From contig NZ_QUAJ01000023.1 in assembly GCF_003391055.1 (NCBI RefSeq), positions 1 to 51,684 of the forward strand: a stretch of DNA of 51,684 nucleotides, given 5' to 3'. Below, in pieces: positions 1 to 51,684 of this stretch. Position numbers and translations under genes: made by a program. This DNA comes from Psychrilyobacter piezotolerans. GTDB taxonomy: Bacteria; Fusobacteriota; Fusobacteriia; Fusobacteriales; Fusobacteriaceae. The notes beneath the pieces are model-generated. The model was not told the origin of the DNA. It searched no databases and worked only from the letters and a program-made list of their open reading frames with translations. Each line of letters starts with the position of its first letter. Positions within the stretch are counted from its first letter, which is position 1.

Positions 1-124
1 AGTTTAGTTTAGTCACTTAAATTATTAGAGTGTAATTTGATATGTGTCAATGGTCTTTTTTTATTTATTGCTAAAACGCTGACATTTTACTTTGCAACTG
101 TGCTGTCTTTTTACTTTACCATAA

Positions 125-1171
125 ACAAGAATAGCAAGAGAACAAAAAATCTGTTATTTAAGTTATCATGATTCTCTAACAGGCCTGCACAACAGAAGAT
201 TTTATGAAGAAAATCTAAGTAAATTAGATATCCCTGAAAACTATCCACTAACAATTGTAATGTCAGATATCAATGGTTTAAAATTGATAAATGATGCTTT
301 TGGTCATAGTGCAGGGGATAAACTCCTTATTTCTGCAGCAAAAATTTTTTCCGATTATTGTAGAGAAACTGATTTGATTGCTAGAATTGGAGGAGATGAG
401 TTTATTGTTGCAATGCCTAACACCAGTGGAGTAGAAGCTGAAAAAATTATAGATAAGATTAACAAAGAAGCAAAAAAAATAACTATTGAATCAATAGAGT
501 TATCAATATCATTTGGATTTGAAACTAAGAATGAGGTTCATGAAAATATTCAAGAAATTTATAGAACTGCTGAAGATCTAATGTATAGAGTAAAACTGAT
601 TGAGATACCTTCAATGAGAAGTGGCGCAATCAAAACAATTTTGAATACATTGTACGAGAAAGATAAGAGTTCTGAGATTCATTCAAGAATCGTATCTCAA
701 ATCAGTGAAAAAATAGCTGTAGCCTATGGAATGAACCGACAAGAAGTTGCCGAAGTGAAAACAGCCGGATTGCTTCATGATATAGGAAAGATAATTATTC
801 CAATCGAAATTATAACTAAAGAAGGAAAATTAACTTCCGAAGAATATAATTTAATAAAAGGACATCCTGAAATAGGATTTAGAATATTAAACTCAAGTCA
901 CGATATGAGGAATATTTCGACTATTGTGTTAGGCCACCACGAAAGATGGGACGGATTAGGATATCCAAGAGGAATAAAAACTGATGAGATTCCAATACAA
1001 TCAAGGATAATTGCCATTGCTGATACATTTGATGCAATGACAAGCGAGAGAACATATCGAGAAGTTTGTACAAATAAACAGGCATTAGATGAAATCATTA
1101 GATGTTCAGGAACTCAGTTTGATCCTAAATTAGTTAAAGTATTTGCAGATAACTTCGAAAAGATAATCTAG
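125..1171 (+). CDS. GGDEF/HD-GYP cyclic-di-GMP protein, 5' end damaged
   Basis: This is a two-domain cyclic-di-GMP protein. The N-terminal diguanylate cyclase (GGDEF) domain begins at the DSLTGLHNRR signature (170-199). It has an RETD inhibitory I-site five residues before an intact IGGDEF loop (GGDEF codons 389-403). The C-terminal HD-GYP phosphodiesterase domain has HDIGK (about 777-791) and an HHERWDG..GYP motif (940-966). Both active sites look intact, so the protein could make and/or degrade c-di-GMP. The frame is open back only to a stop at 122-124 and has no good start before the ATG at 260, which lies inside the GGDEF domain. Frame 1 just upstream (13-148) encodes a hydrophobic, membrane-like segment that would join this frame if one A were removed from the A6 run at 144-149. 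I infer a frameshifted or 5'-truncated membrane-anchored enzyme. Domain identity is certain; the functional state is not. Confidence 0.8.
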   Translation, partial: TRIAREQKICYLSYHDSLTGLHNRRFYEENLSKLDIPENYPLTIVMSDINGLKLINDAFGHSAGDKLLISAAKIFSDYCRETDLIARIGGDEFIVAMPNTSGVEAEKIIDKINKEAKKITIESIELSISFGFETKNEVHENIQEIYRTAEDLMYRVKLIEIPSMRSGAIKTILNTLYEKDKSSEIHSRIVSQISEKIAVAYGMNRQEVAEVKTAGLLHDIGKIIIPIEIITKEGKLTSEEYNLIKGHPEIGFRILNSSHDMRNISTIVLGHHERWDGLGYPRGIKTDEIPIQSRIIAIADTFDAMTSERTYREVCTNKQALDEIIRCSGTQFDPKLVKVFADNFEKII

Positions 1172-1327
1172 GATAAATCTTTACTTTTTATAACGATTAT
1201 GATACTATTTAATGGTAACAGAGAGTAGGACAAGAGTTTCATTAGTTAAAAAACCTTGAATGGATTTAAAGTTAAATGGATTTTAAGAAAAACTTATCTG
1301 TATTAAAATTTTACGGAGGAAATATAT

Positions 1328-1528
1328 ATGTTAAAAGGAACAGTTAAATGGTTCAACGATGATAAAGGATTTGGATTTATTTTGGCAGAAGACGGGAACG
1401 ATTACTTCGCACATTTTTCACAAATCAACAAAGAAGGATTTAAAACTCTGCAGGAGGGAGCGGAAGTAACTTTCGAAATTACTGAAGGTGCTAAAGGTCC
1501 TTGTGCTACAAACATAGAAACTGTATAA
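1328..1528 (+). CDS. cspA: Cold shock protein CspA family
   Basis: This is a 66-residue single cold-shock domain, the normal length of CspA-type RNA chaperones that bind single-stranded RNA/DNA and melt secondary structure. RNP1 is visible as KGFGFI (residues about 16-21). RNP2 is DYFAHF, a slight variant of the usual VFVHF. The N-terminus ([17 protein letters not shown]) is typical. The start follows a strong GGAGGA site at 1316-1321. It is monocistronic: a gap of about 155 bp precedes it and an intrinsic terminator (1550-1579) follows within 25 bp of the stop. Confidence 0.95.
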
Positions 1529-1549
1529 TTATGTAAAATTTTGAGTATT

Positions 1550-1579
1550 AAAGTGGTGGAAATTTCTGCCACTTTTTTA
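1550..1579 (+). terminator. Intrinsic terminator of cspA
   Basis: A 7-bp stem AAAGTGG (1550-1556) pairs with CCACTTT (1569-1575) and is followed by a T run. It lies 22 bp after the cspA stop codon. Confidence 0.75.
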
Positions 1580-1640
1580 TTTGCCGTTAAACAAATTTGT
1601 TTGTGATATAATAAAAGAAAATGAAAAAAGGAGGCAACAC

Positions 1641-2501
1641 ATGCCCTATGAAGGAGCAATATACCGGCCGCCCAGTGAGGCCAACAGTTTAATTTTACAG
1701 GTTACCGTGGGATGCTCCCACAATAGATGTACTTTTTGTTCTATGTATAAGGACAAATCATTCAGGATGAAATCCAAGGAAGAAATATTTGATGATATCG
1801 ATACCTACACCAATGATTTTTATACCAAAGCCTTCCTGGCTGACGGGGATGCAATGCTGCTCCCAACCGGCCTCCTCATTGAAATAATCAGGCGGATCAG
1901 GGCTAAGATGCCCAAGATTAAAAGGATCGGGATCTATGCCCATGCCAATAATCTAAAGACTAAATCTGTGGAGGAGCTGAAATCCCTGCGAGAAGAGGGG
2001 CTGAATATAGTCTATGTAGGGATAGAGAGCGGCAGTGATAAAATTTTGGAAAAAATAAACAAAGGGATTACTTCCGGTGAGATGGAAAAGGAATTGATGA
2101 AAATATCTGAGAGCGGAATAAAACTCTCCATAATGATCATCTCAGGCTTGGGAGGGAAAGAATTAACCCATGAACATGCTGTGGAATCGGCTAAACTACT
2201 GAGCAGAGTCAAGCCTAAATTTCTCTCCCTCCTGACCCTGATGTTGGAAGAAGGAACCCAGTTTTATAACGATGTGAAGAACAATAAAGTAGAGTTATTG
2301 AACCCAGAGGAGATCTTACTGGAAACCAAACTTCTGATAGAAAATTTGGAATTAAATAATACCATATTCCGGGTAAACCATGCTTCTAACTACCTGAGTT
2401 TGGAGGGGGTGCTGAACAGGGATAAGGAGCGTATTTTAGAAGAGATAAATACAGCTGTCAGAGATAAAGACTATATACCCGAATATTTTAGGAGATTATA
2501 A
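1641..2501 (+). CDS. Radical SAM protein
   Basis: This is a radical SAM enzyme of 286 residues. The [4Fe-4S]/AdoMet motif CSHNRCTFC (CxxxxxCxxC arrangement of the family: cysteines in a Cx4-5Cx2C pattern) lies near residue 30 after a beta strand. The core TIM-barrel motifs VGIESGSDKILEKINKG and IMIISGLGG follow. The start is set at 1641 because AAAAGGAGG (1626-1634) precedes that ATG at good spacing; an in-frame upstream ATG at 1581 lies inside the cspA terminator tail and has no ribosome binding site. There is no extra Fe-S or B12 domain. Its substrate cannot be told from the sequence. It resembles the uncharacterised one-domain radical SAM proteins common in anaerobes. It is a single-gene unit between the cspA terminator and the promoter at 2515. 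Confidence 0.88.
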   Translation: MPYEGAIYRPPSEANSLILQVTVGCSHNRCTFCSMYKDKSFRMKSKEEIFDDIDTYTNDFYTKAFLADGDAMLLPTGLLIEIIRRIRAKMPKIKRIGIYAHANNLKTKSVEELKSLREEGLNIVYVGIESGSDKILEKINKGITSGEMEKELMKISESGIKLSIMIISGLGGKELTHEHAVESAKLLSRVKPKFLSLLTLMLEEGTQFYNDVKNNKVELLNPEEILLETKLLIENLELNNTIFRVNHASNYLSLEGVLNRDKERILEEINTAVRDKDYIPEYFRRL

Positions 2502-2514
2502 TTTAATAAAAAAG

Positions 2515-2543
2515 TTGACAAAATCATAAATTTAAACTATTAT
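2515..2543 (+). promoter_or_regulatory. Sigma-70 promoter for DUF3870 gene leader
   Basis: A perfect -35 TTGACA (2515-2520) and a -10 TATTAT (2538-2543) are separated by exactly 17 bp. They lie 14 bp after the radical SAM stop codon. The transcript would have a leader of about 150 nt before the gene at 2703. Confidence 0.65.
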
Positions 2544-2640
2544 TAGTCATAAGTGAACCAAAATGTCATAAATTGTTTTAAAATTTTATATCTATTATAA
2601 AAAAGTAAGATATCTTAGAATATACGATATTAAGTTATTC

Positions 2641-2685
2641 GAGTCAGATTTACTTCCCCAAGGGAGTAGTCTGACTTTTTTTTTG
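2641..2685 (+). terminator. Hairpin-T run in the leader (attenuator or sRNA end)
   Basis: AGTCAGA (2642-2648) pairs with TCTGACT (2670-2676), and an inner CTTCCC/GGGAG segment also pairs. It is followed by nine T residues. It ends only about 18 bp before the ATG of the downstream gene, inside the leader transcribed from the promoter at 2515. It therefore looks like a leader attenuator, or the end of a small RNA, rather than a plain gene terminator. Confidence 0.7.
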
Positions 2686-2702
2686 AAAAATAAGGGGGAT
2701 AA

Positions 2703-3023
2703 ATGAAGAAAAAAAATGTATACGTATCTGGGTATGGAAAGGCACATGAGAAATCCGCTATAACAAAAATATATGGAATTTTTGCTCTGGGCATGATAGT
2801 AGACCCTAATACAGATGAGATCTTAGAGGTAGAGGGATCTTTGGTCTTGGATATAACTAAAAATTTTTTGAAGTGTCTGTTTGTAGGAGAGAAAATTACA
2901 GATGAAAAAAAAATAAGTGAAAAGATTAATGATTTATATTTTGGAGCCTCAAAAAAAGCATTTATTATAGCTTATAAGGATGCACTGAGAAGATACAAGG
3001 AGAAAATTAAATATAATATTTAA
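2703..3023 (+). CDS. DUF3870 domain-containing protein
   Basis: This 106-residue protein matches my memory of the DUF3870 family: a small soluble alpha/beta protein with the pattern GYGKAHEKSAITKIYG, then a GMIVDPNTDEIL strand-turn, then LDITKNFLKCLFVG, and a C-terminal AYKDALRRY helix. The family has no known function and is found in anaerobes, often near amino-acid fermentation genes. The ATG follows AAGGGGGAT at good spacing. It is the first gene of a likely pair with glutamate racemase (start 3096), 72 bp downstream with no terminator between. It sits behind an attenuator-like leader. No catalytic motif is evident. Confidence 0.75.
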   Translation: MKKKNVYVSGYGKAHEKSAITKIYGIFALGMIVDPNTDEILEVEGSLVLDITKNFLKCLFVGEKITDEKKISEKINDLYFGASKKAFIIAYKDALRRYKEKIKYNI

Positions 3024-3095
3024 AGGAGTCTTGTCTACAGGTTTTCTAAATATGGAATGACAATTTTTATAAAGCTATTAATGGAGGTAGAAATA

Positions 3096-3926
3096 ATGTA
3101 TAAAATTGGTATATTTGATTCAGGGGTTGGAGGATTAACAGTTCTTAAAGAGATTCAAAAAATAGTTCCTTTAAGCCATATAATCTACTATGGAGATAAC
3201 GGGAATGCCCCCTACGGAGATAAAACAGAAGCAGAGATAAAAGAACTTTGTTTAAAAATAGGGGAGTTTCTTTATGAAAATGAAGTTGATGTCATAGTGA
3301 TAGCCTGTAATACAGCTACTGCCGCATCGATAAAAACAATGAAAAATAAATTTCCCATACCTGTCATAGGTGTAATAGAACCCGGAATAAGAGCAGCATT
3401 GGAAGTTACGCAAAATAAGAATATAGGTGTAATATTAACTCCTGCAAGTGCCAGAATGGAAGCATATAAAAATGTATTTGACGTCATAGCTCCTAAAACT
3501 CATACTTTAACTGAAAAAGGGTGCAAACTTATCTGTCCAATGATAGAAAATGGATGGGAGGATCGTTATGGTAATTATTTAACCGATGAAATAATCAAAC
3601 TTTATATAGAACAAATTTCCCCTGAAATAGATACCCTTATCTTAGGCTGTACCCACTACCCTATTGTAGAAGAGAATATAGCTAAATACTTTAAAAAAAA
3701 TATAGTGAATCCAGCCAATGAAACTGCAAATGAACTGTTGAAAAACCTTTCCCTGATTAAGCCGAAAGATTTAAATAACACCCATCCAAAGGTTGAATAT
3801 ATAGTTAGTGGAGACAGTAAAAGATTTATTGACTCTGCTGAGAAATTTTTAGGAGAAAAGATAGACAATATATACGAATTAGATCTGCATAAAAAATATA
3901 AAGAATTATTTCATGATGCAGTATAA
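3096..3926 (+). CDS. murI: Glutamate racemase (copy 1)
   Basis: MurI interconverts L- and D-glutamate, normally to supply D-Glu for peptidoglycan in the cytoplasm. The protein is 276 residues, the usual length. The N-terminal IGIFDSGVGGLTV motif, GDNGNAPYG, and both catalytic cysteines are present: C71 in ACNTATA and C185 in GCTHYP. The start at 3096 is preferred because GGAGG at 3083-3087 precedes it; a 13-codon upstream extension to 3057 lacks a site. It is probably co-transcribed with the DUF3870 gene. A second, divergent racemase gene lies at 35816 inside the glutamate-fermentation region, so this copy is the better candidate for the housekeeping cell-wall enzyme, but that split is an inference. 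Confidence 0.92.
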   Translation: MYKIGIFDSGVGGLTVLKEIQKIVPLSHIIYYGDNGNAPYGDKTEAEIKELCLKIGEFLYENEVDVIVIACNTATAASIKTMKNKFPIPVIGVIEPGIRAALEVTQNKNIGVILTPASARMEAYKNVFDVIAPKTHTLTEKGCKLICPMIENGWEDRYGNYLTDEIIKLYIEQISPEIDTLILGCTHYPIVEENIAKYFKKNIVNPANETANELLKNLSLIKPKDLNNTHPKVEYIVSGDSKRFIDSAEKFLGEKIDNIYELDLHKKYKELFHDAV

Positions 3927-3952
3927 TAAATTATATTTTTTAGTATACAAAA

Positions 3953-3999
3953 AACCATGAAATAAGTCACACCTTTTATTGGGGTCCGATTTCATGGTT
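3953..3999 (-). terminator. Terminator of the minus-strand redox operon
   Basis: An 11-bp stem AACCATGAAAT (3953-3963) pairs with ATTTCATGGTT (3989-3999). Read on the minus strand it is followed by a run of T residues (A run 3949-3954). It would also slow transcripts leaving murI on the plus strand. Confidence 0.7.
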
Positions 4000-4077
4000 A
4001 CAGTTTACAACTTACTACTTCTTTTTGCATTATTTACACAAATTTTGAGAATAAAGTCAAATCTATACTACTGTAAT

Positions 4078-5145
4078 TTAAGATTTATAAAGAATATCAG
4101 TTACAAATAAATCTTTTTTTTGTTTATACGATGCTAAAAAATCCAATCTAATAAATGGTAATTGAGCAATTCCATTTTTTCTACCAAGTGTTATAAAAGA
4201 AATAGATCCCTTAATGGGTTTATATGGTTTTGTTTTTTTCCCATTAAGTGTTTTAAGTATATTACTCGCTGTTCTGTCTGCTTGTCTAATAGCTAAAGTA
4301 CCAAGTTTGATTTCCGGAACATTATTGATATCTCCTATAGCCCATATATTTTCAACTCCTTCAATCTGCAGGTAAGAGTTTACTTTAATTTGATTTTTGT
4401 TATCAATCTTGTTAGAAAAATTATTTTTTAAAAAATCAGTATTTATGACATTCCCAAATGATTTATATATTATATCCACTTCATGTCTTTTACCTGAATT
4501 ATCTATGACAACTTTAGAATTATTATTTTCTTCTATAGTAGCACGAGTATTTAAAATAATTTGTACTCCTAATTCTGATAATACTCTATGAGCCTTTTTA
4601 CTAGCCCCTTTTGATAATGGAGACAATATTCTATCACTATTATGAAACAATAAAACTTTTTTATTAGGATATGCTTCTGCAATTTCACCAGCCAATTCTA
4701 CACCTACAGTTCCACCGCCAATAATTGCAATTTTTTCTTTACTCTTTAATTGTTCGGCATAAGCTTCCCATTGTTTTTTTCTTTCGTTAAAACTTTGTTT
4801 ATAATTTATTTTTAGATCCTCAAACCCTCTTGAAGTAGATCCTGTTGCAATAATACAATAATCAAAAGTAATAGTTTGATCATTATCAAGAATAGCCTTA
4901 TTTTTATGTAATTTCACCAATTTTGCTTGAATATGTCTAACCTTTACTATTTCTGATATTCTTCTTCTAACTTTCTTTCCATAATCAAGGGGATCAACTA
5001 TAGCTCTCAACATTCCATAAGGAACTTCAACATAATCTTTAGGTTCAACCAGTGTAATATCTAATTTATCACCCTTATATTTTTCTAATTTTTTAAGAAC
5101 AGATATACCACCTATTCCTCCACCAAAAACAACTATTTTTTTCAT
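4078..5145 (-). CDS. FAD/NAD(P)-dependent oxidoreductase (NDH-2/AIF-like)
   Basis: This is a flavin-dependent pyridine nucleotide reductase of 355 residues with two Rossmann folds. The N-terminal FAD site is VVFGGGIGGISVLKKL. A central NAD(P)H site is IAIIGGGTVGVELAGEI (about residue 140). The C-terminal FAD-flavin contact is IWAIGDINNVPE (about 268). It is shorter than respiratory NDH-2 (about 400) and lacks an obvious membrane anchor, so a soluble reductase is likely. It is the last gene of the operon that also holds MarR, an EFR1-type flavodoxin-ferredoxin and an old yellow enzyme protein; the gap to the OYE gene is 29 bp. Together OYE plus this protein resemble a split 2,4-dienoyl-CoA reductase, whose FMN and FAD/NAD halves are normally fused. 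Electron donor and acceptor are unknown. Confidence 0.82.
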   Translation of the reverse strand: MKKIVVFGGGIGGISVLKKLEKYKGDKLDITLVEPKDYVEVPYGMLRAIVDPLDYGKKVRRRISEIVKVRHIQAKLVKLHKNKAILDNDQTITFDYCIIATGSTSRGFEDLKINYKQSFNERKKQWEAYAEQLKSKEKIAIIGGGTVGVELAGEIAEAYPNKKVLLFHNSDRILSPLSKGASKKAHRVLSELGVQIILNTRATIEENNNSKVVIDNSGKRHEVDIIYKSFGNVINTDFLKNNFSNKIDNKNQIKVNSYLQIEGVENIWAIGDINNVPEIKLGTLAIRQADRTASNILKTLNGKKTKPYKPIKGSISFITLGRKNGIAQLPFIRLDFLASYKQKKDLFVTDILYKS

Positions 5146-5174
5146 AGGATAAATCCTCCTTAAAATTCAATTTT

Positions 5175-6233
5175 CTATAAATGTCGAGGGCACTTTGCAA
5201 AAATATTCATACAACCTGTTTTACAAGACAAGCATGAAATTGGTTTCTTATTTTCTTTTACCTTGTTTGTCCAATTATAATCTGCAACATGAGCTCTACC
5301 AACAGCTACAAAATCCGCCATATTTTTTTCTATAAGATATTTTGCTTGTTCAGGAGTTTTAATTTCATTTACAACAATAACAGGAATAGAAACGTATTTT
5401 TTTATTTCGGTACCACTAAATACAATTGCATTGCAAGGAAACTTATCAGGTACTTTTGGAAGATTTTCTTCATTGAATCCAGCTGATACATGAATATAGT
5501 CAATACCTTTTTTATCAAGTATTTTTGCGATATCTATTCCTTCATTGATAGTAGGTTCATTTGCTCCCATTCTATATCCAATAATAAAATCATTATTTAA
5601 TTCATTCTTTAACAATTCTATAATTTCACAGGCAAATCGCATTCTATTGGATATTCCACCACCATATTCATCTTTTCTTTTATTTACAGTAGGTGAAGCA
5701 AATTGACTTAATAAAAAACCATGAGCTCCATGTAGTTCTATACCGTCTAAACCTGCAAGTTGAGCACGCTTTGCAGCTTTTAAAAAATCTCCCTGTATTT
5801 CGTAGATTTCTTGCTTAGTAATTTCCCTTGCCAATACATTGCCATCCTGAATATACTCAGATGGAGCTACAGAAAGTTTTGCCATAGATGGATCAGTTTT
5901 AAAACCTGGGTACATTATCTGCAAAATAACTTTTGCTCCATTTTCATGACAGATATCTGCAATTTTTTTAAGGCCTTCAATATGTTCATCAGACCATATT
6001 CCTAGATGTGTATCAGCAATACGGCTATTTCTATTTACACTATGACCTTCAAGTATTATAAGCCCGGCTCCGCCTTCGGCAATTTTTTTATAGTGTTTAT
6101 AGAGACGTCTTTCACTGATTTTTCCTTCTTTATTTGCCTCAGCAGGCAAAAGAGAAGAAAGCATAGGAGGAACTACAACTCTATTTTTAATTTTTTTACC
6201 TTTAATATTAATTTCTGAAAATAAATTTTTCAT
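5175..6233 (-). CDS. Old yellow enzyme family NADH:flavin oxidoreductase
   Basis: This FMN-dependent TIM-barrel ene-reductase has 352 residues. Family motifs seen are NRVVVPPML (start of barrel), GGAGLIILEG, the substrate/FMN motif ELHGAHGFLLSQFASPTVNKR, the RMRF segment and IGYRMGANE. At the C-terminus, CLSCKTGCMNIFAKC resembles the Cx2Cx3C...C ligand set of the [4Fe-4S] cluster in 2,4-dienoyl-CoA reductase and trimethylamine dehydrogenase, but the spacing to the last cysteine is shorter. The FAD/NAD half of those enzymes is missing and seems to be supplied by the next gene (5145-4078). The gene sits 46 bp after the EFR1 gene in the MarR-controlled operon. The likely role is reduction of an activated C=C bond or detoxification of an electrophile; the substrate is unknown. 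Confidence 0.88.
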   Translation of the reverse strand: MKNLFSEINIKGKKIKNRVVVPPMLSSLLPAEANKEGKISERRLYKHYKKIAEGGAGLIILEGHSVNRNSRIADTHLGIWSDEHIEGLKKIADICHENGAKVILQIMYPGFKTDPSMAKLSVAPSEYIQDGNVLAREITKQEIYEIQGDFLKAAKRAQLAGLDGIELHGAHGFLLSQFASPTVNKRKDEYGGGISNRMRFACEIIELLKNELNNDFIIGYRMGANEPTINEGIDIAKILDKKGIDYIHVSAGFNEENLPKVPDKFPCNAIVFSGTEIKKYVSIPVIVVNEIKTPEQAKYLIEKNMADFVAVGRAHVADYNWTNKVKENKKPISCLSCKTGCMNIFAKCPRHL

Positions 6234-6278
6234 AAAATCTCCCCTTTATACATTTGGTGTCACATATCCTACACCGAA

Positions 6279-7064
6279 TTATTTTATTATTTTAGTATTT
6301 ACTAAGTTATATTGTTCAAAAGACTTATTTTTAGCAAGATATGCGTTTTTAGGGCAAATATTTAGGCATTTTGCACAAGCCAGACAATGATCATTAAATA
6401 TAATTTTATTATCTCTGATTTTTATATTATGATTTGGACATTTTTTAACACATAAAGTACACAGAGTACACTTATCACCATCAACCTTTAAATATTTATT
6501 AGCAAAGTTTGGAATCCACCCCTTATTCAGTGCTTTGTACATAGTTTCAAACAGTACTTGTTTTATTATTGATTTTTTATCAATTTGAGGTTTTCCATTA
6601 AAGTAGAATTCCATCATATTATTTATTTTTTTGATAACATCCCTATACATAGATTGAATTTCTATTTCTGTATTTTTTTCATGATTCATCATATAAAAAC
6701 CATTTGGCATTAAGAATGATTGGGCTGATATGACGTTATATCCTGATTTATTTAAATGCTTTTTTAAGGTCATATGACCATAGGATTCGCCCCAGCTATG
6801 TGTGGTATAAGTGATGAAATCCTTACTTTTATTGTCTTCGTATTCAATATATTCATCAATAAAATTAAATACTTTTGCAGACGCTACTTTTGAATATGTC
6901 GGGGATCCAATAATAAACAGATCATAGTCCCTTAATTTACTAGACCATTGACTTATATCCACTAAATCTACTTTATAATTTGCAGTGAGCAAACGTTCTT
7001 TAAAAACTTCTGCAACCTTATAGGTATTACCTGTTCCAGAAAAATAAACAATAGCTGCTTTCAT
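6279..7064 (-). CDS. EFR1-type flavodoxin-ferredoxin fusion
   Basis: This 261-residue soluble electron carrier has a flavodoxin-like N-terminal domain and two [4Fe-4S] clusters at the C-terminus. The flavodoxin phosphate-binding loop is YFSGTGNTYKVAE (about residues 7-19). The clusters are the two sets CTLCTLCVKKCP and CLACAKCLNICP (about residues 198-240). This order matches the EFR1 family of ferrodoxin proteins found in anaerobes. The start has an AAGGAGG site. It lies 39 bp after the MarR gene and directly before the OYE gene, so it probably feeds electrons to the flavoproteins of this operon. Confidence 0.88.
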   Translation of the reverse strand: MKAAIVYFSGTGNTYKVAEVFKERLLTANYKVDLVDISQWSSKLRDYDLFIIGSPTYSKVASAKVFNFIDEYIEYEDNKSKDFITYTTHSWGESYGHMTLKKHLNKSGYNVISAQSFLMPNGFYMMNHEKNTEIEIQSMYRDVIKKINNMMEFYFNGKPQIDKKSIIKQVLFETMYKALNKGWIPNFANKYLKVDGDKCTLCTLCVKKCPNHNIKIRDNKIIFNDHCLACAKCLNICPKNAYLAKNKSFEQYNLVNTKIIK

Positions 7065-7103
7065 TTATATTACCTCCTTAAAAAATACTAATATATAGGA
7101 CCT

Positions 7104-7520
7104 TTATTTCAAGTCACCGATTATCTTCATCATTAATTCCCCTAAAATATCTTTGTCTCCATCTGAAAATGACAAAAACATCTTTTTTTTAATATTTTCT
7201 ACAATAGTAAGAATGTGGTCTTTCATCTCTTCTGCCCGATCAGTAGTTTCTACATAATAGACTCTTTTATCTTCTTTGGATTGATATTTTACTAAATAAC
7301 CATTTTTTTCCAATGTATTAATCATCTCCGTAACTGTAGACTTTTTCTTTTCCAGTTGTTTAACCAGTTCCTTAATTTCCGACCTGCCGTTATTTGAATA
7401 GACAACAGACAGTAACCATATATGACCACAGCTTATGTCGATGCTATTTTGCTTCAATTTTTTTTGTAATTCTTTATTTATACGTTCACGTATTATCCCC
7501 AGTGCCACTAATAAATCCAT
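7104..7520 (-). CDS. MarR family transcriptional regulator
   Basis: This is a winged-helix MarR-type repressor of 138 residues. The DNA-binding helix region is IKELVKQLEKKKSTVTEMINTLEKNGYLVKYQSKEDKRVYYVETT, with the family's wing motif near residues 55-95. The start at 7520 is chosen because AGAGGTGG lies just upstream of this ATG; the in-frame ATG at 7550 would place that site inside the coding region. It is the first gene of the four-gene redox operon. The promoter (7566-7594) overlaps a 16-bp palindrome and a second copy (7544-7559, 7571-7586), so autoregulation is very likely. MarR members usually respond to phenolics, oxidants or electrophiles, which suits a downstream OYE, but the ligand is not known. 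Confidence 0.9.
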   Translation of the reverse strand: MDLLVALGIIRERINKELQKKLKQNSIDISCGHIWLLSVVYSNNGRSEIKELVKQLEKKKSTVTEMINTLEKNGYLVKYQSKEDKRVYYVETTDRAEEMKDHILTIVENIKKKMFLSFSDGDKDILGELMMKIIGDLK

Positions 7521-7543
7521 AATTCCACCTCTTTTAATAAAAT

Positions 7544-7586
7544 AGTTCAAAATTGAACTTAATTAATTATAGTCCATTTTTGAACT
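7544..7586. promoter_or_regulatory. Paired 16-bp MarR-type operators
   Basis: A perfect palindrome AGTTCAAAATTGAACT lies at 7544-7559, and a second copy with two changed positions (AGTCCATTTTTGAACT) lies at 7571-7586. The start-to-start distance is 27 bp. The second copy sits between the -35 and -10 of the operon promoter and the first lies just after the -10, so a bound repressor would block polymerase. Confidence 0.72.
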
Positions 7587-7594
7587 ATTGTCAA
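7566..7594 (-). promoter_or_regulatory. Consensus promoter of the marR redox operon
   Basis: On the minus strand there is TTGACA (7594-7589), a 17-bp spacer and TATAAT (7571-7566). This is a full match to the sigma-70 consensus, about 45 bp upstream of the MarR start codon. Confidence 0.85.
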
Positions 7595-7801
7595 TAAATT
7601 ATTCTAATAGAAGATATTGTCCCTACTTATCAAATTGTTCAATTACACCTCAATGGGTAGACAGAAATGAAGTCTTTAGAGTATACTTTTATTAAGATGA
7701 AATAGGTAAATCTATTAATCTAACCGATATAGAATGTAAATGTTTATTCAGTGTATATTTAAGAAAGCTATCTTTTGTTTGGTATAAAAATAGAATAATG
7801 A

Positions 7802-7969
7802 TTTTTATTTGCTTGCAGCGATGAACTACATCAAACTTTTGTTCAAGGAAGAGGTGGAAGATTTTTAGATGTAATAATAGATTCTACCGGTGGGATGATT
7901 GGAATAATCTTTGCCAGTGTAAACTTTAGACAAAAGAAATCTAGAAAAATTATAACAAAAAAATCTTAG
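7802..7969 (+). pseudogene. VanZ family C-terminal remnant
   Basis: The only coding trace in the gap 7600-8061 is an open stretch without a start codon. It reads FACSDELHQTFVQGRGGRF and continues to a glycine-rich helix and a basic tail ending at the TAG 7967-7969. This matches the conserved C-terminal half of VanZ-like membrane proteins (pattern SDE-hHQ-FVPGR-g--DV-iD--G). An in-frame stop at 7799-7801 removes everything upstream, and I see no N-terminal VanZ sequence in other frames. I read it as a decayed gene; its terminator at 8017-8045 survives. The rest of the gap (7600-7800) shows nothing recognisable. Confidence 0.65.
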
Positions 7970-8016
7970 AAAGAATTAAAATCCTAGATTATCAAATTAA
8001 TACAACAGCCATATTT

Positions 8017-8045
8017 CGCCACGAGAAGTATTCTCGGGGCGTTTT
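8017..8045 (+). terminator. Hairpin terminator after the VanZ remnant
   Basis: CGCC-CGAGAA pairs with TTCTCG-GGCG (8017-8041), with a TTTT tail, 16 bp before the ribosome binding site of the MATE gene. Confidence 0.55.
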
Positions 8046-8061
8046 CTACAGAGGAGAGAGA

Positions 8062-9408
8062 ATGAATACAGAACTAGAAAAAAAGAAGATACTGCCCCTG
8101 CTTATCAAATTTTCCATCCCGTCTACCATAGCGGTCCTGATTAATATGATATATAATATCACCGACAGGTATTTTATAGGGCAGAATGTAGGGAGGGATG
8201 GGATAGGAGCTTTAGCAATTATCTTTCCTGTGACCATATTAATAGGCGGAATAGGAATGTTCTTTGCCATTGGGGGAGCTTCAGCAGCAGGGATAAAATT
8301 GGGAGAAAGGGATAGGGGAGGAGCCGAGAAGGTCTTAGGGACTACTATATTTTGGATAATAATGATAGGTCTCGGTCTGACAGCTTTAATCCTTTTAAAT
8401 CTAACCCCGATCCTGGAAATATTAGGAGCCAGTAAAAATAATATAGACCATGCCTATACTTATTATGCCTATATAATCCCGACTCTTGTGCTCCAGCTGG
8501 TGTTCATGTCCCTCAATGCTTTTATCAGAACGGAGGGGAATCCCATGCTGTCCATGAAGATTAATTTGCTTGGTGCAGGTTTAAATACCCTCCTGGATTA
8601 TATTTTAATTGTAAGGTTCGGAATGGGAATAAAGGGAGCAGCCATAGGAACAGCTGCCGCCGGAGTAGTTCCTGCAATAATACAGTTATATCATTTCTTC
8701 AGGTCGGATATAATAACTTTAAAATTAAAAAATATAAGACCGAATTTAGAAATAATGTCGGAAATTTCAAAGATAGGTATAGGGTCGTTTTTAAACCAGC
8801 TCCTAAATGGAATTTCAGTATATATTATGAATATCAAGTTAAACTATTATGGAGGAGATCTGGCTATAGCAGCAGTTGGAATAGTATCTACCTCGAGAAA
8901 TTTTATAAATACAAGTTTTATAGGATTTAACCAGGGAAGGCAGCCCATACTATCCTACAACTACGGGGCAAAAAAGTTTGACAGGGTGAAAGAAACCTTT
9001 AATATATCCACAAAGATCACATTTACAGTGGCTTTAATCCTTGTCTTTATAGTTGTGGGAAATTCAGATGCGGTAGCTGAATTTTTTGTGAACGATGAAA
9101 ATCTTATAGAATTCACAGGTCATGCAATAAGGCTGAACCTGTTTATGATGGTATCCACAGCTCTCTACCTGTCGGGAACCAATTATTTTCAGGCAGTGGG
9201 AAAGGGGAAAAAGACTACCCAGCTGCTGACCATAAGGCTGGTGGTACTGACCATACCTCTTTTATATATTTTACCTGTATTCTGGGGATTAAATGGTGTC
9301 TGGCTGGCATTTCCCATCTCGGATACCATAGCTGCAGTAGTTGCCATGTATTTTATGAGGGAAGAATTTAAGGAAATGAAGGGGAATCCTTCGGTTCAAT
9401 CGGTTTAA
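8062..9408 (+). CDS. MATE family efflux transporter
   Basis: This 448-residue integral membrane protein has about twelve hydrophobic segments in two six-helix halves, as in the DinF/MepA branch of MATE antiporters. These pumps use Na+ or H+ to export drugs or metabolites. Family features are the N-terminal KFSIPSTIAVLINMIYNITDRYFIGQ helix pair (positions about 15-40) and the second-half counterpart GIGSFLNQLLNGISVYIMN followed by GFNQGRQPILSYNYGA (about 300). It starts at an ATG after GAGGAGAGAG. It is monocistronic; the downstream GntR gene is about 135 bp away. Substrate unknown. Confidence 0.93.
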   Translation: MNTELEKKKILPLLIKFSIPSTIAVLINMIYNITDRYFIGQNVGRDGIGALAIIFPVTILIGGIGMFFAIGGASAAGIKLGERDRGGAEKVLGTTIFWIIMIGLGLTALILLNLTPILEILGASKNNIDHAYTYYAYIIPTLVLQLVFMSLNAFIRTEGNPMLSMKINLLGAGLNTLLDYILIVRFGMGIKGAAIGTAAAGVVPAIIQLYHFFRSDIITLKLKNIRPNLEIMSEISKIGIGSFLNQLLNGISVYIMNIKLNYYGGDLAIAAVGIVSTSRNFINTSFIGFNQGRQPILSYNYGAKKFDRVKETFNISTKITFTVALILVFIVVGNSDAVAEFFVNDENLIEFTGHAIRLNLFMMVSTALYLSGTNYFQAVGKGKKTTQLLTIRLVVLTIPLLYILPVFWGLNGVWLAFPISDTIAAVVAMYFMREEFKEMKGNPSVQSV

Positions 9409-9542
9409 CTTTAGGATAAAAACTGCTGAGATTATGGGAATTTTGTTTAGTCTTGTATTTTTAATAAAAAGTGGTTATAATTATAAATATAAAAATATTA
9501 GTTTTTTAAAAATGATTCTTAAAGATAAGAGGATGGTCTGCA

Positions 9543-10181
9543 ATGAAAAAAAAATTTACAACAGATGAAATATATAATATTTTAAAAGATAGAATTATAC
9601 AAATTAAATATGAACCTGGAATAGTTTTGAATGAAGTTGATATTGGAAATGAATTTGAAATAAGCAGGACCCCCATAAGAGAAATATTCCAAAGGTTAAA
9701 CAGCAATAAATTACTTAAAATTATACCAAGGTACGGGGCCCAGGTTTCACATATTGATTTTAAATATATGAAATCAATATTTGAAATAACCAGAGAATTT
9801 GACAGCCTTGCAACAAAACTGTGTGTGGATAACATTTCAGAAGAAGAAATTTCCAAACTTGAAGAAATATATAATAACCTCCTCCAGTATAATATTGAGG
9901 AAGATTACCAGAAAGCTATCTCAGAGGATGAGAAATTCCATAAAATAATTTTAAAAAATTGTGGAAATACATGTCTGGAAGAAATACTTTCAAATTTACA
10001 TATCCATACTGAAAGATTGTGGCATTATTCTGAAGATCATATAGATTCAATGGAAATATTTACAGAAACATTGGGGAAGATCCTAACTGCCATAAAGGAA
10101 AAAGATAAAGAAAAAGCAGAAAAATATGCCCGGGAGCATATAGATATTTTTGTTGAAAAAGTAAAAAAAGAGATGCTTTAA
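9543..10181 (+). CDS. GntR family regulator (FadR/FCD subfamily)
   Basis: This 212-residue regulator has an N-terminal GntR winged helix (residues 1-70; ISRTPIREIFQRLNSNKLLKIIPRYGAQV contains the recognition helix and wing). Its C-terminal all-helical FCD effector domain carries the metal/ligand residues D in EDEKFHKIIL and the two histidines in LHIHTERLW and YAREHIDIF. FCD regulators usually sense small carboxylates or amino acids and repress nearby catabolic genes. It is directly upstream of grdX-grd. The promoter region of grdX holds two TTGTATAC sites 33 bp apart (10336-10378), typical of this subfamily, so it probably controls the reductase genes. A strong terminator (10191-10226) separates it from them. 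Confidence 0.9.
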   Translation: MKKKFTTDEIYNILKDRIIQIKYEPGIVLNEVDIGNEFEISRTPIREIFQRLNSNKLLKIIPRYGAQVSHIDFKYMKSIFEITREFDSLATKLCVDNISEEEISKLEEIYNNLLQYNIEEDYQKAISEDEKFHKIILKNCGNTCLEEILSNLHIHTERLWHYSEDHIDSMEIFTETLGKILTAIKEKDKEKAEKYAREHIDIFVEKVKKEML

Positions 10182-10190
10182 ATAAAGGCA

Positions 10191-10228
10191 ATAAAAAAAA
10201 TCCGAGAATTAATTCTCGGATTTTTTTT
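10191..10228 (+). terminator. Intrinsic terminator of the GntR gene
   Basis: A perfect stem AATCCGAGAATT/AATTCTCGGATT is flanked by A8 and T8 runs. It begins 10 bp after the GntR stop and can act on both strands. Confidence 0.85.
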
Positions 10229-10315
10229 ATTATCTGGGAAATTATACCTATTTGGATGCAAGGTCACGTTGCTTTTTTATCACTTTATTTCTGTAAAAAT
10301 AATTTAAAAATAAAT

Positions 10316-10344
10316 TTGGAAAAATAAATTTGATATTGTATACT
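10316..10344 (+). promoter_or_regulatory. Promoter of the grdX operon
   Basis: TTGGAA (10316-10321), a 17-bp spacer and TATACT (10339-10344) lie about 75 bp before the grdX start. The -10 box overlaps the first TTGTATAC site. Confidence 0.6.
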
Positions 10345-10378
10345 CCTGATATAAGATGAAAATACAACAAGTATACAA
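10336..10378. promoter_or_regulatory. Inverted TTGTATAC pair, likely GntR operator
   Basis: TTGTATAC at 10336-10343 and its inverse GTATACAA at 10371-10378 each contain the GTATAC palindrome. The two palindrome centres are 33 bp apart, close to three helical turns. The first site overlaps the -10 box. FCD-type GntR regulators commonly bind such GTATAC cores, and the only regulator gene nearby is the one at 9543. Confidence 0.6.
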
Positions 10379-10417
10379 CAAATAAAAAGAAAGTATTTTT
10401 GATTAAGGGGTGATTCT

Positions 10418-10795
10418 TTGGGATACTTAATAGTAAGTAATAATCCGATGGTCAAGGAAAAATTTGATAATGTTTATTTTATTGAAGGTACATCAAGGGA
10501 GGTGCTGGAAAAGGTAAGAGATCTGGTTCACGAAGGGTTTGAGTTGATGACCCACCCGTTGGGAGCCAGCTTGAGAATGATGTTCTCACCATGTTTTTCT
10601 GTAGTCGTTAAAGAAAAGCAGGGGGAGTTCAATTATTTTCACACTGAAATAATTGAATCAAGTATTGAAAAATATAACCAGCATATGGAGGTGAGAGAAG
10701 AGGATGTTGAAAATTCTAAAGATTATGCAGTAGTTGACTATAAGCTTTTAGAATCTGCTCTTGGGGAAATAAATAATAATGCAATGTCTTTTTAA
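10418..10795 (+). CDS. grdX: GrdX family protein
   Basis: This is a 125-residue small soluble protein of unknown molecular function that almost always begins glycine/sarcosine/betaine reductase gene clusters. The recognisable core is SREVLEKVRDLVHEGFELMTHPLGASLRMMFSPCFSVVV (positions about 27-66), which holds the family's VRDxVHxGxxLxTHPL pattern. The start is a TTG at 10418, 6 bp after AAGGGGTGAT; no ATG is available near the conserved N-terminus. The next gene follows after 19 bp, so they are one operon. Confidence 0.85.
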   Translation: MGYLIVSNNPMVKEKFDNVYFIEGTSREVLEKVRDLVHEGFELMTHPLGASLRMMFSPCFSVVVKEKQGEFNYFHTEIIESSIEKYNQHMEVREEDVENSKDYAVVDYKLLESALGEINNNAMSF

Positions 10796-10814
10796 AAAAT
10801 TTGGAGGTGTCATT

Positions 10815-12101
10815 TTGAAGTTAGAACATAGAAAAATTAATATTAAGGATATACAGTTTGGAGAAAAAACTGCAGTAGCAGATGGAGTATTGTTTGTAAA
10901 TAAAGAAGAAGTAATAGCTGAGTTAAAAACAAATTCTAAAATTAAAGAAGTAAAAATTGATATAGCAAGACCGGGAGAAAAAGTAAGAATTATTCCTGTG
11001 AAAGATGCTATCGAACCAAGGGTAAAAATTGAAGGGGAAGGAGATCAATTTCCAGGGGTACTGGCAAAAGTAACCCAGGCAGGGGAAGGAAAAGTTAATA
11101 TATTAAATGGTGTTGCAGTGGTAACAATAGGAGATATTGTAGGATTCCAGGAAGGGGTAATTGATATGTGGGGTGAAGGTGCTAAATGGACTCCCTTTTC
11201 TAAGACATTAAATTTAGTAGTAGAAATCATACCTATAGATGGTTTGGAGCCACACGTTCATGAGGCTGCTGTCAGAATGGCAGGACTAAAAGCAGCTGCA
11301 TTTATCGGAAAAGCAGGAAGAGAGATAGAGCCGGATGAGATTGAAGTTTATGAAACTGGAAGTATGGCAGAAGAGATAGCAAAATATCCTGACTTACCAA
11401 AAGTTTTATATGTAGAGATGCTGATATCTCAAGGATTACTGCATGACGGTTATATATATGGGGTAAACAGTCAGCAGATATTACCGACATTGTTACATCC
11501 AAATGAAGAACTGGATGGAGCGGTTATCAGCGGGAACTGTGTAGCTGCCTGTGACAAAATAACAACTTACCAGCATCAGAATAATCCGGTTATGAAAGAT
11601 TTATATGCTAAACACGGGAAGGAATTAAACTTCTTGGGTGTTGTATTAACTCCAGAATTAACAACCTTAGACGGGAAGATCAGAACATGTGATTATACAG
11701 CTAAATTATGTAAGATGGTAGGAGCTGACGGGGTTATCGTATCGGAAGAGGGATATGGAAACCCGGATACCGACCTATTGATGATCTGTAAAAGATTAGA
11801 AGATTCAGGGATAAAAACAGTTTTAATTACAGATGAATGTTCTGGAAGAGACGGGATGTCACAGTCACTTGCAGATACAGCAAAGGAAGCAATAGCAGTA
11901 GTTTCAGGAGGAAACGTAAGTCATCTGGTTACTCTGCCCCCTGCAGACATAATTTTGGGAAATATTGAAGCTATATCTACCTTAGCAGGAGGATGGGAAG
12001 GATCACTCTTGGAAGATGGAAGTTTTATGTGTGAGCTGAACGCAATAATAGGAGCAACATCAGAGATTGGATACCATAATTGTACATCTAAATTATATTA
12101 A
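10815..12101 (+). CDS. Glycine/sarcosine/betaine reductase B complex, pyruvoyl-type subunit (GrdE/GrdG/GrdI family)
   Basis: This 428-residue proprotein is part of substrate-specific protein B of the Stickland reductases. It is normally cleaved into two chains, and the new N-terminal cysteine becomes a pyruvoyl group that forms a Schiff base with the amino substrate. The cleavage site is visible as GNCVAACDK with Cys at residue 242 of my start, the position I recall for clostridial GrdE. The true start is a TTG at 10815 behind TTGGAGGTG; an in-frame ATG at 10779 lies inside grdX. GrdE (glycine), GrdG (sarcosine) and GrdI (betaine) cannot be told apart here, so no symbol is given. It is followed after 26 bp by the selenoprotein partner. 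Confidence 0.9.
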   Translation: MKLEHRKINIKDIQFGEKTAVADGVLFVNKEEVIAELKTNSKIKEVKIDIARPGEKVRIIPVKDAIEPRVKIEGEGDQFPGVLAKVTQAGEGKVNILNGVAVVTIGDIVGFQEGVIDMWGEGAKWTPFSKTLNLVVEIIPIDGLEPHVHEAAVRMAGLKAAAFIGKAGREIEPDEIEVYETGSMAEEIAKYPDLPKVLYVEMLISQGLLHDGYIYGVNSQQILPTLLHPNEELDGAVISGNCVAACDKITTYQHQNNPVMKDLYAKHGKELNFLGVVLTPELTTLDGKIRTCDYTAKLCKMVGADGVIVSEEGYGNPDTDLLMICKRLEDSGIKTVLITDECSGRDGMSQSLADTAKEAIAVVSGGNVSHLVTLPPADIILGNIEAISTLAGGWEGSLLEDGSFMCELNAIIGATSEIGYHNCTSKLY

Positions 12102-12127
12102 TAACTATGACTGGAGGGGAATATATA

Positions 12128-13438
12128 ATGGGAAAAAAGTTTAAGGTAGTATATTATTTGAATCAGTTTTTTGGTCAAATAGGCGGGGAAGACAAAGCCG
12201 GGATGGGACCTCAATTTATAGACGGGAATGTAGGACCGGCAACGGCTTTTGATAGTCTGTTAAAAGGAGAGGGAGAGGTAGTTGGAACTGTAATTTGCGG
12301 GGACAATTATTTTAATGAAAAAAAAGAAGATGCCATGGCAGAGATTAGCCGGATGATAAAAGATGCTGATCCGGATATAGTTATAACAGGACCTGCCTTC
12401 AATGCAGGAAGATATGGGATGGCATGCGGGGAAGTTGCTAAATATGTTATAGATGAACTAAAAATTCCGGCAGTGACAGGAATGTATATTGAAAACCCGG
12501 CAGTGGAACTCTGCAAAGCTAAAGTTATAATTGCCCAAACAGGAGCTTCAGCCGGAGGTATGCGTAAAGCTTTAAGTTCAATGTCAAGGATTGTGAAAAA
12601 AATAATATCAGGAGAAGAATTAGGACTGCCTGAAGAAGACGGGTATATTCCCCAGGGGAAGAGGAAAACAATCTTTGTAGATAAAAGAGGATCTGAAAGA
12701 GCTGTAGATATGCTTTTAAACAGGTTAAACGGGAGGGAATTTACAACAGAACTTCCAATGCCGGTATTTGATACGGTAGAACCGGCAGATGCCATTAAGG
12801 ATATAACTAAGGCTACCATTGCATTAATTACAACCGGGGGAATTGTTCCAATGGGGAATCCCGACAGAATCCAGTCGGCAAGTGCCCAGATATGGGGAAG
12901 ATATGACATAGCTGACTATAACAGTCTTACAGAAGGGGAATACTGTACGATTCATGGGGGGTATGATCCTGTATATGCAAATGAAGATCCAGACAGGGTG
13001 GCTCCCCTTGATATGCTGAGAAAACTTAAAACCGAGGGTTATATAGGAGATGTGGATAAATATTTCTATACAACCACAGGAACAGGAACCTCTGTAGGAA
13101 ATGCCGTTAAGTTTGGAAGGGAGATGGGTGAGTTACTCAAAGCAGATGGTGTGGATGGAGTAATCATGACTTCTACATGAGGAACTTGTACTCGTTGCGG
13201 TGCAACGATCTTAAAAGAAATAGAAAGATTTGGAATAGCAGTAGTTCATATGTCTACAATTACTACTATATCTAAATCGGTAGGAGCCAACAGGATTGTT
13301 CCAACTATCGCTATCCCATACCCGGTAGGAAATCCAAAACTTTCTTCTAAAGAAGAGGGAGAGTTAAAATATAGCCTTGTAAAAAGAGCCGTAGATGCTT
13401 TGGCTACAGAGGTTTCTGGTGTAACTGAATTTGAATAA
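12128..13438 (+). CDS. Glycine/sarcosine/betaine reductase B complex selenoprotein (GrdB/GrdF/GrdH), UGA read as selenocysteine
   Basis: This is a 436-residue selenoprotein, the second subunit of protein B. With the pyruvoyl subunit it cleaves the amino substrate and passes a carboxymethyl group via selenocysteine to protein A. The reading frame contains a TGA at 13178-13180 (residue 351) in the context MTST-U-GTCTRCGA, the known selenocysteine site of the family, and continues in the same frame to a TAA at 13436-13438. A conventional ORF call would break it into 12128-13180 and 13250-13438. A perfect 7-bp hairpin follows the UGA (13192-13208) as a bacterial SECIS. The start at 12128 follows GGAGGGG. 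It needs selA, selB, selC and selD elsewhere. Which substrate it serves is unresolved. Confidence 0.93.
13178..13208 (+). promoter_or_regulatory. Selenocysteine UGA and bacterial SECIS hairpin
   Basis: The UGA codon (13178-13180) is followed by a perfect stem TCGTTGC (13192-13198) and GCAACGA (13202-13208) with a GGT tip at 13199-13201. The loop lies 19-21 nt after the UGA, within the range required for SelB-dependent decoding, and a G is present in the loop. Confidence 0.8.
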
Positions 13439-13450
13439 ATAATTGATTAT

Positions 13451-13498
13451 TTTTTCTTGAGCCCACCATCGTGGGCTTGAGAAAAATATTTTTTTCTC
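13451..13498 (+). terminator. Intrinsic terminator after the selenoprotein gene
   Basis: AGCCCAC (13460-13466) pairs with GTGGGCT (13471-13477). An outer TTTTTCT/AGAAAAA stem is separated by a TG/TG mismatch, and a T run follows. It begins 12 bp after the stop codon, so the transporter gene at 13594 is only read by read-through or from its own promoter. Confidence 0.8.
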
Positions 13499-13593
13499 TA
13501 CTTAAAAATGCCGTACTTAGGAAGACTACGCAATTATCGATTATTCCCAGAGATTAGGGGTAATAAAGTGTCTTTTAAAAAAAGGAGGTTTGG

Positions 13594-14745
13594 ATGGTAA
13601 ACGAAAAAGTCAAGATAAATGAAAAAATCAATAAAAAAACTGTCATGATGTTTGGTGGAGCTATAATTGCTTTTCTGATAGGTTCAGGATTTGCGACCGG
13701 ACAAGAGATCTTACAGTATTTTGCCGGTTATGGTTACTTAGGATTAGCAGGTTCTGCTGTTGTTTTTCTGCTCTTAGTATATGTCTGCTCTAGTTTTTTA
13801 GAGGTTGGGCATAGGGAGAAATTTGAAAAAGGTAATGATATCTATAAATACTATTGTGGAGAAAAATTAGGGTTCTTCTTTGATTATTTTTCAACAATAT
13901 TTTGTTTTATGTCTTTTGTAGTCATGGTAGCTGGTGCATCTGCTACTATGACTCAGCATTACGGTACACCAGCGGTAGTTGGTGGACTTTTAATAGCTTC
14001 TTTGTCTTTGGTCACCGTCCTTACAGGATTGTCCAGGATAGTTGAAATCGTTGGAAGAGTCGGCCCTATTATAGTTGCGATCGCAATTTGTGTAGGTCTT
14101 GTAGCTATCTTCAAGAACTACACCAATCTAGATCCGGAAACAGTGTCCTTGTCCATAGAATCTTTGAAATCTTCCGAAAAACTGGTGAAGGCATCATCCT
14201 CATGGTATCTGGCTGCCTTTTCATATGTTGGTTTCTGCATGCTTTGGCTAGCCGGCTTTCTGGCTTCTTTAGGAGCCAAGGCTCAAAGTCCGTTAGAAGC
14301 TAAATCAGGAGGGATCCTTGGAGGAGCTCTGTTCTCCCTGGCAGTAGTGGTTGTCACCTTGGGGCTATTGTCGTCTATCGATACGACAGCCGGCACACAA
14401 ATCCCAATGCTTTACCTGGCTAACAATATCCACCCGCTGTTTTCCAGCATATTTGCTCTGATAATCTTAGCAGGAATTTTCTCCACAGCGGTTCCTTTAC
14501 TTTGGAGTGTCTCAGCTAGATTTACTGTGGAGGGCACAAAGTCCTTTAAGGTTCTTACGTCTTTGCTGGCTACTTTAGGTTTCTTTGTTGGAATATGGCT
14601 TCCTTTTGATAAACTTGTGAACATTGTTTATGTTATCAATGGGTATCTTGGTGGGATCCTGTTGGTGATAATGTGTTACAGGAGTATTAATAGAAGGTTA
14701 AAGAAGAAAACTGTAACCCTTGTGGAGGACACTGAAAAAAGATAA
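13594..14745 (+). CDS. YkvI-like membrane transporter
   Basis: This 383-residue integral membrane protein has about eleven hydrophobic segments. The N-terminus (FGGAIIAFLIGSGFATGQEILQYF) carries the unwound-helix GSGFATGQE motif typical of the YkvI group in the LeuT-like (amino acid-polyamine-organocation) superfamily. It probably imports an amine or amino acid. The start follows AAAGGAGG at good spacing. Its place right after the reductase B genes suggests it brings in their substrate (glycine, sarcosine or betaine), although a terminator stands between. Transport activity of this family is poorly known. Confidence 0.8.
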   Translation: MVNEKVKINEKINKKTVMMFGGAIIAFLIGSGFATGQEILQYFAGYGYLGLAGSAVVFLLLVYVCSSFLEVGHREKFEKGNDIYKYYCGEKLGFFFDYFSTIFCFMSFVVMVAGASATMTQHYGTPAVVGGLLIASLSLVTVLTGLSRIVEIVGRVGPIIVAIAICVGLVAIFKNYTNLDPETVSLSIESLKSSEKLVKASSSWYLAAFSYVGFCMLWLAGFLASLGAKAQSPLEAKSGGILGGALFSLAVVVVTLGLLSSIDTTAGTQIPMLYLANNIHPLFSSIFALIILAGIFSTAVPLLWSVSARFTVEGTKSFKVLTSLLATLGFFVGIWLPFDKLVNIVYVINGYLGGILLVIMCYRSINRRLKKKTVTLVEDTEKR

Positions 14746-14802
14746 AGCAGGTCTTGTCTATGTATCCCTAGGATATAGATTTGAATAATAGATTAAAATT
14801 AA

Positions 14803-14836
14803 AAAAGGAGAAAATTCAATTGAATTTTCTCCTTTT
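14803..14836. terminator. Bidirectional terminator between transporter and rubrerythrin
   Basis: A perfect 34-bp palindrome has 17-bp arms (AAAAGGAGAAAATTCAA and its complement), with A and T runs at its ends. It lies between the converging genes at 13594(+) and 15469(-). Confidence 0.85.
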
Positions 14837-14854
14837 AATGCAACACCACGCTGC

Positions 14855-15469
14855 TTATTTTCCTTCAAAATGTCTTTCCAATAAACCTTTGAATGCTTTT
14901 CCATGTCTGGCTTCATCTTTCGCCATCTCATGTACCGTGTCGTGGATTGCATCGAATCCTAATTCTTTAGCTCTCTTGGCCAATTCAAATTTACCGGATG
15001 TAGCCCCGTATTCAGCTGCTACTCTTAATCTTAAGTTTTCTTCCGATGAATCGGTTACCACTTCTCCCAATAATTCAGCAAATTTAGCTGCATGTTCAGC
15101 TTCTTCAAATGCTATTCTCTTGTAAGCTTCAGCTACTTCCGGATATCCCTCTCTGTCAGCAACTCTTGACATTGCCAAATACATCCCAACTTCCGTGCAC
15201 TCTCCTGCAAAGTTAGCTTTTAATCCTTCTATGATCTCTGTGTCTCCACAGGCTAATCCTTCTCCTAATTTATGCTCGGTTGCCCACTCTTCAGTAGCAT
15301 TTTCATTATAAGCTACGAATTTATCTTTACCTGCCTTACATACCGGACACACCTCAACCCTTGCATCTAATATTTCCCCGCATACTGTACATCTCACTTT
15401 CGCCTCTTTAATAAACGAAAACTCTACACCTGTTTTATCTTGATTTTTTAATTGTGCCGTTAATCCCAT
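14855..15469 (-). CDS. rbr: Rubrerythrin, rubredoxin domain first
   Basis: This 204-residue peroxide-reducing non-haem iron protein protects anaerobes from H2O2 in the cytoplasm. The rubredoxin-like Fe(Cys)4 domain is at the N-terminus (CTVCGE...[11 protein letters not shown], residues about 25-50). The ferritin-like diiron four-helix bundle follows, with [32 protein letters not shown] and [18 protein letters not shown] supplying the iron ligands. This order is the reverse rubrerythrin arrangement. The ATG at 15469 has AAGGAG 8 nt upstream; an in-frame GTG at 15478 overlaps that site and is rejected. It is the second gene after the GyrI-like gene (61-bp gap). Confidence 0.92.
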
Positions 15470-15529
15470 TTTAATCACTCCTTAATTTTTAAAAAATATG
15501 TTAACTCGTTCACTTAAGAATGTCGGTAA

Positions 15530-16003
15530 TTACTTTATAGGAACTAAAAGATAATAGACCGACTCAGGATTCTCTATACCCAGATATGACTCATCATAAA
15601 TTTCAAAGGAATTTATCCCCCTTTCCATATCCGGAGTAATTTCTCCTCCTACCATGGTAAAGGTAAATACATCGGTATAAAATTTTTCTATACTCTCGGC
15701 ATTCATTATTCCTTTGGAAGCAAATTTAGCATACTTCCCACCGGGGATAGTTATTTCCTTTTTGGTGAACTCTTTTAAAATAACTGTATCTATACCGGTA
15801 CAAACTGAATAATCAAACTCCTGGGTAGTCATATCGAAATTTCTAGAGACACCATAGAGATCCCCGGCGGTTTTATAATCAATAGACTCTATAAGGGTCA
15901 TCCACATGGTGTTGATAAGACCTTCTTTTTTCTTTTTTGCTGTAATATGTTCTTCAATACCAAAACATTTCTGTTCCTTAAATTCTACATTTTCAAATTT
16001 CAT
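15530..16003 (-). CDS. GyrI-like effector-binding domain protein
   Basis: This 157-residue protein consists only of a GyrI-like/AraC effector-binding fold (duplicated SHS2 module): an N-terminal strand KFENVEFKEQKCFGIEEHI, a middle DYSVCTGIDTV strand, IPGGKYAKFASKG, a helix and a C-terminal YYLLVPIK strand. Such standalone domains bind hydrophobic small molecules or hydrolyse them; there is no DNA-binding domain here. The start has AGGAGG 5 nt upstream. It lies upstream of rubrerythrin on the same strand, but whether they are co-transcribed is not clear. Its function is not known. Confidence 0.8.
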   Translation of the reverse strand: MKFENVEFKEQKCFGIEEHITAKKKKEGLINTMWMTLIESIDYKTAGDLYGVSRNFDMTTQEFDYSVCTGIDTVILKEFTKKEITIPGGKYAKFASKGIMNAESIEKFYTDVFTFTMVGGEITPDMERGINSFEIYDESYLGIENPESVYYLLVPIK

Positions 16004-16093
16004 CCTGCCTCCTAATTTAACTTTATATTTTTAAAAAATAGCTTTCATTATAAATATACTCCTATTTACAAAAAATACCAAGAATAAATATTT

Positions 16094-16157
16094 TTGACAA
16101 TTTAAAAGGCAGGTGGTAAACTCCTTATATAGGGTATGGGGGTATATTTGGAGGTAA
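16094..16157 (+). promoter_or_regulatory. copA promoter with G-rich repeat (possible copper operator)
   Basis: TTGACA (16094-16099), a 17-bp spacer and TAAACT (16117-16122) form a plausible promoter. Between it and the ribosome binding site lies GGGTATGGGGGTAT, two GGGTAT units. The GGGGGTAT half resembles one arm of CsoR copper-sensor operators, but the matching inverted arm is not present, so the operator call is weak. Confidence 0.4.
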
Positions 16158-16159
16158 GG

Positions 16160-18931
16160 ATGATGAAAACTAAAGTGATAAACTTAACAGGATTAGGGTG
16201 TGGAAAGTGCAGGAAAAAAGTAGAAGGAATCGCCAATGATATAGATGGTGTAAGTAAAGGGATAGTAGACTTAGAAATGTCTACTTTGACCATTGAATTT
16301 GAGAGTGAGGTTTTAGTGGATTTTGAGTATCTAAAAAAAAAAATAATAAAAGCAGGATACGGAATCATGAAGGAGGGGAAAAATGAGTCACATATTACAG
16401 ATACCAGTGACAGCGGTGCACCTGACAAAGAAAGATCTGCAGCAGAAGGTAAAATTTTAATAACTGAAACTATTGAGGTAGGAGGAATTACCTGCCAGGC
16501 CTGTGTGAGGACCATTGAAACTAAGACAGGAAAATTAGACGGAGTAGAGAAGGCAAATGTAAATTTTTTGACAAATAAACTGGAGATAGTTTTCGACCCC
16601 GAGAGGATGGACCTGAATACCATAAAAAAAACCATTGAATATGCAGGATATGAGGTTATAGAAAAGGAGTCCATGGAGGACCTGACTCTGAAGATAGAGG
16701 GAATGACCTGTCAGTCATGTGTCAGGAGTATAGAGGTAAACCTGGGGAAGGAAAAGGGTGTCCATGAAGTTGTGGTAAACCTGACCACAGAAAAAATGAG
16801 GATAAAATTCAACAGAAAAGAGATAAAATTATCTCAGATCAGGAAAAAGGTGGAAAGTCTGGGATTTAAAGCTGTAAAAGATCAGGGGGAACCAGACTAT
16901 GACAGAAAAAAATTAGAACTGAAGAAAAAATGGTATGAGGTGATGGGATTACTGTTTTTAGGAGGGATAATACTGTATATAGCAATGGGATCCATGGTGG
17001 GAGTTTCCCTGCCACAGATTATTGACCTGAATAAAAACCCGTTGAATTTTGCACTGATCCAGCTGGTGTTTACAATACCGGTAGTTTATCTTGGGAGGAG
17101 GTTTTATCTGGTAGGATTCAAAGTTTTATTCAGGAATCCCAATATGGACAGCTTGATAGCCATTGGAACAGGAGCTGCTATCTTGTACAGCCTGTATGGA
17201 AGCCTTGAAATTTATGCCGGGAATACAGCCATGGCACATCACTTATATTATGAATCAGCAGTAGTGATCTTGGCACTGATCTCTTTGGGGAAATATCTGG
17301 AGGATGTGAGCAAGGGGAAAACCTCGGAAGCTATTAAAAAATTAGGGAGTTTAAGACCCAAGATGGCAAACCTTATGAAAGACGGTGAAATAATAGAGAT
17401 AGAGGTAGAAGAGGTGGAACTAGGGGATATTGTGCTGGTTAAACCCGGGGAAAAGATCCCTGTAGATGGAAGGGTAATAAGCGGCCAGACCAGTGTGGAT
17501 GAATCTATGCTGACCGGTGAAAGTATGCCGGTAAAAAAAAGGATAGGAGATCACGTAGTAGGAGCCAGTATAAATAAAAATGGGAGTATCCAGATAGAAA
17601 CTAAAGCTACCGGAGAGGATACCACACTGTCCCATATAATAAAATTAGTAGAAGATGCACAGGGGTCTAAAGCTCCAATTGCCAGGATGGCAGATATAAT
17701 ATCAGGATATTTTGTACCTGTGGTTATAGTAATTGCCGTGGTTTCATCAGGTTTATGGTATTTAGCTGGGAAATCAGGGTGGATGGAGTTAAATAATGAT
17801 CCCAGTATATTTGCCCTGACTATATTTATAGCAGTATTAGTCATAGCCTGTCCGTGTTCCCTTGGTTTAGCCACTCCTACAGCTATCATGGTAGGAACCG
17901 GTATGGGAGCTAAAAATGGGATCCTTATAAAGGGCGGAGAGGCATTGGAAACTACCCATAAATTAAATTATATAATTTTTGATAAAACAGGAACCATTAC
18001 CCTGGGAAAACCTGTGGTAACAGATGTAGTAGAAACAGGCAAAATAATAGAAAAAGAAAAATTATTACAGCTGGCTGGATCTCTTGAAACCCATTCAGAG
18101 CATCCTCTGGGAGAAGCAATAGTAGAAGAAGTAAAGGTAAAAGGGATGAAGCTTTTAAAGGTAAGCGGATTTAACTCCATAACAGGAATGGGAATAGCAG
18201 GAGTAGTAGAGGAAAAAACTATCCTGGTAGGGAATGAAAAACTCATGGTAAAAAATAAGGTAGAAATCCTGCCCAAAGATAAAGATAAGATAGACCAGCT
18301 GGCTAAACAAGGGAAAACTCCTATGATGATTGCCGTAGAGGGGAAATTCAGCGGGATAATAGCAGTAGCCGATCCGATAAAGGAAAGCAGCAGAAAAGCT
18401 ATTCAAAATTTAAAAGATATGGGAATTCAGGTAGCCATGATAACCGGGGACAATAAAAAAACAGCAGATGCCATAGGGAAACAGGTGGGAATAGACCTGG
18501 TGTTATCCGAAGTAATGCCCGAGGATAAGATAGAAGAGGTAAAAAAATTACAGGAGGAGGGATACAGAGTAGGGATGGTAGGAGACGGGATAAATGATGC
18601 TCCTGCACTGGCTCAGGCAGATATCGGGATAGGGATAGCGACCGGAACAGATGTAGCCATGGAGTCGGCGGATATAGTACTTATGAAAAGTGACTTAAAG
18701 GATGTGGCAGTGGCTATAGAGCTCAGTCGTGCTACTATTAAAAATATTAAGCAGAATTTATTCTGGGCATTTGCCTACAATACTACAGGAATCCCGGTGG
18801 CGGCAGGAGTACTCTTTATATTTGGAGGGCCCCTATTGAACCCTATGATAGCAGGAGGAGCCATGGCCATGAGTTCGGTATCTGTAGTGAGTAATGCATT
18901 GAGGCTGAAATTATTTAAAAGCAGATATTAG
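16160..18931 (+). CDS. copA: Copper-translocating P1B-type ATPase with three HMA domains
   Basis: This 923-residue membrane pump exports Cu+ using ATP. Three N-terminal heavy-metal-binding domains carry CxxC pairs at C14/C17 (CGKC), C112/C115 (CQAC) and C184/C187 (CQSC). The transmembrane metal site is CPC at C564-C566 in [13 protein letters not shown]. The phosphorylation site is D608 in DKTGT. The actuator loop TGES (in LTGESMPV), the HP motif of the nucleotide domain ([10 protein letters not shown]) and the [10 protein letters not shown] hinge are all present, so the enzyme should be active. Most Gram-positive CopA proteins have two HMA domains; three is less usual, and the first (GLGCGKC) is the most divergent. 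The start is chosen at the first of two adjacent ATGs after GGAGG. A terminator lies at 19071. Confidence 0.95.
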
Positions 18932-19070
18932 ACCCTACTAGTTTCTCAAGTTATATTTTTAAGTAAAAAAAGATTGCTTTGGGTGATTAAAAGACTGAGT
19001 AATTTTGAGACCACTGGTTTAAATACAGATATGATAAAGGAAGCAAGAAAATTATAGAAAAATAATTAAA

Positions 19071-19116
19071 CCTTCTACAGCCTGGATCAGTCCAACAGCT
19101 GTAGGAGGATTTTTTA
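19071..19116 (+). terminator. Intrinsic terminator downstream of copA
   Basis: CCTTCTACAGC (19071-19081) pairs with GCTGTAGGAGG (19098-19108) with one G-T pair, followed by ATTTTTTA. It stands 140 bp after the copA stop. Confidence 0.75.
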
Positions 19117-19147
19117 TATTATTTAATTTCTTGATAATATTAGGAAA

Positions 19148-19178
19148 TTGACATATAATTTTAATAATAAACTATAAA
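19148..19178 (+). promoter_or_regulatory. Possible promoter of pabA
   Basis: A perfect TTGACA (19148-19153) and a TATAAA (19173-19178) are present, but the spacer is 19 bp, longer than ideal. They lie just before the pabA ribosome binding site (AGGAGA), which would give a very short leader. Confidence 0.4.
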
Positions 19179-19195
19179 TATTTTAGGAGAGATTT

Positions 19196-19774
19196 ATGAT
19201 ATTAATGATAGACAATTACGACTCTTTTACCTATAATCTGGTTCAATATTTAAATGAATTGGGAGAAGAGGTAAGGGTGTACAGGAATGATGAGATAAGC
19301 CTGGATAAAGTGAAGGAATTAAACCCTGAGATGATAGTTATATCTCCCGGGCCTAAAACACCAGATGAGGCAGGAATAAGTGTAGAGATAATAAAAAAAT
19401 TCTATAAAACTATACCTATATTGGGAATCTGCCTGGGGCATCAGTCTTTGATCCAGGTATTGGGCGGTAAAATAATAAAGGCTGAAACACCGGTTCATGG
19501 GAAGGTAGAAGAGATAAGTCATACTGGAGAAGGAGTTTTTAAAGGTCTTAAAAACCCGATAAAGGTGACAAGGTACCACTCTCTTATAGCTGACAGAAGT
19601 AAACTGCCGGAAGAACTGATGATTACAGCAGAGACTGCCGGTGGTGAGATAATGGGTGTAAGACATAAAAAATATCTTTTAGAGGGAGTGCAGTTTCACC
19701 CTGAAGCTCTCCTGACAGAGTGCGGGCATGAGATGCTGGCTAATTTTTTAGCAGAAGCAAAAACAAAAAACTGA
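19196..19774 (+). CDS. pabA: Aminodeoxychorismate synthase, glutamine amidotransferase subunit
   Basis: This 192-residue class I glutamine amidotransferase releases ammonia from glutamine for PabB in p-aminobenzoate/folate synthesis. The catalytic triad is visible: C79 in GICLGHQ, H168 and E170 in QFHPEAL. The N-terminal LMIDNYDSFTYNLVQYL is typical of PabA/TrpG. The assignment to PabA rather than TrpG rests on the neighbour at 19997, whose active site is of the PabB type, and on pabC directly after it. TrpG/PabA proteins can serve both pathways, but no trp genes are seen here. Confidence 0.9.
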   Translation: MILMIDNYDSFTYNLVQYLNELGEEVRVYRNDEISLDKVKELNPEMIVISPGPKTPDEAGISVEIIKKFYKTIPILGICLGHQSLIQVLGGKIIKAETPVHGKVEEISHTGEGVFKGLKNPIKVTRYHSLIADRSKLPEELMITAETAGGEIMGVRHKKYLLEGVQFHPEALLTECGHEMLANFLAEAKTKN

Positions 19775-19996
19775 ACCACCAATGACGCCAATGACCACGA
19801 ATTTACTTTAGAGTACAGATAACAGAGTATAGAAAAAATGTATAATGAAAAAGCTCTGTGAAACTCTAATTATACATTCAAAATTTCTTCTAGTTATAAG
19901 GAATTTTAATATTCGTATAATCCCTCAGTGAATCTCTGTGTTAAAAGAAAAAGGTTGAAGATGCAATAAATCTAGAAAAGGAGTTAGAAAATTAAT
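19775..19996. repeat. Spacer with imperfect CTCTGTGAA repeat inside the pab operon
   Basis: The 222-bp gap between pabA and pabB holds two similar 14-mers, CTCTGTGAAACTCT (19854-19867) and CTCAGTGAATCTCT (19924-19937), 12 of 14 identical. An ACCACCAATGACG/CCAATGACCACG double motif stands near 19780-19800. It has no ORF and no clear terminator. It looks like a decayed intergenic repeat dropped into the operon. Confidence 0.4.
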
Positions 19997-21382
19997 ATGA
20001 AAAAAGCAAAAATTATAGAATTTAAAAGTAATTTAAATAGTATGGAATTATTTGAAGCTGTGAAAAAAGATGGAAACTACCCGTTTTTTTTGGATAGCGG
20101 GATGGACAGTGAAAAATTGGGAAGATATTCATTTATAGGAGTAGACCCATTTTTAGTGATAAAATCAGAAGGAAACAGGGTAAGTTTAGAGGAAGACGGG
20201 AAGATAAAAACAATGGAGGGAAATCCCCTGGATATTTTACAGGAAAAATTAAATCTGTATAAAATTGAGAGGGAGGAGATCCCCTTTGTAGGCGGAGGAG
20301 TAGGATATTTTTCCTACGAATTGGCTCATCTCATGGAAAAACTCCCAAATACAGTAAAGAAAGATGTGGATATTCCTGAAATGGTCATGGGTTTTTATGA
20401 CGGGATCATAATAATAGATCATAGGGATGACAAAAAATATATAGGGGCAATAGGATTTAAACAAAATATAGAGGAAATAATAAAAAAAATAGAAAAGAAT
20501 ATAGAACAGTATGAAAAAAAAATAAAAACAGAAGAAATAGGAAAAAAGGTTATAAAAAATAGAGATATAAATTCCAATATGACAGAGGATTATTATCTGG
20601 CATCCATAAAAAAATTAAAGGACTATATCTATTCAGGGGATATCTATCAGGTGAATTTTACCCAAAGGTTTCAGTGTGACTTTCAAGGGGACTCCAATGA
20701 ATTATATAAAAATTTAAAATTAATAAACCCGGCTCCATTTGCCGCATACTTAGATTTTGGAGAGGGGGAAATAATATCCAGCTCACCAGAAAGATTTATA
20801 AAACTAACTGACGGAACAATAGAAACAAGACCTATGAAGGGGACCAGACCCCGTGGGAAATCAAAAGCAGAAGATGAAAAACTAAAGGCGGAGCTGATAA
20901 ACAGTGAAAAAGACAGGGCTGAACTACTGATGATAGTAGACCTTATGAGAAACGATATAAGCAGGGTAGCCAAAACAGGAAGTGTAAAGGTAACAGAGTT
21001 ATTTCACCTGGAAGAGTATGCCACAGTGTTACAGATGGTAGCCACAATAGAAGGGGAATTAAAGGATGAATTATCGGCAGTAGACATAATAAAAGCAACA
21101 TTTCCAGGGGGATCTATCACAGGTGCTCCTAAAATAAGAGCCATGGAGATAATCGACGAACTGGAGACAACGGCTAGAAATATATATACCGGGAGTATAG
21201 GATACCTGGGGTTTGATGGTGATATGGATCTGAATATCGCCATTAGAACAATAGTTTTAAAGGATGGATCGGCATACTTTCAAGTAGGAGGAGGGATTGT
21301 CTGGGACTCAGATCCCCATGAAGAATATGAGGAAAGTCTGGTAAAGGGCCGGGCATTGGTGAAGGCATTGAACATAACTTAG
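19997..21382 (+). CDS. pabB: Aminodeoxychorismate synthase component I
   Basis: This 461-residue enzyme converts chorismate plus ammonia to 4-amino-4-deoxychorismate. The chorismate-binding C-terminal domain contains GDIYQVNFTQRF, SSSPERFI, LLMIVDLMRND, and PGGSITGAPKIRAM. The active-site lysine K281 in RPMKGTRPRG marks a PabB enzyme that forms a covalent intermediate; anthranilate synthase has alanine (PIAGT) at this place. The start at 19997 has AAAGGAG about 11 nt upstream. The gene is followed after 9 bp by pabC, so the two are translationally close. Confidence 0.93.
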   Translation: MKKAKIIEFKSNLNSMELFEAVKKDGNYPFFLDSGMDSEKLGRYSFIGVDPFLVIKSEGNRVSLEEDGKIKTMEGNPLDILQEKLNLYKIEREEIPFVGGGVGYFSYELAHLMEKLPNTVKKDVDIPEMVMGFYDGIIIIDHRDDKKYIGAIGFKQNIEEIIKKIEKNIEQYEKKIKTEEIGKKVIKNRDINSNMTEDYYLASIKKLKDYIYSGDIYQVNFTQRFQCDFQGDSNELYKNLKLINPAPFAAYLDFGEGEIISSSPERFIKLTDGTIETRPMKGTRPRGKSKAEDEKLKAELINSEKDRAELLMIVDLMRNDISRVAKTGSVKVTELFHLEEYATVLQMVATIEGELKDELSAVDIIKATFPGGSITGAPKIRAMEIIDELETTARNIYTGSIGYLGFDGDMDLNIAIRTIVLKDGSAYFQVGGGIVWDSDPHEEYEESLVKGRALVKALNIT

Positions 21383-21391
21383 GAGTTGAGT

Positions 21392-22201
21392 ATGATGAAT
21401 TACATAATTTCAAATGATAAATTCATACCATCGGATGAATTTAAACTGGATATAGAAGATGGCTTGTTATATGGATACGGGGTTTTTGAGACAATTTTAT
21501 TAAAAGACAAGAAATTAATTTATTTGGAAGAACATTATAACCGCTTAATTAAAGCGGTTGAAAGACTTAAAATAAATATGGATCTGAATTTTGAAAAATT
21601 AAGTTTATATTTAAACCTTTATATCCAAAAAAACTCCTTAGAAAACTCCGTTTTGAGGGTAACTATTTTGAAAAATTGTGATTCATTCGATATGCTGATA
21701 ACCCACAGGGAGAATAAGTATAAACCTTCCAAATACAGAGAGGGATTTAAGATGGAAATATCAGAATTCAAAAGAAACCCCAACTCTATAATATCTGGGA
21801 TTAAATCAGTAAATTATTTAGAAAATATATATGCCCTGAGGGAAGCCAAAAAGATAGGCAGTGATGAAGTGTTGTTTTTAGACTGTAAAAATTATGTATC
21901 TGAAGGGGCAACATCAAATATATTTTTTATTAAAGATGGAGTGATCTATACACCTACAAAGGAATGCGGGCTGTTAAAGGGGATAATTAGAGGAAAAGTT
22001 ATGGAGATTATAGACAAAAATAAGCATTTGAAGCTAAAGCAGGGATTTTTCCCCTTAAAAAAACTATTAGAGGCAGATGAGGTGTTTTTGACCAACTCTG
22101 TAATGGGAATTATGCCGGTATCAAAGATAAATCACACGACTTATGATTTAAAAAAATATCATATAACAGATCTATTGGCAGAGGAACTTAGTAGATATTA
22201 A
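21392..22201 (+). CDS. pabC: Aminodeoxychorismate lyase (class IV aminotransferase fold)
   Basis: This 269-residue PLP enzyme cleaves aminodeoxychorismate to p-aminobenzoate and pyruvate. The fold-type IV signatures are GYGVFETILLKDKKLIYLEEH at the N-terminus (positions about 25-45), the PLP-lysine region GIKSVNYLENIYALREAK, and EGATSNIFFIKDG followed by TPTKECGLLKGIIRG. The ATG at 21392 (immediately followed by a second ATG) sits after AGGAGTTGAG; an in-frame TTG at 21386 overlaps that site. Branched-chain and D-amino-acid aminotransferases share the fold, but the position after pabB decides for PabC. The residue pattern alone would not fully exclude them. Confidence 0.88.
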   Translation: MMNYIISNDKFIPSDEFKLDIEDGLLYGYGVFETILLKDKKLIYLEEHYNRLIKAVERLKINMDLNFEKLSLYLNLYIQKNSLENSVLRVTILKNCDSFDMLITHRENKYKPSKYREGFKMEISEFKRNPNSIISGIKSVNYLENIYALREAKKIGSDEVLFLDCKNYVSEGATSNIFFIKDGVIYTPTKECGLLKGIIRGKVMEIIDKNKHLKLKQGFFPLKKLLEADEVFLTNSVMGIMPVSKINHTTYDLKKYHITDLLAEELSRY

Positions 22202-22258
22202 AAGACAGGCCTATGGATAAGAAACTCTGAAAATAACTGAAATACTAGGAGGCATAAG

Positions 22259-24307
22259 ATGAAAATATACAGAAAAATAATGGTATTAATGGGAATATTA
22301 CTCATAGCAATAGTTTCTGTTGGTGAAGTAATAAATGGAGAAAAAAAAGAACAGCTGAACAAGGTGTTATCGGATATATCTTTTTCATTGGAAACAACCC
22401 ACTATAAAAACTTAGATATAGATGATGAATTTTCTAAAAACGTACTAAAAAATTATCTGGACACATTGGATTATAATCATCAATATTTCACCCAGGCTGA
22501 AGTAGATGAAATCTATGAAAAGTGGGGGACACAATTAGATGATGATTTTTTAAAGGGGGATTCCAGAGCAGCTTTTGAGATCTATGACATTTATAAAAAT
22601 GCTGTAGAAAGAGTGATCCAATATCAGACTAAACTATTGAAGAATCCTAAAAACTTAGATTTTAATGTAGATGAAAAATTAGTCTATGACAGGGAAGATG
22701 AACCGTATTTTTTGACAAAAAAAGAATATGAAAACTATTGGAAGAAGATGTTGAAATCATCCATCTTATCCTTAGAGGAATATGAAGACCTGACATATGA
22801 AGAGAGCATTGACAGGATGAAGAGCAGGATGGTCACAAGAAAAAAATTGTTGGAGAAAAAAACTACAGATGATATATATTCATATTTTGTAAATGCATTT
22901 TTAAAGGAGTACGATCCGCATACTACCTACCTTTCAGCTAAGGAAATAACGGATTTTAATATAAGTATGAAACTGCAGCTTTCAGGAATAGGAGCAGTAC
23001 TCACCGGGGAAAAGGGGTTCATCAAGGTTGTAAAAATCATGCCCGACGGGCCTGCTGCAAAGGGGAAGGAACTCCAGCCTGAGGATAAAATAATAGCTGT
23101 AGCTACAGATGGAAAGACATTTGAAGATATAATGGACTGGCCCCTGGGAGATGCTGTAAATCTTATCAGGGGAAAAGAGGGGACAACTGTAAAATTAAGG
23201 GTAATTCCAAGCGGCAGTAAAACAGCTAAAGAATATACCTTTGTAAGGGAAAATGTAAAATTAGAAGATAGGGGAGCCAGATATTTTATAAAGGAAGCTA
23301 AATCAAAAAACTCCACCTATAAGATAGGAGTAATTAATCTGCCTTCATTTTATATGGATTTTGATGCTTATAATAAGGGAGATAAAAATTATAAGAGTAC
23401 CACAAGGGATGTAAAGAAAATTATAGAAAAATTAAATAAGGGAAATATAGACGGGTTGATTATAGACCTTAGAAATAATGGCGGGGGGTCTCTCAGCGAA
23501 GTAAACAATCTTATGGGATTATTTATACCCTATGGCCCTGTAGTTCAGGTAAAGGAAGGTGGACGTGTAAGTTATTTAGGGGACAGCGATATGACAACTT
23601 ATTTTGATAAACCGGTAATAGTAATGGTAAACAGACTCAGTGCGTCTGCATCTGAAATTTTTGCAGCAGCAATGCAGGATTATGGACGTGGACTAATTGT
23701 AGGGACTCCTACATTTGGAAAGGGGACAATACAGACTATAAAAGGGTTAGACCTTGGAGAGTTAAAATATACCAATGGTAAATTTTACCGTATAAATGGC
23801 GGGAGTACACAGCATAAAGGTGTAACACCGGACATCTTATTCCCTCCTACATATGACAGTGCAGAGATAGGAGAAAGTTCACTGGATAACCCGCTGCCTT
23901 GGGATGAGGTAGATTCTCTGATAAATGGAGAAAATAATGGAAATAATAATAAATTGAAAGAATATTTGGCCAAAAAACATATGGAAAGAGCGGCAAATGA
24001 TCCCGACTTTATCTATAATACCAAAAGGTATGCTATTATCAAAGAGATAACAAAGGATAAAGAAATATCTTTAAATAGAGAAGTCAGAGAGAGGGAAACC
24101 AAAGAATTGGAAGATAAGTGGCTCGCCATAACCAATGAGAAGATGAAGGCTAAAAATGAAACAGAACTTAAAGACTATAAGGCTTTAGAGGAATACAATA
24201 AAGAAAGAGCTAAAAAAGATGAACTTGAATTATTGAAAAAAGATGGTGAAATTATAGAAACAGTGAAGATATTGGCTGATGAAATAGCCGTAGGAAAAAA
24301 AAGATAA
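22259..24307 (+). CDS. prc: Carboxy-terminal processing protease Prc/Tsp (S41 family)
   Basis: This 682-residue exported serine protease trims C-terminal tails of envelope proteins. It has an N-terminal hydrophobic signal/anchor (residues 5-27), a long helical N-domain, a PDZ domain at about 240-320 (LSGIGAVL to DKIIAVA), and an S41 catalytic domain. The Ser-Lys dyad is S463 in SASASEIFAAAMQDYG and K488 in FGKGTIQ, with the same 25-residue spacing as E. coli Prc (S430/K455). A coiled, charged DUF3340-like tail follows from about 560. This length and domain set favour Prc over the shorter CtpA. It starts after AGGAGGC and ends with a strong terminator. Confidence 0.92.
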   Translation: MKIYRKIMVLMGILLIAIVSVGEVINGEKKEQLNKVLSDISFSLETTHYKNLDIDDEFSKNVLKNYLDTLDYNHQYFTQAEVDEIYEKWGTQLDDDFLKGDSRAAFEIYDIYKNAVERVIQYQTKLLKNPKNLDFNVDEKLVYDREDEPYFLTKKEYENYWKKMLKSSILSLEEYEDLTYEESIDRMKSRMVTRKKLLEKKTTDDIYSYFVNAFLKEYDPHTTYLSAKEITDFNISMKLQLSGIGAVLTGEKGFIKVVKIMPDGPAAKGKELQPEDKIIAVATDGKTFEDIMDWPLGDAVNLIRGKEGTTVKLRVIPSGSKTAKEYTFVRENVKLEDRGARYFIKEAKSKNSTYKIGVINLPSFYMDFDAYNKGDKNYKSTTRDVKKIIEKLNKGNIDGLIIDLRNNGGGSLSEVNNLMGLFIPYGPVVQVKEGGRVSYLGDSDMTTYFDKPVIVMVNRLSASASEIFAAAMQDYGRGLIVGTPTFGKGTIQTIKGLDLGELKYTNGKFYRINGGSTQHKGVTPDILFPPTYDSAEIGESSLDNPLPWDEVDSLINGENNGNNNKLKEYLAKKHMERAANDPDFIYNTKRYAIIKEITKDKEISLNREVRERETKELEDKWLAITNEKMKAKNETELKDYKALEEYNKERAKKDELELLKKDGEIIETVKILADEIAVGKKR

Positions 24308-24312
24308 AAACT

Positions 24313-24352
24313 AAAGCCTGAGTTTTGTAGAATACAAAATTCAGGCTTTTAA
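24313..24352 (+). terminator. Intrinsic terminator of prc
   Basis: AAAGCCTGA-GTTTTGTA pairs with TACAAAAT-TCAGGCTTT (24313-24350), directly after the prc stop, with a short T run. Confidence 0.8.
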
Positions 24353-24445
24353 ATTTAAAAAACACCAAAAGATTACTACAATGTTATCATTAGAACGAAC
24401 TAAGAATAAAGTTAAAAAAAGCTTAAAATAATTCATTGAGAACTG

Positions 24446-24474
24446 TTGACTCCAACAAAATAGGGAAGTATACT
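24446..24474 (+). promoter_or_regulatory. Promoter of the POT transporter gene
   Basis: TTGACT (24446-24451) and TATACT (24469-24474) are separated by exactly 17 bp, about 32 bp before the start codon. Confidence 0.7.
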
Positions 24475-24506
24475 TAGCTTATAAGATATAGATGAAGGGG
24501 GATTTT

Positions 24507-25910
24507 ATGACGACGGTTATGGCTGAAAAAGAGGGGCATCCAAAAGGATTTTGGTTGATGTGTTTTACTATTTTATGGGAAAGATTTAGTTATTATGGAA
24601 TGACAGCTATATTAGTTTTATTTTTTACGGCTAACTTAACTCAGGGTGGATTAGGGATGGATGTAAAAACTGCCACTTCTCTTTTTGGTTTTTTTACTGG
24701 ATTTATTTATTTAACACCGATAATTGGCGGCTGGTTAGCAGATAATTATTTAGGACAGCAAAAATGTATTTTTATAGGATGTGTACTCATAGGAACAGGA
24801 GATTTAATTCTATTTGGAAGTCAGAGTCGGATGACATTATATATGGCTTTAATAACTATAATAATAGGAAATGGTTTTTTTAAAGCCAGCGGGACTAATA
24901 TTATAGGGAACTTATACCCTAAGGAGGATACGGCCAGAAAAGATGCAGCCTATAGTTTACAATATACGGCAGTTAATTTAGGAGCATTTTTGGCACCTTT
25001 AATAATAGGCTTAGTTGCAGATAATTTGTTTTCTGTAGTTGGAAGAGATGGAGCTATTATATTTTATGGCTATAAAACAGCTTTTGCATTTTGCGGGGGG
25101 GGAATACTGGTAGGCGCTTTTGTATTTAAGATGCTGGCACCAAGATATTTAAAAGAGGTTGGGAGGGATCCTATAGCTCACAGTTACCGAGGTAAAGACG
25201 GAAGGGTTATTAAAGAACCTTTAACAAAAGATGAAAAAAATAAAGTGTCTGCTCTACTAATAATATGTGTTTTTGTAACTGTATTCTGGACAGCATTTAA
25301 TCAGTCTTATACTTCTTTTGCTCTTTATGCAAGGGATTTTGTGGATAGAAGTGTTGGAGAATTTGATATTCCTGTGCCTTGGTTTACATCACTTAATTCA
25401 ATTTTATGTGTTACCATAGCTCCTATATTGGGGATTATTTGGATTAAATTGTCCAAAACAAAAAAAGGCGACCTGTCTATTCCTGTAAAGATGTCTCTTG
25501 GAATGCTCCTTATGTCGTTAGGTTTTGGAATTATGGTTCTTTCTGTATTTTCAACTAACGGAACTTCGGATCCCGGTGTTAAAGCCGGGCTGGTATTTAT
25601 AACAGGAACTTATTTTTTCAATACTGTAGGAGAACTTTGTTTATCCCCGGTGGGAAATGCCATGGTAAACAGGTTAGCTCCGGCTAAGTATACTACTTTA
25701 TTTATGGGACTGTGGTTTTTAACAAACTTTTTTGCCAGTATATTTTCCGGTATAATAGCAGGATTTACGCAAAATTTTGGATTCTCTACAATATTTAGTG
25801 GAATAGGAATTTTATTGTTTATAATGTCAGTTTCATTATTCTGGATGAGAAAACCTCTCCTTAGATTGATGGGAGAGGAAGAAAGAGAAGTTGTATTGAA
25901 AAAAGCATAA
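24507..25910 (+). CDS. POT family proton-coupled di/tripeptide transporter
   Basis: This 467-residue major facilitator protein has about 12-14 hydrophobic segments. The POT signature is intact: ILWERFSYYGM (ExxERFxYYG) on helix 1 and NLYPKEDTARKDAAYSLQYTAVNLGAFLAPLI (PTR2 motif, around residue 135-165), and the late GELCLSPVGNAMVNRLAP motif on helix 10. It takes up small peptides with H+, fitting an amino-acid fermenter. The start at 24507 follows GAAGGGGGATTTT; an in-frame ATG at 24492 precedes that site and is rejected. Confidence 0.93.
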   Translation: MTTVMAEKEGHPKGFWLMCFTILWERFSYYGMTAILVLFFTANLTQGGLGMDVKTATSLFGFFTGFIYLTPIIGGWLADNYLGQQKCIFIGCVLIGTGDLILFGSQSRMTLYMALITIIIGNGFFKASGTNIIGNLYPKEDTARKDAAYSLQYTAVNLGAFLAPLIIGLVADNLFSVVGRDGAIIFYGYKTAFAFCGGGILVGAFVFKMLAPRYLKEVGRDPIAHSYRGKDGRVIKEPLTKDEKNKVSALLIICVFVTVFWTAFNQSYTSFALYARDFVDRSVGEFDIPVPWFTSLNSILCVTIAPILGIIWIKLSKTKKGDLSIPVKMSLGMLLMSLGFGIMVLSVFSTNGTSDPGVKAGLVFITGTYFFNTVGELCLSPVGNAMVNRLAPAKYTTLFMGLWFLTNFFASIFSGIIAGFTQNFGFSTIFSGIGILLFIMSVSLFWMRKPLLRLMGEEEREVVLKKA

Positions 25911-25950
25911 AAAAAGTGTTTTCCCGTTTTGGGGAAAACACTTTTTTTTT
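25911..25950. terminator. Bidirectional terminator between POT gene and cysK
   Basis: AAAAAGTGTTTTCCC (25911-25925) pairs with GGGAAAACACTTTTT (25932-25946), flanked by A and T runs. It lies between converging genes. Confidence 0.85.
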
Positions 25951-25951
25951 C

Positions 25952-26875
25952 TTAATAAAATATACCGCTGGAAAGATATCTTTCTCCTGTATCCATAATG
26001 AAAGTCAGGATTTTTTTGCCTTTATTTTCAGGACGCCTAGCTATATTTATTGCTGTAGCTAAGTTTGCTCCGGAAGAAACTCCTCCCAGGACTCCTTCTT
26101 CCCTGGCTAGCCTGTTGGTGATCTCCTGGGCCTCTTCATAGGAGATAGTAGCTATCTCATCCATAACAGATGGGTCAAATGTAGAAGGAATAAACCCGGC
26201 ACTCATACCCATTCCCTGGATATCGTGGGGACCAGTAACTCCTGTAGAGATAAATGGAGCCCTCATAGGTTCTACAGCAACAGTATAGATATCATTATTT
26301 TTTTCCTTTAAATATTTTGCTACCCCTGAAAAACTTCCACCGGTTCCGGTTCCGCAGACAAAGATATCCAATTCATCTTTAAAAGTTTCCCAAATCTCAG
26401 TCCCGGTGGAATTATAGTGTGCCATAGGGTTAGCCGGGTTTGAAAACTGGTCAGGAGCAAAACTGTTTGGATGCTGTTTCATCAGTTTATCCAGTTTACA
26501 TAAACAGCCTTTCATCCCCTGAGACCCGTCGGTTAAAACTAATTCAGCTCCATAGGCTTTTAAAAGCTGTCTTCTCTCTACACTTACGCAGTCAGGCATT
26601 ACAATGATCAACTTATATCCTTTCACAGCACAGACCATAGCCAGGCCGATTCCTGTATTTCCACTGGTTGACTCGATAATTGTATCGCCTTTTTTTAACT
26701 GTCCGCTTTTTTCAGCTTCCTCTATCATATTCAGAGCTACCCTGTCTTTTACAGAACCGGCAGGATTAAAAGATTCCAATTTGATATAGATCTCTGCATG
26801 GGTATCGTTGATGTTATTTATTTTTAAAATTGGAGTTCTTCCAACAGTTTCTAGGATGTTATTTAATATTTTCAT
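25952..26875 (-). CDS. cysK: Cysteine synthase A (O-acetylserine sulfhydrylase)
   Basis: This 307-residue PLP enzyme makes L-cysteine from O-acetylserine and sulfide. The PLP lysine is in PAGSVKDRVAL (about residue 40), the substrate loop is STSGNTGIGLAM, the phosphate-binding loop GTGTGGSFSGVAKYL, and the C-terminal EEGVLGGVSSGANLATA motif is present. The length and lack of a haem or CBS domain agree with CysK. CysK and CysM are hard to separate by eye. It is monocistronic on the minus strand and divergent from the WYL-type regulator at 27061. Its start has a GGTGG site. Confidence 0.93.
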   Translation of the reverse strand: MKILNNILETVGRTPILKINNINDTHAEIYIKLESFNPAGSVKDRVALNMIEEAEKSGQLKKGDTIIESTSGNTGIGLAMVCAVKGYKLIIVMPDCVSVERRQLLKAYGAELVLTDGSQGMKGCLCKLDKLMKQHPNSFAPDQFSNPANPMAHYNSTGTEIWETFKDELDIFVCGTGTGGSFSGVAKYLKEKNNDIYTVAVEPMRAPFISTGVTGPHDIQGMGMSAGFIPSTFDPSVMDEIATISYEEAQEITNRLAREEGVLGGVSSGANLATAINIARRPENKGKKILTFIMDTGERYLSSGIFY

Positions 26876-26980
26876 TTTTAACCACCTCTATTATGTATTT
26901 TTCAAATCTATTAACAGTATATCATCTATATATAGAACATTAAAGCAACAAAAATAAATATTTTTTGTTCCATGAATACA

Positions 26981-27009
26981 TTGAAAAACTATATAAATAA
27001 GGGTATTAT
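26981..27009 (+). promoter_or_regulatory. Promoter of the WYL-type gene
   Basis: TTGAAA (26981-26986) and TATTAT (27004-27009) are separated by 17 bp, about 50 bp before the TTG start at 27061. Confidence 0.6.
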
Positions 27010-27060
27010 ATATTATAAAGTGTTCGAATAAAATGAATTTTAAAAGAGCGGGGGATAAAA

Positions 27061-27888
27061 TTGAAGAAAATAAGAGTTACTATCCCAAAGTATATGGGAG
27101 ATATATTGAAGTATGATGCTGTAGAATTCGGCCTGAGTAAAAATTATCTGTTAAATTATCTGGTGAAAAATTACAGTCTGCTAAGGGAAAAGGATATACC
27201 TGTACTTGAGGGGGAAAAGGAAATTGTTCAGTTCAATTTAAATAAGGAAAATGAGGATTTTTATAGGGAGGTATATAACAGAAGTGAGTTTGAAACAGAA
27301 GCTTCCTTTATTAGAACTTTGATATACGGGTATATATCCCAATCCAAGGTTATAAGGGAGAGGTTTATATTTAAAAAATTAATAGGAAAGATCCAGAGGG
27401 GGATAAAAGATAAAAAAAAGATAAAGATTAAATTTGAAACAGCCGAAAAAATTGTGAGCCCGTATAATATTTTGTATTCCAGCATGGAAGTGAGTAATTA
27501 TTTGTTCTGTTATTCAGAGGAAGATCAAAATTATAAAAACTACAGGTTATGTAATATTAAATATGTGTATATATTGGATGAAAACAGCTATACAGGAGAT
27601 ACAGAATATCTTAGGAAGGTAAGGGAAGATTTTGATCCGTTTTTATCCTATGGCCTGCCAGTTGAGATAAGATTAAGTGAAAGGGGTCAGGAAAAATATG
27701 ACAGGATAAAGACCAACAGACCTAAATTAATAGAAAAATTAGATGACAGGTGGATAGTGGAGGGATCCCAGGAGAAGATAAAAAGGTATTTTGCTTATTT
27801 TATGAGTGATGCAGAGATAATATCTCCCATGAATTTGAGAGAATGGTTTTTCGAGGAAGCTAAAAAGATGATAGAGATGTATGGTTAA
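27061..27888 (+). CDS. WYL-like domain protein, probable regulator
   Basis: This 275-residue soluble protein is read from a TTG start after GAGCGGGGG. The N-terminal 60 residues (KIRVTIPKYMGDILKYDAVEFGLSKNYLLNYLV) look like a short ribbon-helix-helix DNA-binding module. A WYL-like sensing core lies at about 130-190: IKIKFETAEKIVSPYNILYSS, then YLFCYSEEDQNYKNYRLCNIKYVYILDE. A C-terminal helical/strand region resembles the WCX extension (VEIRLSERGQEKYDRI, then a helix). WYL proteins usually sense nucleotides or nucleic acid ends and regulate transcription. Its divergent position to cysK hints at control of that gene, but there is no direct proof. It is annotated as a hypothetical with this domain guess. 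Confidence 0.6.
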   Translation: MKKIRVTIPKYMGDILKYDAVEFGLSKNYLLNYLVKNYSLLREKDIPVLEGEKEIVQFNLNKENEDFYREVYNRSEFETEASFIRTLIYGYISQSKVIRERFIFKKLIGKIQRGIKDKKKIKIKFETAEKIVSPYNILYSSMEVSNYLFCYSEEDQNYKNYRLCNIKYVYILDENSYTGDTEYLRKVREDFDPFLSYGLPVEIRLSERGQEKYDRIKTNRPKLIEKLDDRWIVEGSQEKIKRYFAYFMSDAEIISPMNLREWFFEEAKKMIEMYG

Positions 27889-28375
27889 AAAATAAGGTTA
27901 AAAGATATTTCTTTATTTAATCTAAGTTGCTACTTGTAAAAAAGACCTAAGGATTCCATCCTTAACTGGGGTCATTTCTTTTGGTGAGCAAAAGAAACGA
28001 ACCAAAGAAAAGCTCACTTTTTCTAAATGATGTTATTTGAGTAAGTCAAAAGTAATGTCCGTCTTTTTATAGCTACAGTCCTCGTTACACTGCGAAACTT
28101 ATTCTGTTGGACGACTGAGTAGAAAATTTACTGAGAAGCTAGGAAACATCTAAAAAAAGGTTTTTTTTAACCTCAAAAATGATCTCTTAACGAGTCTCTT
28201 TATCTCATTTTCTTGAAGTTCTATGTTTATGAAATAAACTAATAGTTCTATGACTCTTGCGGTTACTTTGTGATGAAGAGTTAAATATCTTATAAGGTAG
28301 TAACTTGGGTTAATTAAGGTATCAATATATAATCAGAAGTATACTGTGAAATAATAAGAAAAATGGAGGAAGAAT
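27889..28375. other. 487-bp spacer with hairpin-rich repeat debris
   Basis: No gene is supported. At 27980-28015 the sequence GTGAGCAAAAGAAACGAACC... can fold (GTGAGC with GCTCAC), and TTTCTTTTGG can pair with CCAAAGAAA. At about 28157-28178 AGGTT and AACCT flank a T run. At about 28253-28282 ACTCTT...AAGAGT forms a 6-bp inverted pair around a GGTTACTTT motif that recurs near 46340. This resembles worn copies of small genome-wide intergenic repeats. Confidence 0.4.
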
Positions 28376-28885
28376 ATGGAAAAACAAATATTAGTTAGAA
28401 TATATCTAGGTGTTGTAGCGAAATCTAACGGAACATTAAATATTAGATTTCCTTATTTTTTAGATCCAATATTTTACATTGAAGATTTTAATGGGAATAT
28501 GATTATATATAAAGATAAGTTCGATGATCACAATGATATATATATTGATATTAAAAATGGAGAAACAAAAAATATTAAGATTGAATGTTTATGTGAAGGA
28601 ATAAGTGACGTTATAGAAATATTAACAACAGATCAAATGGATGCTAGAGTTGTTAAATTAGAAGTGAAAAACTATACAAAAGGCGGTCGTGTATCCTTAT
28701 ATATAAGGGAAATAAAAAGAAAAATATGGGAAAACTTTAATCTTCGTGCATTTTTAATTAATCCAGTAAATAATAAAGACCTTTATAAAATAGTAGTGCA
28801 TTACCGGAAAATTAGATATAAAAGATTTGGTAATCCTGATCTAATTTATGGCGAATTAAAAAAGGATGTTTTTAAAATATTTTAA
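28376..28885 (+). CDS. Hypothetical protein
   Basis: This 169-residue protein is not recognised. It starts at an ATG 5 nt after GGAGGA, so translation is plausible. Sequence features: an N-terminal strand-rich part with hydrophobic/aromatic alternation (NIRFPYFLDPIFYIEDFNG), an acidic middle (DDHNDIYIDIKNGE) and a strongly basic, aromatic C-terminal part (HYRKIRYKRFGNPDLIYGELKKDVFK). There is no signal peptide or membrane helix. It stands alone, flanked by 490 bp and 350 bp of spacer, with AT-rich, rare codon use unlike its neighbours, which suggests recent arrival. No function is proposed. Confidence 0.55.
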   Translation: MEKQILVRIYLGVVAKSNGTLNIRFPYFLDPIFYIEDFNGNMIIYKDKFDDHNDIYIDIKNGETKNIKIECLCEGISDVIEILTTDQMDARVVKLEVKNYTKGGRVSLYIREIKRKIWENFNLRAFLINPVNNKDLYKIVVHYRKIRYKRFGNPDLIYGELKKDVFKIF

Positions 28886-29182
28886 AGAATGAGCTCAAAA
28901 TAAGTATTGTTTATCTCTTCTATAGAAGATTGATGAATATAAACTTTAGTTTTAATAATAGACATTATAAAAATTATGTAAATGGAATAGGATGAATATA
29001 GTCAGGAAATTATCTTGAGATGTTCGTGTTCTATTGATTTAACATTAATTAAGGGTAGGAGGAGTAAGGAAAGGAATATCTTTTACGCATAATTTAGGAT
29101 AGGCCGATCTTTAATACGGGTTCATTTCTTTATTTATTTGAATTTAAAAATAGAAAAATTAATATATATATATATATAAGAT
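28886..29182. other. Spacer without a gene
   Basis: This stretch of about 300 bp has no open frame of note and no clear promoter. A run of AT dinucleotides (about 29162-29178) sits just before the terminator hairpin at 29183. Nothing else is recognised. Confidence 0.4.
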
Positions 29183-29214
29183 AAGGAGGAGAATTTATTA
29201 TAATTCTCCTCCTT
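29183..29214 (-). terminator. Terminator of the flavodoxin gene
   Basis: A 13-bp perfect stem AAGGAGGAGAATT (29183-29195) and AATTCTCCTCCTT (29202-29214) lies just beyond the minus-strand flavodoxin stop. The T tail on the minus strand is poor (AT-rich), so efficiency is uncertain. Confidence 0.6.
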
Positions 29215-29233
29215 AGTTATAGTTATGAATCTA

Positions 29234-29722
29234 TTACATCTCTTTTTTTAATTGTTCCACCCAATTTTCAATTCTTGAAGAAGTCATGTCATCTTGATTG
29301 TTTACATCTATTGCAAGACCCATTAAATTATTATCTTCCAAAGCTTTACTGTCATCAAAATTATAGCTGTCTCTAGAAGTAAATCCTATTATTTCCCCGC
29401 CAGCTTCCCTAACAGCTTCACCTATGATACCCAGGGCATCACAAAAAGTATCCACATATGATTCTTGGTCACCGGTTCCAAAAAGCCCTACTTTTTTCCC
29501 TGCCAGATTCATTTTCTTTAAACTCTCTATTTCGTCGTTCCACTCATCTTGAAGATCTCCATATCCCCATGTAGAAGATCCTAATAAGATCAGATCAAAA
29601 TTATCTATATTTGTTAGACCTTCCGAGATAGAAACAGCCTCTACATTAAAAAATCCACCTAATTTTTCTGCTATTGAAGCTGTGTCACCTATTGTACTTC
29701 CATAATAAATTCCTACTTTCAT
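29234..29722 (-). CDS. fld: Flavodoxin
   Basis: This 162-residue FMN protein is a soluble low-potential electron carrier that replaces ferredoxin. It has the phosphate-binding loop GIYYGSTIGDTASIAEKL near the N-terminus, the LLGSSTWGYGDLQDEW loop (the W/Y region stacking on the flavin, about residue 48) and GLFGTGDQESYVDTFCDALG (second flavin loop). The overall length matches long-chain flavodoxins. The start has a GAGGAC site. It is a single-gene unit. Acceptors in this organism could include nitrogenase, the radical SAM enzymes or the reductases in this window, but this is not shown by the sequence. Confidence 0.93.
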   Translation of the reverse strand: MKVGIYYGSTIGDTASIAEKLGGFFNVEAVSISEGLTNIDNFDLILLGSSTWGYGDLQDEWNDEIESLKKMNLAGKKVGLFGTGDQESYVDTFCDALGIIGEAVREAGGEIIGFTSRDSYNFDDSKALEDNNLMGLAIDVNNQDDMTSSRIENWVEQLKKEM

Positions 29723-29994
29723 TTTGTCCTCCTCTTATTTTTTTTAACAAAAATGGTTATGAGATCTTCTAAATTTAAATTCCCCCTTTTTAAAATATAA
29801 AGCTAAACTTAAAATTTTATAATGAGTTATTTTGACTCTCAAACCTTTCGTGTAAAAAAAGTATATATGAGTGTACAGAGTTTGTCAAGAAAAAATATGA
29901 TTTAACTGGATTCTGTAAAAATTATATAGAACCTTTGGAGCTATGAACAAAAAAATGTTATAATTTTATGAATTTATAGATAGCGGAGGTAAAG

Positions 29995-30675
29995 ATGAAA
30001 TTTGGAAAAAATTTAACGGTTGAAATAAAACAGATAGAAAATGGTGTAAAATTAAGGGTAGGGGGAGTAAAGAAAGGTATATCCATTACTCCTACAGATT
30101 TTGGATTGGATCTCCATAGGAGAAAGATGGAGGGGGTCACTGTAGATCTCAGGGAAGAGATCGATGTATTACAGGGAATAAAAGATGAACTAACTACAGG
30201 AGAAGATATCATTTTTGAATATCTATATGGAGATGAACTATCGGCTGTGGTTTTAGCCGGGACCATAGCAAAGAAACATATACCATATGAATTAAAAGCA
30301 TTAGCTGTAGAAATAGGTGGAATAAATGCAGTGGAACAGAATAAGGATTATATAACCATAGCTATCCAAAAGATGTTAGGGACTAATGACTCCATAGGTG
30401 GAGTAGTGGAATGTATCCTGCCATATAACTTGGATTTAAATTCTATTAAAGGTGAGTTTTCATGGGTTATCCATAATCTTATGGAGGAGGTCAGTGCAAT
30501 CCAATTTGGCAATGGTGTAAAAGACAGCCGGTCAAACGCAAAAGAGTATGAGCTCAGTAAGAATAAAATAACGGTAACATTTGGTCCCCATATGAAAGAA
30601 AGGAATAAAATTCCATGTTTAGCAGGAGTGAGAGATGTTATAGTGGATTCTGTTTTGTCAATAGTACTATTATAG
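29995..30675 (+). CDS. Chorismate synthase-like protein lacking the catalytic loops
   Basis: This 226-residue protein appears to be a distant homologue of chorismate synthase (AroC, about 360 residues). Segments line up in order: GISITPTDFGLDLHRRKMEG with the RR region; REEIDVLQGIKDELTTGEDI with REPDxVxxLSGxxxGxTTG; VLAGTIAKKHI with VAAGAIAKKYL; NDSIGGVVECILP with GDSIGGxVE; IHNLMEEVSAIQFGNGVKDSR with AxxLMSIxAVKGxEIGxG; and KIPCLAGVRDVIVDSVLSIVLL with HDPCxxxRAVPxxEAMxAIVL. Missing are the GESHG loop, the RPGHADYT segment and the GGGRSSARET flavin/phosphate segment, so chorismate formation is unlikely. The frame is intact with an AGCGGAGG site. It is a single gene about 350 bp before glmS. 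Role unknown. The AroC relation is by eye and should be tested. Confidence 0.62.
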   Translation: MKFGKNLTVEIKQIENGVKLRVGGVKKGISITPTDFGLDLHRRKMEGVTVDLREEIDVLQGIKDELTTGEDIIFEYLYGDELSAVVLAGTIAKKHIPYELKALAVEIGGINAVEQNKDYITIAIQKMLGTNDSIGGVVECILPYNLDLNSIKGEFSWVIHNLMEEVSAIQFGNGVKDSRSNAKEYELSKNKITVTFGPHMKERNKIPCLAGVRDVIVDSVLSIVLL

Positions 30676-31027
30676 TTTGAAAAATTCAGAAATGGGTCAG
30701 GATATTAGAAAAACGAAAAAATGATATATATATAATCAATGTTTATCATTTATTGGAATAGAAAATCAAAACAAGCTAATCGTTATGTTGTGTGATTTTA
30801 CAAAACAAAGTGAAACGAATGTGAACAAACGGCCGTTATATTAGAATTGTATAAGAAAAATAAGGGTTAATTAAATACTAACTATATACTAAGTGAATAA
30901 TTAGTATATTTTGGTATTTTTTTTTTGTATATTTCCGCATATTGTATTTTTTTCTGAAATTGATTAGAATAGCTTTGTAAAGAAAGAACTAAAAACTAAA
31001 ACTAAAAACAATTTTTGGAGGTCAAAA
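30676..31027 (+). promoter_or_regulatory. Long leader upstream of glutamate mutase
   Basis: The 352-bp gap before glmS contains no ORF. It holds a hairpin ATATACTAA/TTAGTATAT (30884-30892 with 30901-30909) followed by a long T-rich run, so an attenuator is possible. I looked for cobalamin riboswitch landmarks (B12-box, conserved GCCACTG core) because glutamate mutase needs B12, and did not see them. A clear -35/-10 pair was not identified. Confidence 0.4.
30884..30926 (+). terminator. Hairpin with T run in the glmS leader
   Basis: A 9-bp stem ATATACTAA/TTAGTATAT with an 8-nt loop is followed by TTTGGTATTTTTTTTTT. The stem is AT-only, so it is weak, but the T run is long. It could end a small RNA or act as an attenuator about 100 bp before glmS. 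Confidence 0.45.
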
Positions 31028-31450
31028 ATGAAAAATGGAAAGACTATAGTAATCGGAGTAATTGGATCGGACTGTCATGCAGTTGGGAATAAGATCATTG
31101 ATCATGTATTAACACAGCAAGGGTTTAATGTGATCAACGTAGGTGTTATCTCACCACAAGAAGACTTTATAAACGCAGCAGTAGAAACAGATGCAGATGC
31201 AATAATAATCTCTTCATTATATGGTCATGGAGAATTAGACTGTCAAGGATTTAAAGAAAAATGTGATGAAGCAGGATTACAAGATGTAAAATTATATGTT
31301 GGAGGAAACATCGTAGTAGGAAAGCAAGATTGGAATACAGTTGAAGCTAGATTTAAAGACATGGGATTTGACAGAGTATATAAGCCAGGAACACCTATTG
31401 AACTTACAGCAGAAGATATCAAAAAAGATTTAGGAATGATACCTGCTTAG
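31028..31450 (+). CDS. glmS: Glutamate mutase, cobalamin-binding subunit S
   Basis: This 140-residue B12-binding Rossmann protein is the small subunit of adenosylcobalamin-dependent glutamate mutase (methylaspartate mutase), which rearranges L-glutamate to (2S,3S)-3-methylaspartate. The base-off/His-on motif DCHAVG places the cobalt-ligating histidine at residue 17; [10 protein letters not shown] and the GGNIVVG loop complete the site. The gene starts after TTTTTGGAGG. It is followed by glmL and glmE in one operon. The symbol here refers to mutase subunit S, not glucosamine synthase. Confidence 0.95.
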
Positions 31451-31527
31451 TAATATCTGGAACAATATAGTAATGAAAAGGGGAAATTGGGGAAGAAGAT
31501 ACATTATAAAAATTGGGAGTGGTAGAA

Positions 31528-32940
31528 ATGAATGCCTACTTATTGATTGACTTTGGGAGTACCTATACTAAATTGACAGCAGTTGATATAGAAAATGAAG
31601 AGATACTAGCTACTGCTAAAGATATAACTACAATTGAAGATGACATAATGACAGGTTTTAAAAAAGCCTATGAAAAACTCAAATTATGCATAGAAGAAAA
31701 AAATATAAAATTTGATGAGATTAATTTCATAAAGAAAATAGCCTGTTCTTCCGCAGCTGGTGGTTTGAAAATGTATGCAATAGGGCTTGTGCCGGAGCTT
31801 ACAGCAGATGCCGCTAAAAAAGCTGCCCTAGGTGCAGGAGCCAGGGTTATGAAAACTTATTCTTATGAATTGAATCATAGTGAAATTGAAGAGATAAAAA
31901 ATTCAAATGCAGATATATTATTGTTAGCAGGTGGAACAGATGGCGGAAACAAAAAGTGTATCATACATAATGCTAAATTAATAGCAGAAATAAAGATAGA
32001 GATACCGGTTTTGCTGGCTGGAAATAAGAGTGCTAACGACGAAATTATAGAGATATTTGAAGAAGCAGATATAGATTATATAGTAACAGAAAATGTTATG
32101 CCAAAATTAAATAAGATAAATGAAAAACCAACAAGGGAAGCCATAAGAAAGATATTTATGACAAAGATAGTGGAAGCTAAAGGGATGAAAAATGCCGAGA
32201 ACTTCATATCTGGAATACTTATGCCTACCCCGGCAGCTGTATTAAAAGCTGCAGAGGTACTTGCTCTCGGTAGTGATGACGAAGACGGATTAGGGAATTT
32301 GATGGTTGTAGATATAGGTGGGGCCACAACGGATATCCATTCACTGGCAGAGGGTGACCCTAGTAATGCAGGTGTAATTCCTAAAGGCTTGGAAGAACCT
32401 TTTGCTAAAAGAACTGTTGAAGGGGATCTCGGAATGAGATACTCTGCTCTATCATTATTAGAAGCAGCAGGAACAAAAAAAATAAGACGATACCTGCATG
32501 ATGATCATAAAGAGATCGATGTAAAGGCTCACTGTAATCATAGACATGAAAATATTATGATGGTTCCACAAACACCGGAAGAGATATTTTTCGATGAGGC
32601 TATGGCAGGAGCAGGAACTGAAATCGCAATGGTAAGACACTGTGGATGGTTAGAAAGTGTATTTACCCCAATGGGAGTAATGTACTACCAGCATGGGAAA
32701 GACCTTTTAGATGTTAAATACGTAATTGGAACAGGTGGAGTACTGGTGCACAGTAAAAACCCTAGAAATATATTGAAGGCAGGGGAATTTAATAAAGAAC
32801 AGCCGGTACATCTATTGCCTAGATCTCCAAATTATTTAATTGACAGCACATATATATTGTCGGCTATGGGACTCCTTGCAGGAGAAAAACCGGATATGGC
32901 AGTAAGAATAATGAAAAAATATCTTGAGAAAGTTAATTAG
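31528..32940 (+). CDS. glmL: Methylaspartate mutase accessory protein GlmL
   Basis: GlmL (MutL) is a 470-residue ASKHA-type ATPase found between the mutase subunit genes. It is thought to reactivate or assemble the B12 mutase. The N-terminal phosphate loop YLLIDFGSTYTKLTAV and a second phosphate/adenosine region GNLMVVDIGGATTDIHSL (about residue 258) are visible. The ATG at 31528 is preferred (GGAGTGGTAG upstream) to an in-frame upstream TTG. It lies 77 bp after glmS and 14 bp before glmE. Confidence 0.93.
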   Translation: MNAYLLIDFGSTYTKLTAVDIENEEILATAKDITTIEDDIMTGFKKAYEKLKLCIEEKNIKFDEINFIKKIACSSAAGGLKMYAIGLVPELTADAAKKAALGAGARVMKTYSYELNHSEIEEIKNSNADILLLAGGTDGGNKKCIIHNAKLIAEIKIEIPVLLAGNKSANDEIIEIFEEADIDYIVTENVMPKLNKINEKPTREAIRKIFMTKIVEAKGMKNAENFISGILMPTPAAVLKAAEVLALGSDDEDGLGNLMVVDIGGATTDIHSLAEGDPSNAGVIPKGLEEPFAKRTVEGDLGMRYSALSLLEAAGTKKIRRYLHDDHKEIDVKAHCNHRHENIMMVPQTPEEIFFDEAMAGAGTEIAMVRHCGWLESVFTPMGVMYYQHGKDLLDVKYVIGTGGVLVHSKNPRNILKAGEFNKEQPVHLLPRSPNYLIDSTYILSAMGLLAGEKPDMAVRIMKKYLEKVN

Positions 32941-32954
32941 GAGGATCATATTAA

Positions 32955-34412
32955 ATGAATATTAAAAATAAAAAGTGGACAGAGGAAGAATTTTTTAAAG
33001 TAAGAGAAGAAGTATTAAAGCAATGGCCTACAGGTGAAGAGGTAGATTTAGCTGAAGGTGTTAAATATCTAAAGGAATTACCTGATCATAAAAACTTCGC
33101 TAAAAAGTTATGGACAGCTAAGCAAGATGGAAAAACATTAGCACAGCCTAGAGCGGGTGTAGCATTATTAAATGAACATATAGAGTTATTAAGCTTCTTA
33201 TCTGAAGAGGGTGGAGCAGATTTATTACCATCAACTATAGATTCATACACTAGATTAAATAGATATGAAGAGTGTGAAAGAGGAATTAAAGAATCAGAAA
33301 AAGCAGGAAGATCATTATTAAATGGTTTCCCAGGTGTAAACTATGGAGTAAAAGGTTGTAAAAGAGTATTAGAAGCAGTGGACAAGCCGTTACAAGTAAG
33401 ACACGGAACTCCTGATGCAAGATTATTGGCTGAGATCACAATGTCTGCTGGATGGACTTCATATGAAGGTGGAGGAATTTCTTATAACTTACCATATGCT
33501 AAATCAGTATCTATGGAAAGAACAATAAGAGACTGGCAATATGTAGATAGATTAGTAGGATGGTACGAAGAGCAAGGTGTTTCTATCAATAGAGAACCTT
33601 ACGGACCATTAACAGGAACTTTAGTTCCAGTATCAATATCAAATGCAGTACAAATAATAGAGTGTTTATTAGCAGCGGAACAAGGTGTTAAGAGTATCAC
33701 TTTAGGATATGGACAATGTGGAAACTTAGTTCAAGACGTAGCAGCTATCAGAACTTTACAGGAGTTAGCTGAAGAGTACTGTGAAAAATTAGGATATGAA
33801 AATATGCAAATAACTACAGTATTCCATCAATGGATGGGTGGATTCCCAGAAGATGAATCTAAAGCTTTTGGTGTAATCTCAAATGGAGCAGCAGCAGCAG
33901 CATTATCAGGAGCAACAAAAGTAATCGTAAAGACTACTCATGAGGCTATCGGAATCCCTACAAAAGAAGCTAATGCCAATGCAATAAAAGCGACTAAGAT
34001 GGTATTAAACTTATTAGAAGGACAAACATTACCTGATTCTGAAGAGTTAGAAACAGAAATCAAGCAGGTAAAAGCAGAGATCAAATGTATCATGGATAAG
34101 GTATATGACCTTGGAAATGGAGACTTAGCTCTTGGTACTATTGAAGCAGTTAAGCAAGGTGTAATTGATATTCCATTCGCACCTGCAAACGTAAACATGG
34201 GTAAAATGTTACCGGCTAGAGATAACAAAGGTAGAATCAGATATTTAGAGTGTGGAAACATTCCATTCACAGACGAGATCAAGGCATTCAATACAGCTGA
34301 ATTACAAAAAAGAGCAGACTTTGAAGGTAGAGAGATCAGTTTCCAAATGACAGTAGATGATATATTTGCAGTAGGAAAAGGAACTTTAATCGGAAGACCG
34401 GAAAAGAAATAA
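32955..34412 (+). CDS. glmE: Glutamate mutase, catalytic subunit E
   Basis: The large epsilon subunit (485 residues, TIM barrel) binds glutamate and holds the radical chemistry of methylaspartate mutase. Family segments such as [55 protein letters not shown] and [28 protein letters not shown] are plain (each shown here shortened by position: about residues 65-85, 155-190 and 295-320). The RHGTPDAR stretch carries the arginine that grips the substrate. Codon use is strongly biased (Leu almost all TTA), suggesting high expression. It starts after AGGAGG. A terminator follows at 34449. Confidence 0.96.
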
Positions 34413-34448
34413 TAAAAAAATTATGAATAATGGAGAAAGTTTTTAATG

Positions 34449-34478
34449 AAAAGGTAGATTTATAGTCTGCCTTTTCTT
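34449..34478 (+). terminator. Terminator after glmE
   Basis: AAAAGGTAGA (34449-34458) pairs with TCTGCCTTTT (34466-34475) with one G-T pair. It separates the mutase genes from gltS. Confidence 0.75.
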
Positions 34479-34546
34479 GAAAAAAGGGGAGAGTGAAGAG
34501 TCACAAAAATACAAATACATATATGTATACTTAAAGGGGGCAAAAA

Positions 34547-35743
34547 ATGCAAGTTTTTCAAATGGATCACATATCGACATTATTTATGGCGATAATCGTA
34601 TTATTAGTAGGTAGGTTTGTAAGAAGTAAAGTTGGGATATTAAGAAGATTCTTTATACCGGTACCGGTTATAGGAGGGGTTATCTTTGCTGTATTGACTC
34701 TGGTTGGTCATTATACAAATACCTTCGAATTTAGTTTTGACGGTACATTGAAGAGTTTATTTATGATAGCGTTCTTTACGACTATCGGATTTATGGCCAG
34801 TTTCAAACTTTTAGCTAAGGGTGGAATACAGGTTGTAATATTCTTAATTGCAGCAACAGCTTTAGTAATCCTTCAGGATATAGTTGGAATATCACTGGCT
34901 AAGGTATTCGGATTACCGCCATTATTTGGTTTAGCAGCAGGATCTATACCGCTTACTGGTGGACATGGAACTTCAGGTGCATTCGGACCGTTATTGGAGC
35001 AGGCAGGAGCAGCAGGAGCAACAGCAGTTGCCATAGCATCGGCTACATATGGTTTAGTTGCAGGATGTCTGATTGGTGGACCAATCGGAAAAAGACTTAT
35101 GACTAAATTTAATTTAAAGCCAAGTGAAGAGTTATTGAAGGAAGAACATGCTGATATAACAAATGAAGATCAATCAGTAGAGGTTACAGAACATACATTC
35201 TTCAATGCAGCTACAGTTATCATTGTTTCAATGGGAATAGGATCAGTACTAGTAGGATGGTTAAAGCAAGTTGGAATTACTTTACCTATCTATATCGGTC
35301 CAATGTTAGTAGCGGCAGTTATCAGAAACATATCTGACTCAATGAAGAAAGAATTAAATCATAAAGAAATTACTATTATCGGAAATACTTCATTATCATT
35401 ATTCTTAGCTATGGCACTTATGTCTATGAGACTATGGGACCTGGCAGCATTAGCAGTACCTTTAGTAACTATTTTATTGGTACAGACTGTATTAATGGGA
35501 GCATTTGCATACTTCGTTACATTTAATGTAATGGGTAGGGACTATGATGCAGCAGTAATGGCTTGCGGACATTGTGGATTCGGAATGGGAGCTACACCAA
35601 ATGCCATTGCAAACATGGAATCATTTACAGCAGCAAACTATCCGTCATTTAAGGCATTTTTCGTAATACCATTGGTAGGAGCTTTATTTATTGACTTTAC
35701 CAATGCATCGATAATTACTTTCTTCATGAATATGTTTGGATAA
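34547..35743 (+). CDS. gltS: Sodium/glutamate symporter
   Basis: This 398-residue membrane protein of the GltS (ESS) family imports L- and D-glutamate with Na+. It has about ten hydrophobic segments in two inverted halves, each with a re-entrant glycine-rich loop: PLTGGHGTSGAFGPLLEQAG (about 143-162) and ACGHCGFGMGATPNAIANME (about 341-360). The start follows AAAGGGGGC. It lies between glmE and the second glutamate racemase, so it supplies substrate to this fermentation. D-glutamate import would be used with the racemase. Confidence 0.94.
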   Translation: MQVFQMDHISTLFMAIIVLLVGRFVRSKVGILRRFFIPVPVIGGVIFAVLTLVGHYTNTFEFSFDGTLKSLFMIAFFTTIGFMASFKLLAKGGIQVVIFLIAATALVILQDIVGISLAKVFGLPPLFGLAAGSIPLTGGHGTSGAFGPLLEQAGAAGATAVAIASATYGLVAGCLIGGPIGKRLMTKFNLKPSEELLKEEHADITNEDQSVEVTEHTFFNAATVIIVSMGIGSVLVGWLKQVGITLPIYIGPMLVAAVIRNISDSMKKELNHKEITIIGNTSLSLFLAMALMSMRLWDLAALAVPLVTILLVQTVLMGAFAYFVTFNVMGRDYDAAVMACGHCGFGMGATPNAIANMESFTAANYPSFKAFFVIPLVGALFIDFTNASIITFFMNMFG

Positions 35744-35815
35744 ACCTATTAAAATTTTATTAAAAATAGTATAATTTTTATACAATAAAAATTATGATAT
35801 TAGGAGATAGGATTT

Positions 35816-36610
35816 ATGATAGATAGAAGACCAATTGGAATATTTGACTCTGGGGTAGGGGGACTGACTGTTTTAAAAGAGATAGAAAAAATCTTACCCC
35901 ATGAAAATTTAATATATTTTGGAGATAATTTAAGAGCTCCCTATGGATCAAAAAGTACAGAAGAAATTTTGAAATTCACTTTAAATATAAGTGACTTTTT
36001 TATAGAAAAGAATGTTAAAATGTTGATCATAGCATGTAATACAGCTACAGCAGTAGCATTAGAAGTATTAAAAGGTAGATTAAATATACCGGTAATTGGA
36101 GTAATAGCTCCTGGAGCAATAAGTGCTATAAATTTAACCAAAAAAAATAAAATAGGGGTGTTTTCTACACCTGTTACAGCAAAGATGAATGCCTATAAAA
36201 ATGAAATAGAAAAAATCAATAAAGATATAGAAGTTTATCAAATAGGATGTAAACCACTTTGTAAAATGATTGAATCAGAATGGGAAGACACAGAAGAAAA
36301 TCAAGATATAATTAAATATTATGTAGAAAAATTGCCCACGGAAATAGATGTTGTGGTGTTTGGATGTACTCATTACCCTATAATAAAAGAATACTTTTAC
36401 AGAGAATTAGAGGGAAAACAATTTGTAAATCCAGCCAAAGAAACAGCATTGGAGGTAAAGAAACTCCTAAAAAAGCTAAAACTCTTAAATAAAAGAGATT
36501 CAAAAGGGAAGGTTTCTTTTTACACCTCGGGCAGCATCAATAAATTTAAGCAACTTGCAGAAAAAATATTGGATAGATCATTAGAAAAAATAAAACGAGC
36601 ATTAAATTAA
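35816..36610 (+). CDS. Glutamate racemase (copy 2)
   Basis: This 264-residue MurI-family enzyme has both catalytic cysteines: C74 in ACNTATA and C184 in FGCTHYP. The motifs IGIFDSGVGGLTVLKEIEK, GDNLRAPYG and NPAKETALEVKKLL are typical. It is clearly diverged from copy 1 at 3096 (about half identical by eye). It lies between the glutamate symporter and methylaspartate ammonia-lyase, so its likely job is to convert D-glutamate to the L-form used by glutamate mutase, rather than cell-wall supply. The start follows AGGAG. This functional split is inferred from context only. Confidence 0.9.
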   Translation: MIDRRPIGIFDSGVGGLTVLKEIEKILPHENLIYFGDNLRAPYGSKSTEEILKFTLNISDFFIEKNVKMLIIACNTATAVALEVLKGRLNIPVIGVIAPGAISAINLTKKNKIGVFSTPVTAKMNAYKNEIEKINKDIEVYQIGCKPLCKMIESEWEDTEENQDIIKYYVEKLPTEIDVVVFGCTHYPIIKEYFYRELEGKQFVNPAKETALEVKKLLKKLKLLNKRDSKGKVSFYTSGSINKFKQLAEKILDRSLEKIKRALN

Positions 36611-36640
36611 ATTAATCGAATATAAAAGGAGATGTATCAC

Positions 36641-37882
36641 ATGAAAATTATTGATATCATTTGTTCAGCAGGAAAGACAGGATTTTATTTTGACGACCAA
36701 AGAGCTATAAAGGCAGGAGCAGGTCATGACGGTTTTGATTACGTAGGAGAGCCAGTTACTGAAGGATTCTCAAGAATCAGACAAGCAGGAGAATCTATCT
36801 CTGTAATGTTTATCTTAGAAGACGGTCAAGTAGCTCACGGAGATTGTGCAGCAGTACAATATTCTGGTGCAGGTGGAAGAGATCCATTATTCTTAGCATC
36901 TGACTTTATCCCAGTTATCAAAAACGAAATAGCTCCAAAATTAATTGGAAGAGATATAAATGAATTCAGACCATTAGCTGAAGAGATAGATACAATGGAA
37001 TTAAATGGAAAGAGATTGCATACAGCTATCAGATACGGATTAACTCAAGCTATCTTAGATGCAGCTGCTAAAGCAAACAAGATAACTATGGCAGAAGTAG
37101 TAAAAAAAGAATATGCAACTGACGTAGCAATCAAAAGATTACCATTATTCACTCAATCTGGAGACGACAGAAAGAATAATGCAGATAAGATGATAATAAA
37201 AGGTGCAGACATAATGCCGCATGCATTAATCAACCATGTTGAAACTAAATTAGGTAAAGATGGATCTATCTTAAAAGACTACGTAAAGTGGTTAAGCGAC
37301 AGAGTATTAAAATTAAGAGAATCTGAAGATTATATGCCAATATTCCACATCGACGTATATGGAACTATCGGAGTAGCATTTGACCAGGATATCCAAAAGC
37401 AGGCTGACTACTTAGCTACATTAGAAGAAGCAGCAAAGCCGTTCCACTTAAGAATCGAAGGTCCTATGGACGTTGAAGAAAGAGAAGCTCAAGTTGAAGC
37501 ATTATCAGCTCTAACTGCTGAATTAGACAAGAGAGGAATCAACGTAGAATTAGTTGCTGACGAATGGTGTAACACATTAGAGGATATTAAATTATTCGCT
37601 GATAAGAAAGCAGGACATGTAGTACAAATTAAAACTCCAGATTTAGGAGGAGTAAACAATATAGCAGAAGCAGTATTATACTGTAACGAAAAAGGAATCG
37701 GTTCTTATGTTGGTGGAACTTGTAACGAAACTAACAGATCAGCTGAAGTAACTACAAATATAGCAATGGCTTGTGGAGCATTACAAGTATTAGCTAAACC
37801 AGGAATGGGTGTAGACGAAGGTATCATGATCGTAGGAAACGAGATGAACAGAGTAGAAGCATTAGTAAATAGCAGAAAATAA
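36641..37882 (+). CDS. mal: Methylaspartate ammonia-lyase
   Basis: This 413-residue enolase-superfamily enzyme removes ammonia from (2S,3S)-3-methylaspartate to give mesaconate, the second step of the pathway. The general-base lysine K331 lies in VQIKTPDLGG, at the same number as in the Clostridium tetanomorphum enzyme. Metal ligands are seen in FHIDVYGTIG (D238-like), RIEGPMD and ELVADEWCN. The ATG at 36641 has AAAGGAG 9 nt upstream; an in-frame ATG at 36632 overlaps the site. Codon bias suggests high expression. A terminator follows at 37900. Confidence 0.96.
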   Translation: MKIIDIICSAGKTGFYFDDQRAIKAGAGHDGFDYVGEPVTEGFSRIRQAGESISVMFILEDGQVAHGDCAAVQYSGAGGRDPLFLASDFIPVIKNEIAPKLIGRDINEFRPLAEEIDTMELNGKRLHTAIRYGLTQAILDAAAKANKITMAEVVKKEYATDVAIKRLPLFTQSGDDRKNNADKMIIKGADIMPHALINHVETKLGKDGSILKDYVKWLSDRVLKLRESEDYMPIFHIDVYGTIGVAFDQDIQKQADYLATLEEAAKPFHLRIEGPMDVEEREAQVEALSALTAELDKRGINVELVADEWCNTLEDIKLFADKKAGHVVQIKTPDLGGVNNIAEAVLYCNEKGIGSYVGGTCNETNRSAEVTTNIAMACGALQVLAKPGMGVDEGIMIVGNEMNRVEALVNSRK

Positions 37883-37899
37883 TTAAAAGTTTTAAGATT

Positions 37900-37929
37900 A
37901 AAGGTAGTTTTTAAAACTACCTTTTTCTT
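37900..37929 (+). terminator. Terminator after mal
   Basis: AAAGGTAGTTTT pairs with AAAACTACCTTT, followed by TTTTTCTTA. It begins 18 bp after the stop codon. Confidence 0.8.
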
Positions 37930-38184
37930 AGTTTTTAAAGCAACGAATAACTAAAACCTTAGTCACAAATTACATGAAAGATATACGAGTATTAAAAAAG
38001 TCAGATTTTAGTCTGCGTCAAAAAGGTTTATTGGTGTAGATTGGTGGCGAAAGCTCTTTTTAAGGTTTATAATGTTGCGAAAGATTAGTGAATAAAGAGT
38101 AAATTAATTAGGAATGAAAATAAAACTTGAAATCCCATTTCTTGGGGATAAAATGTCGAGTATTAAAATATAGAGGTGAAAATA
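37930..38184. other. Spacer before citD
   Basis: This 255-bp gap holds no gene. A weak CAGA/TCTG hairpin lies near 38003-38018, and an ATCCC/GGGAT hairpin (about 38133-38150) lies about 35 bp before the citD start. The pathway step missing here (mesaconate hydratase) is not hidden in this stretch. Confidence 0.4.
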
Positions 38185-38451
38185 ATGAAAATATTAAAAC
38201 CAGCTAAGGCAGGGACATTGGAATCAAATGATATCTCAATAATGTTGATGCCAGGTAACAATGGTATAGAGATAGAGTTAGAAAGTATTGTAGAAAAGCA
38301 GTTTGGTGCAGAGATAAGAACTTTAATAGAAAATACTTTAAAGGAATTAGGAGTAGAAGATGTTATGGTAAAAGCCATCGACAAGGGCGCTCTTGATTAT
38401 ACAATAAAGGCCAGGATTGAAACAGCAGTAACTAGGGCAGGTGAGATGTAA
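38185..38451 (+). CDS. citD: Citrate/citramalate lyase acyl carrier protein (gamma subunit)
   Basis: This 88-residue acyl carrier protein carries the phosphoribosyl-dephospho-CoA group of citrate lyase. The N-terminus KILKPAKAGTLESNDISI holds the serine used for attachment (S in the ESND motif), and the middle VEKQFGAEIR and C-terminal ALDYTIKARIETA match the family. The ATG at 38185 follows AGAGGTG; an in-frame GTG at 38176 is inside that site. Its stop overlaps the citE start by 1 nt. In this neighbourhood it probably serves citramalate lyase, which uses the same subunit architecture. The maturation genes citC/citX/citG are not seen. Confidence 0.93.
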   Translation: MKILKPAKAGTLESNDISIMLMPGNNGIEIELESIVEKQFGAEIRTLIENTLKELGVEDVMVKAIDKGALDYTIKARIETAVTRAGEM

Positions 38452-39320
38452 TGTTAAGAAGAAGTATGTTATTTATGCCGGGAAATAACCCGGGAATGTT
38501 ACAGACAGCTGAAGTTTTTGGATCGGATTCAATTATATTGGATTTAGAGGATGCTGTATCATTAGGAGAAAAAGATGCGGCCAGGATCTTAATCAAGGGA
38601 GCATTGAAGACGTTTAACTATGGAACTACAGAAGTAGTGATAAGAATCAATCCATTCTCAACTCCATATGCATTGGAAGATATAGATGTAATGGCCAGGT
38701 TGAAGCCAAATGCTATTTTATTACCTAAGGCAACACCTGAAGACATGAAAAAATTAGACGAAATGTTAACAAAGATAGAAAAAGAAGAAGGATTTGAGGA
38801 AGGATCTATCAGAATCCATGCTTTAGTAGAAACTACATACGGAGTAGAAACTGTCTATGAAACAATAAAAATGAGCAGCAGAGTTGATTCGGTTTGTTTA
38901 GGCGGGGAAGACCTGGCTGCTGATTTAGGAGTTGCTAGAACTAAAGATTCGGAAGAGTTATTCTATGCAAGAACAAAGGTTGTAAATGCCTGTAAGGCAT
39001 TAAAAATAGATGCAATAGATACACCATTTACAGATACCAACGATGAAGCAGGATTGTTAGCCGATACAATTCATGCAAAAAAATTAGGATTTACCGGTAA
39101 ACTGTCTATAAACCCCAGACAAATAAATACAATACATAAGGTATATTCTCCTACAGCTGATGAAATTTCATGGGCCAACAGGGTTATGTATGCTAAGGAT
39201 GAAGCAGAAAAAGAGGGATTAGGAGTATTTTCTCTGGATGGAAAGATGATAGATGCACCTATCATAACTAGAGCAATGAATACATTGAATACCGCTAGGG
39301 TAATAGGATTAATAAAATAG
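38451..39320 (+). CDS. citE: Citrate/citramalate lyase beta subunit
   Basis: This 289-residue TIM-barrel lyase cleaves citryl- or citramalyl-S-ACP to acetyl-ACP and a 2-oxoacid. Motifs seen are LRRSMLFMPGNNPGML, DLEDAVSLGEKDAAR, VVIRINPFST and the metal/CoA region LGGEDLAADLGVART near residue 155. It overlaps citD by one base. For glutamate fermentation the product would be pyruvate (citramalate lyase), not oxaloacetate. Sequence alone cannot tell the two, but the gene order with glmS-glmL-glmE and mal argues for citramalate. A 100-bp repeat element (39321-39420) separates it from citF. Confidence 0.93.
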   Translation: MLRRSMLFMPGNNPGMLQTAEVFGSDSIILDLEDAVSLGEKDAARILIKGALKTFNYGTTEVVIRINPFSTPYALEDIDVMARLKPNAILLPKATPEDMKKLDEMLTKIEKEEGFEEGSIRIHALVETTYGVETVYETIKMSSRVDSVCLGGEDLAADLGVARTKDSEELFYARTKVVNACKALKIDAIDTPFTDTNDEAGLLADTIHAKKLGFTGKLSINPRQINTIHKVYSPTADEISWANRVMYAKDEAEKEGLGVFSLDGKMIDAPIITRAMNTLNTARVIGLIK

Positions 39321-39420
39321 ACTCTTCCTTTCTATAGTTTCTCTTCGCAAAAGAAACTATAGCTAGAATACTGAGCTATAGTTTTCCTTTATGAAGGGAA
39401 AACGACAACAGGGAAAGAGT
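39321..39420. repeat. Intergenic repeat element A (100 bp)
   Basis: It begins immediately after the citE stop codon and ends 19 bp before citF. Its ends are inverted (ACTCTTCCTT and GGGAAAGAGT). Inside are hairpins CTATAGTTTC/GAAACTATAG and GTTTTCC/GGAAAAC. The right end CAACAGGGAAAGAGT is identical to that of element B at 44989. No ORF is present. It looks like a small non-autonomous mobile-type repeat within the operon. Confidence 0.6.
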
Positions 39421-39439
39421 ATAAAAAGGAGAATTAAAT

Positions 39440-40978
39440 ATGAAAAATATCTTAGGTAGAGAAGTACCTGATAATATAAAAGGTTATGGAGAAGTAAAAC
39501 ATTATGGTGGATACCTGGCATCTAAAGGGACAAAAACTAAAAGATCAATTAAATTGACCAATGTTTTACCTGGAGATGAAAAATTACATGATAATTTAGA
39601 TGTGGTATTGGATAAATTACCGTTAAAAGACGGGATGGTAGTTTCATTTCATCATCATTTGAGAAATGGAGACTTTGTTTTAAATATGGTAATGGAAAAG
39701 ATAGCAGCCAGAGGTTATAAGGATATAACCATTGCAGCCAGTTCAATCTTCCCGTGTCATGGTGAATTAGTAGAATTGATAGAAAAAAAAGTAGTAACCA
39801 GTATATATGCTGCCTATATATCCGGACCAGTAGCAGATGCTATCTCAGCTGGGAAATTGGAAAACCCGGCAGTAATGCATACCCACGGGGGAAGAGCCAG
39901 AATAATGGAATCAGGGGATCTAAGTATAGATATAGCCTTTATAGCAGCTCCTACATCGGATGATTATGGAAATATAAATGGTGTAGACGGTAAATCAGCT
40001 TGCGGAGCATTGGGATACGCATATACAGATGCAGAAACGGCTGATATCACAGTGGCTATCACAGATAACCTGGTAGAATACCCGAATACAACTATTGATA
40101 TTCCCCAGACACTTATAGACTATGTAGTAGTAGTAGATGCCATAGGAGATCCCAATGGAATCGTATCAGGAACTACCCAGATCACTAAAAATCCAATTGG
40201 ATTAAAAATAGCAAATATGACGACAGAACTGATCAAAAACTCCGGATATTTTAAAGATGGGATGAGTTTCCAGACTGGAGCCGGAGGAGTATCCCTGGCA
40301 GTAGCAGCAGACATGAAGGCTGAGATGATCGAAAATAATATCAAAGGAAGTTTTGCTTCTGGAGGGATAACAGGCTATATAGTGGATATGTATAAAGAGG
40401 GATTATTTAAATCGCTGTTTGATGTACAGTGTTTTGACCTGGCAGCTATAAAATCAGCTAAAGAAAATCCAGGACATATGACTATGTCGGCATCTATGTA
40501 TGCAAATGCAGACAATAAGGGTTCTGTAGTAAATAAATTGGATGTAGTTATATTAGGAGCTACAGAGATAGACACAGACTTCAATGTAAATGTAACTACT
40601 ACTTCCGACGGGACTATCATGGGTGGTTCAGGCGGGCATGCAGATACATCAGCTGGAGCCAAATTAGCCATAATAGTAACCCAGTTAGCTAACTCCAGAA
40701 TATCAGCTATAAAAGACAGGGTAACTGCTCTGACTACTCCAGGGGAAACTGTGGATGTGATAGTAACTGAAAGAGGAATAGCGATCAATCCTAAGAGAAC
40801 AGAATTAATCGAGAGATTGAAGGAAACTAACCTACCTATCATGACAATTGAGCAGTTAAAAGATATTGCTGAAGGTATGACAGGTAAACCAAAAGAAGTA
40901 GAGTTTACCGATGAGATAGTGGCAGTAATCGAATACAGAGACGGAACTGTGTTAGATGTAGTGAGAAAGGCAAAATAA
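39440..40978 (+). CDS. citF: Citrate/citramalate lyase alpha subunit
   Basis: This 512-residue CoA-transferase-type subunit exchanges acetyl for the substrate acyl group on the acyl carrier protein. Family segments are VSFHHHLRNGDFVLNMVMEK near residue 70, the HTHGGRARIMESGDL loop and SGGITGYIVDMYKEGL near 310. The start follows AAAAGGAG. Together with citD and citE it forms the three-subunit lyase that splits citramalate into acetate and pyruvate. It is the last gene of the cluster, and repeat element C begins within one base of its stop codon. Confidence 0.95.
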   Translation: MKNILGREVPDNIKGYGEVKHYGGYLASKGTKTKRSIKLTNVLPGDEKLHDNLDVVLDKLPLKDGMVVSFHHHLRNGDFVLNMVMEKIAARGYKDITIAASSIFPCHGELVELIEKKVVTSIYAAYISGPVADAISAGKLENPAVMHTHGGRARIMESGDLSIDIAFIAAPTSDDYGNINGVDGKSACGALGYAYTDAETADITVAITDNLVEYPNTTIDIPQTLIDYVVVVDAIGDPNGIVSGTTQITKNPIGLKIANMTTELIKNSGYFKDGMSFQTGAGGVSLAVAADMKAEMIENNIKGSFASGGITGYIVDMYKEGLFKSLFDVQCFDLAAIKSAKENPGHMTMSASMYANADNKGSVVNKLDVVILGATEIDTDFNVNVTTTSDGTIMGGSGGHADTSAGAKLAIIVTQLANSRISAIKDRVTALTTPGETVDVIVTERGIAINPKRTELIERLKETNLPIMTIEQLKDIAEGMTGKPKEVEFTDEIVAVIEYRDGTVLDVVRKAK

Positions 40979-41065
40979 CTCTTCCTTCTTATGGAGATTT
41001 CACGAATATTAAAATTAAGTATATTTAATACTTAATTTTAAATGTGAACCTTCTAGGGAGAAACC
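40979..41065. repeat. Intergenic repeat element C (87 bp)
   Basis: It begins at the citF stop. It has CTCTTCC at the left and ends in CTAGGGAGAAACC. The centre is a long hairpin ATTAAAATTAAGTAT/ATACTTAATTTTAAAT enclosed by TTCAC/GTGAA. Element D at 45210 is clearly homologous: shared blocks GGAGATTTCACGA, TATTAAAATTAA, TTAATTTTAAATGTGAA and CTAGGGAGAAACC. Confidence 0.65.
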
Positions 41066-41130
41066 GAGGTGGAGGATAGTAAAAGTAAAAAAATCCAGGT
41101 CGCAGCATCTGCCACAACCTGGTCTTAGAT

Positions 41131-41172
41131 AAAAAGAGGAGTCAGAAATATGAATATTTCTGACTCCTTTTA
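41131..41172. terminator. Bidirectional terminator between citF and the DEAD-box gene
   Basis: AGGAGTCAGAAATA (41137-41150) pairs with TATTTCTGACTCCT (41155-41168), with AAAAAG before and TTTTATT after. A separate weaker hairpin CCAGGT/ACCTGG is at about 41095-41122. Confidence 0.8.
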
Positions 41173-41203
41173 TTAATTATCAACTATCAATTTTTAATTA
41201 TTC

Positions 41204-42487
41204 TTAACTACCCTTCTTGAAACTTTTAGGTTTTCTGGAAGGACCTTTTTTACCCCTTCTACTTGGTTTCTTTCTTCCTGTAGAAGTTCCTTTAAAGTCA
41301 TATTTTTTCTTATTTCTTTCTTCCCTGGCTGCCTGTAGATCAGAAAAAGAAGGTTTTTCATCTCTAAGGTGGTAAGGGTGATCCTTTTCAACATAGATAG
41401 TTTTATCTATAGTTTTTTGGATGGTCCTGAGGAACCTTTTTTCTTCTACGTCACAAAATGAAATCGAGATTCCCTCGCTGCCTGCTCTACCTGTTCTTCC
41501 AATCCTATGAACATAAGTTTCAGGAATACTGGTAAGATCGTAGTTTATAACGTGGGAAAGGTCATCTATATCGAGACCTCTGGAAGCCAGGTCTGTAGCT
41601 ACTAAAAATTGAATATTTCCATTTTTTAAATCCCTGATAGTTCTCTGTCTGGCAGACTGGGATCTTTCTCCATGGATAACGTCTGATTTATATCCTGCCT
41701 CCAATAACATCTCATTGATATCGTTGGCTCTAAACTTGGTTCTGGCAAAGATAATTGCAGAACTTATCTTTTGTTTTTTTAAAACATGAAGCAGCAGAGC
41801 CGGCTTATCTCCCTTGTCTACCAGGTATATACTCTGGTTAACAGTGTCTACAGTGGAAGATGTAGGTGATACCGAGATATCCACCGGATCAATCAATGCA
41901 GTTTTTACCAAGTCTTTTATCTCATCTGGCATGGTAGCAGAAAAGAGCATAGTCTGTCTCTCCTCTGGTAATTTTGAGATGATCTTACGAACTTCGTGGA
42001 TCATACCCATATCCAGCATACGGTCAGCCTCATCGATTACCAATTGGTCTACCAGCTCTAAGTTAAGGTAACCCTTTGAAATCAGATCCAGTAATCTACC
42101 AGGGGTAGCTACGATGATATTTGGTCCTGTTTTAAGTTTGTGGATCTGCTTTATGGGTGAAACTCCTCCAAAAATTACAGCACTGGTAACTCTGGTATTT
42201 TTTCCGTATGAATGGACACTTTCCTCTATCTGGAGTGCCAATTCCCTGGTAGGAGCTAAGATCAATGCTGTCAGATCCTTGGATTTACCGTCTAAAGCAA
42301 TTTTTTGCAGGATTGGAAGGGCAAAGGCTGCTGTTTTACCGGTTCCCGTCTGGGAAGATCCTATGATGTCTCTTCCATCCATAATAAGTGGGATAGCCTG
42401 TTCCTGTATAGGTGTAGCCTCTATGTAGCCCTTTTTTTTAATGGCTTCTAATAATGGTTCAACTAAATTTAATTCGTTAAATAACAT
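41204..42487 (-). CDS. DEAD-box RNA helicase
   Basis: This 427-residue ATP-dependent RNA helicase is probably involved in ribosome assembly or cold-stress RNA unwinding. The RecA domain 1 motifs SQTGTGKTAAFALP, VIDEADRMLDMG and FSATMP are present, and RecA domain 2 has IIFARTKFRANDI, VATDLASRGLDID and VHRIGRTGRAG. The basic C-terminal tail (RKKPSRRGKKGPSRKPK) is a likely RNA-binding tail as in RhlE/CsdA-type helicases, with no special RNA-binding domain. The start has AAGGAG about 8 nt upstream. It is a single-gene unit. Confidence 0.95.
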   Translation of the reverse strand: MLFNELNLVEPLLEAIKKKGYIEATPIQEQAIPLIMDGRDIIGSSQTGTGKTAAFALPILQKIALDGKSKDLTALILAPTRELALQIEESVHSYGKNTRVTSAVIFGGVSPIKQIHKLKTGPNIIVATPGRLLDLISKGYLNLELVDQLVIDEADRMLDMGMIHEVRKIISKLPEERQTMLFSATMPDEIKDLVKTALIDPVDISVSPTSSTVDTVNQSIYLVDKGDKPALLLHVLKKQKISSAIIFARTKFRANDINEMLLEAGYKSDVIHGERSQSARQRTIRDLKNGNIQFLVATDLASRGLDIDDLSHVINYDLTSIPETYVHRIGRTGRAGSEGISISFCDVEEKRFLRTIQKTIDKTIYVEKDHPYHLRDEKPSFSDLQAAREERNKKKYDFKGTSTGRKKPSRRGKKGPSRKPKSFKKGS

Positions 42488-42676
42488 GTTTTTTCTCCTT
42501 GATCTATAAAAATTTATTATTCAATATTTTATCACATATCCTTTAATAATACTATTATTACCATTAAATATTACAATATTTTGACACAGATCTCTATTAT
42601 GGCTATAACACGGAATTTTTTTAAACCTTTTAATTTCCTTTTATAAGTGAAGATTGGTGTTCAAGTTCTTAAAAAT

Positions 42677-43540
42677 TTAAATAAATAATAATAAACTGAC
42701 AGCCATGACCCCCATACCGCTGATCAGCCCGTAGATAGAGAGATGGTGCTCTCCGTATTTTTGTGCTGCCGGGAGGAGTTCATCCAAAGATATAAATACC
42801 ATTATCCCGGCAATCCCGGCAAAGATAATCCCAAAGACCGTATCGGATAAAAATGGCATTAAGATCAAATAACCTACCAGGGCTCCAATGGGTTCAGCCA
42901 GCCCGGAAAGAAAGGAGTAAAAAAATGCTTTTTTTCTGTTTCCAGTGGCGAAATAGATAGGGACCGAGACCGCAATTCCCTCTGGAATATTATGGATAGC
43001 TATGGCAACTGCAATGGGAACTCCAAGTGACGGGTCTTTTAATGCCGCTACAAAGGTAGCCAGCCCTTCGGGGAAATTATGTATCCCAATGGCAAGAGCT
43101 GAAAATAATCCCATCCTCATCATGGCACGGTTAAACTTCTCGTGTTCTCCTGCACTTTTTTTCTCCTCTTCCATCTTTTCTAAATCCTTTTCCAGATCAG
43201 AAATTTCACCTATCTCCTCAATCCCTTGTAATTCATGGGGATTTTCATAGGACGGAACTAACTTATCTATAATAGCTATTAAAAATACTCCTCCAAAGAA
43301 AGAAACTACAGTAACCCAGGTTCCCTTTACTATCCCTAGATCTGCGACTAAAAATATCTTTGCCTTGACGAAGATCTCTACAAAGGATACATAGATCATT
43401 ACTCCGGCGGAAAACCCAAGAGCTAAAGATAGAAATCTTTTATTTGTCTGTTTTGTAAAAAAAGCCAGAGCGCTTCCTATCCCTGTGGCTAATCCTGCAA
43501 ACAGGGTGAGACCGAAAGCTATGTAAAAATTCTCATGCAT
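42677..43540 (-). CDS. zupT: ZIP family metal transporter (ZupT-like)
   Basis: This 287-residue membrane protein has about eight helices and imports Zn2+ or other divalent cations. The metal-binding helix motifs IHNFPEGLATFVAAL and IHNIPEGIAVSVPIYF are exact matches to ZIP helices 4 and 5, and SFLSGLAEPIGALVGYL is the following helix. A charged loop lies at about 100-140, rich in Glu and Lys rather than the histidines of other ZIPs. The ATG at 43540 is preferred because AGGAGGGG precedes it; an extra 10 residues from 43570 would lie upstream of that site. Confidence 0.93.
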   Translation of the reverse strand: MHENFYIAFGLTLFAGLATGIGSALAFFTKQTNKRFLSLALGFSAGVMIYVSFVEIFVKAKIFLVADLGIVKGTWVTVVSFFGGVFLIAIIDKLVPSYENPHELQGIEEIGEISDLEKDLEKMEEEKKSAGEHEKFNRAMMRMGLFSALAIGIHNFPEGLATFVAALKDPSLGVPIAVAIAIHNIPEGIAVSVPIYFATGNRKKAFFYSFLSGLAEPIGALVGYLILMPFLSDTVFGIIFAGIAGIMVFISLDELLPAAQKYGEHHLSIYGLISGMGVMAVSLLLFI

Positions 43541-43613
43541 AAAAAATCCCCTCCTAATAAGTATCATCATTAGAATAATACCAATCAGGAGGGGAAAATC
43601 CTCTTATATTTAT

Positions 43614-44801
43614 TTATCCTTCGAATCCTTCATAGATCTCGTCATCAAAGGAAAAGTCTTCCAAGATCTCCTCTATATTTTCCCTGCAGTTTTCTAATTT
43701 CCACTTAGCCGGCAGGGGAATTGAATCTAAAAATTTAAAATTCTCATCCTCTAAAATAGGTAAAAATGCAGCAATAAGGGGTCTGTCAAACTCGCTGACA
43801 TAGGTATGGGAACCAAATTGGCCGCTGTTTTTCATCTTGTTGATCTCTCTGGCATACTTAGTATGGTTAGAACAGTCGTGGATAAGCATATCCCAACCTT
43901 CATTTACAGCAGTTTCCATAAATTTAAGGGTAACCTTCCTGGACCAAAGGGGAGACAGGTATCCGTTTCTATATGTATAGAAGTTTTCACCCATATAGTT
44001 ATTCAGATTATCCGTTCCCAGATGCAGTTCGGCACAGTTCATATAGTCCAGCCCTATTGAAAGAATTGCCTCTTTTTTAGCCATAAATTCATCGTAAAAT
44101 GAAGGTGTCATAGGAGTTTCTATTCCTACCCATTTAAAATATTTACGGGCAATTCTCATAGCTTCGATAACCTGGTCACTGACATTAGTGGCATTCAGGT
44201 TAAACCTGAGTTCATCCAGTCCGGCTTCGGCTAATTTTTTTAAATTATCCTCTGTACACAGGACACCATTGGTATACATATGCTGATGAACACCTGCATC
44301 TGAGAATTTTTTTACTACATCGTAGTATTTTTCTATCTCCATAAACGGCTCTAAATATACATAGGCTATTCCAGATGGTTTCTTCTGGATAGACAGCAGC
44401 AGGTCGATATCTTCAGTCTCATACAGTTCATCTCCTATATCCCACATATCCTGAGGGATGGGATCTACTGAATCCAATGAATCATGGTAGTAACAGAACT
44501 CACAGGTAAGGTTACAGGTATGAGTCTTTCTGATCCCCCCAAGTCCGTCACCAAACAGGCAAGATATACATCCAGGAGGAAATTTTTCCTTCATTCCCAC
44601 ATAGTATGTACGCCCTCTCATATCCTTCAATCCATCTATCTTACTCTGGATCTTCGCTATTTCATTCATATATGATCTCTCTATCTGTCTTTGAGTAGAT
44701 CTGATTATATCTTCATACTCCTCAAAAACTTCCTTTGCATCTACAGGAATATCTGCCAGATATTCAAACCATTCCAATGCTTCACATTTACTTATTTTCA
44801 T
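43614..44801 (-). CDS. Radical SAM protein
   Basis: This 395-residue radical SAM enzyme has its Fe-S/AdoMet motif CNLTCEFCYYHDS (Cx3Cx2C) at about residue 112-124. An upstream pair CISCLFGD (about 94) may help bind a second cluster. Barrel segments YVYLEPFMEIEKYYDVV and LDELRFNLNATN follow. It has about 100 residues before the core and a moderately long C-terminal domain. The substrate is unknown; the family occurs in anaerobes without clear context. The ATG at 44801 follows TTGGAGGTAAAG. It lies 73 bp upstream of the ZIP gene on the same strand. Repeat element B (44823-44989) lies directly before it. Confidence 0.85.
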   Translation of the reverse strand: MKISKCEALEWFEYLADIPVDAKEVFEEYEDIIRSTQRQIERSYMNEIAKIQSKIDGLKDMRGRTYYVGMKEKFPPGCISCLFGDGLGGIRKTHTCNLTCEFCYYHDSLDSVDPIPQDMWDIGDELYETEDIDLLLSIQKKPSGIAYVYLEPFMEIEKYYDVVKKFSDAGVHQHMYTNGVLCTEDNLKKLAEAGLDELRFNLNATNVSDQVIEAMRIARKYFKWVGIETPMTPSFYDEFMAKKEAILSIGLDYMNCAELHLGTDNLNNYMGENFYTYRNGYLSPLWSRKVTLKFMETAVNEGWDMLIHDCSNHTKYAREINKMKNSGQFGSHTYVSEFDRPLIAAFLPILEDENFKFLDSIPLPAKWKLENCRENIEEILEDFSFDDEIYEGFEG

Positions 44802-44822
44802 CTTTACCTCCAAATTAACCTA

Positions 44823-44989
44823 ACTCTTCCTGACTCTGGGCTCTCTTCATACTCCTCCCTCTTACGGTTTCTCTAGTCTTAGAGAAACCAACGCATGTCC
44901 AAGTCATTACGAGAGTTTCCTAATATTAATGACCTAGTGAAAACACTAACAGGAAAGGTGTTATGAGAAAATACCAACAGGGAAAGAGT
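44823..44989. repeat. Intergenic repeat element B (167 bp)
   Basis: Its ends are ACTCTTCC (44823-44830) and GGGAAAGAGT (44980-44989), inverted, with the same last 15 bp as element A. Hairpins inside are GGTTTCTCT/AGAGAAACC (44866-44889) and GTCATTA/TAATGAC (about 44903-44933). It contains no ORF and begins 22 bp before the radical SAM start on the opposite strand. Confidence 0.6.
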
Positions 44990-45209
44990 GTTTTTATTTA
45001 TACTCCTAATTATATCATAAAATGAGAGATATTGTTTATCCTAGATCTTACTTTATCTCTTGAATTCCCTTTCTAAAGATTAAATCAGGTCATGGTTTCA
45101 TAAGTTAATGGGGGATTTTAAATTCTGGGCAGATGATTAAAATTTAAGTATTTTTTAATTATTATTTTGAAATTGATTTTAAGAGGGGTATACTCGTAAG
45201 TAGATAACC
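44990..45209. other. Spacer between repeat elements B and D
   Basis: These 220 bp have no ORF and no clear promoter. A TATACT stretch stands near 45189. Nothing else is recognised. Confidence 0.4.
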
Positions 45210-45300
45210 CTCTTCCCTTTTTATCGGAGATTTCACGATTATTAAAATTAAATACAGAAGAATTTAATTTTAAATGTGAATCCCTCACTAGGGAGAAACC
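45210..45300. repeat. Intergenic repeat element D (91 bp)
   Basis: Homologous to element C (40979-41065): shared blocks GGAGATTTCACGA, TATTAAAATTAA, TTAATTTTAAATGTGAA and CTAGGGAGAAACC, with different loops. The hairpin would lie in the leader of the gene at 45335. Confidence 0.65.
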
Positions 45301-45334
45301 TAAAGTTGGAGTGTTGGATTAAAGGAGGTTTAAA

Positions 45335-46180
45335 ATGTTTGATAAAACGTTGAAAGAGAATGCAGATGAAACTTTTCAAATGGCTGAAAAAGCATTGGAA
45401 AAAATGATTGACGGTGAAGTGACATATCAAAATTTTAGGAATTATGTAATAAATCTTCACAATTCATATGAATTATATTTTAAATATAGATTATTAGAAA
45501 ATGATGTATATACACTTTTTCAATATCCAAATTATGATAAATTTGTTTTAAAACAAAAAAAATTTTTTAAAGATAAAAAAGAATTAGTTGAGTATATGAA
45601 AGACTCTAAAGCAACACTACCAAATACAGTTAGTTTTACAGATTCTATAGAGAGACTTGAATCTTTAGATACGAAAGGGGAATTTAATAAACGTTTTCAA
45701 AATAAGTTAGGGGAATTGCACAAGCTTAGAAATAAATTAACACATTTTGAATACAAATTAGGAGACGAGGAGTTTGGAACAGTTAATGAGTTATTTATTA
45801 AATACTCTAAAAACTATGATGAACGTTATCGGTGGGGGTGTCTTCCAGGAGAAAAAGTAGTAGATATAAAGGAATTTGAAGAGAAAATAAAAAATAAAGA
45901 ACTTAAACAATTAATATTAGAAGCTGAATTTAATCAAAATTTATTGAAAAAAATAGAAAGCTATCGTGATTGGACTTCTTTTATGTTTGGTTGTAAAAGT
46001 GTAGCCAAAGATATAGTCTCTAATTGTGAAGAGTTTAGTGGCGATGACATTAAAAAGATTAGGAAAAGGTTAGAGATTTTAAAGTATGCAGAGTTAATAG
46101 AATTCACTGAAGAGATTATTGAAATGGAGGAAGGCAATTTTACCACTATAATAAATGTAGAAGTAAAAAATAAAAAATAA
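45335..46180 (+). CDS. HEPN-like domain protein
   Basis: This 281-residue, almost all-helical protein is not clearly a known family. The N-terminal 150 residues resemble a HEPN fold: a first helix YVINLHNSYELYFKYRLLE and a fourth helix carrying LHKLRNKLTHFEY, which contains the Rx4-6H active-site motif (R-N-K-L-T-H) of HEPN RNases. The C-terminal part has more helices and a hydrophobic end but no recognised domain. HEPN proteins often act as RNases in toxin-antitoxin or phage-defence systems. No partner antitoxin (MNT or other) is seen in the neighbours. The start follows AAAGGAGG. Repeat element D precedes it, and AT-rich codon use suggests acquisition. Its function is therefore open. Confidence 0.6.
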   Translation: MFDKTLKENADETFQMAEKALEKMIDGEVTYQNFRNYVINLHNSYELYFKYRLLENDVYTLFQYPNYDKFVLKQKKFFKDKKELVEYMKDSKATLPNTVSFTDSIERLESLDTKGEFNKRFQNKLGELHKLRNKLTHFEYKLGDEEFGTVNELFIKYSKNYDERYRWGCLPGEKVVDIKEFEEKIKNKELKQLILEAEFNQNLLKKIESYRDWTSFMFGCKSVAKDIVSNCEEFSGDDIKKIRKRLEILKYAELIEFTEEIIEMEEGNFTTIINVEVKNKK

Positions 46181-46429
46181 ATAGTTTCAAATCGACATTT
46201 TAAAAATTTTGTAAATGAAATATGAAGAAAAAATTAGGAAAATATTCGACGACTTACATCAATGTCTAGCATCGATTCGATTTTTTCTGATTTTTTCAAA
46301 TATGGAATAGAAATTTTTAATAAGTCTTGAACTTTGGTTACTTTTTTTCAAGAGAAAGTAACAGGAAACTTTTAAGTAATGAATTTTATTAAAAAATAAT
46401 GTTTAAAAAAATAAATAAAGGGGAAAAAC

Positions 46430-46921
46430 ATGAATATCAGACAAATAGAAGAAAAAGATGTGGAATTATTTTTAAATTTAATGATGGAATTGGATAATGA
46501 AACCAAGTTCATGATGCTGGAACCGGGAGAAAGAAAAAATGATCTGTATATAACCAGATCAATAATTAAAAATAATCTCGAAAATTCATTTATGTATGTT
46601 GTAGAGGAGGAGAATAAATTAGTCGGATTTTTAACCGGGGAGAGGGGCAGTGCCAACAGGATAAAACACACTGTTTATATAGTCATCGGTATCCTAGGTG
46701 GTCATCGCGGCAAGGGGATAGGAAGGCAGCTTTTTGAAGAACTTGAAATATGGGCTGGAAAAAATAATATCAAAAGACTTGAACTGACTGTAATGACCCA
46801 CAATAAAAAGGCTGTTAATTTATACAGGAAGATGGGATTTAAAATAGAGGGAGTCAAGGAACACAGTATCTTACTGGATGGAAAATTCATAGATGAATAT
46901 TATATGGGAAAAATACTATAA
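46430..46921 (+). CDS. GNAT family N-acetyltransferase 1
   Basis: This 163-residue GCN5-type acetyltransferase transfers acetyl from acetyl-CoA to an amine. The acetyl-CoA loop (motif A) reads GGHRGKGIGRQLFEE, and motif B NKKAVNLYRKMGFKIEGV is near the C-terminus. The N-terminal IRQIEEKDVELFLNLM helix and ETKFMMLEPGER are typical of Gram-positive GNATs. The substrate is unknown. It is followed after 20 bp by a CPBP protease gene, so the pair is probably co-transcribed. A worn remnant of this gene's 5' end appears fused to the second CPBP gene. Confidence 0.88.
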   Translation: MNIRQIEEKDVELFLNLMMELDNETKFMMLEPGERKNDLYITRSIIKNNLENSFMYVVEEENKLVGFLTGERGSANRIKHTVYIVIGILGGHRGKGIGRQLFEELEIWAGKNNIKRLELTVMTHNKKAVNLYRKMGFKIEGVKEHSILLDGKFIDEYYMGKIL

Positions 46922-46941
46922 ATAAAAAAAGAGGGTGTAAT

Positions 46942-47778
46942 ATGGAGAATCAGGCAAGGGAAAGTAAATTTGAATTATCTGTTTTAGGAGCTTTAGGAAT
47001 CATGGGAAGTACAATATTTTATGTTTTTATAATTTTTGCGGGTTTATTAATTTTCTTGTTTCCTATAGGTCTTATAATTGGGGAGTTTACCCCTGTAAGT
47101 TTTGAAAAGTTAAAAGAAATTGCAAATTTATTGAGCGAACCTATTTTCAAGATCATACTAATAGTAGTAGCTGTGAAAAAAGCAAAAAAAATCAGTGATA
47201 ACAACTTTAGGATAAGCTACCTGGGAAAATTAAACTATAAATTATTGTTGTCTGTTATTTTACTCATGATAGGATATTATTTTTGGTATCAGAGTTCTAT
47301 CGGAGTAGTGACAAATAAGATTCCACTCCCTGAATTTTTAGAAGAAGTGTTTAAAGACATGGAGCTTCATCCCTATCCTGCAATTTTTTCTATTGCGATA
47401 ATAGCTCCTATTTATGAAGAAATATTTATGAGGGGAATTATTTTAGCAGGTTTATTAAATAGATACAGTCCCAAAAAAGCTATAATTATTTCTGCATTAA
47501 TTTTTGGAATATCGCATTTTAATATTGTACAATCTGTCAATGCCACACTCATAGGATTGATTTTAGGAATGATTTATTATAAAACCAACTCTTTGATCCT
47601 ATGTATTGCTGTACATATGACCAACAATATATTTGCCATGATTATGGGGGTAGCGAAAGAATATATGGGATATTCTCCCAATATCATTTCATTTTTGGCA
47701 GGGGTAATAATATTCATAGGTTCAGCCATGTTGTTCTTTCGATATCTCAGGGAATTGGGTGAAAATTTAGGATGGTAA
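46942..47778 (+). CDS. CPBP family intramembrane metalloprotease 1
   Basis: This 278-residue membrane protein of the CPBP (CAAX protease/bacteriocin-processing) family has about 7-8 hydrophobic segments. The catalytic motifs are intact: EExxxR in APIYEEIFMRG (about residue 156), HFNIVQ on the next helix, and the HMTNN motif (about 230). Members cleave prenylated proteins or process and resist bacteriocins. It starts after AAGAGGGTG. It is highly similar along its length to the CPBP genes at 49259 and 50171, so the three arose by local duplication. Which protein they cleave is unknown. Confidence 0.88.
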   Translation: MENQARESKFELSVLGALGIMGSTIFYVFIIFAGLLIFLFPIGLIIGEFTPVSFEKLKEIANLLSEPIFKIILIVVAVKKAKKISDNNFRISYLGKLNYKLLLSVILLMIGYYFWYQSSIGVVTNKIPLPEFLEEVFKDMELHPYPAIFSIAIIAPIYEEIFMRGIILAGLLNRYSPKKAIIISALIFGISHFNIVQSVNATLIGLILGMIYYKTNSLILCIAVHMTNNIFAMIMGVAKEYMGYSPNIISFLAGVIIFIGSAMLFFRYLRELGENLGW

Positions 47779-47804
47779 AAATTATATAAAAATCGGGAGG
47801 AATT

Positions 47805-47852
47805 ATGAAAATATATTATTTCAGCGGATCGGGAACTCCTAGGGAAAGTTAA
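47805..47852 (+). pseudogene. Flavodoxin-like N-terminal relic
   Basis: A 15-codon open frame with its own GGGAGG site reads MKIYYFSGSGTPRES before a stop. This matches the first strand and phosphate-binding loop (YFSGTGN) of the flavodoxin/EFR1 family and then breaks off. It is best read as the surviving start of a deleted gene. The rest of the gap to 47941 has nothing else. Confidence 0.5.
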
Positions 47853-47940
47853 GATTTAGAAATAAAAAGGTAGACATAAATGAGGTCTAGAGATAAATCA
47901 GATGGAAGTGAAAGAAAGTATAATTTAATGGAGGAAAGAT

Positions 47941-48435
47941 ATGAATATCAGAAAGGGCAGAATAGATGATGTAGATAAGGTATATAGATTATATAAAAAA
48001 GTCTCCCAAACAGAAGGTGGGATAGCCAGGTTTGAAGATGAAGTTACCGAGGAGTATGTGGAAGGATTTGTAAAAAACGCATTGGATGACGGGGTTTTTA
48101 TAGTGGCTGAAAAAGACGGGGATATAGTAGGAGAGATCCATGGATATAAAATCGGGATTAGAGTTTTTGACCATGTGTTGTCAAATATAACCATAGTGGT
48201 ATCTCCTGATTTTTGTGGGGAAGGAATTGGTAAAAAAATATTCTTGAAATTAATTGAGGAAGGTAAAAAAATAGAAGGTGTTTCAAGGATGGAACTCATC
48301 GCCAGGGAGAGCAATAAAAAAGCATTAAAATTTTATGAAAGCCTGGGATTTGAGATAGAGGGAAAGATGAGGCAGAGGATTAAAAATTCAAAGGGTGAAT
48401 TTGAAGCGGATATTCTCATGGGGATAATATTTTAA
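47941..48435 (+). CDS. GNAT family N-acetyltransferase 2
   Basis: This 164-residue GCN5-related acetyltransferase is distinct from GNAT 1 (they share only the fold). Motif A is SPDFCGEGIGKKIFLKLIEEG, and motif B is NKKALKFYESLGFEIEGKM. The N-terminal MNIRKGRIDDVDKVYRLYKK helix is normal. It starts after ATGGAGG. The downstream methyltransferase gene follows after about 28 bp, suggesting one transcript. The substrate is unknown; GNATs in such clusters often modify small antibiotics or peptides. Confidence 0.87.
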   Translation: MNIRKGRIDDVDKVYRLYKKVSQTEGGIARFEDEVTEEYVEGFVKNALDDGVFIVAEKDGDIVGEIHGYKIGIRVFDHVLSNITIVVSPDFCGEGIGKKIFLKLIEEGKKIEGVSRMELIARESNKKALKFYESLGFEIEGKMRQRIKNSKGEFEADILMGIIF

Positions 48436-48463
48436 TAGAAATAAAAAATAGGGGTTGAAAACA

Positions 48464-49207
48464 ATGGGAAAGAATCAAAATGTTTATGACAATGAAATAT
48501 TCTTTGAGGGTTATAAGGGAATCAGAGAACAGGAAAATAATTATAATAAGTTACAGGAACAACCTGCAATAAAAAGTTTACTGCCGGATCTAAAAGGAAA
48601 AAGAGTCTTGGACCTGGGCTGCGGTTATGGGGAAAGTTGCAGTTACTTTATAGAAAAGGGAGCAAAAAAGGTTGTAGGTATTGATATCTCCAGAAAAATG
48701 CTGGAAGTTGCCAGGGAAGAAAACTCCCATGAAAATATTGAATATTTAGAAAAGAGTATGGATGATATAGATAATTTAACGGGGAAATTTGATCTCATAT
48801 ATAGTTCCCTGGCACTCCATTATATGGAGGATTTTAAAAAATTATTGACGGATATAAATACACTGCTAGACACCGATGGGTTATTTATATATTCCCAGGA
48901 ACATCCCCTGACTACAGCACATGAAAAGGGGCAGAGATGGACAAGGGATGAGAGTGGAATGAGAATCCACTATAATTTAGCTAATTATATGAAGAGCGGG
49001 AAAAGGGAAGTGACATGGTTTATCGACGGTGTTGTCAAATATCACAGGACCTTTTCAGAGATCATAAATACAGTGAATGAATGCGGATTTCAAATAGAGA
49101 AAGTTTTGGAGCCCTTACCCAGCAAAGAGGATATAAAGCTTATTCCAAAGATGGTACAGGATTTTCATAAGCCTAATTTTTTAATTATAAGGGCAGGAAG
49201 AAGATAA
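48464..49207 (+). CDS. Class I SAM-dependent methyltransferase
   Basis: This 247-residue Rossmann-type methyltransferase has the SAM-binding motif GKRVLDLGCGYGESC (motif I, about residues 43-57), followed by KVVGIDISRKMLEVA (motif II) and FDLIYSSLALHYMEDF (motif IV/post). The start at 48464 is chosen over a TTG at 48455 because the GGGG purine stretch lies at the right distance from the ATG. It is the third gene of a probable operon with GNAT 2. The substrate is unknown. The sequence resembles UbiE/ArsM-like small-molecule methyltransferases more than DNA or rRNA ones. Confidence 0.88.
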   Translation: MGKNQNVYDNEIFFEGYKGIREQENNYNKLQEQPAIKSLLPDLKGKRVLDLGCGYGESCSYFIEKGAKKVVGIDISRKMLEVAREENSHENIEYLEKSMDDIDNLTGKFDLIYSSLALHYMEDFKKLLTDINTLLDTDGLFIYSQEHPLTTAHEKGQRWTRDESGMRIHYNLANYMKSGKREVTWFIDGVVKYHRTFSEIINTVNECGFQIEKVLEPLPSKEDIKLIPKMVQDFHKPNFLIIRAGRR

Positions 49208-49258
49208 ATTATCAGGGATTTAAGATAGTATATAAAATTTTATAAAAAGAGGTGCAAC

Positions 49259-50140
49259 ATGGAAAATCAGGTTAGGGAAAGTAAATTTGAATTATCTGTT
49301 TTAGGAGCTGTATGGACTGCAATATTTTATACTTTTATAGTTGTGGTTATCATAGGGTTATTATGGGCTCCTTTTAGTCTTATGATTGGGGCTGTTTATC
49401 GTGAAAACTCTTTTGAAAATCTTCAAAATATTCAAGCAGTCATGGGTTTAGTGGGAGAATCTATTTTAGACATAATAATAATAATATTAGCTGTGAAAAA
49501 AGCCAAAAAAATGAGTGACAATAATTTTAGGATAAAATACCTGGGAAAGTTTAACTATAAATTACTGTTGTCTGTTATTTTACTGATCATAGGATATTAT
49601 TTTTGGTATCAGAGTTCCATCGGGGTAATCACAGACAAGATTCCGCTTCCTGAATTTTTAGAAGAAGCAGAAAAAGAGATGGAACTGCATCCCTATTCTG
49701 CATTTTTTTCTCTGGTGATAACAGCTCCTATTTTCGAAGAATTTTTAATGAGGGGGATTATTTTAGCAGGCTTATTGAACAGGTACAGCCCCAGGAAAGC
49801 TATAATTATCTCTTCCTTGATCTTCGGGATATATCATTTTAATATTGTACAATCTGTCAATGCAACACTGATAGGACTGGTTTTAGGGATAATCTATTAT
49901 AAAACCAACTCTTTGATCCTGTGCATTGCTCTACACATGACCAACAATATTTTTGCCGCGATTATGGGGGGAGCAACAGAATATATGGGATATTCTCCCA
50001 ATATAATTTCGTTTTCGGCAGGGGTAATAATATTCATAGGTTCAGCTCTGCTGTTCTTTCGATATCTCAGGGAATCGGATGCTGAAACAAAGTTTACAAT
50101 GCTCGAATCAAAAGAAAATAAAAAATGGTCATTATTTTAA
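49259..50140 (+). CDS. CPBP family intramembrane metalloprotease 2 with GNAT-derived tail
   Basis: This 293-residue CPBP protease has catalytic EExxxR in APIFEEFLMRG, the HFNIVQ helix and the HMTNN motif. The core is near identical to CPBP 1 and 3 over large blocks (e.g. YYFWYQSSIGV). Its last 20 residues are different: after FRYLRES it continues DAETKFTMLESKENKK, which matches residues about 22-38 of GNAT 1 (DNETKFMMLEPGERKN) in the same frame. I infer that a GNAT gene once lay downstream and that a deletion fused its 5' end to this gene. The protease core itself is complete. Confidence 0.87.
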   Translation: MENQVRESKFELSVLGAVWTAIFYTFIVVVIIGLLWAPFSLMIGAVYRENSFENLQNIQAVMGLVGESILDIIIIILAVKKAKKMSDNNFRIKYLGKFNYKLLLSVILLIIGYYFWYQSSIGVITDKIPLPEFLEEAEKEMELHPYSAFFSLVITAPIFEEFLMRGIILAGLLNRYSPRKAIIISSLIFGIYHFNIVQSVNATLIGLVLGIIYYKTNSLILCIALHMTNNIFAAIMGGATEYMGYSPNIISFSAGVIIFIGSALLFFRYLRESDAETKFTMLESKENKKWSLF

Positions 50141-50170
50141 ATGAAATTTTATAAAAAAAGAGGGTGTAAT

Positions 50171-51046
50171 ATGGAAAGTCAAGCAAGGGAAAGTAAATTT
50201 GAATTATCTGTTTTAGGAGCTGTGTGGACTATAATATTATATGAACTGATAATATCGGCCCTTATATGGGGGCCATTTTCTGAGATATACGACAGTATTT
50301 CTTTTGGGAACATGGAGAATACCAAAGAGATAATAGGGATATTAGGGAATATAATTTTAAGAATAATAATAGTAATATTAGTTGTTAAAAAAGCAAAAAA
50401 AATCAGTGATAATAATTTTAGGATAAACTACCTGGGGAAATTAAACTATAAATTATTGTTGTCTGTTATTTTACTGATGATAGGATATTATTTTTGGTAT
50501 CAGAGTTCTATCGGAGTAATAACAGACAAGATTCCACTCCCTGAATTTTTAGAAGAAGTGTTTAAAGACATGGAGCTTCATCCCTATTCTGCAATTTTTT
50601 CTATTGCAGTAATAGCTCCTATTTATGAAGAAATATTTATGAGGGGAATTATTTTAGCAGGTTTATTGAATAGATATAATCCCAAGAAAGCTATAATCAT
50701 TTCTGCATTAATTTTTGGGATATCGCATTTTAATGTTGTACAATCTGTTAATGCGATAGTAATAGGATTGATTTTAGGAATGATTTATTATAAAACCAAC
50801 TCTTTGATCCTATGTATTGCTGTACATATGACCAACAATATATTTGCCATGATTATGGAGGGAGCGAAAGAATATATGGGATATTCTTCCAATATCATTT
50901 CATTTTTGGCAGGGGTAATAATATTCATAGGTTCAGCTCTGCTGTTCTTTCGATATCTCAGGGAATCGGATGAAAATTTAAAAGCGGATAAATTATATAA
51001 AAAAAGGAGAGATTTAGATGAGGATACCGGAAAAATTAAAATTTAA
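50171..51046 (+). CDS. CPBP family intramembrane metalloprotease 3
   Basis: This is the third CPBP copy (291 residues), closest to CPBP 1 in the core (KIPLPEFLEEVFKDMELHP shared). The EEIFMRG motif, HFNVVQ helix and HMTNN motif are all present, so it should be active. The true start is the ATG at 50171 after AAAGAGGGTG; an extension from 50141 crosses the ribosome binding site. The tail (ENLKADKLYKKRRDLDEDTG) is not found in the other copies and overlaps the ribosome binding site and first 29 bases of the S66 gene at 51018. Confidence 0.88.
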   Translation: MESQARESKFELSVLGAVWTIILYELIISALIWGPFSEIYDSISFGNMENTKEIIGILGNIILRIIIVILVVKKAKKISDNNFRINYLGKLNYKLLLSVILLMIGYYFWYQSSIGVITDKIPLPEFLEEVFKDMELHPYSAIFSIAVIAPIYEEIFMRGIILAGLLNRYNPKKAIIISALIFGISHFNVVQSVNAIVIGLILGMIYYKTNSLILCIAVHMTNNIFAMIMEGAKEYMGYSSNIISFLAGVIIFIGSALLFFRYLRESDENLKADKLYKKRRDLDEDTGKIKI

Positions 51047-51572
51047 TGATGAGATCAGAATAATTGCACCGTCGAGAAGCTTAAAGATGATAGGTGAGGA
51101 AACCAGAGATTATGCAGATAGATGTCTTGCTGAAATGGGATTAAAGGTAACATTTTCCAAAAACTGTGAGGTAAGCGATGATTTTATGTCTTCTTCCATA
51201 GAGGAGAGGATAGCAGACCTGCATGAGGCTTTTGCCGATAAAAATGTCAAGTGTATTTTAACTGTGATAGGAGGACATAATTCAAACCAGCTGTTGAAAT
51301 ATATAGACTATGATCTGATAAAAAATAACCCTAAGATATTCTGCGGTTATTCGGATATAACAGCTCTTTCAAATGCCATCTACAATAAAACCGGCCTGGT
51401 TACATATTCCGGGCCCCACTATTCCACTTTTGGGATGAAAAAAGGAATTGATTACACCCTTGAATACTTTAAAAAATGTATGTTTTCAGAAGATGAGTAT
51501 AAGGTAGGGCCTTCAAAACTGTGGAGTGATGACCTCTGGTTTTTAGATCAGGAAGATAGACTAACTATATGA
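51018..51572 (+). pseudogene. LD-carboxypeptidase/MccF-like S66 peptidase, C-terminally truncated
   Basis: These 184 residues match the N-terminal part of S66 serine peptidases, which cut L,D-peptides in peptidoglycan (LdcA) or inactivate microcin C (MccF). The start LKFNDEIRIIAPSRS is typical, and the nucleophile serine region FCGYSDITAL is present. The family is normally about 300-340 residues with Glu and His catalytic residues in the second half; here the frame ends in DQEDRLTI at 51572, so both are missing. The sequence after the stop is AT-rich with a repeated AAGTCAAGT (51572-51580 and 51602-51610), which may mark an insertion boundary. It starts after AAGGAGAG, overlapping the CPBP 3 end by 29 bases. 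As it stands the protein is probably inactive. Confidence 0.75.
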
Positions 51573-51684
51573 AGTCAAGTAAAAATAATTGATTTTTTTT
51601 AAAGTCAAGTTTAAAAAAAATGGCATTACAAAAAAAGGTGCTAAGATTTTAAATTTTTTAAAAGTTAACTGCAGATGAATTTTT

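Follow-up and report, generated by a model that had tools for sequence, protein, structure and literature searches.

A 226-residue chorismate synthase relative without the active-site loops in Psychrilyobacter piezotolerans and other Fusobacteriaceae

Chorismate synthase (AroC, Pfam family PF01264) has a sandwich fold that has been described as exclusive to this enzyme (PMC11633415), and the helical layer and the second sheet together form the active site (PMC3509576). In catalysis, His106/110 protonates the flavin and a conserved Asp activates water for flavin N5 (PMC3509576); five arginines, i.e., R46, R103, R129, R354, and R362, hold EPSP (PMC11633415). In tomato there are two chorismate synthase genes, LeCS1 and LeCS2 (PMC7331636). 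Prozymes, known for AdoMetDC and deoxyhypusine synthase of trypanosomatids (PMC5201418, PMC3663545), are inactive paralogues kept under selection beside an active enzyme. No description of AroC-like or truncated chorismate synthases was found in the literature searched, and the papers searched on the genera discussed below did not mention chorismate synthase; both are weak evidence of novelty. For the tomato pair, a heterodimer contains an inactive partner, and the plant isoform is full-length.

The gene described here, which we call the mini-AroC gene, was found in a 51,684-nt stretch of P. piezotolerans DNA, analyzed as a whole and referred to as the window. The open reading frame is on the + strand, starts with an ATG at 29995, ends with its stop codon at 30675, and encodes 226 aa; the product is a small and probably cytosolic protein. 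A Shine-Dalgarno sequence (GGAGG, 29985..29989, + strand) is located 5 nt ahead of the ATG, and nearly all orthologues carry a GGAG-type site ahead of the gene. The sequence TATAAT, located ~30 nt upstream of the ATG (29959..29964, + strand), reads as the likely -10 element of the gene's own promoter, from which mini-AroC is probably expressed; it was not listed by the promoter consensus scan because the -35 is poor. A TATAAT-type box is found at a similar distance in the Ilyobacter and Cetobacterium genes. No known RNA families were found near the gene.

A first-pass annotation of this DNA had lined up six segments of the protein with chorismate synthase by eye and in order, and profile comparisons bear that alignment out. 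As a single sequence, the protein matches PF01264 at 23.3 bits (E 3.1e-5), which does not reach the curated cut-off of 27 bits; several orthologues exceed it, and all 23 aligned orthologues match PF01264 and no other Pfam family (best E 4.1e-14). Scored with a local AroC profile HMM, the real mini-AroC proteins gave 16-56 bits and their shuffled or reversed copies at most 2.9 bits. When a profile of the 23 orthologues was compared with an AroC alignment in hhalign, the two aligned end to end and in order over 222 columns with an E value of 1.7e-21. A fimbrial fusion and similar solved structures returned by a single-sequence search were chance matches, and the family profile run against PDB sequences found chorismate synthases (best E 2.5e-5). 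We conclude that mini-AroC is a chorismate synthase relative that shares common ancestry with AroC.

The predicted structure agrees with this assignment. A template-free AlphaFold2 model from 23 sequences reached a pLDDT of 87.9 and a pTM of 0.86, and a Foldseek search with it gave 28 matches at E <0.001, every one a chorismate synthase. VIA-align placed 222 of the 226 residues on chorismate synthase 1um0_A (Z 20.4, rmsd 3.2), compared with 6.4 for the best unrelated chain. A divergent orthologue (~40% identical), modeled separately and also template-free, matched chorismate synthase with Z 19.8 over 210 residues. In the predicted models, the beta-alpha-beta sandwich of chorismate synthase is kept over the whole mini-AroC length.

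The difference from AroC lies in what has been removed: mini-AroC has 226 aa against ~330-370 aa and is without the FMN, EPSP, and catalytic residues. In a joint alignment with AroC, the family lacks the GE of GESHG, and the His of this motif is replaced, mostly by Ile. RPGHAD and GGG(H/R)xSxR are missing as one block of ~42 residues, which AroC carries at the position of the Ser83-Ala84 junction (30241..30246, + strand). The PFF loop is also missing, together with ~22 residues of the KTxTNNNGGxxGGITNG loop that include TNNNGGxxGGITNG and another ~22 residues of the KPT..GRHD loop that end at the RHD position, where the sequence is substituted and the catalytic Asp is Ile in most members. The first-pass annotation was correct that GESHG, RPGHAD, and GGGRSSARET are all gone, but the latter two went in a single deletion, and the loss is larger than the three segments it named. 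A mid-protein gap of ~24 residues relative to AroC is not diagnostic because normal AroCs of a short type are without that stretch too.

Among 81 columns conserved at >=90% in the AroC proteins aligned, mini-AroC keeps 14 and loses 67. With AroC residue numbers put on the alignment by motif spacing, the losses include the equivalents of H17, R103, H106, R129, R354, the Asp of RHD, and R362; one of the five EPSP-binding arginines is kept, namely the equivalent of R46 (fungal numbering), which is the invariant Arg43 (codon 30121..30123, + strand). The TTG turn and core G and R positions are shared by mini-AroC and AroC. Since both catalytic His residues, the Asp, four EPSP arginines, and the flavin loops are gone, mini-AroC should be unable to catalyze the chorismate synthase reaction known from AroC. 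A different set of residues, including E54, E65, Y76, N116, Y119, I120, Q125, K126, M127, and K152, is invariant in mini-AroC and not conserved in AroC. N116 to M127 (NKDYITIAIQKM; 30340..30375, + strand) sit on one helix in the predicted model, and invariant Lys152 is a charge reversal at a position where 90% of AroC proteins have Glu.

Mini-AroC genes were found in 24 of 98 Fusobacteriota genomes, all of them from six genera of Fusobacteriaceae: Psychrilyobacter (8/8 genomes), the Cetobacterium group (10/12), Ilyobacter (3/3), Propionigenium maris, and one genome each of the genera g10 and g11. Within the same 98 genomes, the Fusobacteriaceae groups g8 and g13 and the family f4 had none. Apart from the carriers already known, 389 genomes (~290 of them from other phyla) yielded only ordinary AroC, and when 85,000 species were scanned with sequence patterns, mini-AroC was seen in Fusobacteriaceae only; a strongly diverged relative could escape either search. 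A phage origin was considered and rejected, as none of 50,697 phage records matched and the family patterns found nothing in IMG/VR.

In the tree, mini-AroC forms one clade (support 100/100) on a long stem (1.35 + 0.54 changes per column), and the point where this stem joins AroC is left unplaced. The same deletions are present in all mini-AroC relatives. One clade on a long stem means that the loop deletions most simply happened once, and mini-AroC is most simply seen as a chorismate synthase paralogue whose loops were removed in a single episode within Fusobacteriaceae. None of the 24 copies has an internal stop. Pairwise dN/dS values are 0.06-0.15 within Psychrilyobacter and 0.09-0.14 within Ilyobacter and Cetobacterium, with dS close to saturation in the most distant pairs. 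The intact frame and good ribosome-binding site had been read at first as a sign that this is not simple decay, and the low dN/dS and the intact copies elsewhere support that reading. The proposal of a pseudo-enzyme on the AroC scaffold stands as well: the catalytic motifs are absent, the predicted fold is kept, and the gene is maintained by selection. As judged from the sequences, mini-AroC is a real, selected AroC-fold family that is apparently non-catalytic.

One Cetobacterium genome (G033) is without both the mini-AroC gene and the S24 regulator gene found beside it in relatives, and its flanks are 90-98% identical. This was first taken as a real loss. Contigs C38 and C26 (loci L144 and L145) both end at this gap, so an assembly gap and a variable module are indistinguishable here.

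A full AroC with intact motifs (427 bits) is encoded on another contig of the same P. piezotolerans genome, and every well-covered carrier of mini-AroC also has a normal AroC. Because mini-AroC is selected beside the normal enzyme, its role must be other than chorismate synthesis. The AroC of the carriers is of two types that fall in different parts of the tree, a long one in Psychrilyobacter and g10 and a short one in Cetobacterium, g11, Ilyobacter, and Propionigenium. The AroC of genus g6 is without ~20 mid profile positions (149-169), like the short type (G012:C1:1047840-1048778 and G024:C1:2139367-2140305). The mini-AroC gene of Ilyobacter is located on a 961,624-bp replicon, called chromosome II in the genome paper (PMC3035301).

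The neighboring genes differ from genus to genus. Glutamate mutase genes are located downstream in Psychrilyobacter, and positions 31028-37882 of the window contain glmS, glmL, and glmE, followed by gltS. A glutamate racemase (murI)-like gene is found there between gltS and a methylaspartate ammonia-lyase-like gene, both named by eye. A flavodoxin gene is near the mini-AroC gene in two Psychrilyobacter genomes. Upstream, a 275-aa protein (27061-27888 in the window) has no Pfam or NCBIfam match and is kept, at 67-88% identity, throughout the Psychrilyobacter loci long enough to show it. A 169-aa orphan without family (28376-28885) was seen in only one other Psychrilyobacter locus examined.

In all 10 Cetobacterium loci, a divergent LexA/S24-type regulator gene and a conserved gene of ~43 aa stand ahead of the mini-AroC gene (L068:7245-8997, with equivalents in L064-L072 and L077); the promoter region shared by this pair is strongly conserved and has TCTACA / TGTAGA-like sites. 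A glutaminase gene follows mini-AroC in six of the 10 loci, and the outer flanks vary. The Ilyobacter gene adjoins polysaccharide genes, and two similar tandem 48-aa genes are directly 3' of it (L127:8818-9146), copies of which occur in three Ilyobacter genomes only. An HD-domain protein is encoded near the gene in both g10 and g11. In P. maris the neighbors are a histidine kinase gene and an aldehyde dehydrogenase-like gene (named by eye), and ~4 kb away there are aroC, an aminotransferase gene, and a chorismate mutase-prephenate dehydratase-like gene (PheA, named by eye).

When the loci of all carrier genera were compared, no conserved operon partner was found. The glutamate-fermentation setting reported at first is real in its genes (GlmS, GlmL, GlmE, and GltS); since the neighbors differ between genera, the link is local to Psychrilyobacter. 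With no neighbor common to all, the loci give no indication of a shared role in glutamate fermentation or in aromatic synthesis, and the variation fits a self-contained protein.

We regard a stripped AroC paralogue whose core has been re-used for binding or regulation, and not for chorismate synthesis, as the best overall explanation, with about an even chance of being right. All loops holding reduced FMN, EPSP, and the acid-base residues are gone, and the sandwich core is retained in the predicted fold. In this explanation, loop loss would open a cleft lined by the N116-M127 helix, E54, E65, Y76, K152, and the retained Arg43; the cleft would bind a metabolite or a partner protein and act by regulation instead of catalysis, with chorismate made by the normal AroC encoded at another place in the genome. 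Since N116-M127 lie on one helix and the helical layer contributes, with the second sheet, to the active site of AroC, re-use of a pocket is plausible. As to mechanism, a stand-alone binding or regulatory protein is the likeliest candidate, at slightly less than an even chance; the binding cleft and the regulatory role are speculative, a new enzymatic site would explain the invariant polar residues just as well, and Arg43 may be structural. The stand-alone form is favored over an AroC activator subunit because the carriers hold two AroC types.

Such a subunit, an inactive chain that joins the AroC homotetramer and activates, stabilizes, or feedback-regulates it, as the trypanosomatid prozymes do with their partner enzymes, is the second choice and rather unlikely. 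Mini-AroC resembles those prozymes as an apparently inactive paralogue beside an active enzyme under selection: it derives from an obligate oligomer, it always occurs beside its parent in well-covered genomes, and the parent gene there has intact motifs. The change from Glu to Lys152 could be an interface change, and the P. maris gene lies close to aroC and the other two genes named above. The prozyme precedents differ in that mini-AroC does not track one AroC type: an obligate partner should follow one parent, but mini-AroC is one clade and the AroC proteins of its carriers are of two types. Relatives with the same AroC types do without mini-AroC, and P. maris is the only case with an aro-gene link. 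The tomato pair is comparable in that one chorismate synthase gene is accompanied by another, but mini-AroC is without the active-site loops.

Somewhat less likely again is a new enzyme, in which the core would have gained a different active site and would catalyze another reaction. Some pseudoenzymes do so (PMC10211241), and the new invariant polar and charged residues (E54, E65, Y76, N116, Y119, Q125, K126, and K152) could serve such a site; however, they include no His or Cys and form no recognizable catalytic centre, the cofactor loops are gone, and the neighboring genes suggest no shared pathway. In our ranking, binding or regulation by a stand-alone protein comes first, the AroC-associated subunit second, and the new enzyme third.

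A functionless, decaying remnant of a duplicated aroC might be suspected from the loss of about one third of the AroC length and most conserved residues, but it is highly improbable: all 24 frames are intact with ribosome-binding sites kept, identical deletions are found in six genera from one origin, and the codon analysis, with dN/dS between species far from 1, refutes it. That mini-AroC retains chorismate synthase activity through a minimal active site, as the RefSeq annotation of the Ilyobacter polytropus orthologue WP_013389091.1 ("chorismate synthase") and the orthologues above the Pfam cut-off might imply, is the least credible reading of all, given the missing catalytic and flavin-binding parts and the complete AroC in the same genome.

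Mini-AroC is a pseudoenzyme family, and the literature searched gave no other on this fold, which is weak evidence of novelty. It is probably, though by no means certainly, the first functional protein on this fold, previously known from a single enzyme, that is not a chorismate synthase, with an emptied active site re-used within one bacterial family for binding, regulation, or a different enzyme. That selection maintains a family with the fold but not the catalytic loops suggests that these loops are dispensable for folding of the core, and the family gives a natural minimal scaffold. For annotation, at least one member is named chorismate synthase in RefSeq and should be corrected. Should mini-AroC act on AroC, the shikimate pathway of these bacteria would include a prozyme-like subunit; otherwise, mini-AroC would represent a new use of the chorismate synthase fold.
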